Assembly (NCBI GenBank): GCA_026394215.1
Contig: JAPKYR010000182.1
Span: 1 to 47,019, forward strand
DNA: 47,019 bases
Origin: a bacterium
Lineage (GTDB): Bacteria; JAJVIF01; JAPKYR01
Direction of reading: 5' to 3'
The translations under genes were made by a program, and so were the position numbers. The notes under the pieces were generated by a model that saw nothing but the letters and a program-made list of their open reading frames with translations, searched no databases and was not told the DNA's origin. Shown piece after piece: positions 1-47,019 of this stretch. How positions within the stretch are numbered: the stretch's first letter is position 1; every line of letters starts with the position of its first letter.

Positions 1-1956
1 ATCGTTAGTCTCGATCAAATTATCCGGAATTTCGGAGAGGAACCTTGACGGGGTCGAGCCAATGCTTGTTGTACTGCGTTCCCTCCAGAACGTGCTCGAT
101 CGCTTGTGCGCCCCGGATAAAAACAGCCGGTCTTTCGCGCGTGTGATGCTCACGTACGCGAGACGACGCTCCTCCTCAAGCCCGCTCGGATCGTCATACG
201 ATCTTGAGTGCGGGAAAAGTCCATCCTCCATTCCGGCCACAAAAACGATTGAAAATTCCAAGCCTTTCGCGGAGTGAGCGGTAAGGCATTTCACGCTGTC
301 CGCGCTGCGGTCGAGATCGTCCGATGATTGGATAAGGGCGACCTGTTCGAGGAAAACGGGAAGCCCCTCCGTCGGGTATGCCTCATCAAAATGATCGATC
401 GCGCCAAGAAGCTCCGCGATATTTTCGAGCCTCGATTCGGCCTCGATTGTGTCCGATTCTTTCAGCCTTTTCTCGTACCCGGATTCGTCGAGGATCATCC
501 CGGTCAGCTCATGCACGGAGTATGTGTCCTTGTCGTCATGGAACAAGCGGATCATATCAGCGAATTTGATAATACGGTTTCCGGCGTACGACCCGAGGTT
601 TATCCAGAGTTCTTCGCGTTCCGGAAGCTCATGAATTCCGATGTTGAATTCGGTCATCAATTGAACAAGTTTCGTAAAACTCTTCTCGCCGATGCCCCTC
701 GTTGGGATATTTATTACTCTCTGAAGGCTGACTGTGTCCCATGGATTCTGGACGAGTTTCAGATAGGCAAGGATGTCTTTCACTTCCTTGCGATCATAAA
801 ATCTGAATCCGCCGATAATCTGGTACGGGATCGCGTATTGGGTAAAAACTTCCTCGAAAATTCTCGATATAGCGTTTGTACGGTATAGCACCGCGAAATC
901 GTTGAAAGAGCGGTTTTCTTTTTTGATATAGAACTCGATATTCTCCGCGATATCTATCGCCTCCGCCTCATCGGTGCGGTTGAATCTGAAAACGATAGGG
1001 ACGCCTTGTCCACGGTTTGTATAGAGTTTCTTGTGATGCCTCTTGGGATTATTTTTTACGATCGCGTTAGCCGCATCGAGGATATGCGACATCGAGCGGT
1101 AATTTTCCTCAAGTTTTACCACGACCGCGCCGGGAAAATCGTCCTCGAAATTGATAATGTACTTCGGATCTGCGCCACGGAAAGCGTATATGGACTGGTC
1201 GTCGTCTCCGACGACGCAAATATTCCTGTCACGTGACGCAAGCGTTTTGGTCAGTACATACTGGGCTTTGTTAATGTCCTGATACTCATCGACCTGGACA
1301 TATTTATATCGATTTTGCAAATGCTCCAGAGTCTTCGGGCTGTCTTCCATCAACTCGACGGTTTTCATTATCAGATCGTCGAAATCGAGGGACCTCGCGT
1401 GCTCCAATGCGTGCTGGTAACCTTCATACGACTGCCCGACAAGTTCCTCAAATCGGTCTGCCGCGCGTTCCTGATATGTTCTCCAGTCGATTAAATTGCC
1501 TTTTGCGGTCGAAATACGATTATGCACGGCTTTGGGGTCAAAATGCTGGGTATCGATCCCGAGCGTTTTCATCACGCGCTTTACAAGGACTTTGCTCTCG
1601 GTGTCGTCGAGAATGACATATTCCTGCGGCACCCCGATGGCATGTCCCCATTTTCTGAGAATCTGCGCGCAGGTGCGATGGAACGTCCCGAGCACTACAT
1701 CGTGCCCGTCATCGCCAACCAACCCATGCACCCTGTCACGCATCTCATCGGCGGCTTTGTTCGTGAATGTGACCGCCATTATCTCCCACGGTTTGCATGT
1801 CCCGCTGAAAATCAGGTTCGCGACACGGTACGCGATCACGCGTGTTTTACCGCTTCCGGCGCCGGCGAGCACAAGCACCGGACCTTCGAGAGTCTCGACC
1901 GCCATCCTCTGGGCGGCATTAAGATCCGATTTTAGTTTTTGTTCAAATTCAACCAA
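1..1956 (-). CDS. UvrD/PcrA-type superfamily 1 DNA helicase, C-terminus cut by window start
   Basis: Reverse-strand reading gives LVEFEQKLKSDLNAAQRMAVETLEGPVLVLAGAGSGKTRVIAYRVANLIF (Walker A), VDEYQDINKAQY, VVGDDDQSIYAFRGA and LTAHSAKGLEFSIVFVAGMEDGLFPH. Probable TTG start at 1956. Missing from the ORF track because it runs off the edge. Confidence 0.93.
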   Translation of the reverse strand, partial: MVEFEQKLKSDLNAAQRMAVETLEGPVLVLAGAGSGKTRVIAYRVANLIFSGTCKPWEIMAVTFTNKAADEMRDRVHGLVGDDGHDVVLGTFHRTCAQILRKWGHAIGVPQEYVILDDTESKVLVKRVMKTLGIDTQHFDPKAVHNRISTAKGNLIDWRTYQERAADRFEELVGQSYEGYQHALEHARSLDFDDLIMKTVELMEDSPKTLEHLQNRYKYVQVDEYQDINKAQYVLTKTLASRDRNICVVGDDDQSIYAFRGADPKYIINFEDDFPGAVVVKLEENYRSMSHILDAANAIVKNNPKRHHKKLYTNRGQGVPIVFRFNRTDEAEAIDIAENIEFYIKKENRSFNDFAVLYRTNAISRIFEEVFTQYAIPYQIIGGFRFYDRKEVKDILAYLKLVQNPWDTVSLQRVINIPTRGIGEKSFTKLVQLMTEFNIGIHELPEREELWINLGSYAGNRIIKFADMIRLFHDDKDTYSVHELTGMILDESGYEKRLKESDTIEAESRLENIAELLGAIDHFDEAYPTEGLPVFLEQVALIQSSDDLDRSADSVKCLTAHSAKGLEFSIVFVAGMEDGLFPHSRSYDDPSGLEEERRLAYVSITRAKDRLFLSGAHKRSSTFWRERSTTSIGSTPSRFLSEIPDNLIETND

Positions 1957-2004
1957 AGGTTAACACCTGTTGAGTGCCGCATGAGATTATCACGAGATGG
2001 GCAT

Positions 2005-4323
2005 TCAGGGCAATGGGAAAACGTCACGTTTTCGTGGAACTGAGAGAAGAATCCACGCAAGCACGATAATTATCCCCGCACTCGATACAATCGCGCCTGT
2101 CCTGACTGAATCGGGCCTGTATTGAAAATCAATCACATGCTGACCGGGTCCGGTGTTGATTTCGCAGAATACTCCCCGCCAAGGGCTGATATCGACTGGG
2201 TTTCCGTCGACCGTCACCTGCCAGTTTTTATCGTACGAAATTTCCACGATTACGGAATAGGATGGAGTGTCGATTTCGGTTCGAGCGCCGTTTCTTCTTA
2301 ATTCAAGTATGCCGACGGACAATTTTCCGGATTCCGTAAGCGCGACCGCCCAGACTCTCGGCTCCTCACGATCGACTTTGAATAACTTCGCGCCTTCTCC
2401 CCATGAATCTGTCATATCGATATCTGTAACCTGCGTGTAGCCCCGAATTTCCGTTACCCTCCCCGATGTGACGATATAATCAACCCCGAGGAAATCCAGA
2501 TTTGCCGCGGTGACCGGGTCGAGAATTCCGTCTGCCGCGCCCGATTCGGTGAAGCCATCCGCAATTTCACCTCGAACAAGCCGATCCCATTCGAGAGGAC
2601 GAAGCGGGGTGTATGGATCCAGTGTCTGGACGTTTTTGAATATCGATGTATTCCCGGCGCACATGTCCGGAAAATCGGTACGCGGAGATAAATCAAAGAG
2701 ATCAAGCTCGGAAAAATGTCCGACATCGACCGCGAGGAATCTCGCAGGCTGCCCGTCGGACCTTTGGAGACGGTCGAAAAATTCCAACTCGTCATTGAAT
2801 TTTCCGGCATTCATCGTGAATAGCAGTGTGATTGGAAAAATTACCGCCACATGGAATAACAGATATAGATAGAATGTTGAAAGTGCGATTTTCGATGCTC
2901 CACCAATCGTTCTGGTAATCCACCATGTCAGAAGCGCATCGACAATGAGAATTAATCCACCGATAAGAATCGCGGTCGATCGGTTTGCGATAAGAAGAAA
3001 AGCGACGAGAAGCACAAACGCGATTACGATTGAAACTACCAGCGGTTTTTTCGGAATTAGTCCCACCGATTTTTCACTGGAGGTTTCATGTGCTGATGAA
3101 ATATCGGAGAGAAAATGCATAGACAGCGCTATCAACGCGACAAGAATTCCAAGCGCAAGCCGCCCCTGATATCTGAACATGGAAAAAATCGGGAGTTTGA
3201 CTAGCAGATGATTTACCGGGTTGGACATCCCGAACGCGAGGAAAAGCGCAAGCCCTCCCATGACAATCAATGGTGCGTCTTTTCTCCAGTTGATTTTAAT
3301 CCCTGCGAGACGAAGCATCGCGAGAACCGACGGCAATAACCCGACATACATAACACTCGACACCCATCCGACAACTTCGGTCTGTTTTCCGTAGGCGGGG
3401 AAATAAAAAGCCGACGCAAGCCGCAGGGGATTCAGCCAGTTGCTCCCAAGCGTATAATTTACAAATTCGCGGACAGTAGTCGCGGAAAATTCCGATATCG
3501 GAATCCATATAATCGCGCCAAGCATCGCGGCGCCGACTGCAAGCGATAGAAGCACCCCGATCGATTTTTTTAATTTAGCCCCGATATTTTTCTTTTCCGA
3601 AAAAACATGCCCGGTAAGATAAAACACAAGGAGCAATCCCTGATAGAATGCCATCTGTCCGCTTCCGATAGTCAGTAAAATTCCTCCGGTTAATGCTATC
3701 AATCCTCCGTAAAACCACTGCTTTCGGGTATCGGACTCGTGGAGAATCCGATCGGTCAGCCATAATAAAAGCGGAAACCATACCACTGACTGGAAAAGCG
3801 CCATCGACGAAATATGGAACATAAGGAACGGCGCGGTCTGGAAAAGCACCGCCCCCATGAAACTGAATAATGGTTTGATTTCCCTTCCCCTGAGCCAGAG
3901 GTCCATAAAAAGCCCGGCCATTATGAAATGCGCGATATAAGTCAGCCCCGCGAGATAGAAAAAATTTCCGGGAAGGTCAAGGAGAATATTGCCAGGGTAA
4001 AATAAACCCGATTCACTTTCGGCGAGCTGGGGCATCCCGGCATATAAATAATGATTCCATAGGGGAAGGGCGCCGTCCTTGAGTGACTGGATATCGTACC
4101 ATTTCAGCGGAAGATTCAGGCGCGTGACGTCCCATCCCGCAAACTGATCTATCCCCAGAAGTTCGGGCAGACAGATACGGCATGGCAGAATTACCAGAAT
4201 CAGGCGATAGAAATCGGTTTTGCGGGTCCCCTTTCCGCTCATGGGCCAATAATAACATTTTGACATTTTGTATGCTTGCCCATTTTCCACGCAACTTCCA
4301 CTATTTCCCCCCGTCCATTTCAT
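2005..4323 (-). CDS. YfhO-like polytopic membrane protein
   Basis: 772-aa ORF with many TM segments, motif LPLWNHYLYAGMPQLAESESGLFYPGN, and a beta-rich C-terminal tail with NWQVTVDGNPVDI. The start may lie downstream of 4323. Confidence 0.75.
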   Translation of the reverse strand: MKWTGGNSGSCVENGQAYKMSKCYYWPMSGKGTRKTDFYRLILVILPCRICLPELLGIDQFAGWDVTRLNLPLKWYDIQSLKDGALPLWNHYLYAGMPQLAESESGLFYPGNILLDLPGNFFYLAGLTYIAHFIMAGLFMDLWLRGREIKPLFSFMGAVLFQTAPFLMFHISSMALFQSVVWFPLLLWLTDRILHESDTRKQWFYGGLIALTGGILLTIGSGQMAFYQGLLLVFYLTGHVFSEKKNIGAKLKKSIGVLLSLAVGAAMLGAIIWIPISEFSATTVREFVNYTLGSNWLNPLRLASAFYFPAYGKQTEVVGWVSSVMYVGLLPSVLAMLRLAGIKINWRKDAPLIVMGGLALFLAFGMSNPVNHLLVKLPIFSMFRYQGRLALGILVALIALSMHFLSDISSAHETSSEKSVGLIPKKPLVVSIVIAFVLLVAFLLIANRSTAILIGGLILIVDALLTWWITRTIGGASKIALSTFYLYLLFHVAVIFPITLLFTMNAGKFNDELEFFDRLQRSDGQPARFLAVDVGHFSELDLFDLSPRTDFPDMCAGNTSIFKNVQTLDPYTPLRPLEWDRLVRGEIADGFTESGAADGILDPVTAANLDFLGVDYIVTSGRVTEIRGYTQVTDIDMTDSWGEGAKLFKVDREEPRVWAVALTESGKLSVGILELRRNGARTEIDTPSYSVIVEISYDKNWQVTVDGNPVDISPWRGVFCEINTGPGQHVIDFQYRPDSVRTGAIVSSAGIIIVLAWILLSVPRKRDVFPLP

Positions 4324-4444
4324 GAAACGGTCTTCGGTGATATAATAACGCTCCCAGCCGTATTTAATTTATTTTGATTAAACTTTATGTGACCGAAGTC
4401 GTTTTAAGAATTTTTAAGAATTTCCAAACCGGGGGAGTACAGAT

Positions 4445-4564
4445 ATGGATAATGCCATCACAATTTACTGGATCCTCTTTCTCATCGGATTCGGTTACGC
4501 TCTTTTCAGCGCAATATTTGCCGGTTTCGGTGAAGCGACTGGGGCACTATCGAACATCAAATAG
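4445..4564 (+). CDS. 39-aa single-TM ORF, partial paralogue of the NfeD-like protein N-terminus
   Basis: MDNAITIYWILFLIGFGYALFSAIFAGFGEATGALSNIK* matches MDIITIYWILFFVGLGFAVISAILVGFGAATG at 5716. The block aaaccgggggagtacagatatggat around the start is shared exactly. Confidence 0.55.
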   Translation: MDNAITIYWILFLIGFGYALFSAIFAGFGEATGALSNIK

Positions 4565-4598
4565 AATTCGAAAGCTACATATTTGAAGGCTTTTTCCA

Positions 4599-5657
4599 AT
4601 GGCGACAAAAAAAATAAAATCCGATACCGCAACCGCCGAAAAGGTGATCGGCTATATCGAGAAGCTGGTCAATACCCCATCACCGACCGGATACACGAAC
4701 CAAGTGATCGATTTCCTCAGGAAGAACGCTGAGGAAAAAGGCATCCCTTATGAAATCACCCGCAAGGGAGCCATGATTTATAAATTCGAGAATGAGAAAG
4801 CGTCGAGGAATTTGATGGCATCGGTGCATGTCGATACACTCGGCGCGATAGTTAAAAGTGCGGAGAATAACGTAATCAAGTTCGACCTTGTCGGGGGATT
4901 CCCCGCGGAATATGTCCTTGGAAATTACTGCACGATCCATACATTCGACGAGGGTAAAATTCCCGGAACGATCGTGCATTCGAATCCCGCGGTGCATGTA
5001 AATAAGGACCTGTACGAGAAAAAATTCAAGGTTAGCGATCTCGTTGTCAGGCCGGATATCAAGTTGAAAAATGAAAAAGATAAAATCTCGAATTATGTCG
5101 AGGTCGGAAATTTTATCTCGCTCAATCCACGGTTCGAGGTCCGGAACGGTTTTGTCAATTCGAGACATCTTGACGATAAAGCATCGGCTGGGATTCTATT
5201 GAGCATCTCGGATATCCTTGTCGAGAAAATGAAAAATCCCAGATTCAAACTCGGGGTCAATCTCTACTGTTTTTTCAACATCACTGAGGAAACCGGACAG
5301 GGGATCGCGGGATTTCCGAAAATCGACGATATCCTTGTTGTAGATATGGGAGCATTGGGCGATGGGCAGTCGGGCGATGAGTTCCATGTCTCGATCTGCG
5401 CGAAAGACGCGACCGGTCCGTACCATTACGATTTCACGCATGAGCTTGTCAAAATCTGCAAGGACAATAAAATACCGTATAAGCTGGATATCTTCCCGTA
5501 CTATGGATCGGACGGATCGGGCGCGTTGAGAGCCGGCGAGGATGTTCGTGTGGCGCTTATCGGACCCGGCGTAGCAGCATCGCATGGCCATGAGCGCACG
5601 CATATCGATTCGCTTATGGGAGTCCATGAGCTTGTGTTGAAATACCTGTCAGCATGA
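4599..5657 (+). CDS. M42-family metallopeptidase (aminopeptidase)
   Basis: ASVHVDTLGAIV, NSRHLDDKASAGIL, NITEETGQG, VVDMGALG, YGSDGSGALRAG and ASHGHERTH match clan MH/M42 metal-binding motifs. Confidence 0.88.
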   Translation: MATKKIKSDTATAEKVIGYIEKLVNTPSPTGYTNQVIDFLRKNAEEKGIPYEITRKGAMIYKFENEKASRNLMASVHVDTLGAIVKSAENNVIKFDLVGGFPAEYVLGNYCTIHTFDEGKIPGTIVHSNPAVHVNKDLYEKKFKVSDLVVRPDIKLKNEKDKISNYVEVGNFISLNPRFEVRNGFVNSRHLDDKASAGILLSISDILVEKMKNPRFKLGVNLYCFFNITEETGQGIAGFPKIDDILVVDMGALGDGQSGDEFHVSICAKDATGPYHYDFTHELVKICKDNKIPYKLDIFPYYGSDGSGALRAGEDVRVALIGPGVAASHGHERTHIDSLMGVHELVLKYLSA

Positions 5658-5715
5658 AAGGAAATATTATAGAATATCTCCATCAGGATAAAACATAAAC
5701 CGGGGGAGTACAGAT

Positions 5716-6384
5716 ATGGATATCATAACAATCTACTGGATATTATTTTTCGTCGGTCTTGGGTTCGCAGTGATAAGCGCGATTTTAGTTGGTTTCGGCG
5801 CTGCGACGGGCGGCCATGACGTCGACTTCTCGGGGACGCATGACATTGGTCTTGGGAGTGGAGCCGACTCAGCGAATTTCGGGGCCGGTGCCCATGGCGA
5901 TTTTCAACCTCATTCGGGAGATTTTTACCATGGTGAAGGTGAAATCGGATTCAGCCCGATATCTCCGTCTACAATAGCCGCGTTTGTTTGCGGCTTTGGG
6001 GGAGGCGGACTTATCGGCAACGCCCTCGGACTGGCAACATGGGGTTCGGTTCTCCTGGCTGTACTAATAGGAATTTTCAGTGGGGGCATTGTATATTTCC
6101 TGATATTTAAACTTTCTCAGTTAAGTGCTTCATCGGAAGCACGCGCATCGGAAATCATTGGGACCACTGCGGAAATTATCACTCCAATCGTTGGGGACAA
6201 TACAGGCGAAATTGCATATGTTTCAAGGGGAAGTAGATATAACTCTCCTGCGCGATCTCTCGATGGTAAAAGCATTACAAGAGGAGCCGCCGTTAAAATC
6301 TGGCGCCTGGTCGGAAGCACGGCTTATGTTAAGGAAATACCTCCGGAAGAAGCCGAACAACCGGCGGTAGACTTGAATGATTAA
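5716..6384 (+). CDS. NfeD-like/OB-fold membrane protein, flotillin partner
   Basis: N-terminal TM, central TM pair, C-terminal beta-rich domain (GTTAEIITPIVGDNTGEIAYVSRGSRYNSPARS), directly upstream of flotillin. Confidence 0.8.
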   Translation: MDIITIYWILFFVGLGFAVISAILVGFGAATGGHDVDFSGTHDIGLGSGADSANFGAGAHGDFQPHSGDFYHGEGEIGFSPISPSTIAAFVCGFGGGGLIGNALGLATWGSVLLAVLIGIFSGGIVYFLIFKLSQLSASSEARASEIIGTTAEIITPIVGDNTGEIAYVSRGSRYNSPARSLDGKSITRGAAVKIWRLVGSTAYVKEIPPEEAEQPAVDLND

Positions 6385-6445
6385 TGAGCTGATATGAGGC
6401 TTATCTTAAATCCGTTCAATTACATTCAGTAACAAGGAGATTACC

Positions 6446-7975
6446 ATGCAAGTTGTAGGACCAGTTGTAGGAATTTTAATAACCATCTTTGTTATCTTTA
6501 TCGTTGTAGCTTTGAGAATAAAAAAAGCGGGTCCAAACGAAGTTCTGGTTATATCAGGTCTACGCCGTTATTTGAGGCTGGCTGACGGATCCAGAATTAA
6601 AATTGGGTTCCGGATGGTTAAGGGGGGTATGTCATTCATAATACCCATTATCGAAAAAGTTGACCGTTTATCATTGGAGATTATGACCCTGGATGTCAAG
6701 ACACCTGAGGTTTATACGCTAAAAGGCGTCCCGGTAATTGTTGATGGCGTCGCGCAGATAAAAATAAAAGGAGACCAGATTTCAATATCCACCGCCGCCG
6801 AACAATTCCTTTCCATGGGAACCGATAAAATAGCCAACGTCGCTCTTCAAACCGTTGAAGGTCATCTCCGCGCAATTCTCGGCACACTGACAGTCGAAGA
6901 AATCTACTCGAACCGCGACGCGTTTGCTGCAAAAGTGCAGGAGGTCGCAAGTTCCGACCTCGCGAATATGGGTCTCACGATCATATCGTTCACGATCAGG
7001 GACATTCGCGATAACCAGGGATACCTCGACGCACTCGGAAAACCGAGAATAGCCCAGGTCAAGAGAGACGCGACTATCGGACAGGCGGAAGCCGACAGGG
7101 ACGCGACAATCAAGAGCGCGCAGGCGTATCAGGAAGGCCAGGAAGCAAAATTCGTCGCCGACACCGGTATCGCGCAGGCTGAGCGGGATTACCAGATGAA
7201 CGTCGCGGCCTACACCGCGTCGGTCAATAAGGAAAAAGCGAAAGCCGACCTCGCCTACGATCTGCAGCGATATGAAACCGCTCAATTGGTCAAGGCGCAG
7301 GAAATCCAGGTCGATATTGTCGAGCGCGAGAAACGTATCGAGGTCCAGGAAAAGGAAATTCAGAGAAAACAACGCGAACTCACCGCAACAATCGAGAAAC
7401 CGGCAGAAGCCGAGAAATTCAAGGTCACAACCCTTGCCGACGCTGAAAAATACAAGTTGCAAATAGAGGCGGACGGCGCGGCTTCGGCTATAAAACTGAA
7501 AGGTTTCGCGGCTGCGGAAGTCATCCAGAAAACCGGAGAATCGGAAGCAGCGGCGAACAAGGCGAGGGGTCTCGCGCAGGCAGATGTTATCAAGGCACAG
7601 GGATTCGCCGAAGCCGAAGCGATGGAAAAGAAAGCCTTGTCGTGGCGCCAGTATAACGAAGCGGCTATTGTCCAGATGTTTGTGGACAAGATTCCCGAGA
7701 TCGCGAGAGCAATCGCGGAACCTCTTACCAGAACCGATAAGATCGTCATTATCAGTAACAGTGGCGGAGATTCGGATGGACATGTCGGCGCGGGCGCGAG
7801 CAAAATCACGCGCGACGTAACCGACATAATTTCCCAGATTCCGCCGGTGATCGAAGGTCTGACCGGTATCTCGATGGAAACGCTTATTAAGAATATTCCC
7901 GCGATTAAACAGGGAATGTACGATAATAAGGGCGAAGGCTGGACCGCACCACCTAAGGAACCAAAGAGTAAGTAA
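6446..7975 (+). CDS. floT: Flotillin (SPFH-domain protein)
   Basis: KKAGPNEVLVISG, SPFH domain, long Ala/Glu-rich coiled coil with AEAEKFKVTTLADAEKYKL. SD aaggag precedes the ATG. Confidence 0.93.
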   Translation: MQVVGPVVGILITIFVIFIVVALRIKKAGPNEVLVISGLRRYLRLADGSRIKIGFRMVKGGMSFIIPIIEKVDRLSLEIMTLDVKTPEVYTLKGVPVIVDGVAQIKIKGDQISISTAAEQFLSMGTDKIANVALQTVEGHLRAILGTLTVEEIYSNRDAFAAKVQEVASSDLANMGLTIISFTIRDIRDNQGYLDALGKPRIAQVKRDATIGQAEADRDATIKSAQAYQEGQEAKFVADTGIAQAERDYQMNVAAYTASVNKEKAKADLAYDLQRYETAQLVKAQEIQVDIVEREKRIEVQEKEIQRKQRELTATIEKPAEAEKFKVTTLADAEKYKLQIEADGAASAIKLKGFAAAEVIQKTGESEAAANKARGLAQADVIKAQGFAEAEAMEKKALSWRQYNEAAIVQMFVDKIPEIARAIAEPLTRTDKIVIISNSGGDSDGHVGAGASKITRDVTDIISQIPPVIEGLTGISMETLIKNIPAIKQGMYDNKGEGWTAPPKEPKSK

Positions 7976-8003
7976 TTTCATCAATACTTTAGCACTAAAC
8001 CAC

Positions 8004-8031
8004 AATCACGCATTTCGGTGCGTGATTTTTT
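8004..8031 (+). terminator. Intrinsic terminator after flotillin
   Basis: AATCACGCA tttcgg TGCGTGATT followed by a T run. Confidence 0.85.
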
Positions 8032-8040
8032 ATTACGTAA

Positions 8041-8089
8041 CATGCGACTCCGGCGCATGATTCAGCGTGTTATGTGCTTCCAGCACATA
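8041..8089. repeat. Two copies of a hairpin repeat family (CATGCG..CGCATG; TATGTGC-TTCCA-GCACATA)
   Basis: Stems 8041-8046/8054-8059 and 8071-8077/8083-8089. The second has the same 7-bp stem + TTCCA loop geometry as 10988-11006. Confidence 0.7.
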
Positions 8090-8095
8090 AAAAAA

Positions 8096-8659
8096 TTATT
8101 CTTCATCCGTAGTATAAAACGCTCTGTTGTACTTCCTCTTGACTTCTCCCTCCCCTCCAGCATCCTGAAAATCCAATCCCTTCGCAAGTTCCTTTGCGAC
8201 GTCGTAAATTTCCTTTGCCAATGGCTCAACAACCTCCGCGACTTCCGGATTCATCTCCTCCGATAATGTGAACAGGTCCTTTCCTTCGACAGCATAAATC
8301 TGCACCGACTCAGGCATCGGAATTCCCAGCTTCTCCGCAAGTTCGAACGCAGTCACAAGGCTGATCTCATGAATAGAATTCAGGCGCGTATTTCCCTTTA
8401 CATTTTCCAACCCGAGTTTTCTGATTTTCCCAGGATGAGGATCTTCAACCTGGACAGCATCGACAATTATCGCATGTTTGAATCCCTGAAGAAGGTCGAT
8501 CAGCTCAAAACCGGCACGTGTACTCACGAGCACTTCGATCCCTTCTACTGGATTTTCCGTGAGGAGTTCCCTGAGTTTCTCGACAACCCTGAGCCCGACC
8601 GCATCATCGGTGAGTATGGGATTCCCAAGGCCAAGTATGACAATACGTTCGTTAGGCAT
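8096..8659 (-). CDS. Hydrogenase maturation protease (HycI/HybD-type)
   Basis: RIVILGLGNPILTDDAVGLRVVEKL, TRAGFELIDLLQGFKHAIIVDAVQ, NSIHEISLVTAFELAEKLG. Confidence 0.9.
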   Translation of the reverse strand: MPNERIVILGLGNPILTDDAVGLRVVEKLRELLTENPVEGIEVLVSTRAGFELIDLLQGFKHAIIVDAVQVEDPHPGKIRKLGLENVKGNTRLNSIHEISLVTAFELAEKLGIPMPESVQIYAVEGKDLFTLSEEMNPEVAEVVEPLAKEIYDVAKELAKGLDFQDAGGEGEVKRKYNRAFYTTDEE

Positions 8660-8854
8660 ATTAACGTTAGCGCATAATCCCTAATAGTAACTGTAAACTT
8701 CATGCAGGATATTACTTTAAAGAATTCCAATCGGCAACCTGCATTCTCATGGGCCAAATAATTCATGCCAATTCCACTTGACATCAGTTTTTTCCTGAAT
8801 ACGGGTGGCGGTGACAAGTTTCCTGGAAAAAAAGGATATTAAACAGGATTAGTA

Positions 8855-10840
8855 TTACAATGATCCGTCAGAAAGGAACTTCATCAGAAACGCGGACGGG
8901 TTTTCAACAATCCCCGAGTAAGAAAAACCGTTGTCCGGATCCCAGAAAATATCGCCGCTCGCCATACCGGTAACATAAATATTTCCTCCAGCGCCTGATG
9001 CTACACCCGACCCGCTTTCGGATTCCGACTGACCCCATGCCTGTCCCCAGACATATTCACCGTCCGAGCCGAATTTCGCCACAAACGCGCTTCCCGGGAT
9101 TTCCTGACGATCTTCTCCTTCCCCTATAATAAAATCACCATTTGCGTAACCAGCCACGATAATATTTCCCTGATTATCTTCAGTAAGAGCGAATCCCGCC
9201 CCATCGCCCCATAATTTTACAAAGGCAAGGCTTCCTCCGTACGAATACCTCGCGAGAAACGTGCTTACAGTGTTAATATCGCCCATGTTCCCCGGCTCAT
9301 TTTCCCTCGCCCCAGGACCATTGCCTCCGGGTCCGGGTCCATTTCCCCCAGGTCCCGAAGCGCCTCCCTCGGCTCCTCCTCCGACACCGAGTCCGATCCC
9401 TCCGGAACCTGACCCGGTTCCTCCAGGTCCTGGCGTTGGGCCTCCAGTTCCGGGACCGGCTCCGAGCCCAGGTCCTGCAGATGGTGGCTGAAGTTCTCTA
9501 ATCCCGCTGTCAGGCACAAAATCGACAGTGCCTGTAACGCTCCCGGTGACATAAAGCCCTCGAGACGATGCCAGCAAACCTATGCCAAAGTCGCCGGATG
9601 GTCCGCCCCACACTTTTTCCCAGTCAGTGAATCCGTCGCTTTTCAGTTTTATCAGGAAAATATCCGCTGCTCCGTTCGACTGATGGACATTTTCGCGACC
9701 GCCGAAACCGCGCGACGGCCCAAAGATCATCTCGCCCTGGTAAATTCCAACCGCATAGACATTATTCCCACCATCGAAAGCAAGCGTATTGGGCTGGCTG
9801 ACATCGACATCGGGATGGCTTCCGCCCCACGATGTAGTCCAGAGATGATTACCGTTTGAGCTGAATTTAGAAACAAACGCATCCGCAAGGCCACTCGATA
9901 CGCCGCCGACAATTTCCTCTCCGGGATGGAAGTCCGCATCGCCGGAAAATGACCCGGCAACATATGGATTCCCGGAATTATCAAGCCCGACCGTTGTGAC
10001 GTCGATCATCCCGCTTGCCGATCCCCACATTTTTACCCACTGGAATACACCATCCGATGAGAATTTTGCGAGATATCCGCCTGAATTCCCATCGACACCA
10101 TAGCCCGTGCTTTCTTCGACAGGCCCGAAAAATATCGCGTCAGTCACAGGGCCGGCCACGTAGGAATTCCCGGCGCTGTCTGTAACCACTCCAACCACAC
10201 GGTCGGTATCGTAGCTTCCCCACGTCGATGTCCAGATAATATCGCCATCCGGGCTGAATTTTGAAAGAAAGCAATCCGTCAGCCTGACCGATTCGCGCTC
10301 TTCGGTTTTTATCAAGTCGGGATCGAAATCGCAGCGTTCATCGAAAATACCCGCAACATAAAGATTCCCGTTTCCGTCTGTCGCAGGCCCGAAAATATCC
10401 TTTATGCGTGTCCTGCCCCATTGTCTGATCCAACCATCAAGTTCCGGATACACCTTCACGTCCAGCTGGTACGAGCCGGGCTGGCCATTTAATTTAAAAT
10501 CAAGCACGATTTTGATATCTGTCGGCTCAGTAACTTCGGCTGGCGTGAAAATTCCGCTGCCCGATTCAAAGATGCCGGCTTCGGGAGGCACACAGGAGAA
10601 CGTATATTCGATTCCATCCGGAGAATCCGATAAAATCTGGAAATGCTCCGGAGTTCCTGAGTACAACCAGCCGGGCCCGTTGATTCCATGCACGGTGTTG
10701 GCAGGGATCGCCTCTATAACAGGCTGCAATTCAACCGGTGCCGGCTCTCCATTTTGTTGTGGAGGCGGTGTATTCTGAGTGCAGGAAACCATCGCCCATG
10801 CGATTGAGATGATTAAAAGGATCGGAATGTAGATTTTCAT
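8855..10840 (-). CDS. Lipoprotein with seven SBBP-type beta-propeller repeats and a Gly/Pro-rich insert
   Basis: Lipobox WAMVSC. Seven units of the type G.LYVAG.......F.........AF..KF..DG...W...WG. Insert PGLGAGPGTGGPTPGPGGTGSGSGGIG... Confidence 0.85.
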   Translation of the reverse strand: MKIYIPILLIISIAWAMVSCTQNTPPPQQNGEPAPVELQPVIEAIPANTVHGINGPGWLYSGTPEHFQILSDSPDGIEYTFSCVPPEAGIFESGSGIFTPAEVTEPTDIKIVLDFKLNGQPGSYQLDVKVYPELDGWIRQWGRTRIKDIFGPATDGNGNLYVAGIFDERCDFDPDLIKTEERESVRLTDCFLSKFSPDGDIIWTSTWGSYDTDRVVGVVTDSAGNSYVAGPVTDAIFFGPVEESTGYGVDGNSGGYLAKFSSDGVFQWVKMWGSASGMIDVTTVGLDNSGNPYVAGSFSGDADFHPGEEIVGGVSSGLADAFVSKFSSNGNHLWTTSWGGSHPDVDVSQPNTLAFDGGNNVYAVGIYQGEMIFGPSRGFGGRENVHQSNGAADIFLIKLKSDGFTDWEKVWGGPSGDFGIGLLASSRGLYVTGSVTGTVDFVPDSGIRELQPPSAGPGLGAGPGTGGPTPGPGGTGSGSGGIGLGVGGGAEGGASGPGGNGPGPGGNGPGARENEPGNMGDINTVSTFLARYSYGGSLAFVKLWGDGAGFALTEDNQGNIIVAGYANGDFIIGEGEDRQEIPGSAFVAKFGSDGEYVWGQAWGQSESESGSGVASGAGGNIYVTGMASGDIFWDPDNGFSYSGIVENPSAFLMKFLSDGSL

Positions 10841-10960
10841 TGGAAACCCCGCTGGTCCAAAAAATTATATTTTAATCTTAATGAACCACATCCTGGTCAT
10901 AGGATAGCCTGTCAGAGCAATTAGTTCAACCTTCCTAAAAATTAAAAAAAGCCATCGCAA

Positions 10961-11099
10961 TGTGCCATACGTTTCCAAACAATGTGTCATTCGCTTCCAG
11001 CGAATGAGCAGACGTGTCTTACGCTTCCAGCGTATGCCCCCTCCCCATATGCCGAGGCATATGACACATTTGCCCACCCGCCGGAGGCGTGTGGCACAC
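10961..11099. repeat. Cluster of five hairpin-repeat units bounded by an inverted repeat TGTGCCA/TGGCACA
   Basis: Units include CATTCGC-TTCCA-GCGAATG (10988-11006), TACGC-TTCCA-GCGTA (11020-11034), CATATGC-CGAG-GCATATG (11046-11063) and CGCC-GGA-GGCG (11079-11089). Confidence 0.75.
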
Positions 11100-11108
11100 A
11101 AAGAGAAG

Positions 11109-11129
11109 GACGCCCGTGAATGGCGTCCG
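11109..11129 (-). terminator. Intrinsic terminator downstream of HU
   Basis: On the minus strand GGACGCC attcacg GGCGTCC then ttctcttt. Confidence 0.6.
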
Positions 11130-11186
11130 ACTCTTGCTACCGAAATAGATCGATTGTTTACAGGATCGTGAAGGATCACCCTTTTA

Positions 11187-11456
11187 CTAAAGGGCATTCT
11201 TGAGTTCGCTGCCGGGTGCGAAGTGCGGGACCTTGCGTGCTTTAATTTGGATCTGAGCGCCGGTCTGGGGATTGATTCCCTTCCGCGCTTTGCGCTTCCG
11301 GACTGAGAAGGTGCCGAAGCCGATCAGGCGAACCTGGCCGCCCTTCTTGAGCTGTTTCTGAACGATGTCAGTGAATGCTTCAAGCGAGCGTTTTGAGTCG
11401 GCTTTTGAGAGGCCTGTCTCTTTTGCGAGGGCCTCTATTAGCTCCTGCTTGTTCAT
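11187..11456 (-). CDS. hup: HU-family DNA-binding protein
   Basis: MNKQELIEALAKETGLSKADSKRSLEAFTDIVQKQLKKGGQVRLIGFGTFSVRKRKARKGINPQTGAQIQIKA. Confidence 0.96.
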   Translation of the reverse strand: MNKQELIEALAKETGLSKADSKRSLEAFTDIVQKQLKKGGQVRLIGFGTFSVRKRKARKGINPQTGAQIQIKARKVPHFAPGSELKNAL

Positions 11457-11596
11457 GCGACGCCTCCTTCTTTAGTGATATAAGATGAAATAAGTGACAT
11501 TTTTCAAAAATCCGCTGGACTTTGGTTCATAACTGGATTCGGATTATTCCTGTCATTTGCCGGTTAGTCGCGGATTCCATCAATAACATAGCTGTA

Positions 11597-11624
11597 AGTA
11601 TACAACACCACAGGAGCCTGTCAA
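11597..11624 (-). promoter_or_regulatory. Sigma70-type promoter for the HU gene
   Basis: On the minus strand TTGACA-16 nt-TATACT, about 140 nt upstream of the HU start. Confidence 0.65.
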
Positions 11625-12095
11625 CCTCTAACCCTGATTTCATGCGGGTTTCAAGGCTTTTTGCGGCTATCTCATGTTATTTCCTGAATTATCATAATAT
11701 TACCGGTATTATCGGACGTCCCACACTCCCGATTATAACAGGGCTTAAAGGCTGTTGCTTTCAATCCCTCTATTCATCGGCCTTGCACGACATCGGAAAT
11801 TCCCGGGCGGACGCCGCACATTGCGAACATAATTTCCCGGCGCAATTAAAATCGCTCCAATGCCGGAATCATCGCCATATTTTTTTTCTTCTGGATTATT
11901 ATTAATCGCGTGATATGAGGCTTCTCGCATGGCCTGTCGTGCAAATCCGCCATACGCGTGTCGCGCCCCTGCCAGCCCGGGAAAATCGGGATTGAAATTC
12001 TGTAATCCAAATGCGAGCGAGGCGAAAAACACAGCACGGCATAATGGATATAATATTATAATTCGATATGCCACCAGGGGTGGTTGAAATGAAAA

Positions 12096-12122
12096 GGCGC
12101 CCGGATAATTTCCACGGGCGCC
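12096..12122 (-). terminator. Intrinsic terminator of the 41-aa microprotein unit
   Basis: On the minus strand GGCGCCCG...CGGGCGCC followed by TTTTC. Confidence 0.75.
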
Positions 12123-12172
12123 TGATAATTCACCTTCGATCGTATCTCGACGCGTCCTGCGACGTTTCCCGA

Positions 12173-12298
12173 TTAATGAACTTCATGGCTGTTTCGGATC
12201 ACGTCAACTGAGTGGGCACGGTTGACCAGATAAGCCAGAACGACAATGCCCGAGAATACTACTAAAAATACTTCCTGTGGCGAGAAATTGTGCAACAT
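12173..12298 (-). CDS. 41-aa single-TM microprotein
   Basis: MLHNFSPQEVFLVVFSGIVVLAYLVNRAHSVDVIRNSHEVH with SD ggaggtg at normal spacing. The track's longer ORF includes untranslated leader. Confidence 0.6.
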   Translation of the reverse strand: MLHNFSPQEVFLVVFSGIVVLAYLVNRAHSVDVIRNSHEVH

Positions 12299-12328
12299 CA
12301 ATGCACCTCCATTGGATTTTCGCCGTCT

Positions 12329-12385
12329 GGACCGGAATACTTCGTGAACGGCGCCGGCGGCTGTAAGGATTCGCCGCCCCGGTCC
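12329..12385 (-). promoter_or_regulatory. Structured 5' leader of the microprotein
   Basis: Outer 7-bp stem GGACCGG/CCGGTCC (12329-12335/12379-12385) enclosing GGCGGC/GCCGCC (12357-12362/12373-12378). Confidence 0.45.
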
Positions 12386-12640
12386 ATAGCGCAATATATC
12401 ATACTAAGTTATTATATACCACATATCCTGTCTTTTCGCAACCATAGTCATATTGAATCCCCTTAACCCTCCTTCAATCTGCTTTATATAGAGCGTTCCG
12501 GACGGCGCATCCGATGCGGAATCGCCCTAATCACTGTCCGAATCCCGATTTTTTCTATTATTTTACCAGGTATTTCTAACGTCCGTGTTCACCGAATGAA
12601 ATTTCAGGCTTTTATTCCAGGACATATAATCGGCGAATGC

Positions 12641-12670
12641 TTGACACTTTTCATCGGACTGTGATAAATT
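12641..12670 (+). promoter_or_regulatory. Sigma70-type promoter for the 12750 lipoprotein
   Basis: TTGACA-18 nt-TAAATT. Confidence 0.6.
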
Positions 12671-12749
12671 GTGCCTGCGGTTCCCCAAATGCGGGGCGCC
12701 TATTTTCGGTAATTTACGAAACACTACAGGATTTTACCCGGAGGTCCTT

Positions 12750-13574
12750 ATGGTCCGGCACTTAATGCATGTATCAACTTGTATCGCAAGCCTTGTTCTG
12801 CTCGGTATTCTGTTTATTGTTGGATGCCAGGGCAGCCCTGATAACGTTATCATTCCAGGCTATGTCGACGTTAACAACGGCAATCATATTGTTAATGATG
12901 TACTCGCAATCAATGTGGAACCTGTCGGGACCAACATCACTGTTGGCGGCCTTCAGCAATACCATGCCTTCGCCCGCTACGTGGACGGGACCGTACTTGA
13001 AGTCACCGGTTCGGTCGAATGGTACACGGAGAGCACCGGGGTCGGGATTTTCGAACCTACCGGCGGAAGATTCCTCGCAAGGAATCCGGGTGTGGCGGTT
13101 ATTCGCTGCAGAATGAACAAAGGCGATGGCACATACCTGATCAGCGCCGGGGCATTCGCGAACTCGTACAATCCGAACGCCGATGTACCACCGGCGGTCG
13201 TTATGAATCCGACGGTACAGGCGATCTCCGAAGGCGTCCTCGTTAACTGGGCATTAAACCAGACCGACGGGGATCTCGCGGGTTACAACATCTGGAGAAC
13301 GCAGGTATCCAACGCCCATTATACAACCGATTTCGGCCTCGTTAATACGGCTCCGATTATTTTCCCGCCCTATATCGACAAGACCGTAGTATCCGGATGG
13401 TACTATTACAGGATTACCGCTGAGGATCTTCTTGGCTTGTACAGCGCACCTTCTAAAGAGGTTGCGATATACGTCACTTATGCGGGTGATCCGCACTATG
13501 GCGGCTCTTACGACGGCGTTCAGAACTCCTTCCAGGAGAGACAATATAAGGACGCATTTTCCACCGCATTCTGA
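12750..13574 (+). CDS. Lipoprotein with a Big-like domain and a fibronectin type III-like domain
   Basis: SD ggaggt then MVRHLMHVSTCIASLVLLGILFIVGCQG (lipobox); NITVGGLQQYHAFARYVDGTVLEVTGSVEWYTES; GVLVNWALNQTDGDLAGYNIWRTQ...GWYYYRITAEDLLGLYSAPS. Confidence 0.8.
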   Translation: MVRHLMHVSTCIASLVLLGILFIVGCQGSPDNVIIPGYVDVNNGNHIVNDVLAINVEPVGTNITVGGLQQYHAFARYVDGTVLEVTGSVEWYTESTGVGIFEPTGGRFLARNPGVAVIRCRMNKGDGTYLISAGAFANSYNPNADVPPAVVMNPTVQAISEGVLVNWALNQTDGDLAGYNIWRTQVSNAHYTTDFGLVNTAPIIFPPYIDKTVVSGWYYYRITAEDLLGLYSAPSKEVAIYVTYAGDPHYGGSYDGVQNSFQERQYKDAFSTAF

Positions 13575-13649
13575 TTCGGTGGATTAAATATGATCTACGG
13601 GACGTATGGGAGATAGATGTCCGGAGAGATTTATCCCTCCGGACACTAA

Positions 13650-13676
13650 GGCGCGGCAATCTGAGTCGCGCCTTTT
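13650..13676 (+). terminator. Intrinsic terminator
   Basis: GGCGCG gcaatctgagt CGCGCC TTTT; preceded by a GTCCGGAG/CTCCGGAC hairpin. Confidence 0.75.
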
Positions 13677-13696
13677 CCTTCTATAGGGGATAATCA

Positions 13697-14698
13697 ATGG
13701 TTTTTGTAGAAGCTGAAAATATTGTCAAATCATTCGGCAGCGCCCGCCCGGTCAGGGCGCTTGACGGCCTCAGCCTGACGGTCAATCACGGCGAGGTTTT
13801 CGGACTCCTCGGCCCGAACGGCAGCGGGAAAACCACATTCGTTAAATGCTGCCTGAATATTATTTTCCCATCTTCGGGAACGCTGAGAATTCTTGGCTAT
13901 AAACCTGGTCACCCGGCCACATCCCGATACGTTGGTTACCTTCCTGAGAACCCGAATTTCTACGATCATCTCAACGGAATTTCTTTCCTTCACTATCACG
14001 CTGAGCTTGCAGGAATACCATTTACGCAGCGTAAAAAACGTGTGATGGAAGTTCTCGAACAGGTCCATCTGGAACAATCGGCAACTCACAGACGTCTGAG
14101 GACATACTCCAAGGGCATGCTTCAGCGAATCGGGCTTGCGCAGGCGATAATCGCGAAACCGAGACTCATTTTTCTGGATGAACCGCAGACCGGGCTTGAC
14201 CCTATCGGGCGCAGACAGATTAAGGATATTATGCGCGATGCTGTCCGTGAGGGCTCCGCAATTTTATTTTCGAGCCATGTGCTCGGGGATGTCGAGGATG
14301 TCGCCGACAGGGTCGCGATCATCGATCGCGGTAAAGTCAGAAAAATAGCCGGGCTCTCTGAGCTTACGGATGCGGCTGACAGATTATTGATTCGGCTGGC
14401 TCCCGAAAAAATCCATGCTCCTGAAACCGATGATCCCGGTTACCTGGAAAAAATAAAAATAGCGACCGCGAATTGCAATGTTTCGGACGTGAAATTAAAC
14501 GATGGTCTTCTGACCTGCATTATTAATAATGTTGATGCTGTACCGGACCTGGTCAGGTCGCTTGCGTTATCCGGTTACAGAATCTACGAAGTCCAGCATG
14601 AAAAAAATTCCCTGGAAGATGTATTCCTCAGGGAGTTCGGCGAGTTGCCGGTCGATAGAACACATGAAGCTCCGAATGCCATAGCCCCACCGAGTTGA
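13697..14698 (+). CDS. ABC transporter ATP-binding protein (CcmA/ABC-2 type)
   Basis: GLLGPNGSGKTTFVKC, YSKGMLQRIGLAQAI, LIFLDEPQTGLDPIGR. Confidence 0.93.
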   Translation: MVFVEAENIVKSFGSARPVRALDGLSLTVNHGEVFGLLGPNGSGKTTFVKCCLNIIFPSSGTLRILGYKPGHPATSRYVGYLPENPNFYDHLNGISFLHYHAELAGIPFTQRKKRVMEVLEQVHLEQSATHRRLRTYSKGMLQRIGLAQAIIAKPRLIFLDEPQTGLDPIGRRQIKDIMRDAVREGSAILFSSHVLGDVEDVADRVAIIDRGKVRKIAGLSELTDAADRLLIRLAPEKIHAPETDDPGYLEKIKIATANCNVSDVKLNDGLLTCIINNVDAVPDLVRSLALSGYRIYEVQHEKNSLEDVFLREFGELPVDRTHEAPNAIAPPS

Positions 14699-14755
14699 CC
14701 AATATTAGATTTTTTTGTTTTGTATTATTATCAAATTCTGTCGGGCGCATTACTT

Positions 14756-15652
14756 ATGTCGGGATCAATCGGTAAATTTCGTATCATTAAAACACTGCCC
14801 TTGTTTCTCGGACATGGACCGGCCGATGTAATTTCGCAGATAGTCCAGTTTGATTCCGGGAACTTAAAAATTTCCGGCTGGCTATATAAACCGACAGATC
14901 AAGCCGATAAAAAATCGACACATTCCCTCGATACGAAGGCAATTCCGGGAGCGGCAGTTATTTGCGGACATGGTGGCGTAGGGGGCATACCTGCCCATTA
15001 TGACGTAGTTTTCCGGAGGCTCGCAAAGGCGGGCTGGACTGTCGCAGCGCCATCATACCGTGGCGAAGGCGGAAGCGATGGCGAGATCGAGTTTGCCCAT
15101 GGGGAAGTGGACGACACTCTCGCGTGCATGAAAGCGGTCGGGGAACTTCCCGTTGTCGATCCCGAAAATATCTGGCTCCTTGGAAGTTCTCACGGTGCGA
15201 TGGTCAGCCTTCTCGCAGCGGCAAAAATTTTCGACACAATCAATACCGGCGGCAGATACTACAAGATTAAAGGTGTTGTCTCGATTTCAGGCATCTACGA
15301 TATTTGTAAATGGCTGGATGGTGTCAGAAAAACAGATCATCTATTGATGTCCGATCCGTTTGTTCGCTCATTGATGAAACTCAATGATCAGGAACTTCAA
15401 ACCCGGTCGGCAATAAATGTTGCGGGCAATATCGGGATTCCGGTTTTATTGGTTCATGGCGAATCGGACATGATCGTCCCGCATGAACAATCGATTATTA
15501 TGGCTGACGCGTTGAAATCATCGGGGAATAATTCCTGCAAACTTCATATTGAGCCGGGATCGGACCATGAATTTGTCTGGGGTCCCGAGCGGGAACACGC
15601 GCGCAATACATGGGCTGAAATCGCAAAATTTATAGACCAAACCACTCGATAA
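14756..15652 (+). CDS. Alpha/beta hydrolase (S9/dienelactone hydrolase-like)
   Basis: GAAVICGHGGVGG, LGSSHGAMVSLLAA nucleophile elbow, PVLLVHGESDMIVPHEQS, GSDHEF. The ATG at 14756 is preferred to the TTG at 14720. Confidence 0.85.
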   Translation: MSGSIGKFRIIKTLPLFLGHGPADVISQIVQFDSGNLKISGWLYKPTDQADKKSTHSLDTKAIPGAAVICGHGGVGGIPAHYDVVFRRLAKAGWTVAAPSYRGEGGSDGEIEFAHGEVDDTLACMKAVGELPVVDPENIWLLGSSHGAMVSLLAAAKIFDTINTGGRYYKIKGVVSISGIYDICKWLDGVRKTDHLLMSDPFVRSLMKLNDQELQTRSAINVAGNIGIPVLLVHGESDMIVPHEQSIIMADALKSSGNNSCKLHIEPGSDHEFVWGPEREHARNTWAEIAKFIDQTTR

Positions 15653-15712
15653 TTATTTCCGGAGCCATTATTATTGGAAGGACGTACGCGAATAAGGAGT
15701 AATTTTAACGAT

Positions 15713-16591
15713 ATGGCAAATTCAGTAAGTAAAGCAGTAATCCCCGCGGCGGGTCTTGGTACGCGATTTTTACCTGCTACAAAGGCGCAGCCGAAGGAAA
15801 TGCTCCCGATTGTCGATAAACCGACAATTCAGTACGTGGTGGAGGAAGCCGCAGATGCCGGTTGTCATGATATTCTAATAATAACCGGACGCGGGAAGCG
15901 GGCGGTCGAGGATCATTTCGATAAGGCGTTAGAACTGGAGCATTATTTAAGGATCAAAGGCAAGGCCCGGGAACTTGAACTTCTGGAACATATCAATGAT
16001 CTCGCGAGAATCCACTACATTCGTCAGGGTGAGCCGCTGGGCTTGGGACATGCCGTCCTGATGGCGAAGGATCATGTAGGAAATGAGCCGTTTGTTGTTC
16101 TGCTTGGCGACGATATCTCCGATCCTGCCCGATCCGCGACATCCGTAATGATATCCGCTTTTAAAAAATATGGGACAAGCATCCTTGCGGTACAGGCTGT
16201 CGCCGAGAGTGAAGTATCGAAATACGGGATTGTGGCGGGTGAAGACGCCGGAGACGGGACGATAAAAATCAGCCATCTTGTCGAAAAACCGGCGATGGAT
16301 GAAGCCCCGAGCAACCTCGCGATTATCGGCCGATACTTACTGACTCCGGAAATTTTCCCATGCCTTGAGATTACAAAACCGGACGCTAAAGGTGAAATTC
16401 AGTTGACAGACGGATTGAGGCATCTATTAAAGGAACAGGAGATGCGCGCCGTTGTCTATACCGGCGCCCGATGGGACGTTGGACAGGTCGACGGGTTTAT
16501 TACGACCACAATAGACTGGGCTATGCGCCGCCCGGAATTGAAAAAACAACTTTTAAGGTACATGCGCAGGATTCTTGAAGATAATCTGTAA
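15713..16591 (+). CDS. galU: UTP--glucose-1-phosphate uridylyltransferase
   Basis: SKAVIPAAGLGTRFLPATKAQPKEMLPIVDKPTIQYVVEEA. SD aaggag upstream of the ATG at 15713. Confidence 0.95.
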   Translation: MANSVSKAVIPAAGLGTRFLPATKAQPKEMLPIVDKPTIQYVVEEAADAGCHDILIITGRGKRAVEDHFDKALELEHYLRIKGKARELELLEHINDLARIHYIRQGEPLGLGHAVLMAKDHVGNEPFVVLLGDDISDPARSATSVMISAFKKYGTSILAVQAVAESEVSKYGIVAGEDAGDGTIKISHLVEKPAMDEAPSNLAIIGRYLLTPEIFPCLEITKPDAKGEIQLTDGLRHLLKEQEMRAVVYTGARWDVGQVDGFITTTIDWAMRRPELKKQLLRYMRRILEDNL

Positions 16592-16608
16592 AACGCAAGG
16601 AATTAAAA

Positions 16609-18126
16609 ATGGATTCAACGAAAAAGCAGCGTGGGGATAACCGAAATCCCGGAATTTCGACCGAAATGGAATCTTCGAGTTCCAGTTTCATAGAAAACGC
16701 CCTTGTTGGCTTCTATCGCACGAAGTATTCGGACGGCCGGATATTGATGGTGAATAATGCGCTGACAAAAATGTTCGGGTTCGAAGATCCCGAAGATATG
16801 CTCGCTGGCGAAAATACAATCGCAAACCATTATGTCGACGACATAAGGCGTAACGAGCTTCTGGAGATTCTCCAACGTGACGGCGAAGTCAGTAATTTTG
16901 AATCCATGATGCGCAGGAAAGATGGCAGTATTTTCTGGGTTCGATTTACGGCTCGATATTTTCCGGAGATCGGATGTATAGAAGGTGTGGTTACCGATAT
17001 CACAGGAGAAAAAAATGCTCTCGAATCTCTCGGGCAAACCAGCGAATTATTCCATGCCCTACTGAACTCAATCCCCGACATGATATTTATCCAGGATAAA
17101 GCAGGTCGGTATACGCACATAAATCCCGCAATCGAAAAATTATTCAATATCCCCGCATCGGAAATAATAGGGAAGACCAACCGGGATATTCACTTACACA
17201 ACAATGAAAACCGAGACAGCCATGACGAAGATCGCGTATTCAATGGCGAAATCATTGAAAGGGATTTCACCAAAACCATAGACGGCAGGATTCACAGCTT
17301 CCATATGATCCTGTACCCGATAAACGGCGCGGACGGGAGTATTAGCGGCATTTTCGGAATAGTCCATGATATTACCGACACGATGCAATATCTTGAGGAG
17401 ATTAAGGTGAAAAACATTGAGCTCCTGTCGGCTATCGAAGTGAAAAATAAATTCATTTCGATGGTCTCCCATGAACTCAGAACTCCCCTCGTTCCGATCA
17501 TGGGGTATAGCGAGCTCCTTCTGGATGGTACTTATGGCGCTCTTCCGGAGGCGATGCGCGAACCTCTTCAAACTATCTACGACCGCTCGGAGGATTTGAA
17601 AAAACAGATCGAGGACCTTCTGACTATTTCCCGAATCGATCAGTTGGCGATCAGAATAATTAAAAAATCCGTATATGTCGACCAACTCGTTCAGGACGCC
17701 GTGAATTCCTACCGCGCCATTAAATCAGGGAAAAATATTGAATTTATTATTGAATGCGAACCATGCCGTATCGTCGCCGATCCTGAAAGGCTCAATCAGG
17801 TGATTCATAACCTGGTCGGGAACGCAATTAAATACTCGAATGATGTGGTGGCGATAACGATACGGACAGGAACCCGCGCGGGAAAAGGATTCATTGAGGT
17901 CAGCGATAATGGAATCGGAATCGCCGTGGAATATCTTCCATATATTTTCGATCGTTTTTACCAGGTTGAAAATCTCGAAACAAGAAAACATGAAGGCTCC
18001 GGACTTGGGTTGTCGATAGTAAAGGAAATTATCGAACTTATGGACGGCACTATCGAGGTTTCCAGCAAACCCGGAGTCGGGACGACTTTCACCATCGAAT
18101 TCCCTCTTGCCGAAGCAACAACATAG
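16609..18126 (+). CDS. Sensor histidine kinase with two PAS domains
   Basis: Two PAS regions, H-box SMVSHELRTPLVPIMGYSELL, N-box NQVIHNLVGNAIKYS, G boxes DNGIGI and GSGLGLSIVKEI. Confidence 0.93.
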   Translation: MDSTKKQRGDNRNPGISTEMESSSSSFIENALVGFYRTKYSDGRILMVNNALTKMFGFEDPEDMLAGENTIANHYVDDIRRNELLEILQRDGEVSNFESMMRRKDGSIFWVRFTARYFPEIGCIEGVVTDITGEKNALESLGQTSELFHALLNSIPDMIFIQDKAGRYTHINPAIEKLFNIPASEIIGKTNRDIHLHNNENRDSHDEDRVFNGEIIERDFTKTIDGRIHSFHMILYPINGADGSISGIFGIVHDITDTMQYLEEIKVKNIELLSAIEVKNKFISMVSHELRTPLVPIMGYSELLLDGTYGALPEAMREPLQTIYDRSEDLKKQIEDLLTISRIDQLAIRIIKKSVYVDQLVQDAVNSYRAIKSGKNIEFIIECEPCRIVADPERLNQVIHNLVGNAIKYSNDVVAITIRTGTRAGKGFIEVSDNGIGIAVEYLPYIFDRFYQVENLETRKHEGSGLGLSIVKEIIELMDGTIEVSSKPGVGTTFTIEFPLAEATT

Positions 18127-18147
18127 ACAACCCACTAAACCTGTGCC

Positions 18148-18283
18148 GCCTCCACGCGAGCGAAGCGAGCCTGGAGGTGCAGGATAATATTTGCAACTAC
18201 AGAATCACCTCCAAAAATCTGCCTTCGCTCGTGCAATATGTAGCCTGGATCAGTATTGCAATGCTACGGCGGATTTGTGGAGG
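18148..18283. repeat. Complex inverted-repeat element between convergent genes
   Basis: CCTCCA/TGGAGG (18149-18154/18172-18177); CCTCCAAAAATCTGCC/GGCGGATTTGTGGAGG (18208-18223/18268-18283); internal TGCAATA/TATTGCA and GTAGC/GCTAC. Confidence 0.6.
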
Positions 18284-18440
18284 CTGTACCGGCTTAAGAG
18301 CCACAAGCCCGATCATTAAGCCCTTCTGTGAGATAGCAGAATAGCATTTTTAACGTGTTTATGAGGGTTACAGAGGATAGCAGGCTATTCATTATGTTTA
18401 GCAGAGCATAGCAATTCCTGGTTGCCTTAACAGGCAAAAA

Positions 18441-18459
18441 GGCGATCCTGGGGATCGCC
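18441..18459 (-). terminator. Intrinsic terminator of the cytochrome/porin operon
   Basis: GGCGATCC tgg GGATCGCC; the minus strand continues into TTTTT (18440-18436). Confidence 0.75.
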
Positions 18460-18500
18460 CTTTACGAAATATCCAATTCATCACTTGCCAGATAGGTAAA

Positions 18501-19703
18501 TTAGATCGCAAAATCCAGGCGTGCTGTCCATAATGTCTCGTTGATGTCCGAGCCTGATAGATCTGATTCATTGCGACGCGACCATTCTAAATGCAACGCC
18601 ATGTTGTCCTCGATATAGTAGCGCCCGCCGACTGTCCATCGAGTGATATCACCAAGGATTGATGAAGCGTTGACCCAGTCGTATCTGGTAAAACCTGCAA
18701 ATTTGATGGTGGGAGTGTAGGTTACTTCCGCGAAACCGCCCGAGTATGGGACATTGCCACTGAAGTTCCAGAGCTCGGAACTATCATTCGAGCGCAAATA
18801 CTGAAGCGCCAGATTCCACTGTTCAACGTTAAAGCTGGCGTCCACACCCCATCGATCGAAGCTTTGTTCCGACATATCGGTTTCTTGCCACGAGGCTAAC
18901 GGTTTAGCTTGCCCGAAATAACCGGTCACACCTATCCGTTGTCCTGCAGTCTGGCCTTCACCGGGACCGAATACATAAGCTGCTCTGACATAATAATCGC
19001 TGGGTGCCGTGTCTGATCCGTTTGTCTCCGATCCATCTAGAATGCCGAAGGCGTACCGGAATCCATCCCTGCCCCAACCCGTAAACTCTACTCCTACCTG
19101 GTTGTCAGAGAACGCCGGACCACCCGGGAATGTGAAATCGTAGATTTCGTATGGTGAAATACTAAGGTGCCGTTTATTACTGAAAGCCACATAAGCAGGC
19201 TCGAACTTCCCGGCTCGGATATTAAACCATGTGGATCCTAAGTTGCTGAAGATTACGTTAGCGCTCTCGATCGCACCATTCTGGCCGGCGACTCCTCGAG
19301 AGGAATTAATTTCAGGTGGGTAGACAAACATGAATCCTATGTCAGGGCCGATTAATCCACCGGCAAGGATATCAACACCATTAACCTGGAATTCATTGAC
19401 ATCAACGTTTGAGGTTTGAGTGCTGTCAAAGTTGTCGTTGTTGTAACCTGCGCTCGTACGAATCGCAACAGGTACGGAGGTCTCAGTGATGTCTTTCTCC
19501 AATGTTTCCATTCCCGGTAACTGGTAACCATTCATCCGGAAACGCTGGCCGAAATCGTTAAGCCTCGGATAAGTCGAATGGCACATTGTACACTCGAAAC
19601 CATACTTTCTCGCAAAAACAGGTATGGCCGAGGCTTTGGACGGCAGAAGTGTCACTAATACAAGAGGCGCTAACATAAGCAGGAATAAGGTTTTTATACT
19701 CAT
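18501..19703 (-). CDS. Outer-membrane porin with an N-terminal monohaem c-type motif (Cyc2-like cytochrome-porin)
   Basis: Signal peptide, then AIPVFARKYGFECTMCHSTYPRLNDFGQRFRMNGYQ (CxxCH), then a beta-barrel-like ~340-aa region ending ARLDFAI. Confidence 0.72.
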   Translation of the reverse strand: MSIKTLFLLMLAPLVLVTLLPSKASAIPVFARKYGFECTMCHSTYPRLNDFGQRFRMNGYQLPGMETLEKDITETSVPVAIRTSAGYNNDNFDSTQTSNVDVNEFQVNGVDILAGGLIGPDIGFMFVYPPEINSSRGVAGQNGAIESANVIFSNLGSTWFNIRAGKFEPAYVAFSNKRHLSISPYEIYDFTFPGGPAFSDNQVGVEFTGWGRDGFRYAFGILDGSETNGSDTAPSDYYVRAAYVFGPGEGQTAGQRIGVTGYFGQAKPLASWQETDMSEQSFDRWGVDASFNVEQWNLALQYLRSNDSSELWNFSGNVPYSGGFAEVTYTPTIKFAGFTRYDWVNASSILGDITRWTVGGRYYIEDNMALHLEWSRRNESDLSGSDINETLWTARLDFAI

Positions 19704-20749
19704 CTCAGACCTCCACCAGGGTCAGCCGGTAAGCCGGGACCTTCAGGGAATGTGGGAATGGGAACTTCGGGTATCGTACCGGTAAGCGATTCCATAAACG
19801 CTACCAGATCTTCTTTTTCCTGCTGGGTGAGTGCAAGCGGGAACATAAGCAGATCGAGATTGTCGTTCTGAATACCACCCCGGTTGTAGAAATCGACTAC
19901 ATCCATCAGGGTCTGCTCGGACCCGGTATGCAGATAAGGGTAGGTCAAAGCGATGTTCCGCAGGGTTGGGGTCTTGAAACGACCAAAATCAGCAGGATCG
20001 TTTGTCTCATTAAACCGGCCTGAATTTGGATTCTCCCCATCAAAACCAACGCCCAGGTTGTGGAACGACTGGTCCGAAAACATTGGCCCGCTATGGCAGG
20101 TCGAGCAATGAGCTTTCCCATTGAATAGATCTCTGCCCCGTTCTGCGGCGCTTGTCCATTGTGAGTCGTCACCCATCAGGTGAAGATCGTATGGTGATGG
20201 CCCGGAGATAATTGTTCTCTCGAATGATGCGATTGCTTTCGCAATTCCATCTGTAGTGACATCTGTTCCGAATACTTCCTGGAACTGCTCTACGTAACCC
20301 GGTATGGCATTCAATTTAACGACGACGTTTTCAAGGGTTTCACCCATCTCTATCGGATTATGAATGGGTCCAAGAGCCTGGGCTTCCAGGGATGGAGCCC
20401 GTCCATCCCAGAATTGATAGCGCATGTATGCGGAATTAATAATTGTTCCGGAGTTGCGTCCTCCAACCTGGCCGGCGATCCCGGTATCGGTTTTGCCGTG
20501 ATTAGCCCAGCCGGTGCGGGGATCATGGCAGGTCGCGCAACTGATAGTGCTGTCTGCTGAAAGCCTTGTGTCAAAATAAAGTTGTGCCCCAAGCCGGATT
20601 TTCGCATCTGTCTGGGGATTATCCGCCGGTATGGGTACCGGTGGCATAAGTGTGTTAGCCATGAACTGACCTTGAGCGAGCAACTTTGGCTGCTGAAGCA
20701 TCAGAGCCAGACCAACTAACACGATCATTAGAAGTACCAGTCTTCTCAT
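19700..20749 (-). CDS. Di-haem cytochrome c peroxidase/MauG-family protein
   Basis: LGAQLYFDTRLSADSTISCATCHDPRTGWA and GKAHCSTCHSGPMFSDQSFHNLGV; FKTPTLRNIALTYPYLHTGS. Confidence 0.92.
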   Translation of the reverse strand: MRRLVLLMIVLVGLALMLQQPKLLAQGQFMANTLMPPVPIPADNPQTDAKIRLGAQLYFDTRLSADSTISCATCHDPRTGWANHGKTDTGIAGQVGGRNSGTIINSAYMRYQFWDGRAPSLEAQALGPIHNPIEMGETLENVVVKLNAIPGYVEQFQEVFGTDVTTDGIAKAIASFERTIISGPSPYDLHLMGDDSQWTSAAERGRDLFNGKAHCSTCHSGPMFSDQSFHNLGVGFDGENPNSGRFNETNDPADFGRFKTPTLRNIALTYPYLHTGSEQTLMDVVDFYNRGGIQNDNLDLLMFPLALTQQEKEDLVAFMESLTGTIPEVPIPTFPEGPGLPADPGGGLR

Positions 20750-20945
20750 AAAGTCCTCCTTGCTGGTTTGCTATTAGTTTTTTCGTTAATGCTGTTTAAT
20801 GAGTATATAACAATTTAAATGTCAACACAATGGCAGAATCTATTCCCATATTATCCCTTCCTAGCTTAGCTTCGCTACAGATCCTAACCTCCACAGTAGA
20901 AACAGGCTACCACACCAAAATATTTAATTTCTAATTTACTATTCT

Positions 20946-21888
20946 CTACTGACTCAGATACGCTGCCAGCAAATCGATTCCGGCCTGGACGTCCTTCATG
21001 CTGACAGTTTCGTTCACTGAATGCCCATAGCGCGTGGGAATAGACAGTGTAATCGATCTTGCGCCTATCCCTGTCCGCTGCATCGCGCCCGCATCGGTGC
21101 CGCCCCGCGGAAGAATCTCAAGCTGGTGCGGAATTTTTTTGCACCTGCGCGTGAGGCTCAGACCCCGGGATATCCATCGCGAGCGTTATATCGAGCGCGA
21201 TTCCCACGTCCGGCTGGATTTCATACGATGATGTGGTTGCGCCTCGAAGCCCGACCTCCTCCTGTGTCGTGCCGACGGCGTAGATATCATGGGTATTGCC
21301 TTTGGTTTTTCTCAGCGCCTCGATCATCACGTAGACTCCGACACGGTCGTCCATCGCCTTGCAGTTTACAAGGTCGCCCATCTCTGTAAGCTCGCGCAGC
21401 CACACGACAGGATCGCCGACCTCCACTTTTTTGGCGGCCTCTTTTCCCGAAAGCCCGAGATCGATGTAGAAATCGGTCAATGCCAGTCCTTTCTTCGTCT
21501 CCTCGGGAGTCTGCATGTGGATCGGCTTCCCGGCAATACTCAAAAGGCCGGGGAGTTTATGTTTCCCTTTCCCGAGCACCATCACCTGCTGACACACAAG
21601 GGTTTTCGGGTCGAACCCCCCGACAGTGACAAATCTTAAAAATCCGGTTTTCTCATCGACATGGCTTACTATAAAGCCAATCTCATCGATATGACCCGCG
21701 ATCATGATTTTCTTTCGGTCTTTATCTTTCCCCTTCCCTTTTTTCAGTCCTACGACACTTCCGAGGGTGTTAACCCAGACTTTGTCGCATAAGGGCTCAA
21801 GCTCCTCCTGGACAATCTTTCTTGTTTCATCCTCGAACCCGGATGGTCCGAACGATTCTGTTAATTTCTTTAAAAGTTGTAATGTCAT
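20946..21888 (-). pseudogene. M42-family aminopeptidase disrupted by an internal deletion and frameshift
   Basis: ORF 21118-21888 has AGHIDEIGF, CKAMDDRVG, TTQEEVGLRG and LAMDIPGSEPHAQVQK, then stops. Another frame continues IPHQLEILPRGGTDAGAMQRTGIGARSITLSIPTRYGHSVNETVSMKDVQAGIDLLAAYLSQ* to 20946. The junction is at T7 (21134-21140). Confidence 0.8.
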
Positions 21889-21994
21889 GGCAAATCCTCA
21901 TTGTAGAAGTAGATTAATCGGGGAATAAAAGAGGAACTTTACGCCCAAAATTCAGATTCGTCCAGTGCCGCGATTAAAATAGATTAAATAAAAA

Positions 21995-22015
21995 GCCCCG
22001 AAAAAAATCCGGGGC
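21995..22015 (-). terminator. Intrinsic terminator of the 1948-aa lipoprotein gene
   Basis: On the minus strand GCCCCG gattttttt CGGGGC then TTTTTATTT. Confidence 0.8.
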
Positions 22016-22060
22016 AAGGTTGATTCAAAATCGAGGTATAGTTAAATCTGAATCATAATT

Positions 22061-25000
22061 CTATGATGGTTTGACCCAGAAACCGACCCAGTCTACAAAG
22101 AGGTTCGCGCTGCCGCACCCGTCGAAGCCGTTGTGTCTAAGGCCGACTTTCCAGGGACCGCCCCAAATGGGGGATCCAATAGCGATAGTATTTTGCTTCA
22201 GTGCAGGCTTGTTCGCGCCGCAACCCTGTCCGGTAATAATTGTAGCCGTACTGACGAGAGTGCAGCTTGAATTCAGGAAGCTGAAGGTAACATTATCCAG
22301 TCCGCTTGTAGCGGACAAACCGGGATTAACATAAGCCTGGAGGGTTCCCACGAATCCAGCACTGGGCGCAGCGGGGAATAAAACAGTGCTGCCCCACATG
22401 CTTGACGATGAGGAGGCGCCATAATTTGTCATCCTGAGATAACCATTCGCACCGTCATAGCTCCATGTGTAGCTTCCAATACCGGTTACGCATGCATCCT
22501 CAGCCCACATATCGCCGGGAGCCGAAAAATCGGTAAACCAGACACGATCCCACATGGTGATTGGCGGGTGGGGAATTGCGGTCGCGAAATTCGTTCCGTC
22601 GTATGCGCTGAGGTAAACAAATAACAGCCCGGGAGCTTGTGCTTCATAATCGCTTAAATTAACCGTGAATGAAGTACCTGCGATAGGCGCGCTCCAAGCC
22701 GGGTCGCCATGTGGTGGAGCCGATACCGATGTTGTCACTGCGTACCGGTTCTCAGGCGTTTCGCCGTCGCAATCTGATACTGTGAAGTTATAGTGAAGCG
22801 CCTGAACGAAGGTGAGGCCGGAATAACCAGAGGATGCACCGCCATCAGAAACGAACGGCCCGAATCCTTCGGTGGCCGCAAATGAACTTATCGAAGGCGT
22901 GGTATTGGTATAGTTGATTGAAATATCAAAACTTGTCTGGGTTGCAGAACCATCGGACACACGTTGGAAGAGATGCCATGTTCCATAACCATAAGCGGAC
23001 CAGAGAACATCAAAAGAATTTCCGGTAAATAAAGTCCAATCGTCGACTGGGGGCGTGGAAGTACTGCTCACACCCCATTCGCGGGTAAGAGTCGTCCCGT
23101 CGCAATCCGATGCAATACCGGCATCATATGTCGACAGAACATTAGCACACGTGATTGCTGTGTTCCCGATCGGTGGAGCTGGTGAATTAGGAGGCGTATT
23201 TGTATAAACAACATGAAGGTATGCCGGATCATATACCGTCGTAACACCATCGGAAACTCTCTGGAATAGATATACATCTCCTGGAGGGATGCTCGGGGAT
23301 GAGTAATCGACTATGAAAGAGGTACCTGTGATATCCTGCCAGCCAGTCACCGGAGGTGTAGGACTGCCGTTCCATCCCCATTGATGGGTAAGGGTCTGAG
23401 TGTGGTCGCAATCAGAAACACCGCCGCATGAATAATTTTCAGCGGTGTTAGTACATGTTACGGAAGTCGCGCCGGTAATTGTCCCTAAGAATTCCGGTGG
23501 TGTATTAACTACAGTAACTACTAACGGAACACTGGTTTGGGTATGATCGCCATCGTTTGCTTTCTGAACCAGGTGGTAATTTACCCCGGGGTTATATGTC
23601 GTCCAGTCGATCTCGACCGGACTCGATGTAAAGAAGACCCAATCGCTAACAGGGGTTCCCGACGCGTCCTGAACCTGCCAGAAGCGGGTCATCGGTGTGT
23701 CAGGACATCCTGTTGGCACAGTCCCCATTTCGTACAGTTCAGCGATAGAGCTGCAATCTACGGATGTGCTTCCTGACGGCATCGAGGGAGATCCAAGGGT
23801 ACTGGGATGAACGTAAACGATAAGCGCGTCCGAGTTAGCGGTATCAGCGTTAAGTGTTGCGCGCTGGAAAAGATAAACGTACCCAAATCCGAAATCTACC
23901 GGATCTGCCAGGAATGATGTACCGAAAAATTCCGTCCAACCGGACATAGGCGGGGTTGGAGTCGAGCCAACTGCCCACTCGCGGGTGATATCGACACCTG
24001 AACATCCTGCCATATAATCGCCGGCCTGATAAGTTTCCGTAGCCCCATCGCAAACCACATCCTCGTTTCCGACAGGTGTGGAAGGCTTACCAAGGGCTGG
24101 AGGACCAACTGTGACAGCAAGAGAAACGCTGTAGGTATAATCGAACCCATCATACGCTCTCTGGAACATATAATATGTTCCCTCAGTGTACTCGGACCAG
24201 TCTATAGTCCATGTATCAAAGCTGAAATCAACCCAACCTGTAGCCGGCGGCCAATCCACGATAGTAATCGCATAACTCCTGGACAGTGTCTGCCATGTAT
24301 CGCAATCATTCAGAGGACCGCCCTGATATGCTTCATTGTCATTCGAACAACTTACGGTAACATCGCCGACAGGTTGGCTGTCAAAAAAAACGGGGGCGGT
24401 ATTAAGATACACAACCGTTAATGGATTACTGACCGTCTGGAGATCCCCATCAGATACTTTCTGGAACAGGTAAAGCGGTTGTTCAGCGACAGAACCTGTA
24501 AAATCGACGCTCATCGTCCCGCCTAAAAATAAAATCCATGTCCCGCCAGTCGGAGTTACAGAATCCGTTGATAAGTAATAATAAGTGGTGAGGATACTGC
24601 CGAAATCGCAGTCGAAAATAACGCCTGAGGTGTAGAAAGCAGGTGTCGTAGTACAGGTAACCTCAGTTGGTCCGGATGGAACATCTGGTTTATTCGGGGC
24701 GGTATTATTTTTCAAGATATGCAGCGAAGTGGTAATAAGCTGACCTGTTCCATCATCCACGGAAATGAACAGGTACCAGTCGCCATTGGCGACAATACCG
24801 TAGTCTACAGCAAATGTGCTACCGGTATATACGCTCCAGTGGCCGCCGACCGGAAAATCCGGAGATGTCGACAGGTACCACATGGTGGAAAATTCCGTGC
24901 TATCGCAGTCGATTATTTCAGTTATGGAATATTGCGCATCAGTCATCGAGCAGTCGACGGATGTGGGCCCTGATGGAATTCCCAGTGTTGGGGGAGCGTT

Positions 25001-27907
25001 CAGCTTTTCCACAGATAACGGAAGGCTCAATTGATCATCCAGGCCGCTGACAGATCGCTGATAAAGGAACAGCATGCCATTAGGATAATCACTCCAGTCG
25101 ACATCGAATAAATCGCCGGAAAATTCAAACCACGTGCTGGGTGGGATCATCATGCCGGTTGAAACTCCCCAGTAACGGATGAATACATCCTCGATGTCGC
25201 ACTCACTCGCCTGACCCCCGTCGTACTCCTGAACAGAATCGGTACACATCACCGATTCAGGTCCTATTGGAGTATCCGGTTTTCTCGGAGGTGTATTAAT
25301 CTTGGTGATTTTGAGCGAGGGTGAATTTACATAATCAACGCCGTTATCGCTGGCTCTCTGGAACAGGTAATGATCGCCGCTGATATAATTTGACCAATTG
25401 ATATTAAACGTTTTACCTGTAAAATCTGCCCATCCTGTCGAAGGGGCTACATTAGTATCAGATAAAGCCCACTGCCTGGTCACAGGATCGTTTTCGCAAT
25501 CGACTATGTCTCCTCCGTTGTATTCCTCGTTAGTCATCGAACAATCCACAAACGTATTACCGAATGGAGTCGATGGAGTATCCGGAGGCGAATTGTGCCG
25601 GGTAACAGCCAATGAGTCGCTTATGATTTCAGACTCATCGGTGCCGATCTTCTGCCACACATAATAAACGCCTAGAGGATAGGTTGACCAGTCAACTGTG
25701 AAGGTAGACATCAATGTGAGCTGCCAGCCGTCTGTCGGCGGAACATCCGTAGTTGATATAACCCATGATCTGGCAGGCATGCTATCGCCGTCGCAATCAG
25801 CTCCTCCGACCAGCATGTACACTTCTGCGATTGAATAGCAATAAACATCAGTAGCGCCGGATGGTGGTTCAAGGGGCTCGCTGGGAGTATCTACCCTCTC
25901 GACAATATAGAATTCACTAAATTGTGGAATGAAAGAGATTCCGATTGCCTTGGCCACGATCCACCATTGACCAACAGATGTTTGATTCCAGCTATAATTA
26001 ATAAATGTATCCTGAGACGGTATCGTCCAATTGGGATCCATCGGGTCGATTGTTTCGGGGGGGTCGCCTGCGCCGCGTAACCACTGGAAAATTGGCTGTA
26101 TAGGCTGCCCGCAGGTGCGTATGGAAACCTCGTACAACGCATCGGTAACAGTGCATAAAACATTATTTTTATATTCATCGTCAGAAGTAATCGGGTCTAC
26201 CAGAAATGAAGACGCCTGTTTCTGAATAGAAAGTTCCAGCTCATCTGTGAACTGGCCGTCCGTGACCTGGAACCATAGCTCGTAAGATCCGGGAGGATTA
26301 GCGGAACCATCAGACCAGTCGATAACGGCAGTATTATCGTCTGAATAAGGACCAAGAAATCCCGGAACTCCCGGGGGTCTAATCAGTTCCCATTTGTACT
26401 GAATAACACTGTATGTATTCGGATCGGTGGCGATACACGTATAAACGATATCGGCATCAAAACAAGTCACCGATTCCGGACCCTGGATCTCTTCAATCAC
26501 TGGCGGCTCATTGGAAGGATCACCCTGAGAAACGTCTACGCTGAACTTAGTGTAAGCGGCAAGACGCGCATCTGCAGGGAAGATGCCAAAGGGGCCGTAG
26601 CCATTCGGATCCTTGTTGTACACAGCCAGGAAAATCTCCTTTGTTCCGGACTTCTGAGGTTCAAGATCGGAAATTACGACACTCAAAGTTGTCGAATATT
26701 CCCCTATTGAAACCTCCGAACCGGCAAGAGCGGTCGAATTAAGCAGATAACCGGTCCCGCCAAACAACCCATCAGGACTTCCAAGCCCGATCGAATCGAC
26801 CTGATCGAAAGCGCCGGTTCCACCAAAAGATTGAAGACCCTGCCAGTCATAGATTTTAAGGGTTAAAACCAGGTTGCCTCCCCCACTACCAGATACCTCA
26901 TCGTAAAACAAATTACTGCCGGTTGAATCGGCATCAATAAAAACCGCTTCCGCCACATTAGCCGTAGGCGGGAACTGCTTAGGCATCGGGAAACCAATCG
27001 GGTCGCCCTGGTCATTGACCGCGAGATCCCAGTGGGTGAGAATAAGATACTGGAACTTTATAACAGGCGACCCGCCATTCATCGGGAATTTAATCTCGTA
27101 CTGACGCGAAGCGGGTGAGTTCTGCTGCCAGACGCCTCGTGTCGTAGTGGAGCCGATGGAATCGAAATAAGGCTGGATATCTTCGTTTGTGCCGATATAG
27201 GTCGAGAAATATTTATATGGGTTTACACTGGCGGTCCAGTTTACGTCTTTCGTCCCGAAAATACCTTCCGAGTAACCGAAAAATGTCGGGGCGGTGAACT
27301 CCACCGGATTCATCCATCGCGTGTATCCATCGAAATTCAGAAGCTGAATATCGTTGACGCCGCCATACTTGACAGCCGGATCCTCATCATATGTATTTCC
27401 GCCATCTCCAATTATTATACCCATGGTATCGAAACATGCCAGCTTCGGATCATTGATAGGATGCTTGATAGTGAATTCTGCGGATACCAGCCCATCAGAC
27501 AGAAGCTGGTTAAAAGCAATAACCTTAATTTGCAAATTCGCGATATCGCCCCCAGGGGGTTGGAGCAGTTTCAGGACATTGAGTGCTATCTCAGCGCCCC
27601 TTATCGGGACAACATCAAACTGCGTGGTCTGGTAATCGAATGTTACATCGTACAAACCAATGACAGTATTGGGTGACGTTGCTCCCTGCGAAGCGTGTGA
27701 ATCATCCTCGCTCGGAGTTAGTCCGGGGTCAGCGGAATTATCCGCACCCGAAGTGATATCGGGGCCGGGATCGGTTCCAGATGGGGGTGTAATCGGGTTT
27801 CCCCCGCTTCCGGAACAGGATAATGCGAAAAGCATAATCAGGCTAAGAAGCCCTGAAAGCCAATATCGAGAATAGGAGGTCATCATATTTTCCTTTCTGC
27901 AGCCCAA
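22061..27907 (-). CDS. Giant repetitive lipoprotein: shared N-terminal module plus tandem Cys-pair repeats
   Basis: Lipobox LFALSC; LLNFDGYTRWMNPVEFTAP and LTLKIYDWQG; then about ten ~100-aa units NTPP..P..P.G...V.C.....Y..G...DCD.....R.W.........GW..F.G..F.VDWS.Y..G..YLFQR..DG. The start may be at codon 8 or 9. Confidence 0.85.
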   Translation of the reverse strand: MGCRKENMMTSYSRYWLSGLLSLIMLFALSCSGSGGNPITPPSGTDPGPDITSGADNSADPGLTPSEDDSHASQGATSPNTVIGLYDVTFDYQTTQFDVVPIRGAEIALNVLKLLQPPGGDIANLQIKVIAFNQLLSDGLVSAEFTIKHPINDPKLACFDTMGIIIGDGGNTYDEDPAVKYGGVNDIQLLNFDGYTRWMNPVEFTAPTFFGYSEGIFGTKDVNWTASVNPYKYFSTYIGTNEDIQPYFDSIGSTTTRGVWQQNSPASRQYEIKFPMNGGSPVIKFQYLILTHWDLAVNDQGDPIGFPMPKQFPPTANVAEAVFIDADSTGSNLFYDEVSGSGGGNLVLTLKIYDWQGLQSFGGTGAFDQVDSIGLGSPDGLFGGTGYLLNSTALAGSEVSIGEYSTTLSVVISDLEPQKSGTKEIFLAVYNKDPNGYGPFGIFPADARLAAYTKFSVDVSQGDPSNEPPVIEEIQGPESVTCFDADIVYTCIATDPNTYSVIQYKWELIRPPGVPGFLGPYSDDNTAVIDWSDGSANPPGSYELWFQVTDGQFTDELELSIQKQASSFLVDPITSDDEYKNNVLCTVTDALYEVSIRTCGQPIQPIFQWLRGAGDPPETIDPMDPNWTIPSQDTFINYSWNQTSVGQWWIVAKAIGISFIPQFSEFYIVERVDTPSEPLEPPSGATDVYCYSIAEVYMLVGGADCDGDSMPARSWVISTTDVPPTDGWQLTLMSTFTVDWSTYPLGVYYVWQKIGTDESEIISDSLAVTRHNSPPDTPSTPFGNTFVDCSMTNEEYNGGDIVDCENDPVTRQWALSDTNVAPSTGWADFTGKTFNINWSNYISGDHYLFQRASDNGVDYVNSPSLKITKINTPPRKPDTPIGPESVMCTDSVQEYDGGQASECDIEDVFIRYWGVSTGMMIPPSTWFEFSGDLFDVDWSDYPNGMLFLYQRSVSGLDDQLSLPLSVEKLNAPPTLGIPSGPTSVDCSMTDAQYSITEIIDCDSTEFSTMWYLSTSPDFPVGGHWSVYTGSTFAVDYGIVANGDWYLFISVDDGTGQLITTSLHILKNNTAPNKPDVPSGPTEVTCTTTPAFYTSGVIFDCDFGSILTTYYYLSTDSVTPTGGTWILFLGGTMSVDFTGSVAEQPLYLFQKVSDGDLQTVSNPLTVVYLNTAPVFFDSQPVGDVTVSCSNDNEAYQGGPLNDCDTWQTLSRSYAITIVDWPPATGWVDFSFDTWTIDWSEYTEGTYYMFQRAYDGFDYTYSVSLAVTVGPPALGKPSTPVGNEDVVCDGATETYQAGDYMAGCSGVDITREWAVGSTPTPPMSGWTEFFGTSFLADPVDFGFGYVYLFQRATLNADTANSDALIVYVHPSTLGSPSMPSGSTSVDCSSIAELYEMGTVPTGCPDTPMTRFWQVQDASGTPVSDWVFFTSSPVEIDWTTYNPGVNYHLVQKANDGDHTQTSVPLVVTVVNTPPEFLGTITGATSVTCTNTAENYSCGGVSDCDHTQTLTHQWGWNGSPTPPVTGWQDITGTSFIVDYSSPSIPPGDVYLFQRVSDGVTTVYDPAYLHVVYTNTPPNSPAPPIGNTAITCANVLSTYDAGIASDCDGTTLTREWGVSSTSTPPVDDWTLFTGNSFDVLWSAYGYGTWHLFQRVSDGSATQTSFDISINYTNTTPSISSFAATEGFGPFVSDGGASSGYSGLTFVQALHYNFTVSDCDGETPENRYAVTTSVSAPPHGDPAWSAPIAGTSFTVNLSDYEAQAPGLLFVYLSAYDGTNFATAIPHPPITMWDRVWFTDFSAPGDMWAEDACVTGIGSYTWSYDGANGYLRMTNYGASSSSSMWGSTVLFPAAPSAGFVGTLQAYVNPGLSATSGLDNVTFSFLNSSCTLVSTATIITGQGCGANKPALKQNTIAIGSPIWGGPWKVGLRHNGFDGCGSANLFVDWVGFWVKPS

Positions 27908-28094
27908 ATAGGACTATATGTGTGGTTCATGTAATTATAATATGTTATACACCAATAATGCAACACCGGCATCACAATTTCATTGCTCCGAGAAGTATAT
28001 CGGCATCATTTCGTTAAAAATCACCAAAAATCACGATTGAAAATGTCAGTTTTGTTCTCTCCAGTTCGTTTATGATATGGACCCGATGCTGCGC

Positions 28095-28179
28095 GGCGAC
28101 ATGGAACTAATCCCCACGGAAAGGCAGTCGCCATCAGAACGGATCCAGGGCGTCCCGGACAACCGGCACCGTCCGGGAC
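28095..28179. other. Candidate structured intergenic element with two strong hairpins
   Basis: GGCGAC/GTCGCC (28095-28100/28127-28132) and GTCCCGGAC/GTCCGGGAC (28152-28160/28171-28179). No ORF support. Confidence 0.35.
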
Positions 28180-28321
28180 CCCACCTTCTCCAACCCGCAC
28201 TATTTATTTTGATACGGTTTATCCGATTTTAATAGAATTAACACAAAATTTCAGAATCCGTATACCGCATAATCCATGTTTCCTGACAGGATTATCGGAA
28301 TGCAATCGCAGCTTAAATTAG

Positions 28322-28351
28322 TTGTCATTTTGACTTGATTCCTGCTATGCT
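28322..28351 (+). promoter_or_regulatory. Possible sigma70-type promoter for the M28 peptidase
   Basis: TTGTCA-18 nt-TATGCT upstream of the ATG at 28374. Confidence 0.4.
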
Positions 28352-28373
28352 GGAAAAAAATGGGGAGTATCTC

Positions 28374-29303
28374 ATGGGCATACCGATACGGGCTTTAATT
28401 TACTGCACAATATTTCTGCTCCTCCACCCGTGGCCTTCCGGTATCCTTGAAGCCCCTGGCGAACAAAATAAGCAACCATCGCATCTGGAAATCTGCACAT
28501 CTGCCGATGACCTGATCTCCTCGATCGAACCCGACAGAATGCTTGCCCATATCGCGCAACTCGCTGACGAGTATGGCATCCGTACTGCGGGTACTGCCGG
28601 AGAACGGCTTGCCGCAAATTATGTTGCCGCCATGCTGGAAGGATATGGCTACAGCGCAATCACCACTGAGCCAATTACTCTTGATAACGGGCTGGCCTCG
28701 CGGAATATTTATGCGGACCTGCCCGGTGAAAATCCCGAAATAATTCTTATCGGCGCTCATCTTGACAGCAAGCCCCCGTCTCCCGGCGCGAACGATAATG
28801 CGTCCGGCGTCGCAGTGCTACTCGAACTCGCGAGGGTGTTCAAAGATGCAGTCCCGCCCTACACTATCAGATTTGCATTTTTCGGAGCCGAGGAAATGAT
28901 AGATTCCCATGTCGAGCACCATCACTATGGTTCACGAAATATGGCAGGCGATTCGGGTCTTATCCGACAGATGTACGCGGCCGCATCGATCGACATGGTC
29001 GGCGTTGGGACCGAGTTATGGATCGACAACATGGGTGAATCCGATGATTTCTGGCGGCAGCTTATTTTCGACACTGCCGGAGAAATGGACCTTCCGGTTC
29101 ACACGGGAGAGCATCGCGCATGGAGCGACCATGAAGCGTTCGAATATTCCGGGGTACCGTCGGCATGGATTCATTGGAGAGACGATCCCGAATATCACAG
29201 GGAAACTGACACGTCGGACCGGATCAACCCCGATCTGCTTGTAAGCACCGTTGAATTGATGATCAGGGCGATAGACGCCATACAACCAATGAGGAATTTT
29301 TAA
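28374..29303 (+). CDS. Secreted M28-family zinc metallopeptidase
   Basis: Signal sequence; EIILIGAHLDSKPPSPGANDNASGVAVLLELARV, FFGAEEMIDSHVEHHHYGS, WSDHEAFEYSGVPSAWIHW. SD tggggagt before the ATG at 28374. Confidence 0.9.
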   Translation: MGIPIRALIYCTIFLLLHPWPSGILEAPGEQNKQPSHLEICTSADDLISSIEPDRMLAHIAQLADEYGIRTAGTAGERLAANYVAAMLEGYGYSAITTEPITLDNGLASRNIYADLPGENPEIILIGAHLDSKPPSPGANDNASGVAVLLELARVFKDAVPPYTIRFAFFGAEEMIDSHVEHHHYGSRNMAGDSGLIRQMYAAASIDMVGVGTELWIDNMGESDDFWRQLIFDTAGEMDLPVHTGEHRAWSDHEAFEYSGVPSAWIHWRDDPEYHRETDTSDRINPDLLVSTVELMIRAIDAIQPMRNF

Positions 29304-30163
29304 CCCGATTTCATCCGGGCTTCCGCAGCATCGAGCAGGTTCGCGAACAGGCATGCAGATGTGACCGGTCCTACTCCGCCAGGTACAGGCGTATACGCTG
29401 CGGCAATGGAATCTATACTTTGCATATCCACATCGCCCAGAAGCGTGCCATGTTCATCGACGTTTATACCGACATCAATCACTGTCGCGCCCGGACGCAC
29501 ATAATCCGAGTCGATAAAATTCGGTTTACCGATAGCGGCAACCAGCACCGCAGCCCGTTTGGAAATCGTGGATAACGACAATGTACGGGAATGGCACCAT
29601 GTCACTGTCGCGTTCAAACCCAGCATCAGGATTCCCAGCGGTTTTCCGACTACCAGGCTTCTACCGACAATTATTACTTCCTGGCTCTGTATGCCGATCC
29701 TGTAGAAACCAAGAATTTCCATCACGGCACGGGCCGTAGGCGGAACAAGAGCGTTTTTCGATCCCCTGAACAAAAGCCCCGCCTGATATGGCGTAATACC
29801 GTCTATATCCTTCATTCTGTCGACTATGCTCCCAATCTGATCCGTAGTCACACTTTTCGGGAGAGGCGTCTGGACAAGTATCCCGTCAATTTTCGGATCG
29901 TCGTTCAAAGGGGAGATAATTCCCGCCAAACTTTCCGGGCTGGGATCCGATCCAAGCGGGATTTCAATAACCTCGCAACCGGTCTTTCCGCAGGTCGAAT
30001 TTATTGTCTTCAAATAGCTTTGCGACGCGGGACTATCGATCGTAACCACGCCGAGGCGCGGCTTACGTTTGAACTTAATTTCAAAAGCGTTGCATCTTTC
30101 GAGAACCGAATCGGTAATTTGGTTCGCGACCGGTCTTCCTAATAGTACTCTGGCATCCGCCAT
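29300..30163 (-). CDS. folD: Bifunctional methylenetetrahydrofolate dehydrogenase/cyclohydrolase
   Basis: DGILVQTPLPKSVT, DIDGITPYQAGLLFRG, VIIVGRSLVVGKPLGILML, ATVTWCHSRT, PGGVGPVTSACL. Confidence 0.95.
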   Translation of the reverse strand: MADARVLLGRPVANQITDSVLERCNAFEIKFKRKPRLGVVTIDSPASQSYLKTINSTCGKTGCEVIEIPLGSDPSPESLAGIISPLNDDPKIDGILVQTPLPKSVTTDQIGSIVDRMKDIDGITPYQAGLLFRGSKNALVPPTARAVMEILGFYRIGIQSQEVIIVGRSLVVGKPLGILMLGLNATVTWCHSRTLSLSTISKRAAVLVAAIGKPNFIDSDYVRPGATVIDVGINVDEHGTLLGDVDMQSIDSIAAAYTPVPGGVGPVTSACLFANLLDAAEARMKSG

Positions 30164-30166
30164 TAA

Positions 30167-30192
30167 TAACATCCTCCAAAGGGAGGATGTTA
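30167..30192 (-). promoter_or_regulatory. Perfect 11-bp hairpin sequestering the folD Shine-Dalgarno
   Basis: On the minus strand TAACATCCTCC-CTTT-GGAGGATGTTA, then tta-ATG. The SD GGAGG lies in the 3' arm. Confidence 0.65.
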
Positions 30193-30217
30193 GCATAAAA
30201 CTGCCTGAAATATAAAA

Positions 30218-30270
30218 CCCGGTCTCTGTTCACGACTAAAACCGCGACATGAACAGAGACCGGGGATTTT
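30218..30270 (-). terminator. Strong (possibly bidirectional) terminator between the lipoprotein gene and folD
   Basis: CCCGGTCTCTGTTCA (30218-30232)/TGAACAGAGACCGGG (30250-30264), 15-bp perfect stem with T-rich flanks on both strands. Confidence 0.8.
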
Positions 30271-30291
30271 TTACCATTGAAAATCGAAATA

Positions 30292-32499
30292 TTACCAGTC
30301 CGGAGGCGCCTGGAAAATCACGAATTCGTTGACCATGGCATTCGGGAACAGCACAAGACATCTGTCGGACGGGGTTGAGTAATTATTAAGTGCCATGCAT
30401 GAGAATGGGGAACCGAGATTTGTGTAGTTAAGCGTCTGGCACCACACATCGAGCTTGGCAAGCCTTGAACTTCCATCGGCGGTGTTCGCGAAGACAAGAA
30501 TCCTGCATTGCGCATCCATTTCACCGTCCGCATGGTCGATAACAAGGTCGCCCCCGATCAGTTTCCTGATACCGGCAACGTGGGTGGGCGTGATTTTCTG
30601 ATCGAAAATTCCGCTTCTCGACCATATGTCGTCATGGACAGGGGGCGTCATGGAAAGATCGAACTTCTCGATCGAACCCATATCGTCAGCATGGAAGAGG
30701 TAAAGGGAATTGTAATGCCTGTTGATACCGATACCGAGAGGCTTAGGATCGACGGAACCAAGCCACGGGGTGAGATCGAGTTTCGAGGCAGGATCGAACT
30801 CGTATGTGAACGAACCGGACTGCTCAAGATAAATGAGTCTTTCAAGATGAATACCCATACTACCTTTATCACCGACCATCCAGATATCGCCGTTAACCGG
30901 GTCCGTGGTCAGGCATACAGGTTCATTAAGGCCATCGTCTCCCTGACCGAGATCGTAGGGATCCTGAAGGAGCTCACCGGTTCCGCTGAAGATGAGAAGG
31001 TTGTCGGGATCGGCGTCGCTCACGATCAGAATATGACCGTTGAAATCATTAGTCTGCGCGACAAGCGCGTTACCGGCGTCATAGCCGCTGCGAGTGATGA
31101 TCGTATTCGCCGATGTGCTGCCCCCGTAAGGTGGAATAAGGGCAGCCTGGACATTTTCTGTTCCGCCGGTTTTCCCGCCATCGAAAAGCAACGCGCCTTC
31201 ACCGGCAATCGCAACGGGAAGGAATGAGCTGTCGAGATGAAGGTTGCCGTATGAATTATTCAGATTAAATGTCCCGCCGTAATCCATATGAAGGGCCGAA
31301 TTTCCGTTGCATAACGGCGGGTTCACTTCTACGACATTGAGCGTGATCAGCTGATACGCCGTAAGAGGTACACCGGGGACAAAATAGGGGTCCTCCTCGG
31401 GACATTCTATCGAGAATAAGCCCACAAGGGTTCTTGGCTCAAAAATTTTATCGTTTAAAATGTCAAAATGATAAGTGAAGTCCTTATCAGTGCCTTCGCC
31501 GGTCCACGGATTAAGAGAGCCTTCGTAAAGTTCAGGGATTTCCAGGCGGACCTTATCGAATGGCACATACGCCTCATTCTGCCAGTCTTTCACATTAATT
31601 AGGACATCCGCTTCCCCGCCAGCCCAGAGCCCGATTGAGCATTCAAGATTCCCTTCCTGCCCGGCAACAGAAATTACGTAAGGCTCAAGGGAGTTCGCAC
31701 TCAGCGGGAAATCGCCTGGGATTTTCCTCCCGCCAGCTCCGGGTTCATTAGGTTCCTGCCAACTGCAGTCGAAAGCAAGACCCACAATACTCTGTTCCGG
31801 ATCCAGGCTGATATGGTAATGATTAATCTGCCAAAGACTAGCCTGGAAATACATGCGGTCGGTATTGGTCCAGTATTGGATATAAGGATTAACAACGGTC
31901 TGGACATTCTCACCCATGCCCTTTGTCAGACTGCCGTCAAAATAATTGAATGGAACCGGGTTATCCATAAATTCCCATGGATTCCATCTTCTCGTATAAC
32001 CGTCGGCATTCAGCAGCGCAGACTGGCCTGGGAATACCCCCGGAGTATTTACCATATGGGCTGGCCAGAAGTACACGGGTGGCAACATCATGATGCCTCG
32101 GACATCGAATATTGTGTACTCATCCAATGGCAGAGGATGCGTGTATAGAAGAGCGATTGTTATTGTACCATCAGGATGAATATAGAAATCCTCAACCTTC
32201 ACGCCGTCGGGATTGAAATACTCATTGAAATGGAGCACATTAAGATGGAATGTAGCATCCCGGACCGGCTTAACTTCGCATGAGGTTCGATCCTCATTGA
32301 AATACAGGTTGTAATACCCGAGAAGCATTCGATTCGCTTCGCCGGAATCGGGTACCCTGTCGCTGATACCGAGTTGAGCAGACGGGTCGACCGGATTCGA
32401 TGAACCTGAACAACCGGAGATCAATACAGCAACCGTGATCAGGAACAGCATGAATCCAAAAGCTACAACCCGCCAGGCATGGTATATAAACCGGAACAT
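30292..32499 (-). CDS. Lipoprotein: shared N-terminal module plus propeller-like C-terminus
   Basis: Lipobox VLISGC; MLLGYYNLYF...VKPVRDATFHLNVL; LLNADGYTRRWNPWEF; LINVKDWQN. C-terminus CMALNNYSTPSDRCLVLFPNAMVNEFVIFQAPPDW. Confidence 0.82.
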   Translation of the reverse strand: MFRFIYHAWRVVAFGFMLFLITVAVLISGCSGSSNPVDPSAQLGISDRVPDSGEANRMLLGYYNLYFNEDRTSCEVKPVRDATFHLNVLHFNEYFNPDGVKVEDFYIHPDGTITIALLYTHPLPLDEYTIFDVRGIMMLPPVYFWPAHMVNTPGVFPGQSALLNADGYTRRWNPWEFMDNPVPFNYFDGSLTKGMGENVQTVVNPYIQYWTNTDRMYFQASLWQINHYHISLDPEQSIVGLAFDCSWQEPNEPGAGGRKIPGDFPLSANSLEPYVISVAGQEGNLECSIGLWAGGEADVLINVKDWQNEAYVPFDKVRLEIPELYEGSLNPWTGEGTDKDFTYHFDILNDKIFEPRTLVGLFSIECPEEDPYFVPGVPLTAYQLITLNVVEVNPPLCNGNSALHMDYGGTFNLNNSYGNLHLDSSFLPVAIAGEGALLFDGGKTGGTENVQAALIPPYGGSTSANTIITRSGYDAGNALVAQTNDFNGHILIVSDADPDNLLIFSGTGELLQDPYDLGQGDDGLNEPVCLTTDPVNGDIWMVGDKGSMGIHLERLIYLEQSGSFTYEFDPASKLDLTPWLGSVDPKPLGIGINRHYNSLYLFHADDMGSIEKFDLSMTPPVHDDIWSRSGIFDQKITPTHVAGIRKLIGGDLVIDHADGEMDAQCRILVFANTADGSSRLAKLDVWCQTLNYTNLGSPFSCMALNNYSTPSDRCLVLFPNAMVNEFVIFQAPPDW

Positions 32500-32789
32500 A
32501 ATTAAAAACCTCCCGGATTGGATAATATCCTTTGCCGCTGGGTAGTATTATAAAATATAAATACTCAGGTTACAATTTTATAATACCTTAACGAAAGGGA
32601 AAAATACAGTAAAAAATCGACTGGAATCGGGTTGCTTTGATTATTTTAGGGCTGAGAATATACCGGAAATGCCCTGAGATTACCAGGCAGCGCATTGTTT
32701 CGGAATTTTTATGTCACGGATCCAGGCGTCTTTTCGACCGGACATCATGGGAATTTTGCCGGCTGAAAAAGCGAAAGGTTGCCAGTCTT

Positions 32790-32818
32790 TTGACTTGTTA
32801 TTGATGGTTTTATATAAT
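32790..32818 (+). promoter_or_regulatory. Near-consensus sigma70-type promoter for the PKD/LVIVD lipoprotein
   Basis: TTGACT-17 nt-TATAAT; places the true start at 32858, not 32711. Confidence 0.75.
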
Positions 32819-32857
32819 TTCCTGTCTAAAGGCGTTACATCCCGGGAGGTTGTCAGA

Positions 32858-35605
32858 ATGAGAATTCATCATTTATTAATTATCGCAACGATACTGCTCA
32901 TTTTCGGATGCTCGGGACATGGTTCACCTCCGACTGTACCGGACGAATCGGCGCCGGTCGCGATTGCAAAAGCCGATCCGAATCCCCAGGCGGTAAATTT
33001 TCCTGTCAGTTTTTCGGCATCTGACTCAACCGATCCGGACGGTGGAACCATCCAGCTCTATGAGTGGGACTGGAATAACGACGGCACTTACGACCAGACT
33101 GGCGAGAATGTCGATCATACATGGATTGAGACCGGCACTTACCAAGTCCAGCTTCGGCTATTGGATGACGAGGGTATAACTGATATCCTTGATGATCCAC
33201 TGGAAATTACAATCAATAATAACCTGCCTCCCGAAGCGTGCGGTGAAGCCGATCCATTAACTACCGTTGTCTGTGAGCCCGTACATTTTACCGATTGCGG
33301 TTCCGACGCTGTTAAAGGAGCAATGCTCGTCCGGTATGAATGGGACTGGAATAATGACGGTACATACGATGAACAGGGCGCCGATGTTTACCATACCTGG
33401 GATATACCGGGCACATACCTGGTGATGTATCGCGTGACTGATTTCAATGGTGCGACTGACGAGATCTTATCCCCAATCGAAATTACGGTTATAAACGCAT
33501 TGCCATCCGCAGTTGCGGTTGCAGACAGCAATCCGGATGTAGGCGCCATCGACCATTTTGACGGGACCGGGTCATATGACAATGACTGCGAAGGCGTTGC
33601 GATTACGAAGTGGGAATGGGATTGGGACAACGATGGGACATACGACGAGGAGGGAGCTGAGGTTGATCACGTCTGGGATTTTCCGGGCACCTACTATGTG
33701 CAACTCCGGGTTACCGATGATGAAGGGGAAACCGACCTTCTTGATGCACCGCTGGAAATAATTATTCAGGATTTTACATTCAATCCTGTTGATATCACCC
33801 CACCCTGGCTTGCCTTCACCCCTTATGATATTGCAATAGATGGGAATTATGCTTATATCGCGGGTAGATACGGATTGCATATTTTTGACATTTCTGATCC
33901 TGCCAATCCCATATGGGTGAATTTTGTCGGTGCGTCGGCGGATGATTGGCGTGTTGACGTGTCAGGCGGGTACGCGTACATGATTGGTATTAAAAGTCTT
34001 GAAATAATCAATATAGATCCTCCCGAGTCCGCTTACATCGTGAATTCAATCACCCTGTGGGAAGACGATCCTCATGATATAGCCGTATCAGGCGGTTATG
34101 CATGTGTGATGAGTTATAGTAGTCACACTATTAAGATATTCGACATAGATCCTCCGGAGTCGGCATACGTCGTGAGTCAAGTCAGCACGCAGTCGGATTA
34201 TGGGCTTGCTTTAGCCATGTCAGGCGGGTACGCGTATTTTGTTACTGCCGAACATACATATATTGGTGGATATTATAATTCTTATTATTTTCTTCATATA
34301 ATAGAAATAAGCCCTCTTGGATCCGCACACATCGTGAACCAAATACCCGTATGGTATACACGTTATATTTCCGTTTCTGGCGGTTACGCGTATTTGAGTG
34401 AAAGTAACGGTCTTAGGATAATCGACATTGAGCCTCCTGAATCCGCATACACCGTAAATTCTGTCAATACGGGGCAGCAGAATCCATATGGCGTAGCCGT
34501 GTCAGGCGGGTACGCGTATTTGGTTGCTGCAGATGTGCAAGAGAGTAGTCTCTTAATGATCGACATAGATCCTCCCGAGTCCGCATACATCGCGAATACA
34601 GTCGACACACCGTTTCAGTATCTTGGTCGGATTGCCGTGTCCGGGGGGTATGCGTATGCGACGAGTAGATATTTAGGTCTACTGGTAATCGACATAGAAC
34701 CTCTCAATGATGCATACTGCGCAGGGGCATTTTACTCGCTATTTGACTCACGTGATGTAGCCGTGTCCGGCGGATATGCGTATGTGGCGGATGGTTATGG
34801 TTATTTTAAGATAGTCGACATTGAGTCTCCCTATTCCCCTTACATCGTGAATGCAATAACCACGCAGATTGAGGATGCACAAGCTGTAGAAGTGTCCAAC
34901 GGATACGCGTACATAGCAGATAACGCGCCTCATCATGAAGATCAGAGTCTTCAGATAATCGATATAGACCCTCCAGGTTCTGCATATTTAGTGAATGAAG
35001 TAACGATAACGGATTCTTATGGTGTTGAAGATGTGACCGTATCCGGCGGGTACGCGTATGCGGCGATGGGGGCTAGTCTTCAGATAATCGATATAGACTC
35101 TCCCGATTCCGCATACATCGTAAATTCAGTCGAAATGCCGGCGTATGCTAATAGTGTTACTGTGTCAGGCAGCTACGCGTATGTGACATGTCTTCAGTTC
35201 GGCCTTCAGATTATCGATATAAACCCTCCAGAGTCCGCATATATCGTTAATACAGTCGTCACGGAACATGCAAATGATGTAGCTGTATCCGGAGGGTACG
35301 CGTATGTAGCAGATGATTATTATGGCGGTCTTAAAATAATCGACATAGACCCTCCCGAGTCCGCATATATCGTTAATACAGTCGACACACCGGGGTGGGC
35401 ATTGGGTGTAGTTGTGTCCGGCAGCTATGCGTATGTGGCGGATGGAGATGATAAAGGCCTTCAGATAATCGATATAGACCCTCCTGAATCCGCGTACATC
35501 GTAGATTCAGTCGACACAGCGAATGCAAGGAGAGTGGCAGTATCCGGTGGTTACGCGTATGTCGCGGATGGTTATGACGGTTTGCGGATAATTCAGTTGT
35601 GGTAA
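32858..35605 (+). CDS. Lipoprotein with three PKD domains and 14 LVIVD-like propeller repeats
   Basis: SD gggaggt, MRIHHLLIIATILLIFGCSG lipobox; three YEWDWNNDGTYD PKD units; repeats VSGGYAYVAD..GLQIIDIDPPESAYIVNTV. Confidence 0.88.
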   Translation: MRIHHLLIIATILLIFGCSGHGSPPTVPDESAPVAIAKADPNPQAVNFPVSFSASDSTDPDGGTIQLYEWDWNNDGTYDQTGENVDHTWIETGTYQVQLRLLDDEGITDILDDPLEITINNNLPPEACGEADPLTTVVCEPVHFTDCGSDAVKGAMLVRYEWDWNNDGTYDEQGADVYHTWDIPGTYLVMYRVTDFNGATDEILSPIEITVINALPSAVAVADSNPDVGAIDHFDGTGSYDNDCEGVAITKWEWDWDNDGTYDEEGAEVDHVWDFPGTYYVQLRVTDDEGETDLLDAPLEIIIQDFTFNPVDITPPWLAFTPYDIAIDGNYAYIAGRYGLHIFDISDPANPIWVNFVGASADDWRVDVSGGYAYMIGIKSLEIINIDPPESAYIVNSITLWEDDPHDIAVSGGYACVMSYSSHTIKIFDIDPPESAYVVSQVSTQSDYGLALAMSGGYAYFVTAEHTYIGGYYNSYYFLHIIEISPLGSAHIVNQIPVWYTRYISVSGGYAYLSESNGLRIIDIEPPESAYTVNSVNTGQQNPYGVAVSGGYAYLVAADVQESSLLMIDIDPPESAYIANTVDTPFQYLGRIAVSGGYAYATSRYLGLLVIDIEPLNDAYCAGAFYSLFDSRDVAVSGGYAYVADGYGYFKIVDIESPYSPYIVNAITTQIEDAQAVEVSNGYAYIADNAPHHEDQSLQIIDIDPPGSAYLVNEVTITDSYGVEDVTVSGGYAYAAMGASLQIIDIDSPDSAYIVNSVEMPAYANSVTVSGSYAYVTCLQFGLQIIDINPPESAYIVNTVVTEHANDVAVSGGYAYVADDYYGGLKIIDIDPPESAYIVNTVDTPGWALGVVVSGSYAYVADGDDKGLQIIDIDPPESAYIVDSVDTANARRVAVSGGYAYVADGYDGLRIIQLW

Positions 35606-35670
35606 ACCTTGCCTGCCGATCCAGTTTTCCCTTGTTGTCACTACTCCCCAATTTTGCTGATCGGTGAGAC

Positions 35671-36969
35671 TTATGAAAAATGCTGAATAAGCAGGTTCAC
35701 CATATGCAGTTGGTCTTCCGTGCCGCCCATCTCACGTATCGAATGCATCGATACCATCGGATTACCGATATCCACCGCCCTTATCCCCAGACGGCTTGCG
35801 GTCATCGGACCGATCGTGCTTCCCGTACCGACATCGGTTCTTGCCACAAAAGTCTGTAACGGGACCTCCGCCCTCTTCGCGCATTTTTCGAGATGTTCCT
35901 TCGCTTCGATCTGAGTCGCATAATTCTGCATCGCGTTGACCTTCATAACCGGCCCGCCATTCAGATAAAGATAATGTCTGGGTTCATGCGCTTCGGGATA
36001 ATTCGGATTCAAAGCATGCGCGCCATCGCAGGAAATAAAAATTGAATTCGCAAGGGCGCGAAAATAGTCCTCGCGCGAATTTTCCGTCCCCATGCACAAA
36101 CGTTCGAGCACAGTGTCTAAGAATCCCGATCGCGCCCCCTGCATTGTCTGCGAGCCGACCTCCTCGTTATCGAATAATGCCACCACCTGCGAAAACGGCA
36201 CATTATCGGGTGCTTTTAAGAGCGCTTTTATCGCTGCATGGCAACTCGACAGATTATCAAGACTCCGGCTAAAGACGAATTCCTCGTTCATTCCACCCAA
36301 TGTTCCGGGCTGGACATCGTATATTTCAATAGAATACGACGAAACCTTCGCGGGATCGACCCCGGCGGTTTTCGCGGTCAGCTTTTTCACCGGTTCCTCT
36401 TCAAGCGACTTTTCATCGCCAAGGCCGATCACCGGCGGCATATGATCCTGTTTGTTGAATTTAATTTCTTCGGTTTTATTGACCCTTATATGCGGAGCGA
36501 GGTCTGGGATTCGGCAGACCGGGCGTTTGACGTCGAATAGCACGACATCGCTCTCCCCTCCATCCTCAACCACCAGCCGCCCGGCAATTCCAAGGTCGCG
36601 ATCGAGCCATGAGTGGATAATCGGCCCGCCATAAATTTCCACACCAAGTTGCAGATACCCATTTTTCGAGTAAACACCGTTTGGTTTCAACCTCAAGCCC
36701 GGAAAATCGGTGTGCGCGCCGACGATCCTGAATCCCGCGCTCGCGTAACTGGCTGTCCCGACCCTCACCGCGATTAATGATGACCCGTTGCGCGTGAAAT
36801 AGACCCAGTCGCACGGCTTGACATCCCATTTATCTTTTTCATCAAGATGCCTGAACCCGACTGCCTCAAGACGTCTGATCGATTCCGCGACCGAGTGCGA
36901 TGCGGTCGGGGACGCCTCGATAAATTTAATCATATCCAGGGTGATGTCTTTAAATTTCTGGTCAACCAT
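35671..36969 (-). CDS. M18-family aminopeptidase
   Basis: SPTASHSVAESIRRLEAVGF, RIVGAHTDFPGLRLKP, SWLDRDLGIAGRL, FDNEEVGSQTMQGA, SCDGAHALNPNYPEAHEP, RTDVGTGSTIGPMTASRLGI, HSIREMGGTED. Confidence 0.95.
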   Translation of the reverse strand: MVDQKFKDITLDMIKFIEASPTASHSVAESIRRLEAVGFRHLDEKDKWDVKPCDWVYFTRNGSSLIAVRVGTASYASAGFRIVGAHTDFPGLRLKPNGVYSKNGYLQLGVEIYGGPIIHSWLDRDLGIAGRLVVEDGGESDVVLFDVKRPVCRIPDLAPHIRVNKTEEIKFNKQDHMPPVIGLGDEKSLEEEPVKKLTAKTAGVDPAKVSSYSIEIYDVQPGTLGGMNEEFVFSRSLDNLSSCHAAIKALLKAPDNVPFSQVVALFDNEEVGSQTMQGARSGFLDTVLERLCMGTENSREDYFRALANSIFISCDGAHALNPNYPEAHEPRHYLYLNGGPVMKVNAMQNYATQIEAKEHLEKCAKRAEVPLQTFVARTDVGTGSTIGPMTASRLGIRAVDIGNPMVSMHSIREMGGTEDQLHMVNLLIQHFS

Positions 36970-37238
36970 TTTGGTTCTCCTGACAATTCCGGTCCCAAAT
37001 GATATTTATATCATAAAAATACGCGTTCCGGGCTTCCAAAAACGGAACGCCCGGAAATATTTACCATTGACTGCAGATTCGGAAAGCCCGAACCGTATCT
37101 AAATATTATATGACGCAACGGCGTCTAACCTGACTATTTTTTTGTTTTTGTGTTAAGATTATGTCGTGGAGAGATTCTCAAATTCAGTCTGAATTCTCCA
37201 ACCCTCATGCCGGGAACGGCAAAACACGAGGTGTGTAA

Positions 37239-39902
37239 ATGTTTTACCGATTTATCGCGGTCCTGGCTTTAAGCATCACGCTGTTCACTTCCTGCAGTGG
37301 CGGCAGTGTTTCAGTAACCTCACCATCAAGCGACCCGAGCCAGCCCCAAATCTCTCAGGACCGGAACGACTCATCCCGATACCTCCTCGGCTATTACACA
37401 ATTTCAATCGATTCCGAAACCGGCGCGGCTGATATCGTCCCGCTTCGAACCACTCAATTTACGGCTAATGTTCTCAGAATTCTCCAACCGCCGGCGAACC
37501 CGGTGAATCTTGTCAGCGTTCAGGCGCTGGATATTTCCCACATTGCGGAGGGTTATATTGAGGTAAATTTCGGGATCAGACATCCGATTCCAGGTAACCC
37601 TATATCCCGTGCTTTCGACCTTCGCGGGATTCTTATCTCGAACGGGACGAAAGCATCGGTTCATGATCCGACCGCGATTTATGCGGACGTCGATGAAACA
37701 AGGCTTGTAAACGCCGATGGATACACGCGGTGGTGGAACGCGCAGGAATTTACTTCGTTCGAATGCCTGTTCGGCTACACAAAAGGGCAGATGGGCTTTC
37801 CGGTTTATCCAACAGCGACATTAAATGGTTATAAATATTATTCTTCGGCTTTCGATTACGATGAGCCGGTATGGGAACTCGACCCGGCATCGCGCGGGAC
37901 GTTCGAATCCGGCACTGCCGTTCTTAAACGTCCTATGTTTATTCAATTCGCGATGAACTGCGACAAACCGGATTTTACATTCAATTACGCAATAGATTTT
38001 TCGTGGGATCTTCCGGATAAGTCCGGCGCTCCCAATTATCCGGTGGACTCGTTCCCGCTGACAGCGAATATGGCTGAAGCTTATTGTGTCAGCGTCCTTC
38101 AGGGTGAGAGCACCGCATGGTATCAGGACTCGACAAGCAGCGGCGGCGAAATAAATCTGGGAATTCGAGTCTATGACTGGCAGGCTGTGGCCGACCCAAA
38201 AGGCGTCGCTAATGAAATCGACAGTATCTGGCTTGAATCCCCGGCGCTTAATGGACCGATCGATGTCATGCCGACGGCAACTGTCCTTCCGGACGGACCG
38301 ACATCAAGCGTTTTTGAAGTTTCACTCGGCAACCTCACTCTGACCCATTCGGGCGAAGAAGAGATGCTTGTATTTGTCGAGACGTCCGACGGAATCGGAT
38401 ACGAACCTCAAATTCAGGGCGGGGAAAATTTTGATTATCCCGACGCGCCGCTTGGATCATACGTTCTGACCTCGGTTCATATCGGGACCGAAAGTAGCAC
38501 CGTGCCTGCGCCCGTTGTGATCAGTATTGATCCGAATTTCGCGCAATCGGGCGATCAACTTACCGATGTAATTGTCCAGGGTCGGTTTTTCCAGGACGGC
38601 GCGCAGGTTGAATTAAGAAATGCGGATTACGGGAACATTGAATTCGAAAACGAAGTTATGATGGGTGGTGGAACGCAGATAACATGCGATCTCAACCTGG
38701 CCCTGGTTCATAACGGCATATACGACGTGGCGGTGATTAATCCCGACATGCAGGAAGGAGTTCTTGAGGACGGATTCACTGTCGACTGCGCGGATGGCAT
38801 GCATGAATACGGCGGGAAATATTTTCTTACTGGCGGACTATCCTGGAATTTCAATTGTCAGAGAGGCGATCTGGCAATTCTTGAGGCGGGAAGCCATGCG
38901 GGAGAATGTGTAGTCAAAAGAGATATTGACCAGTTCGGCGACTATACCGGGTACTATGTCGCATTCGATCCCGATATTCCCGGCGATACACCTGCAACCG
39001 ATTACTTCTCACTTCCCGGAAGAATTGATGGTAGTACAAACTATGTCGGGATGACCGCACAGATCGACCAGAATCCGATGAATGCCCAGATCGGGGTAGT
39101 CAATGGGAGAATGTTCGACACGGTGCAGATCATCGATGAGGACGGGGTCAATGTCGATTCTGTTGTGATCGAGACAACTTCGGATGCGTATCCCGGAAAA
39201 ATTTCCGTGATACCGGGCATGGATTTTGACAAGGACGGGGACTTATGGATCGTGACCGACCTTCGCGGCGAATGGCCCGGACCGCCTCAGGAAATTCTGC
39301 CGCCTGTATGGCAGCTCAGGCATTATGAGCTTCAGCCGTCAAATCCGTATTATGTCGAAAATCTCGCCGACCGTCTTGAGATCAATGACGATCTGACCGT
39401 GACCGGTACCGGCGGACCTGTGATCTGCAACTGGGTCGCGGATATCGCGATCAGCTACGCGGAAGATTCCCTGTTCGTTTTTGCCAACAGTTCCAGCGGC
39501 GAGATTTTTGTGAAATACGATATAAGCGTATCGCCTCCGCAATGGGTCGCTAATGCCGATTTGTATCCGGAATCGATGGCATTCTGCCCAAATCCATATT
39601 CCGGGACAACAAGGGTGGATATCGAATTCGATCACTCCGATCTATCGGTCGAAAATTGCCGCCTGATGGTCATGTACCAGACATGGGACGGGTCGATCCA
39701 CCTTCACCTTATGAGGATCGATACGGATTTTAATATTCTCAACGATGTTGTGCTCGGACCGAATTTCGGATCGTGGGACAACCCGCACTGCATGGCGATC
39801 AACACCGATCCCGATCTACGAAATATGATCATGATCGATATGGATTCCGCGCCGCCGCACAACGACTTTTTCTACTTCCCGATGCCGTCTGAGGGTTGGT
39901 AG
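37239..39902 (+). CDS. Lipoprotein: shared N-terminal module plus IPT/TIG-like and propeller-like C-terminus
   Basis: LFTSCSG lipobox; YLLGYYTISID...VPLRTTQFTANVLRILQPP; LVNADGYTRWWNAQEFTS; LGIRVYDWQA; PVVISIDPNFAQSGDQLTDVIVQGRFF. Confidence 0.83.
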   Translation: MFYRFIAVLALSITLFTSCSGGSVSVTSPSSDPSQPQISQDRNDSSRYLLGYYTISIDSETGAADIVPLRTTQFTANVLRILQPPANPVNLVSVQALDISHIAEGYIEVNFGIRHPIPGNPISRAFDLRGILISNGTKASVHDPTAIYADVDETRLVNADGYTRWWNAQEFTSFECLFGYTKGQMGFPVYPTATLNGYKYYSSAFDYDEPVWELDPASRGTFESGTAVLKRPMFIQFAMNCDKPDFTFNYAIDFSWDLPDKSGAPNYPVDSFPLTANMAEAYCVSVLQGESTAWYQDSTSSGGEINLGIRVYDWQAVADPKGVANEIDSIWLESPALNGPIDVMPTATVLPDGPTSSVFEVSLGNLTLTHSGEEEMLVFVETSDGIGYEPQIQGGENFDYPDAPLGSYVLTSVHIGTESSTVPAPVVISIDPNFAQSGDQLTDVIVQGRFFQDGAQVELRNADYGNIEFENEVMMGGGTQITCDLNLALVHNGIYDVAVINPDMQEGVLEDGFTVDCADGMHEYGGKYFLTGGLSWNFNCQRGDLAILEAGSHAGECVVKRDIDQFGDYTGYYVAFDPDIPGDTPATDYFSLPGRIDGSTNYVGMTAQIDQNPMNAQIGVVNGRMFDTVQIIDEDGVNVDSVVIETTSDAYPGKISVIPGMDFDKDGDLWIVTDLRGEWPGPPQEILPPVWQLRHYELQPSNPYYVENLADRLEINDDLTVTGTGGPVICNWVADIAISYAEDSLFVFANSSSGEIFVKYDISVSPPQWVANADLYPESMAFCPNPYSGTTRVDIEFDHSDLSVENCRLMVMYQTWDGSIHLHLMRIDTDFNILNDVVLGPNFGSWDNPHCMAINTDPDLRNMIMIDMDSAPPHNDFFYFPMPSEGW

Positions 39903-39942
39903 AAAATCGGGTTCCCCCATATATCGACAGCATCAGGCAGAT

Positions 39943-42774
39943 TTACGGCCCATATCGCGCGACAAAGATATCCACATAACCGGCTGCAGTTAGGATTATC
40001 TCATTCGGCTCGCCAGGTCCGAATATTGCAGAATATCTGAAGTCTCCTGTTACAACTGCAGAATCATCCGTAAGCGCCGTGATTCCTTCACCAGCATCAA
40101 CATCTAACCCTCCCGCACGTTTCGCCCAAACGAGTAAGCCATCCGGGTTGTAATGCGCGACGAAGATAGCATGCCAACCATCGCAAATCAGTACTGTCTC
40201 GTTAGGCTCGCCCTCTCCGAATATGCCTGATTCAGCAAAATATCCCGTCACGACAGTCGAATTGTCCGAAAGTGTCGTGATTCCTGAGCCATGATTAAAG
40301 GTTTCCTCACCACCTGCGCATTTCGCCCATGCGAGTGTACCGTCAGTGTTGAAACGCGCGATGAAGATAGCGGAATCGGGTGTTGAAGCGCAAGTCATAA
40401 CAGTCTCGTTTGGCTCCCCAGGTCCGAAGATGGTATTGCCCCGACACCATCCTGTCACGACTGTTGAATTATCCGAAAGTGTCGTGATCCCATAGCCAGA
40501 GCTGGTTCCATAGTCGCTTTTCGCCCAGGCGAGTGTGCCATCCGGGTTGTAACGCGCAATGAAGAAAGCATCATAACCATTGGAAGTCAGGATTGTCTCG
40601 TTAGGCTCGCCCTCTCCAAAAGTGGCCGAGTCTTCAAACACTCCTGTCACGACTGTCGAATCGTCCGAAAGCGATGTGATTCCATAGCCTCTGTCATCGT
40701 GGTAAATTCCTTTGGCGCGTTTCGCCCACGCGAGTGTGCCATCTGGATTGTAACGCGCGATGAAGATATCCGAATCTCCAACGGAAGTCAGGACTGTCTC
40801 GTTCGGCTCACCTGTGCCGAATGTAGCCGTTGCAGAAAAATACCCTGTTACGACCGTCGAATCGTCGGAAAGCGAGGTGATTCCAAAGCCCCCATCAAAA
40901 TAAATCCCTCCTGCCATTTTCGCCCAGATGAGGATGCCATCAGGATTGTAATGCGCGATGAAGATATCGGAATTTCCAGCGGAAGTCAGGACTGTCTCAT
41001 TAGGCTCGCCCGGTCCAAATGTGGCTGATCCTCCAAAGAATCCTGTCACGACTGTCGAATTGTCCGAAAGCGTCGTGATTCCATCGCCAGATCCTCCGGC
41101 GCTCTTCGCCCAAGCGAGTGTACCGTCCGGGTTGTAGCGCGCGATGAATAAACCACCAGAAGTCAGGACTGTCTGGTTCGGCTCACCAGGCCCGAATGTG
41201 GCCGACCCATAAAACACTCCTGTCACGACTGTCGAATTATCTGAAAGTGCCGTGATTGCATTGCCCTTTTCAAAACCGTGTCCTCCGGCGTCTTTCACCC
41301 AGCAAAGACACCCTGGTACTGCAGGGAGAATATAAACCTCCAATGGTTCGTCAAGAGTGTCTGTCGCACCTTCATCATCGGTGACCCGCAATTGCACATA
41401 ATATGTGCCTGCATCGCTCCATGTGTGCTCGATTTCTTCCCCAGTGTCATCAAATATACCATCATTATCCCAGTCCCACTCATAAAGCTGGATTGACCCG
41501 CCATCGGGATCGTACGAATTCGAACCTGAAAAACTAATCGGACAATTTTCATACTGCGAATTCGGTACAGCTTCAGCAATAGCTACCGGATTTACATATA
41601 CTTTCTCAACGACTGTCAGAGTCTGCAATTGATATGCAGTCAGATCGAGCCACGGTTTTCCGACCGGATCATTCTCGTCCGCTACTACTCCGATAAGGCA
41701 TATGTAATCGCCGATAGGAGCAAGTTTAGTATTTGAAACTGTTACTTCATAACTCGCAAAACCGCTCCCATCGCTTATCCATGCAGCGGTCGATACACCG
41801 TCGAAAAGCTCCGGACATTCGACTAACGGGTCGTGATATGTCGATTTTCCCTGCCAGTCATAGACATCGATCAACAATATCGTCTCGCCACCCGCGTCTG
41901 TTAAGCCCTGCCCTATCTGTTCTTCAGAAACAGAAATATTCCAGGGCTCCAGGCAGTTCGCATCGGTACCAAAATCATTGAGCGGATCGTCGACCGGTTC
42001 CGAAATCGGCGGCGCCCATGAGACATCGACGGCATATCCGATGACAAAAGTGTCGGACGGAAGCTTCATCGAGAGTGTCTTCACGTCGAGCGACCCGGCG
42101 TAAAAGGCATTGCGGTTATTAGCCGGATCGTCGGTACGGAAATAAATAAATCCATTGATATCCGAATTGGGCACTGTCTGTGTCGATAATTTGCCCGGAA
42201 AATATTTCTGAAAATCCCCGACAGGTGCGGTTAGTGTCGAGCCGTTATACAATGCGGTGTAGCCGTCGGCGTTGAGAAGCAAGCCTTCGCCAATGGAAGG
42301 ATCGGAAATCGACTTCCCGATCGATGGAAACGCATGGCTTCCGTTGAACATGATAATTGTCCTGATATCGAAAACGGAGTATAAAAGTCCGTCGAACGGG
42401 TGATCGATTCGAATATCCAGATCCAGGTACTGATAACCCGGTCCTGGAAAATTGAAACCCATGATCCTGAAACAGTCGTAGCACGGCGCTCCCTCGAGAA
42501 ATTTCAGGACGTTAAAATGGATTTCCCCTTCACGTACCGGGATTATCTCGATTTTCGGGCTGTCGGGATTTTCCACATCGACATAAATAAAATTGTACGC
42601 AAGCAGGTAATGGCTCCCCTCGCTTGAATCAGGCGCTGCCGCAGCATTCCCCGTTAATTCCGACGGGGAAAATGCCGCATCGGGAGTGACAGGCTGCGAG
42701 CCCTGTCCGGCACAGCCGGAAATAATCAACCACATCATTGCGATGATAAGAAGAATAAAACATGATCGGTGCAT
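39943..42774 (-). CDS. Lipoprotein: shared N-terminal module, one PKD domain, seven SBBP-like repeats
   Basis: WLIISGC lipobox; YLLAYNFIYVDV...IPVREGEIHFNVLKFL; LLNADGYTALYNGSTLTAP; LLIDVYDWQG; PKD LYEWDWDNDGIFDDTGEEIEHTW; seven GITTLSDNSTVVTGxFxxSATFGPGEPNETVLT units. Confidence 0.87.
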   Translation of the reverse strand: MHRSCFILLIIAMMWLIISGCAGQGSQPVTPDAAFSPSELTGNAAAAPDSSEGSHYLLAYNFIYVDVENPDSPKIEIIPVREGEIHFNVLKFLEGAPCYDCFRIMGFNFPGPGYQYLDLDIRIDHPFDGLLYSVFDIRTIIMFNGSHAFPSIGKSISDPSIGEGLLLNADGYTALYNGSTLTAPVGDFQKYFPGKLSTQTVPNSDINGFIYFRTDDPANNRNAFYAGSLDVKTLSMKLPSDTFVIGYAVDVSWAPPISEPVDDPLNDFGTDANCLEPWNISVSEEQIGQGLTDAGGETILLIDVYDWQGKSTYHDPLVECPELFDGVSTAAWISDGSGFASYEVTVSNTKLAPIGDYICLIGVVADENDPVGKPWLDLTAYQLQTLTVVEKVYVNPVAIAEAVPNSQYENCPISFSGSNSYDPDGGSIQLYEWDWDNDGIFDDTGEEIEHTWSDAGTYYVQLRVTDDEGATDTLDEPLEVYILPAVPGCLCWVKDAGGHGFEKGNAITALSDNSTVVTGVFYGSATFGPGEPNQTVLTSGGLFIARYNPDGTLAWAKSAGGSGDGITTLSDNSTVVTGFFGGSATFGPGEPNETVLTSAGNSDIFIAHYNPDGILIWAKMAGGIYFDGGFGITSLSDDSTVVTGYFSATATFGTGEPNETVLTSVGDSDIFIARYNPDGTLAWAKRAKGIYHDDRGYGITSLSDDSTVVTGVFEDSATFGEGEPNETILTSNGYDAFFIARYNPDGTLAWAKSDYGTSSGYGITTLSDNSTVVTGWCRGNTIFGPGEPNETVMTCASTPDSAIFIARFNTDGTLAWAKCAGGEETFNHGSGITTLSDNSTVVTGYFAESGIFGEGEPNETVLICDGWHAIFVAHYNPDGLLVWAKRAGGLDVDAGEGITALTDDSAVVTGDFRYSAIFGPGEPNEIILTAAGYVDIFVARYGP

Positions 42775-42861
42775 TAGCTAATCCTCCCCAAGCATTGTGC
42801 AATAATATTAATTATAGCACTAAATTACCTCACCTCTCCAAAATATTAATGAATAGCCCTT

Positions 42862-44913
42862 TTATAGACTGTTAGTAACTTCCACCAGTTCGGGATTCGC
42901 ATGCTGCCCGTTTGTGGCGCGTTCCTGAGCAAGTCCGTAGCGTTGTTCAACAGATGCAAGTATGGCTGTGAGCATTTCCTTGTAGCCCATGCCCTGAATT
43001 TTTGCCATTTTCGCGAGATGGCCATCCCAGCACCAGCCGGGATTCGGATTAACCTCGAGCAGCTTTGGGTTGCCTTCGGAATCGAGACGCCAGTCAAAGC
43101 GGCAGTAGTCGCGGCATTCAAGCCGCTCATACAACCTTAAACAGCAGGCAATCACGAATTTCTCGGTTTCTTCCGGAAGCTGCGCGGGGATGGATGTGAT
43201 TTTAAAATAGGGGGAATCGGGAAGCCACTTTGCCTCGTATCCGCACAACCTTGGAAGATCCTGCGGCAGCAAGGAATAATCTTCCTCGATTATCGGAAGC
43301 ACCGTGTAAGAATCGGGAGGATTACCGATTATCCCGACCGAAATATCGGAACCGGTCAGGAATTCCTCGACAAGGATCGGTTTATCGTATCCGAATTTGT
43401 CCTTGATTTCCTTGATTGCGTTTTCCAATTCCTTGACGTTGTTCGCGATACTTCTCTGGGTAATCCCAAAGCTCGAATCGCCAAAATTCGGCTTCGTGAT
43501 AACCGGAAAGCCGAATGGAATTTCCATGATCGTGTCTTCCGGCCTGATAATATCCGCTTCAGCGACGGGAATATCCATTTCCTTCGCGAGCCCCCTTGTG
43601 AGCGACTTGTCATAACAAATGGCAAGGCACTGAGGACCTGCCCCGGAGTAAGGGATGTTTAACGCTTCAAGCAGGCTCGGCACATGAAGCTCCAGCCTCG
43701 GATTGTTGTTGAAGCCCTCATCGCAGAGGTTTAATACTACATCGGTTTTACCCTTAAGTTCGGTAAGGTCGTGAATTAAAGTATCGTGATTGTCGATGAA
43801 CTTGAAACTGTATTCGGGAAGGCCCCTCAATGCGTCTTTCATCTGGTCGATAGTATAAAAATCGTCGTCATCGAAAACCGATTGAGGTTTCAGCGGATCG
43901 AATTTCCGAGGATCTCCAAGTATGACGACGACATTTCTGACATCCTTTTTTTTGCTCTTCGACTTGGACCATTCTTTCTTGACCTGCGCCGTCAGGATCA
44001 TCCTCTTCTCCATCATACCGAGATCCTGGTTACGCTGCGAATCCGGGATGATCGTTCCATGACTTTCGAAGCTTGTGTAACCGGCCGCGAGAAGCAGTTT
44101 CCCCATGCTCTCGTCCGTGTATAACCGTTCAGCATAGAACTGGTCGGCGATGACGCCCTTATCGACATGGGTCACGACTTCCCTTGAGACCAGCCTGTGA
44201 CCGTCGATTGAAAGCGATCTTTCCCTGCAGACGAACATGTTATTGCTGATCCATTCCCATGATCGCGGCTGATAATTATTTTTCAGGAACCCTCCGTCCG
44301 CGACATCGAGAAGAATACGTCCCCACGGTTTCAGGACACGGAACACTTCCTTGAGCACGCGCATGTCGTCCTGCATGGTTTCGAAATAGCCGATGCTGTT
44401 TCCAAGAATCATAACGACATCGAATGTATCCGGCGAAAATGGAAGCTTTCTCGCGTCCCCTTCGCGGAATTTAGCCACGAGGTTTTCTTTTTTCGCCCTG
44501 CTGCGCGCCCTCTGGATCAGGTAATGCGAGCGATCGAAACCGACGATATTGCTGAATCCCCTTCGCGATAATTCCAGCGAATGCCGTCCCTGTCCGCAGC
44601 ACAGATCGAGGATGTGATCATCCTTGTTAATGTTTAACAGAGTGCTGAAATGATCGATTTCAGTGGCCGTCAGACGGTTATCGTCGACTACATCGCCATC
44701 CGTTTTCATGTAGATGGAGTTGAAAATGTACCGCCACCAGTCTGACTTGACATGCTCTTCGAGGTTTGGGACCTCTCCCTTCATGATCTGCTTGCCCGAT
44801 TTGCTTTTCTCTTTTTCTTTATCCTTTTCCTTACTTCCAGGATCAGGTACCTCGCTTTTGTCGTTTACCATTTTTTTCCTACCCTCTTGTCGGAATATTA
44901 ATTTGTAAACCAC
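42862..44913 (-). CDS. Fusion: class I SAM methyltransferase plus ATP-grasp (D-Ala-D-Ala ligase-like)
   Basis: N-terminal HILDLCCGQGRHSLELSRRG and FDVVMILGNSIGYF; C-terminal VVVILGD, FPVITKPNFGDSSFGI, PILVEEFLTGSDISVGIIG, CRFDWRLDSEGNPKLLEVNPNPGW. The true start may be the inner ATG of MVNDKSEV. Confidence 0.85.
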   Translation of the reverse strand: MVYKLIFRQEGRKKMVNDKSEVPDPGSKEKDKEKEKSKSGKQIMKGEVPNLEEHVKSDWWRYIFNSIYMKTDGDVVDDNRLTATEIDHFSTLLNINKDDHILDLCCGQGRHSLELSRRGFSNIVGFDRSHYLIQRARSRAKKENLVAKFREGDARKLPFSPDTFDVVMILGNSIGYFETMQDDMRVLKEVFRVLKPWGRILLDVADGGFLKNNYQPRSWEWISNNMFVCRERSLSIDGHRLVSREVVTHVDKGVIADQFYAERLYTDESMGKLLLAAGYTSFESHGTIIPDSQRNQDLGMMEKRMILTAQVKKEWSKSKSKKKDVRNVVVILGDPRKFDPLKPQSVFDDDDFYTIDQMKDALRGLPEYSFKFIDNHDTLIHDLTELKGKTDVVLNLCDEGFNNNPRLELHVPSLLEALNIPYSGAGPQCLAICYDKSLTRGLAKEMDIPVAEADIIRPEDTIMEIPFGFPVITKPNFGDSSFGITQRSIANNVKELENAIKEIKDKFGYDKPILVEEFLTGSDISVGIIGNPPDSYTVLPIIEEDYSLLPQDLPRLCGYEAKWLPDSPYFKITSIPAQLPEETEKFVIACCLRLYERLECRDYCRFDWRLDSEGNPKLLEVNPNPGWCWDGHLAKMAKIQGMGYKEMLTAILASVEQRYGLAQERATNGQHANPELVEVTNSL

Positions 44914-45133
44914 TGAGTCTTCCTTATTTTCTGACTGTGGCTTCGCGATTAATATTTAAACAGTTTTGAGGGGATGTAAATAGCTTATGGGAAATATATG
45001 GAATTTTCGCAAGCGGAAAAAAATTCCAGCTCACCTGCCGGTAGCACTGTCGAGTCGGCGAACCCGTCAATCCGCAACTCATCCAATTCAATCCGCACTA
45101 CTTCTATTACATTTTTTACGCTAGAATATCCCC

Positions 45134-47019
45134 ATGTCGCGGATCGACCAATGGCGTCTTGTGAGAGCCGACCTGTATATCTTCGGGCTGCTGCTTCTGC
45201 TTGTCCTCTGGACATTCCGCGGCGTCATTCTCGGCACGCACGATCCGTTCATGAGTTCGCTAAGGAATTACGAGCCGTGGAAGAGCCAGCTTCCGTCAGC
45301 GGAATGGTCGCGACCCGAAAGTTTCGCCGACGATCCCACCACGCAGACATACCCGTGGGCGGTCTTCGCGCACGAGAATCTTCAGAACGGCGATTTTCCG
45401 CTCTGGAATTCAAGGATGTTTTCCGGCACGCCATTCACCGCGAACCGTCTTACCGGGCTGTTCGATCCGCTCGTTCTGATTCCGGTCTGGCTTTTCAATC
45501 CGGTCACTGCCCTTTCAATAATTTATTTTATCCATTACATGCTTGCCGCATGGTTTATGTACTTATTTCTGAAATCGCTTGGAATCTCGCGTCCGGCATC
45601 GGCATTCGGGACAATCGCGTTCATTTTCCAGGGAGCGTATATACCCTGGATGGGATTTATCGTCGCCGACAAATGCTACATCGTGATGTCGATGTACTAC
45701 CTCCATCGCGCCTGCGCACTCAGGGACATCCGCGGAATCATCGGATTCATAATTTCATTTACGCTGCTGACTTTGGCAAGTTATCCGCAGATGGTCGTGT
45801 TCGGGATCTACATTTTTATCGCATGGGTATTGTTCGCGTACGGGGATGGTCTGAAGCCGGGATTAAAAAGGTTTTCCGGGCTTGCTATCATGCTTGTCGC
45901 GGTTTTCCTTCTCGGCGCGATGCAGAATCTTCCGACAATAGAATTTTTCCGGCAGTCGATACGCGCGCTTGCGGAATTCAATACGGAACTGCAGTCGATG
46001 ACCGACCTTGAGCGTCACACATCGCCCGCCTATCTCCTCGCGATTTTCTTCCCAACCCTGTGGGGCGATTACCTTGTCGATCCGATCAGCACACTGCCGC
46101 AATTTGTTCTGGGAATTTACAATCATACGTACATCGGGATTCTCGCGGCTTTCGGATTCCTGTTCTTCCCCATCGTCTGGCGAAACAGATTTGCAAAACT
46201 GTTCGCGATCATCGCGCTCTTCGGGCTTTTATGTCTCGCCTTCAACGGGTTTTACGAAGTGATAGTGAAAATCCTGCCCGGGTTCAGGATCAGCACGGTG
46301 AAGCCGGATTTCCTGACGCTGACTTCCATGATCATCGTCGCGAGCTTTGTCCTGGATAACATACTTTCCCGATTGAAAGCCGATGTCGATTTCACAAAAA
46401 AATTTGAAAAAGTATTTGGATTCCTGCTTCTCATGATGGTCGTGATTGGCGCGGGGTTTATGCTTGTACGCGTACTGCCGGTCGTCCTTCCGGTTCAGGT
46501 GTCTCTGGTTATTATGACAATATTCGGACATCTCATTTTTGTCTGGATCACGGCGATACTCATGTATGCTTACACGCGCGGACGTTTGAGCAACGGCGCT
46601 CTGGCGTCGGTGATAGTGATTCTCGCGATAATCGACCTTGTCCCTTATCATGAGCATTTCATGCCGCTGGTTCCAAAAGGGAAAACATGTTTCGAGACGG
46701 CGAGTATCGGATTCCTGGAAGAAAAAATGGGAGAGGATGGTCCGTTCCGGATTTTCAGAGACCGATCGACCATACTCGCGCCAAACTCACCAATGATCTA
46801 CGATCTCGATGAACCGGGCGGATTCGACAGCTTCGTGTCGGCGGACTACGCCCACTTTTTTAGATCGATCGATCCGTCAATGAGCAGAAATTCCAGGACA
46901 CTCGACCTTCCGTCCGATCCGATCCACTATTCGCAGCCGTTCTGGAATTTTCTTGGGATCAGGTACCTTCTGTTCACTGAAAAAAATGACTCGCTCCCAC
47001 CGCCATGGGAACCAGCATG
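45134..47019 (+). CDS. YfhO-like polytopic membrane protein, C-terminus cut by window end
   Basis: MSRIDQWRLVRADLYIFGLLLLLVLWTFRGVILG...NLQNGDFPLWNSRMFSGTPFTANRLTGLFDPL..., open to 47019. Missing from the ORF track because it is truncated. Confidence 0.8.
   Translation, partial: MSRIDQWRLVRADLYIFGLLLLLVLWTFRGVILGTHDPFMSSLRNYEPWKSQLPSAEWSRPESFADDPTTQTYPWAVFAHENLQNGDFPLWNSRMFSGTPFTANRLTGLFDPLVLIPVWLFNPVTALSIIYFIHYMLAAWFMYLFLKSLGISRPASAFGTIAFIFQGAYIPWMGFIVADKCYIVMSMYYLHRACALRDIRGIIGFIISFTLLTLASYPQMVVFGIYIFIAWVLFAYGDGLKPGLKRFSGLAIMLVAVFLLGAMQNLPTIEFFRQSIRALAEFNTELQSMTDLERHTSPAYLLAIFFPTLWGDYLVDPISTLPQFVLGIYNHTYIGILAAFGFLFFPIVWRNRFAKLFAIIALFGLLCLAFNGFYEVIVKILPGFRISTVKPDFLTLTSMIIVASFVLDNILSRLKADVDFTKKFEKVFGFLLLMMVVIGAGFMLVRVLPVVLPVQVSLVIMTIFGHLIFVWITAILMYAYTRGRLSNGALASVIVILAIIDLVPYHEHFMPLVPKGKTCFETASIGFLEEKMGEDGPFRIFRDRSTILAPNSPMIYDLDEPGGFDSFVSADYAHFFRSIDPSMSRNSRTLDLPSDPIHYSQPFWNFLGIRYLLFTEKNDSLPPPWEPA

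Follow-up and report, generated by a model that had tools for sequence, protein, structure and literature searches.

A MauG-like di-haem enzyme and a Cyc2-like mono-haem porin are encoded side by side, as a conserved two-gene unit, in the 47,019-nt stretch of bacterial DNA analysed here (the window) and in distantly related bacteria. Sequence comparisons and a predicted porin structure suggest that the two proteins form a device for electron uptake and peroxide reduction, in which the porin haem would feed a MauG-like enzyme that reduces H2O2; we give this reading an even chance of being right.

Both genes lie on the minus strand, the enzyme gene upstream of the porin gene (Table 1). The TGA of the enzyme (19700-19702) overlaps the ATG of the porin (19701-19703); the 3' end of the enzyme gene reads CCT GGT GGA GGT CTG AGA TGA, in which GGAGGT encodes two glycines and stands 5 nt from the porin ATG. 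The ATGA overlap and the Shine-Dalgarno sequence within the last peroxidase codons are exactly as the first-pass annotation had described them, and the operon of porin and di-haem enzyme that it proposed is supported by this overlap together with the conserved pairing. About 40 nt beyond the porin stop, a hairpin (−18.2 kcal/mol, z −3.3) carries a run of five T, so that the transcript probably ends there; a simple terminator scan did not flag this hairpin. Porin and enzyme are each the sole member of their own family found in the host genome.

Table 1. Positions of the features discussed, numbered along the window
Feature	Positions	Strand	Remarks
Segment with PAS histidine kinase and gene pair	16595..20945		missing between galU and M42 gene in G001
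Intrinsic-terminator-like hairpin	18436..18459	-	8-bp stem, loop of 3, T5
CDS, mono-haem cytochrome-porin, Cyc2-like	18501..19703	-	400 aa; ORF, alignment, predicted fold
Beta-barrel, 16 predicted strands	18507..19469	-	residues 79-399; AlphaFold, Foldseek
Haem motif CTMCH, then PRL	19578..19592	-	residues 38-42; invariant in 77 sequences
Cyc2 signature AIPVFARKY	19602..19628	-	residues 26-34; criterion from PMC8406198
ATGA stop/start overlap	19700..19703	-	read from sequence
CDS, di-haem MauG-like putative peroxidase	19700..20749	-	349 aa, Sec signal peptide; PF03150 match
Porin Shine-Dalgarno GGAGGT	19709..19714	-	within final peroxidase codons
Tyr288 of enzyme	19886..19888	-	aligns with MauG axial Tyr294; Met in YhjA
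Second haem motif CSTCH	20093..20107	-	enzyme residues 215-219
First haem motif CATCH	20525..20539	-	enzyme residues 71-75
Peroxidase Shine-Dalgarno GGAGGA	20754..20759	-	read from sequence

Porin relatives were collected by an alignment-based, pattern-limited scan in which each GTDB species was represented by a single genome, and the best 80 were taken; a single-sequence porin query of genome contigs gave no match, and the alignment query was required. The enzyme gene lies directly upstream on the same strand at all 21 of the nearest porin relatives (35-56% identity, E ≤ 3e-62) and at none of the 59 that follow among the best 80 (E 5e-40 or weaker). Conserved co-occurrence of the pair, to which the first-pass annotation had tied its reading, therefore holds throughout the nearest relatives, and the opposite outcome that it had named, closest homologues lacking a peroxidase neighbour, was encountered in none of them. 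At paired loci complete at both ends, the genes overlap or are separated by at most 25 nt (a 4-nt overlap at four further loci, gaps of 7-25 nt at most others), except at L112, where the likely porin start leaves a gap of 9 or 39 nt. The recurrence of short overlaps and gaps at homologous loci, together with the retention of the pair in every one of its nearest relatives, goes beyond chance. No third conserved gene was found in the flanks of the paired loci.

The paired loci, at least 21 in number, come from at least 11 named phyla (Armatimonadota, Elusimicrobiota, Eisenbacteria, Lentisphaerota, a 'Deltaproteobacterium', Bacteroidota, Krumholzibacteria, Planctomycetota, Acidobacteriota, Zixiibacteriota and Aminicenantes); the relatives and the window apparently stem from metagenome-assembled genomes, in which individual taxon labels may be wrong, and such mislabelling leaves the agreement among the 21 loci unaffected. 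Across a broad set of 385 diverse genomes, the porin of the paired clade was found only in the window's own genome, and the other porins in that set had no peroxidase neighbour. The best enzyme relatives in 375 genomes (≤55% identity) were likewise not adjoined by a porin, which indicates that the pairing belongs to one subclade and not to MauG-like enzymes generally.

The porin tree included 21 paired porins (the window's among them, the broken L112 porin excluded) and the enzyme tree 20 paired enzymes. One branch of the porin tree sets all paired porins apart (94/94), and one of the enzyme tree does so for all paired enzymes (84/91); the two trees share an identical split into two subclades, each with mixed host phyla. 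Matching clades and mixed hosts of this kind fit a transfer of the pair between phyla as a unit. A plasmid collection contained only one weak porin relative; plasmid-borne mobility is thus not supported. In G001, a sister species in the window's genus, galU and the M42 peptidase gene lie within about 80 bp of each other; in the window they are separated by 4.35 kb in which a PAS histidine kinase is encoded along with the pair, a difference that reflects either an insertion in the window genome or a loss in G001. Neither flanking repeats nor mobile genes were found bounding this segment, and its GC content shows no deviation.

The histidine kinase (16609-18126; PAS-PAS-histidine kinase, with no adjoining response regulator among the listed ORFs) is present or absent jointly with the pair relative to G001; as a regulator within the module it was rejected, since it is not conserved at other paired loci. 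The M42 peptidase gene of the window (21118-21888) is missing about 95 bp of the G001 version and loses its frame near 21141, through either gene decay or a fault in the assembly. Positions 22061-27907 encode a predicted secreted protein of 1948 aa in which many domains are repeated and which G001 has in a partly similar form.

Cyc2 is a fused cytochrome-porin for which Fe(II) oxidation has been demonstrated in Mariprofundus, and its published criteria are a signature AXPXFAR[QK][TY], a CXXCH, a PXL, at least 365 residues and a 16-strand OprO/OprP-like barrel (PMC8406198). In the window porin, AIPVFARKY precedes CTMCH, which is the only CXXCH and is soon followed by PRL (in the order CTMCH STY PRL), and the protein has 400 aa including its signal peptide; an AlphaFold model from an alignment of 77 relatives (pLDDT 90) shows 16 strands, and a Foldseek search of this model against the PDB ranks OprP (2o4v) first and OprO third and seventh. 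By the published sequence and fold criteria, the latter applied to the predicted model, the porin is a Cyc2-like fused cytochrome-porin. The first-pass annotation had anticipated this resemblance, a single CxxCH right after the signal peptide (in the peptide FARKYGFECTMCHSTYPRLNDFGQRFRMNGYQ, residues 30-61, with the motif at residues 38-42) and a barrel of about 16 strands, and all three were borne out; the failed barrel prediction that it had named as a refutation did not occur, the model being of high confidence. The N-terminal hydrophobic helix of the porin spans residues 3-18. Pfam, NCBIfam and PDB sequence searches give the porin no family name; in Pfam its sole match, to phosphate-selective porins, stays below threshold.

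Two porin residues, His371 and Glu373, do not vary among the 21 aligned porins of the paired clade and are common beyond it, and His371 is a possible candidate for a (distal) haem or metal ligand. The two residues (window about 18585-18593) fall in strand 15. An equivalent of His371 is absent from those porins with a 5-haem partner that were compared.

The enzyme scores 193.9 bits against PF03150 (CCP_MauG), above the cut-off of 25.6; its best NCBIfam matches, the MbnH family TIGR04039 (237.3 bits) and MauG TIGR03791 (234.5 bits), both lie under their curated cut-offs (362.85 and 443.85, respectively). Among PDB sequences, entry 4aal, a cytochrome c551 peroxidase, matches the enzyme best (E 1e-57); we take this protein to be MacA of G. 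sulfurreducens. Tyr288 occupies the place of the axial ligand to the C-terminal haem; in the alignment an annotated MauG has Tyr there too, and an E. coli sequence that is presumably YhjA, a record without annotation that we named from its three haem motifs, has Met. Published ligands at this position are Tyr for MauG and BthA and either Met or His for classical peroxidases (PMC7567364, PMC6405878). The di-haem reading of the first-pass annotation stands, given CATCH and CSTCH; its label of peroxidase needs correcting in that the enzyme is not a classical cytochrome c peroxidase, since a MauG-type Tyr replaces the Met or His ligand. The Tyr288 ligand and the scores below the MauG and MbnH cut-offs together mark the enzyme, as judged from its sequence, as MauG-like, neither a canonical peroxidase nor MauG itself. 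Tyr288, Trp81 and Glu134 are invariant wherever the sequence of a paired enzyme includes them, and so are both CXXCH motifs; the distal loop His of 4aal/MacA is not conserved at the matching loop in the aligned paired enzymes. The Tyr ligand is also present in many unpaired relatives and is therefore not specific to porin-paired enzymes.

The gene beside the porin differs among lineages. At 22 loci, from one well-sampled phylum plus some further phyla, a mono-haem porin is encoded after a 4-5-haem cytochrome; Acidobacteria-type Cyc2-like porins often have an ordinary di-haem c-type cytochrome next downstream; Nitrospira-type porins sometimes adjoin a mono-haem cytochrome; and Acidithiobacillus has cyc1 next after cyc2 (PMC10654088). 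Because the porins of other lineages adjoin other haem proteins, the neighbouring slot seems to be the position of a periplasmic electron partner, and the MauG-like enzyme probably holds it in the paired clade. This exchange of partners is our main argument for electron transfer between porin and enzyme.

The mono-haem porins that often directly follow a 4-5-haem cytochrome belong to another large lineage (most genomes of one phylum); these cytochromes give weak c554/NapC/c7 matches, and the two genes make up a second conserved porin-cytochrome pair (loci L002, L009, L013-L031 and L035-L040). The downstream cytochrome of the Acidobacteria type (loci L114, L115, L118, L123, L130, L133, L143, L154, L166-L168 and L170) has roughly 300 aa and two c-type haem domains.

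For haem loading, porin-enzyme contact, electron direction, donor and peroxide as the oxidant, we infer the following scheme. The porin would form a barrel in the outer membrane, plugged by its mono-haem part on the periplasmic side, and would accept single electrons from a reductant dissolved outside the cell or present in the pore; by analogy to Cyc2, this would most likely be Fe(II). The co-translated MauG-like enzyme would sit in the periplasm, in the electron-acceptor place of the cytochromes of other lineages; in its resting diferric form it would react with H2O2 to reach a high-valent (bis-Fe(IV)-type) state, which two electrons from the porin haem would re-reduce. The net effect would be to bring extracellular electrons inward and convert periplasmic H2O2 to water and, with Fe(II) as the donor, to couple iron oxidation to controlled peroxide removal rather than Fenton chemistry. 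That the pair is a transferred module in which H2O2 serves as the terminal oxidant of outer-membrane electron uptake—i.e. a peroxide-driven, Fenton-avoiding iron oxidase—is a more tentative extension, which we put at somewhat below even.

MauG-type haem potentials are negative. The potential of Cyc2-PV1 is +208 mV (PMC8406198). A donor near this value could not reduce a low-potential resting enzyme but could reduce its high-valent state, so that H2O2 would have to react first, and such a donor requires an enzyme in no need of pre-reduction. The Tyr ligand and the lack of a conserved distal (activation) His suggest that this enzyme needs no reduction before it reacts with H2O2, and thus fit this demand. 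MauG-type enzymes are known for protein oxidation; they are not known to turn over peroxide with electrons from a cytochrome, which counts against the proposal. BthA, an enzyme of the MauG type, does reduce H2O2 (PMC6405878). The host genome contains a cytochrome c assembly gene. A gene for a haem-copper oxidase/NO-reductase-like subunit I in the host is split into two frames (G000 contig C22; L175, L176).

The main rival to electron transfer from porin to enzyme is maturation, in which the enzyme, in the manner of MauG or MbnH, would use H2O2 to modify the porin, or another protein, by side-chain oxidation, with no electron-transfer partnership. An axial Tyr as in MauG and BthA (PMC6405878), the top NCBIfam matches to MbnH and MauG (237 and 234 bits, both below cut-off) and the tight one-to-one pairing with a single putative substrate all suit maturation; however, the paired porins have no conserved Trp, their conserved tyrosines are mostly common to unpaired porins (the main exception being Tyr262), and plain cytochromes occupy the neighbouring slot in other lineages. 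We consider maturation unlikely, and a plain carrier role or mere co-regulation less likely still.

In the former, porin and di-haem protein would be a generic conduit for extracellular electron transfer, outward or inward, with the di-haem protein a mere carrier and peroxide incidental. Porins of other lineages are indeed paired with multi-haem carriers, and the porin family is wide, with substrates mostly untested (PMC8406198), but the invariant residues of catalytic type (both CXXCH, Glu134, Trp81 and Tyr288) would be needless in a simple carrier. Strict two-gene pairing over at least 11 phyla without a third gene, as well as the match between porin and enzyme trees, speaks against a stress operon whose periplasmic peroxidase and porin (haem-bearing or for solutes) share regulation and transfer and function separately; the evidence for contact between the two proteins comes from sequence, and operon proteins often do not interact, but we assign this reading the lowest probability of the three.

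No report of a porin paired with a MauG-like enzyme was found in the openly accessible papers searched. Cyc2-like genes serve as metagenome markers of microbial iron oxidation, most of them without tested function; the paired lineage, invariably accompanied by a MauG-like enzyme, offers a concrete and testable partner, and warns that a Cyc2-like match need not mean feeding a respiratory chain. The proposed electron-uptake and peroxide-reduction device, if true, would link extracellular iron oxidation to periplasmic peroxide defence and could provide an electron donor for a MauG-like subgroup that lacks an assigned one. With one porin type and lineage-specific haem partners, partner choice becomes a question that can be studied.

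Compared with known systems, the enzyme resembles MauG, MbnH and BthA (PF03150) in its two CXXCH motifs, the Tyr at the axial position and the conserved Glu and Trp; it differs in scoring below the MauG and MbnH cut-offs and in having a cytochrome-porin as its partner, and no mau or mbn genes were seen adjoining its gene. With the canonical bacterial cytochrome c peroxidases CcpA, MacA and YhjA it shares fold family and haem motifs, but it has Tyr in place of the Met ligand and the distal loop His of 4aal is not conserved. The porin has in common with Mariprofundus Cyc2-PV1, Acidithiobacillus Cyc2 and Leptospirillum Cyt572 the signature, the single CXXCH, the PXL, a length of at least 365 aa and, as predicted, a 16-strand OprO/OprP-like barrel, whereas its partner gene encodes a MauG-like peroxidase and not, as after cyc2 in Acidithiobacillus, cyc1. 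The pair is similar to the MtrAB, MtoAB and Pcc porin-cytochrome complexes in combining an outer-membrane barrel with a haem protein; in contrast to these complexes, a single haem would be fused to the barrel itself, without a multi-haem cytochrome threaded through it.

Follow-up and report, generated by a model that had tools for sequence, protein, structure and literature searches.

Long surface stalks need stiff joints, and known solutions include calcium bound at the joint and cross-links within the domains. In cadherins, the Ca2+ ligands of a joint are provided by the XEX motif of repeat n, the DXNDN motif of the linker and the DXD motif of repeat n+1 (PMC5115871), and in RTX adhesins the extender repeats are stiffened by Ca2+ bound in the linkers (PMC7493085). 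A disulfide connects neighboring Ig domains in Siglec-3 (CD33) (PMC7426717), and the giant adhesin of Mobiluncus mulieris is a long Ig-like array with covalent cross-links that include disulfides (PMC10619420). The bonds of this adhesin are formed within a domain (ester, isopeptide, and a disulfide that joins strands of the same sheet), whereas its interdomain linker is flexible (PMC10619420). A search of the open-licence literature for inter-domain disulfides in tandem Ig or FnIII arrays returned the Siglec and agrin cases and no bacterial array.

Here, we analyzed a bacterial contig of 47,019 nt (the window), in which the minus-strand open reading frame at 22061–27907 encodes 1948 aa when read from a TTG. 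Since the alignment with the ortholog P0002 begins at an ATG at codon 9, a protein of ~1940 aa is more likely, and the gene probably starts at this ATG and spans 22061–27883. The encoded protein (P0001) comprises, in this order, a signal peptide, a lipobox, an all-beta domain of ~390 aa (the N-domain, 26531–27700), thirteen units of ~100 aa, and a C-terminal domain of ~163 aa (22064–22552), a possible tip domain whose four cysteines are kept in the ortholog; all coordinates are on the minus strand. The signal peptide and the lipobox (MLFALS-C31) were recognized by eye and by pattern, and these marks of a bacterial lipoprotein are found both here, with FALS-C31 as the predicted lipid anchor (27815–27817), and in the ortholog (FIIS-C). 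A lipobox is present at the same place in most paralogs that share the N-domain. A promoter scan stayed near chance, with 13 found versus 10.4 expected.

A previous sequence-only reading had described about ten tandem ~100-aa repeats with a conserved cysteine pair in this lipoprotein, and our unit profile bears this out: ten units of 98–102 aa cover aa 674–1668 (22904–25888, units 2–11), at most six bases off the boundaries first given, and all ten carry both Cys1 (VxC) and Cys2 (DCD or GC), 15 or 16 residues apart. Self-comparison of the protein shows a sharp peak at a lag of 99, later units are 28–34% identical to the first one, and positions G11, C17, Y24, C32, P51, and W55 of the unit are invariant. 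One unit (aa 1469–1570) has a third cysteine, C1494, which is absent from the ortholog. Three divergent units had been missed, two before the ten (aa 466–568 and 569–673) and one after them (~aa 1693–1785), giving thirteen in total; they score 2.9–20.5 bits with the unit profile versus 103–127 bits for each of the ten core units. Unit 0 (26216–26512) carries Cys1 (C482) and C491 and has DPN in place of DCD and lacks Cys2, unit 1 (25889–26203) has both cysteines (C585 and C599), and unit 12 (22553–22831), the last one, has Cys2 (C1713) but no Cys1.

The ortholog, encoded in another genome of the genus, has 1939 aa and shares the thirteen units and their order, with 55% identity across the repeat region. 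It keeps each of the twenty repeat cysteines of the ten core units, and an M28 peptidase gene is conserved as a neighbor, so that the array is unlikely to be an assembly artefact. In a search with the alignment of this pair, the nearest named relative is the Planctomycetota bacterium isolate CSMAG_1386, which taxonomy places in one phylum with the window; four genomes of this phylum were sampled.

AlphaFold2 modeling of two units with a 24-row alignment yielded a nearly all-beta structure (pLDDT 95.6, pTM 0.81), for which Foldseek reported 200 matches with E≤0.001, the best PDB matches, starting at E = 7e-6, being for the most part tandem FnIII or Ig domains. By its all-beta content and its structural neighbors, the predicted two-unit model is a confident Ig/FnIII-like beta-sandwich. 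Comparison of a 37-unit profile with PKD domains encoded in this genome gave a probability of 89.8% (E = 1.8e-6), compared to 0.2% for the N-domain as a control, and aligned the DCD loop of the units with the DPD loop of the PKD domains. Moreover, where the Cys-type units have DCD, their relatives in further lipoproteins of the genus read DPD, DID, or DPE. Based on the fold matches, the PKD profile match, and these relatives, we assign the units to the PKD/Ig-like sandwiches as a divergent branch, with the proline of the B-C loop replaced by a cysteine, in agreement with the Ig-like, PKD-adjacent beta domain proposed earlier. The reported absence of the WDFGDG signature holds as well, with strand C of the units reading TRxWxxS. 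Matches to a named family were not obtained: neither P0001, its C-terminal domain included, nor two single units matched Pfam at E≤10, and P0001 found no NCBIfam family and no PDB entry by sequence. Some repeat relatives weakly match PKD_4, Big_9, or K319L-like PKD, with a best PKD_4 E-value of 0.0032 among 24 two-unit members, below the Pfam gathering score for a PKD domain (PF18911/PF00801). Cadherin repeats are matched by one of these 24 members (PF00028, E = 0.065); the XEX, DXE, DXNDN, and DXD set is absent, with nothing but the linker Asn and the D-C-D loop being reminiscent of it. We dropped an assignment to PKD, Big_9, or cadherin, as no Pfam match was significant. The conserved cysteines also do not correspond to the canonical disulfide between strands B and F of Ig domains, as one is found in the A-B and the other in the B-C connection.

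In an Ig/FnIII sandwich, the A-B loop is at the pole that faces the next domain, and the B-C loop is at the other pole, toward the previous domain. In our model, Cys1 (residue 17) is placed between strands 14–15 and 22–25, corresponding to the A-B connection, and Cys2 (residue 32) between strands 22–25 and 38–44, corresponding to the B-C loop, so that the two cysteines of one unit would flank strand B and point to opposite ends of the domain. The sequence-only reading had ascribed a probable disulfide of its own to each repeat, a pairing that is probably wrong. Among 68 aligned units from seven arrays in two genomes, Cys1 of one unit and Cys2 of the next are concordant in 61 of 61 joints (49 with both, 12 with neither), i.e., the cysteines co-occur across each joint as in an array of inter-domain staples. 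In contrast, Cys1 and Cys2 of the same unit agree in 55 of 68 cases (43 with both, 12 with neither, 7 with Cys1 only, and 6 with Cys2 only), and on this count one disulfide per unit was rejected as the better reading. Agreement was 50/61 for the opposite offset and 52/54 for an offset of +2; we preferred +1 to +2 mainly on structural grounds, as +2 is not structurally sensible. Shuffling Cys2 within arrays gave p ≈ 5e-5 across all arrays, the lowest value that 20,000 shuffles can return, and p = 8e-4 when three groups were represented by a single array each. Kinship perhaps cuts the independent register events to four or five, and the informative array ends stem from few independent lineages.

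The ends of the arrays follow the same register. First units lack Cys2, and in six of the seven arrays the last unit carries Cys2 but no Cys1. The five Cys-rich arrays read CCCC...C for Cys1 and -CCC...C for Cys2, each beginning with a Cys1-only unit, and four of them end without Cys1, the exception being array C112, whose last unit has both cysteines. In the Cys-poor arrays C579 and C90, the only Cys1 is in the second-last unit and the only Cys2 in the last, a lone pair that spans the last joint, while the other units have neither. A disulfide inside each unit, bridging the 15 residues from Cys1 to Cys2 in arrays whose ends merely lost one cysteine, would suit the units that carry both, and possible alternative partners are at hand in a second cysteine nine residues past Cys1 (YxC) in three first units and at another column in two first units. 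However, the 13 units that break this rule all fit the inter-unit register, and C579 and C90 divide their single Cys1 and single Cys2 between two units, and in the model strand B separates the two cysteines of a unit; we consider such an intra-unit bond unlikely. Cys1-only first and Cys2-only last units would likewise arise if arrays had grown by duplication of segments that each start at a B-C loop and end at the following A-B loop, the register being a trace of this growth with no bond between the cysteines. This explanation appears highly improbable, since none of the ten inner units has lost either cysteine in either ortholog despite their divergence (55% identity) and since it leaves the lone pair over the last joint in C579 and C90 unexplained.

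Staples do not account for C491 or for several cysteines in array C227. The latter array is part of a 2121-aa paralog with twelve units and a Gly-rich end (L052, G001:C227, 3447–9812), in which one of the extra cysteines recurs near strand G (alignment column 115); its gene adjoins genes that by eye resemble fliI, fliH, and fliG. The 1402-aa paralog with array C112 (L055, G000:C112) switches at its end, near 2067–2400, from a Gly/Ser-rich to an unlike Ala/Val/Met-rich composition, suggesting a frameshift. Among the units inspected, the related ones in C305, C314, C215, C205, C163, C260, C109, C128, and others show no Cys1/Cys2 pattern, and these lipoproteins thus add nothing to the register test. 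In an exploratory, post hoc comparison that ignores relatedness, the linker Asn and the Asp beside Cys2 covary (44/2/8/7, p = 4e-4).

We lean toward a lipid-anchored stalk with a disulfide staple at each joint as the best reading, and hold it to be probable. In this model, the lineage-specific ~390-aa beta domain on its lipid anchor would form the base, followed by thirteen Ig/FnIII-like sandwich units in line and by the four-Cys domain at the tip. Cys1 would lie at the far pole toward the next unit and Cys2 at the near pole toward the previous one, and after export Cys1(n) would bond with Cys2(n+1), stapling all twelve joints: C482-C599, C585-C705, C690-C804, C789-C903, C888-C1001, and C986-C1100 in the first half, and C1085-C1202, C1187-C1302, C1286-C1401, C1385-C1500, C1485-C1602, and C1587-C1713 in the second. 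Such staples would fix the angles between the domains, and the resulting stiff rod, ~40–50 nm long at 3–4 nm per domain, may hold its tip domain at a distance from the cell. The cysteines of the mature protein that are kept in both orthologs are the 24 of these twelve proposed staples, the lipid-anchored one, C158 in the N-domain, C491 in unit 0, and the four of the C-terminal domain; an additional C158-C491 bond that would link the base to the stalk is a guess. The long disulfide-stiffened stalk of the earlier reading is therefore retained in part: a stalk of tandem domains on a lipoprotein stands, and stiffening is likely, but as the cysteines track across joints and the two loops of a unit lie at opposite poles, the disulfides are likely to act at the joints and not inside the domains.

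None of the four genomes of the phylum yielded DsbA (PF01323) or DsbB (PF02600), and VKOR and Thioredoxin_4 were not found in the source genome (G000; 3.4 Mb, 93% complete), whereas controls were detected; thus, the usual oxidation route is not visible, which counts against the staples. This would be in line with a cell that does not oxidize its exported proteins and in which the cysteines serve as thiols or as thiolate metal ligands at the joints. The Asp residues flanking Cys2 could join in metal binding, and a reduced habitat is plausible if CSMAG in the isolate name CSMAG_1386 stands, as we presume, for cold-seep MAG. Yet two cysteines with Asp would be an unusual mix of soft and hard ligands, and the C-terminal parts of the exported lipoprotein paralogs are rich in cysteine (1.5%), the number of which is weakly biased toward even values in 32 mature paralogs (21:11, p = 0.11); that this bias is no more than weak also counts against the staples. 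Moreover, a di-haem cytochrome c peroxidase encoded two genes from the stalk lipoprotein gene (19700–20749) suggests exposure to oxidants, and oxidation is possible without catalysis or by another, uncatalogued enzyme. Taken together, we regard free thiols or metal sites as quite improbable, and disulfides at the joints as the preferred reading.

The N-terminal part of the protein, which the sequence-only reading had passed over, belongs to a family with more than 100 copies per genome. The N-domain (model pLDDT 84.6, pTM 0.85) is common to ~138 paralogs: with a 40-copy profile and at most 150 candidates scored per genome, we counted at least 138 copies in the source genome, at least 134 in its sister species, and at least 93 and at least 38 in the other two genomes of the phylum, and the same profile had no hit in a sample of 381 other genomes from across the domain Bacteria. 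None of the 40 members has a significant Pfam match, and a fold search of PDB and BFVD gave no whole-domain match, with a TM to the query of ≤0.21 among the matches listed. The C-terminal parts of the paralogs differ and include the stalk repeat array, PKD-like domains, propellers of the SBBP/delta-60 type, and others. Besides the copy in the stalk lipoprotein, three more are located in the window, at 31333–32352 in a gene with another C-terminal part (30292–32499, minus strand), at 37353–38483 in a gene with another C-terminal region (37239–39902, plus strand), and at 41611–42633 in a gene with one PKD-like domain and delta-60/SBBP-type propeller repeats (39943–42774, minus strand). That every Ig-like joint is disulfide-stapled, from A-B connection to next B-C loop, in an array carried by this phylum-restricted lipoprotein family is, in our judgment, about evenly balanced.

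Several other genes in the window deserve mention. Directly after the cytochrome c peroxidase gene, 18501–19703 encodes a 400-aa protein with CxxCH near its N-terminus and no Pfam match. An M42 aminopeptidase (20946–21888) is split by a probable frameshift, either a sequencing error or a pseudogene: a 256-aa frame (21118–21888) matches profile positions 1–203 of 292, and a 45-aa frame (20946–21083) in another frame reads like the lost C-terminal end. In the protein encoded at 32711–35605, nine LVIVD repeats come after three PKD domains, and almost identical SGGYAYVAD units recur throughout its length.

Compared to known systems, the units resemble PKD and Ig-like (Big_9, K319L-like PKD) surface domains in their all-beta fold and in the alignment of the DCD with the DPD loop, but they lack WDFGDG, have Cys for the Pro of DPD, and carry a signature of their own, WxxFxGxxFxVDWSxYxxGxYYLFQR. 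Tandem FnIII modules such as the Fn3-like ones of CbhA (PDB 3pdd), the best Foldseek matches, are likewise tandem beta-sandwiches; however, identity is ~8–14% and the TM over the whole two domains only ~0.3–0.45, indicating a different joint angle, and we know of no FnIII array with a staple at every joint. Cadherin and RTX extender repeats are also beta-sandwiches in line whose joints are stiffened by ligands of both neighbors, as proposed here, and the cadherin joint may serve as a precedent, by analogy, for contact between sites comparable to Cys1(n) and Cys2(n+1). Here, cysteines occupy these sites and the proposed staple is covalent, while the cadherin-23 match has only E = 0.04. If true, stapling each joint by a disulfide would add to the known ways of making a stalk stiff, as a covalent counterpart of the calcium joints, and the staggered cysteine register, legible from sequence alone, would provide a design rule for rigid protein rods. 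As the usual disulfide enzymes were not found, the chemistry of the joint is a real question, and the N-domain, present up to ~138 times in 3.4 Mb of genome and unmatched in the databases, represents a major unstudied surface system of a poorly known phylum. In contrast to Siglec-3 (CD33), an animal receptor with a single staple, we propose one for every joint of a bacterial array, and in contrast to the Mobiluncus mulieris adhesin, where the cross-links are inside the domains, the proposed bonds lie between them.

Follow-up and report, generated by a model that had tools for sequence, protein, structure and literature searches.

A gene in the 47,019-nucleotide window analyzed (the whole of contig JAPKYR010000182.1, bacterial assembly GCA_026394215.1) encodes, in one polypeptide chain, a class I SAM methyltransferase followed by an ATP-grasp ligase with a D-Ala-D-Ala ligase (Ddl) fold. 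Both cofactor machineries are intact, the acceptor site of the ligase is altered, and the two halves have been inherited together and have spread across phyla. The protein is a member of a horizontally spread family rather than a singleton. This unnamed fusion family is assembled from known domains and superfamilies and occurs, in scattered fashion, in no fewer than nine bacterial and archaeal groups. The sequence features incline us, with moderate confidence, to regard the protein as a self-contained bifunctional biosynthetic enzyme that would make a methylated aminoacyl amide or dipeptide.

The open reading frame (Table 1) contains no internal stop. A ribosome-binding-like sequence, GAGGGTAGG, is located at 44886-44878, 6-7 bases ahead of the in-frame ATG at 44871, and because of this proper spacing the likely product has 669 amino acids. 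AlphaFold2 modeling of the whole chain (pLDDT 71.5) gave two folded halves joined by a linker of low confidence (residues 313-322), with the N-terminus disordered. The initial annotation had described a single-chain fusion of a methyltransferase and an ATP-grasp ligase; the uninterrupted reading frame and Pfam matches for both halves bear this out, and all of the motifs that it quoted are present. An assembly artifact, whether two ORFs joined by a sequencing error or a frameshift, was rejected, as 36 genomes, including those of 35 relatives, encode the protein as a single chain (in one it is cut by a contig end). Neither half has lost its catalytic residues, since the SAM- and ATP/Mg-binding positions are kept. 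The gene and the window agree in GC content (49.4% and 49.2%), and thus there is no compositional sign of recent transfer.

Table 1. Features of the fusion gene and its divergent neighbor (positions in the window; residues numbered from the GTG start)
Feature	Position	Strand	Remarks
Fusion gene, longest ORF, GTG start	42862..44913	-	683 codons plus stop
Likely true start, ATG (residue 15 of the long ORF)	44869..44871	-	From the sequence
N-terminal basic low-complexity tail (residues 15-45)	44779..44871	-	pLDDT under 50
Class I SAM methyltransferase half (residues 46-310)	43984..44778	-	Four-stranded cap, ~217-263
SAM motif I, ILDLCCGQGRH (residues 101-111)	44581..44613	-	36-row alignment
Basic linker (residues 311-325)	43939..43983	-	Alignment of relatives, charge comparison
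ATP-grasp half, full D-Ala-D-Ala ligase fold (residues 326-660)	42934..43938	-	
GYEAKW (residues 558-563)	43225..43242	-	K562 = DdlB K215; W563 replaces catalytic Y216
EVNPNPGWCWDGH (residues 620-632)	43018..43056	-	E620 and N622 kept; G631/H632 replace DdlB S281/L282
YfhO-like multi-pass membrane protein gene, divergent	45134..47017	+	Cut by window end

The methyltransferase half matches Methyltransf_25 (Pfam; residues 101-198, 77.7 bits, far above the cut-off) and, when modeled separately (pLDDT 82), resembles class I methyltransferases. It has the glycine-rich motif I, an acidic residue after strand 2, and the Rossmann-like sheet of this class, and residues G107, G109, R110, and the acidic D127 are invariant in all 36 rows of the alignment. 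An NS.GYF motif shows little or no variation, and the same is true of W219, W221, R230, E231, R232, D257, Q258, Y260, E262, and R263, which lie in or beside the cap strands; this conservation points to a single, strictly conserved substrate. The top PDB sequence match (101 bits) was NmbA (PDB 9RI2), which N-methylates the cysteine amine of bacillithiol (PMC12719100). NmbA has the same class I SAM fold and four-stranded cap and aligns over nearly the whole methyltransferase half, but it is a single-domain protein with 23% identity in the structural match. Bacillithiol was rejected as the substrate because BshC is encoded by none of 20 fusion carriers, whereas control genomes have it. Other folds near this half include CypM, CcbJ, TylM1, and glycine-sarcosine N-methyltransferase, and since C- and O-methyltransferases are also among the neighbors, N-methylation is a likelihood only. 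A PADLOC match to the anti-phage defense protein Mad2 of MADS was set aside, as it reflects the generic methyltransferase core (model positions 280-410 of 492). One relative (L040:7950-10067) carries an in-frame 7-residue tandem duplication (VFRVLKP VFRVLKP) within this half.

The C-terminal half matches Dala_Dala_lig_C (Pfam; residues 446-652, 98.8 bits, far above the cut-off) and aligns to whole Ddl structures, including their N-terminal lobe (Foldseek; TM to target about 0.7-0.8). The two ATP lysines, the Mg ligands, and the Ddl fold are all present. DdlB residues K97, K144, E180, R255, D257, E270, and N272 correspond to K436, K474, E516, R605, D607, E620, and N622, which are kept, with Gln at 516 in five Planctomycetota rows. 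K215 is also shared with Ddl, and S150 (S480) is mostly kept. The differences lie elsewhere. In the alignment to E. coli DdlB, Trp takes the place of Y216 in each of the 35 rows that extend over this position, so that the E15-S150-Y216 triad is represented by D348, S480, and W563, and H63 is replaced by Glu. In Ddl, S281 and L282 hold the carboxylate of the second D-Ala. Here, residue 631 is Gly in 35 of 35 rows, and residue 632 is His except in five Planctomycetota, where it is Lys. The surrounding motif, GW(C/V)WDG(H/K), hardly varies (W627 and D630 in every row, W629 in 33/35). Compared with E. coli DdlB and Y. pestis Ddl, the ligase half shows about 20-24% identity in the structural match, and the fusion has an extra N-terminal methyltransferase. 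The best NCBIfam Ddl/Van model scored 126.5 bits against a cut-off of 243, and all other Ddl and Van models were also far below theirs. The fusion is not the cell's Ddl, as the same genome encodes a separate one beside a MurC-like gene (L002). With acceptor and triad residues altered and the cell's own Ddl encoded separately, we infer that the C-terminal half is a Ddl-fold ATP-grasp ligase with a different acceptor. The label "D-Ala-D-Ala-ligase-like" thus holds for the fold and the ATP/Mg residues and does not extend to D-Ala-D-Ala specificity.

The nearest stand-alone relatives of the ligase half are amino-acid-type ligases clustered with aminomutase or diaminopropionate genes. These Ddl-like ligases often occur in tandem, and most share the Trp at the Y216 position, but they are only about 28-36% identical, lack the methyltransferase, and belong to gene clusters, whereas the fusion is a lone gene. 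One such cluster, of a type carried by some Planctomycetota and other genomes (L102:6078-11661, minus strand), encodes a lysine-2,3-aminomutase-like radical SAM protein, a tandem pair of Ddl-like ligases, GNAT and histone-deacetylase-like proteins, and an MFS transporter. Related ligase and aminomutase genes are also present in L094, L098, and L099, and no description of this type of aminomutase-ligase cluster was found in open papers. On plasmid pTHIMO01 of Thioflavicoccus mobilis (L164:4479-9960), an operon encodes a diaminobutyrate transaminase, SbnA, an ornithine-cyclodeaminase-like protein, and a Ddl-like ligase, with KamA adjacent on the opposite strand. The clusters look like non-protein amino-acid pathways, and the plasmid operon like a pathway for a non-protein amino-acid peptide. 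Only ligase-half cousins of this kind were found on plasmids, and no fusion was found in phages.

Distribution of the fusion was examined by a seed scan with two strict peptide patterns in one genome per species, which recovered ten full-length fusions (59-68% identity). The carriers are labeled Actinomycetota, Altiarchaeota, Planctomycetota (two, one of them Sedimentisphaerales), Zixibacteria, Thermotogae, Spirochaetes, Thermodesulfobacteriales, Deltaproteobacteria RBG_13_61_14, and Methylomirabilis. In total, 35 further genomes encode the same architecture (roughly 50-69% identical), among them Spirochaetota, Planctomycetota, Thermodesulfobacteriota, Methylomirabilota, and one archaeal contig. 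Profile searches found full-length fusions in 11/392 Planctomycetota, 14/296 spirochaete-phylum, 2/29 archaeal-phylum (one broken by contig ends), and 2/58 Thermodesulfobacteriota genomes; these totals include the seed genomes and come from sampled genomes of each phylum, so they are lower bounds. The distribution is patchy, with 3-5% of the sampled Planctomycetota and Spirochaetota being carriers, and the nearest congener (G001, 82% complete) gave no match at 1e-20. Two genomes with fusion homologs, G556 and G598, each consist of one contig (2,472,645 and 2,560,222 bases, respectively). On the archaeal contig (L033), 40 bases separate TiaS from the fusion, and GatD is close by; both are archaeal genes, so the contig is not bacterial contamination.

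The two halves share a common history. In the ligase tree, the fused halves fall into one clade, which lies among related stand-alone enzymes and is distinct from true Ddl, and the methyltransferase halves form a clade relative to the other methyltransferases sampled, on long outgroup branches. The pairwise distances measured for one half track those for the other (correlation 0.91, and 0.86 when only the main group is considered); 0 of 2000 permutations gave so high a value. Archaeal, spirochete, and planctomycete sequences are interleaved in the tree, and quick LG+G4 trees rejected monophyly of Spirochaetota (p-AU 3e-6) and of Planctomycetota (5e-5). One fusion clade, a common history of the halves, and rejection of phylum monophyly together indicate that the fusion unit spreads horizontally, and are most simply explained by a single fusion event, after which the gene was passed on horizontally in its intact form. 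No split ancestor was found in relatives. The sole methyltransferase-only copy (G497, L110 6942-7802) ends just ahead of the linker, and no ligase half was matched in that genome at 1e-8. It nests within the fusion clade with Spirochaetota (support 96) and thus represents a later loss of the ligase half. A planctomycete copy (G414, L112 about 6607-7205) is decayed, with a large internal deletion and stops.

Genes flanking the fusion were compared all against all in 30+ loci. No conserved neighbor emerged and a shared operon was accordingly rejected; the absence of obvious pathway partners reported in the initial annotation holds here and in all relatives examined. In L033, L149, and L156, a CitMHS-type transporter is encoded close to the fusion, but this is not a general feature. 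A graspetide (RiPP) precursor or exporter context likewise had no conserved neighbor in 30+ loci, a comparison that covers very short precursor ORFs only partly. The divergent neighbor has no Pfam match, and given 25% identity (E 2e-9) to the YfhO-family protein at 2005-4323, calling it "YfhO-like" is fair; it is not thought to be functionally linked to the fusion. Large predicted extracellular proteins (LVIVD, PKD repeats, delta-60/SBBP-type propeller) adjoin the fusion at 32711-42774 of the window; they are typical surface proteins, and no link between them and the fusion was found.

The earlier proposal of ligation plus methylation of a small molecule or peptide is consistent with everything found as to the two domains and the general chemistry, while its substrate and product can be given as likely classes only. 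The ATP-grasp half would activate a carboxylate, probably from an amino acid, by converting it to an acyl phosphate, and would join it to an amine. The acceptor would be something other than D-alanine, probably bound without a D-Ala-like carboxylate contact. The methyltransferase half would move a methyl group from SAM, most likely onto an amine, either of a substrate or of the ligated product, and a methylated aminoacyl amide or dipeptide would result. Since no partner gene travels with the fusion, all substrates are presumably common metabolites. The same pair of enzyme types is found in the mycosporine-like amino acid pathway, in which an O-methyltransferase acts along with the D-Ala-D-Ala-ligase homolog MysD, encoded by separate genes and likened here by type, not sequence. 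Methylation and ATP-dependent bond formation also cooperate on small molecules in the cystargolide/belactosin pathway (CysG/BelI; PMC11427300), although there the genes are separate and part of a large cluster, and the likeness is again one of enzyme type rather than sequence.

The charged N-terminal stretch noted earlier is real, and although its sequence is variable across relatives, its positive charge is conserved. The tail is net-positive in 36/37 rows and the linker in most, whereas the protein body is net-negative. Such conserved basic tails would also fit RNA or protein binding, and the tail and linker might dock the enzyme on the ribosome, tRNA, or an acidic protein for amino-acid tagging and methylation. 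RimK and tubulin-tyrosine ligase tag macromolecules with an amino acid, and a lack of pathway partners anywhere would suit a housekeeping modifier. We nevertheless consider modification of a macromolecule unlikely, as the protein has no RNA-binding domain, its ligase half is Ddl-like and not RimK-like, its methyltransferase half is nearest to small-molecule and peptide N-methyltransferases, and its patchy distribution is unlike that of a housekeeping modifier.

The methyltransferase might instead mask one carboxylate by methyl esterification, leaving the right group for the ligase to use. Loss of the S281/L282 carboxylate contacts would be expected if the acceptor had no free carboxylate, and carboxyl methylation by CysG, which precedes cystargolide assembly, is a precedent for transient methylation in a peptide pathway (PMC11427300). 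The nearest characterized methyltransferase is N-directed (PMC12719100), however, and no esterase accompanies the fusion gene, making such O-methylation quite improbable. It is more doubtful still that the halves are active in different reactions and joined for co-expression only. The low-confidence linker would allow this, and G497, which keeps its methyltransferase alone, implies that the halves need not be strictly coupled, but the linkage is kept in 36 genomes, the divergence of the halves is highly correlated, and just one loss of a half was seen. A variant D-Ala-D-X ligase for peptidoglycan, or a Van-type ligase, with an accessory methyltransferase is highly improbable: the full Ddl fold and the best PDB match of the profile (VanA, 103 bits) would agree with it, but the NCBIfam scores, the replaced acceptor and triad residues, the separate Ddl, and the presence of the fusion in archaea, which are not known to have D-Ala-D-Ala peptidoglycan, all argue against it.

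A lone gene that is spread over several phyla and domains usually specifies a function that is both complete and portable. It is possible, if tentative, that the biosynthetic enzyme favored here constitutes a one-gene pathway, a single mobile protein making an undescribed methylated aminoacyl metabolite (e.g., a small thiol, solute, or metal ligand). Being made from universal metabolites, such a product could still be formed after transfer across phyla or into archaea without partners. It would then be common to many scattered lineages and so far overlooked, since automated annotation would label the protein a D-Ala-D-Ala ligase or generic methyltransferase. Neither Pfam nor NCBIfam has a model for the fused family, and no description of the fusion was found in open papers, a search that leaves an earlier mention possible in subscription journals.

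A second, deeper subgroup was observed within Planctomycetota (L085, L086, L087, L088, and L074), about 48-53% identical to the main group. In its members, residue 632 is Lys, residue 516 is Gln, and the linker is rich in Ala and Pro; this subgroup may use a different acceptor.
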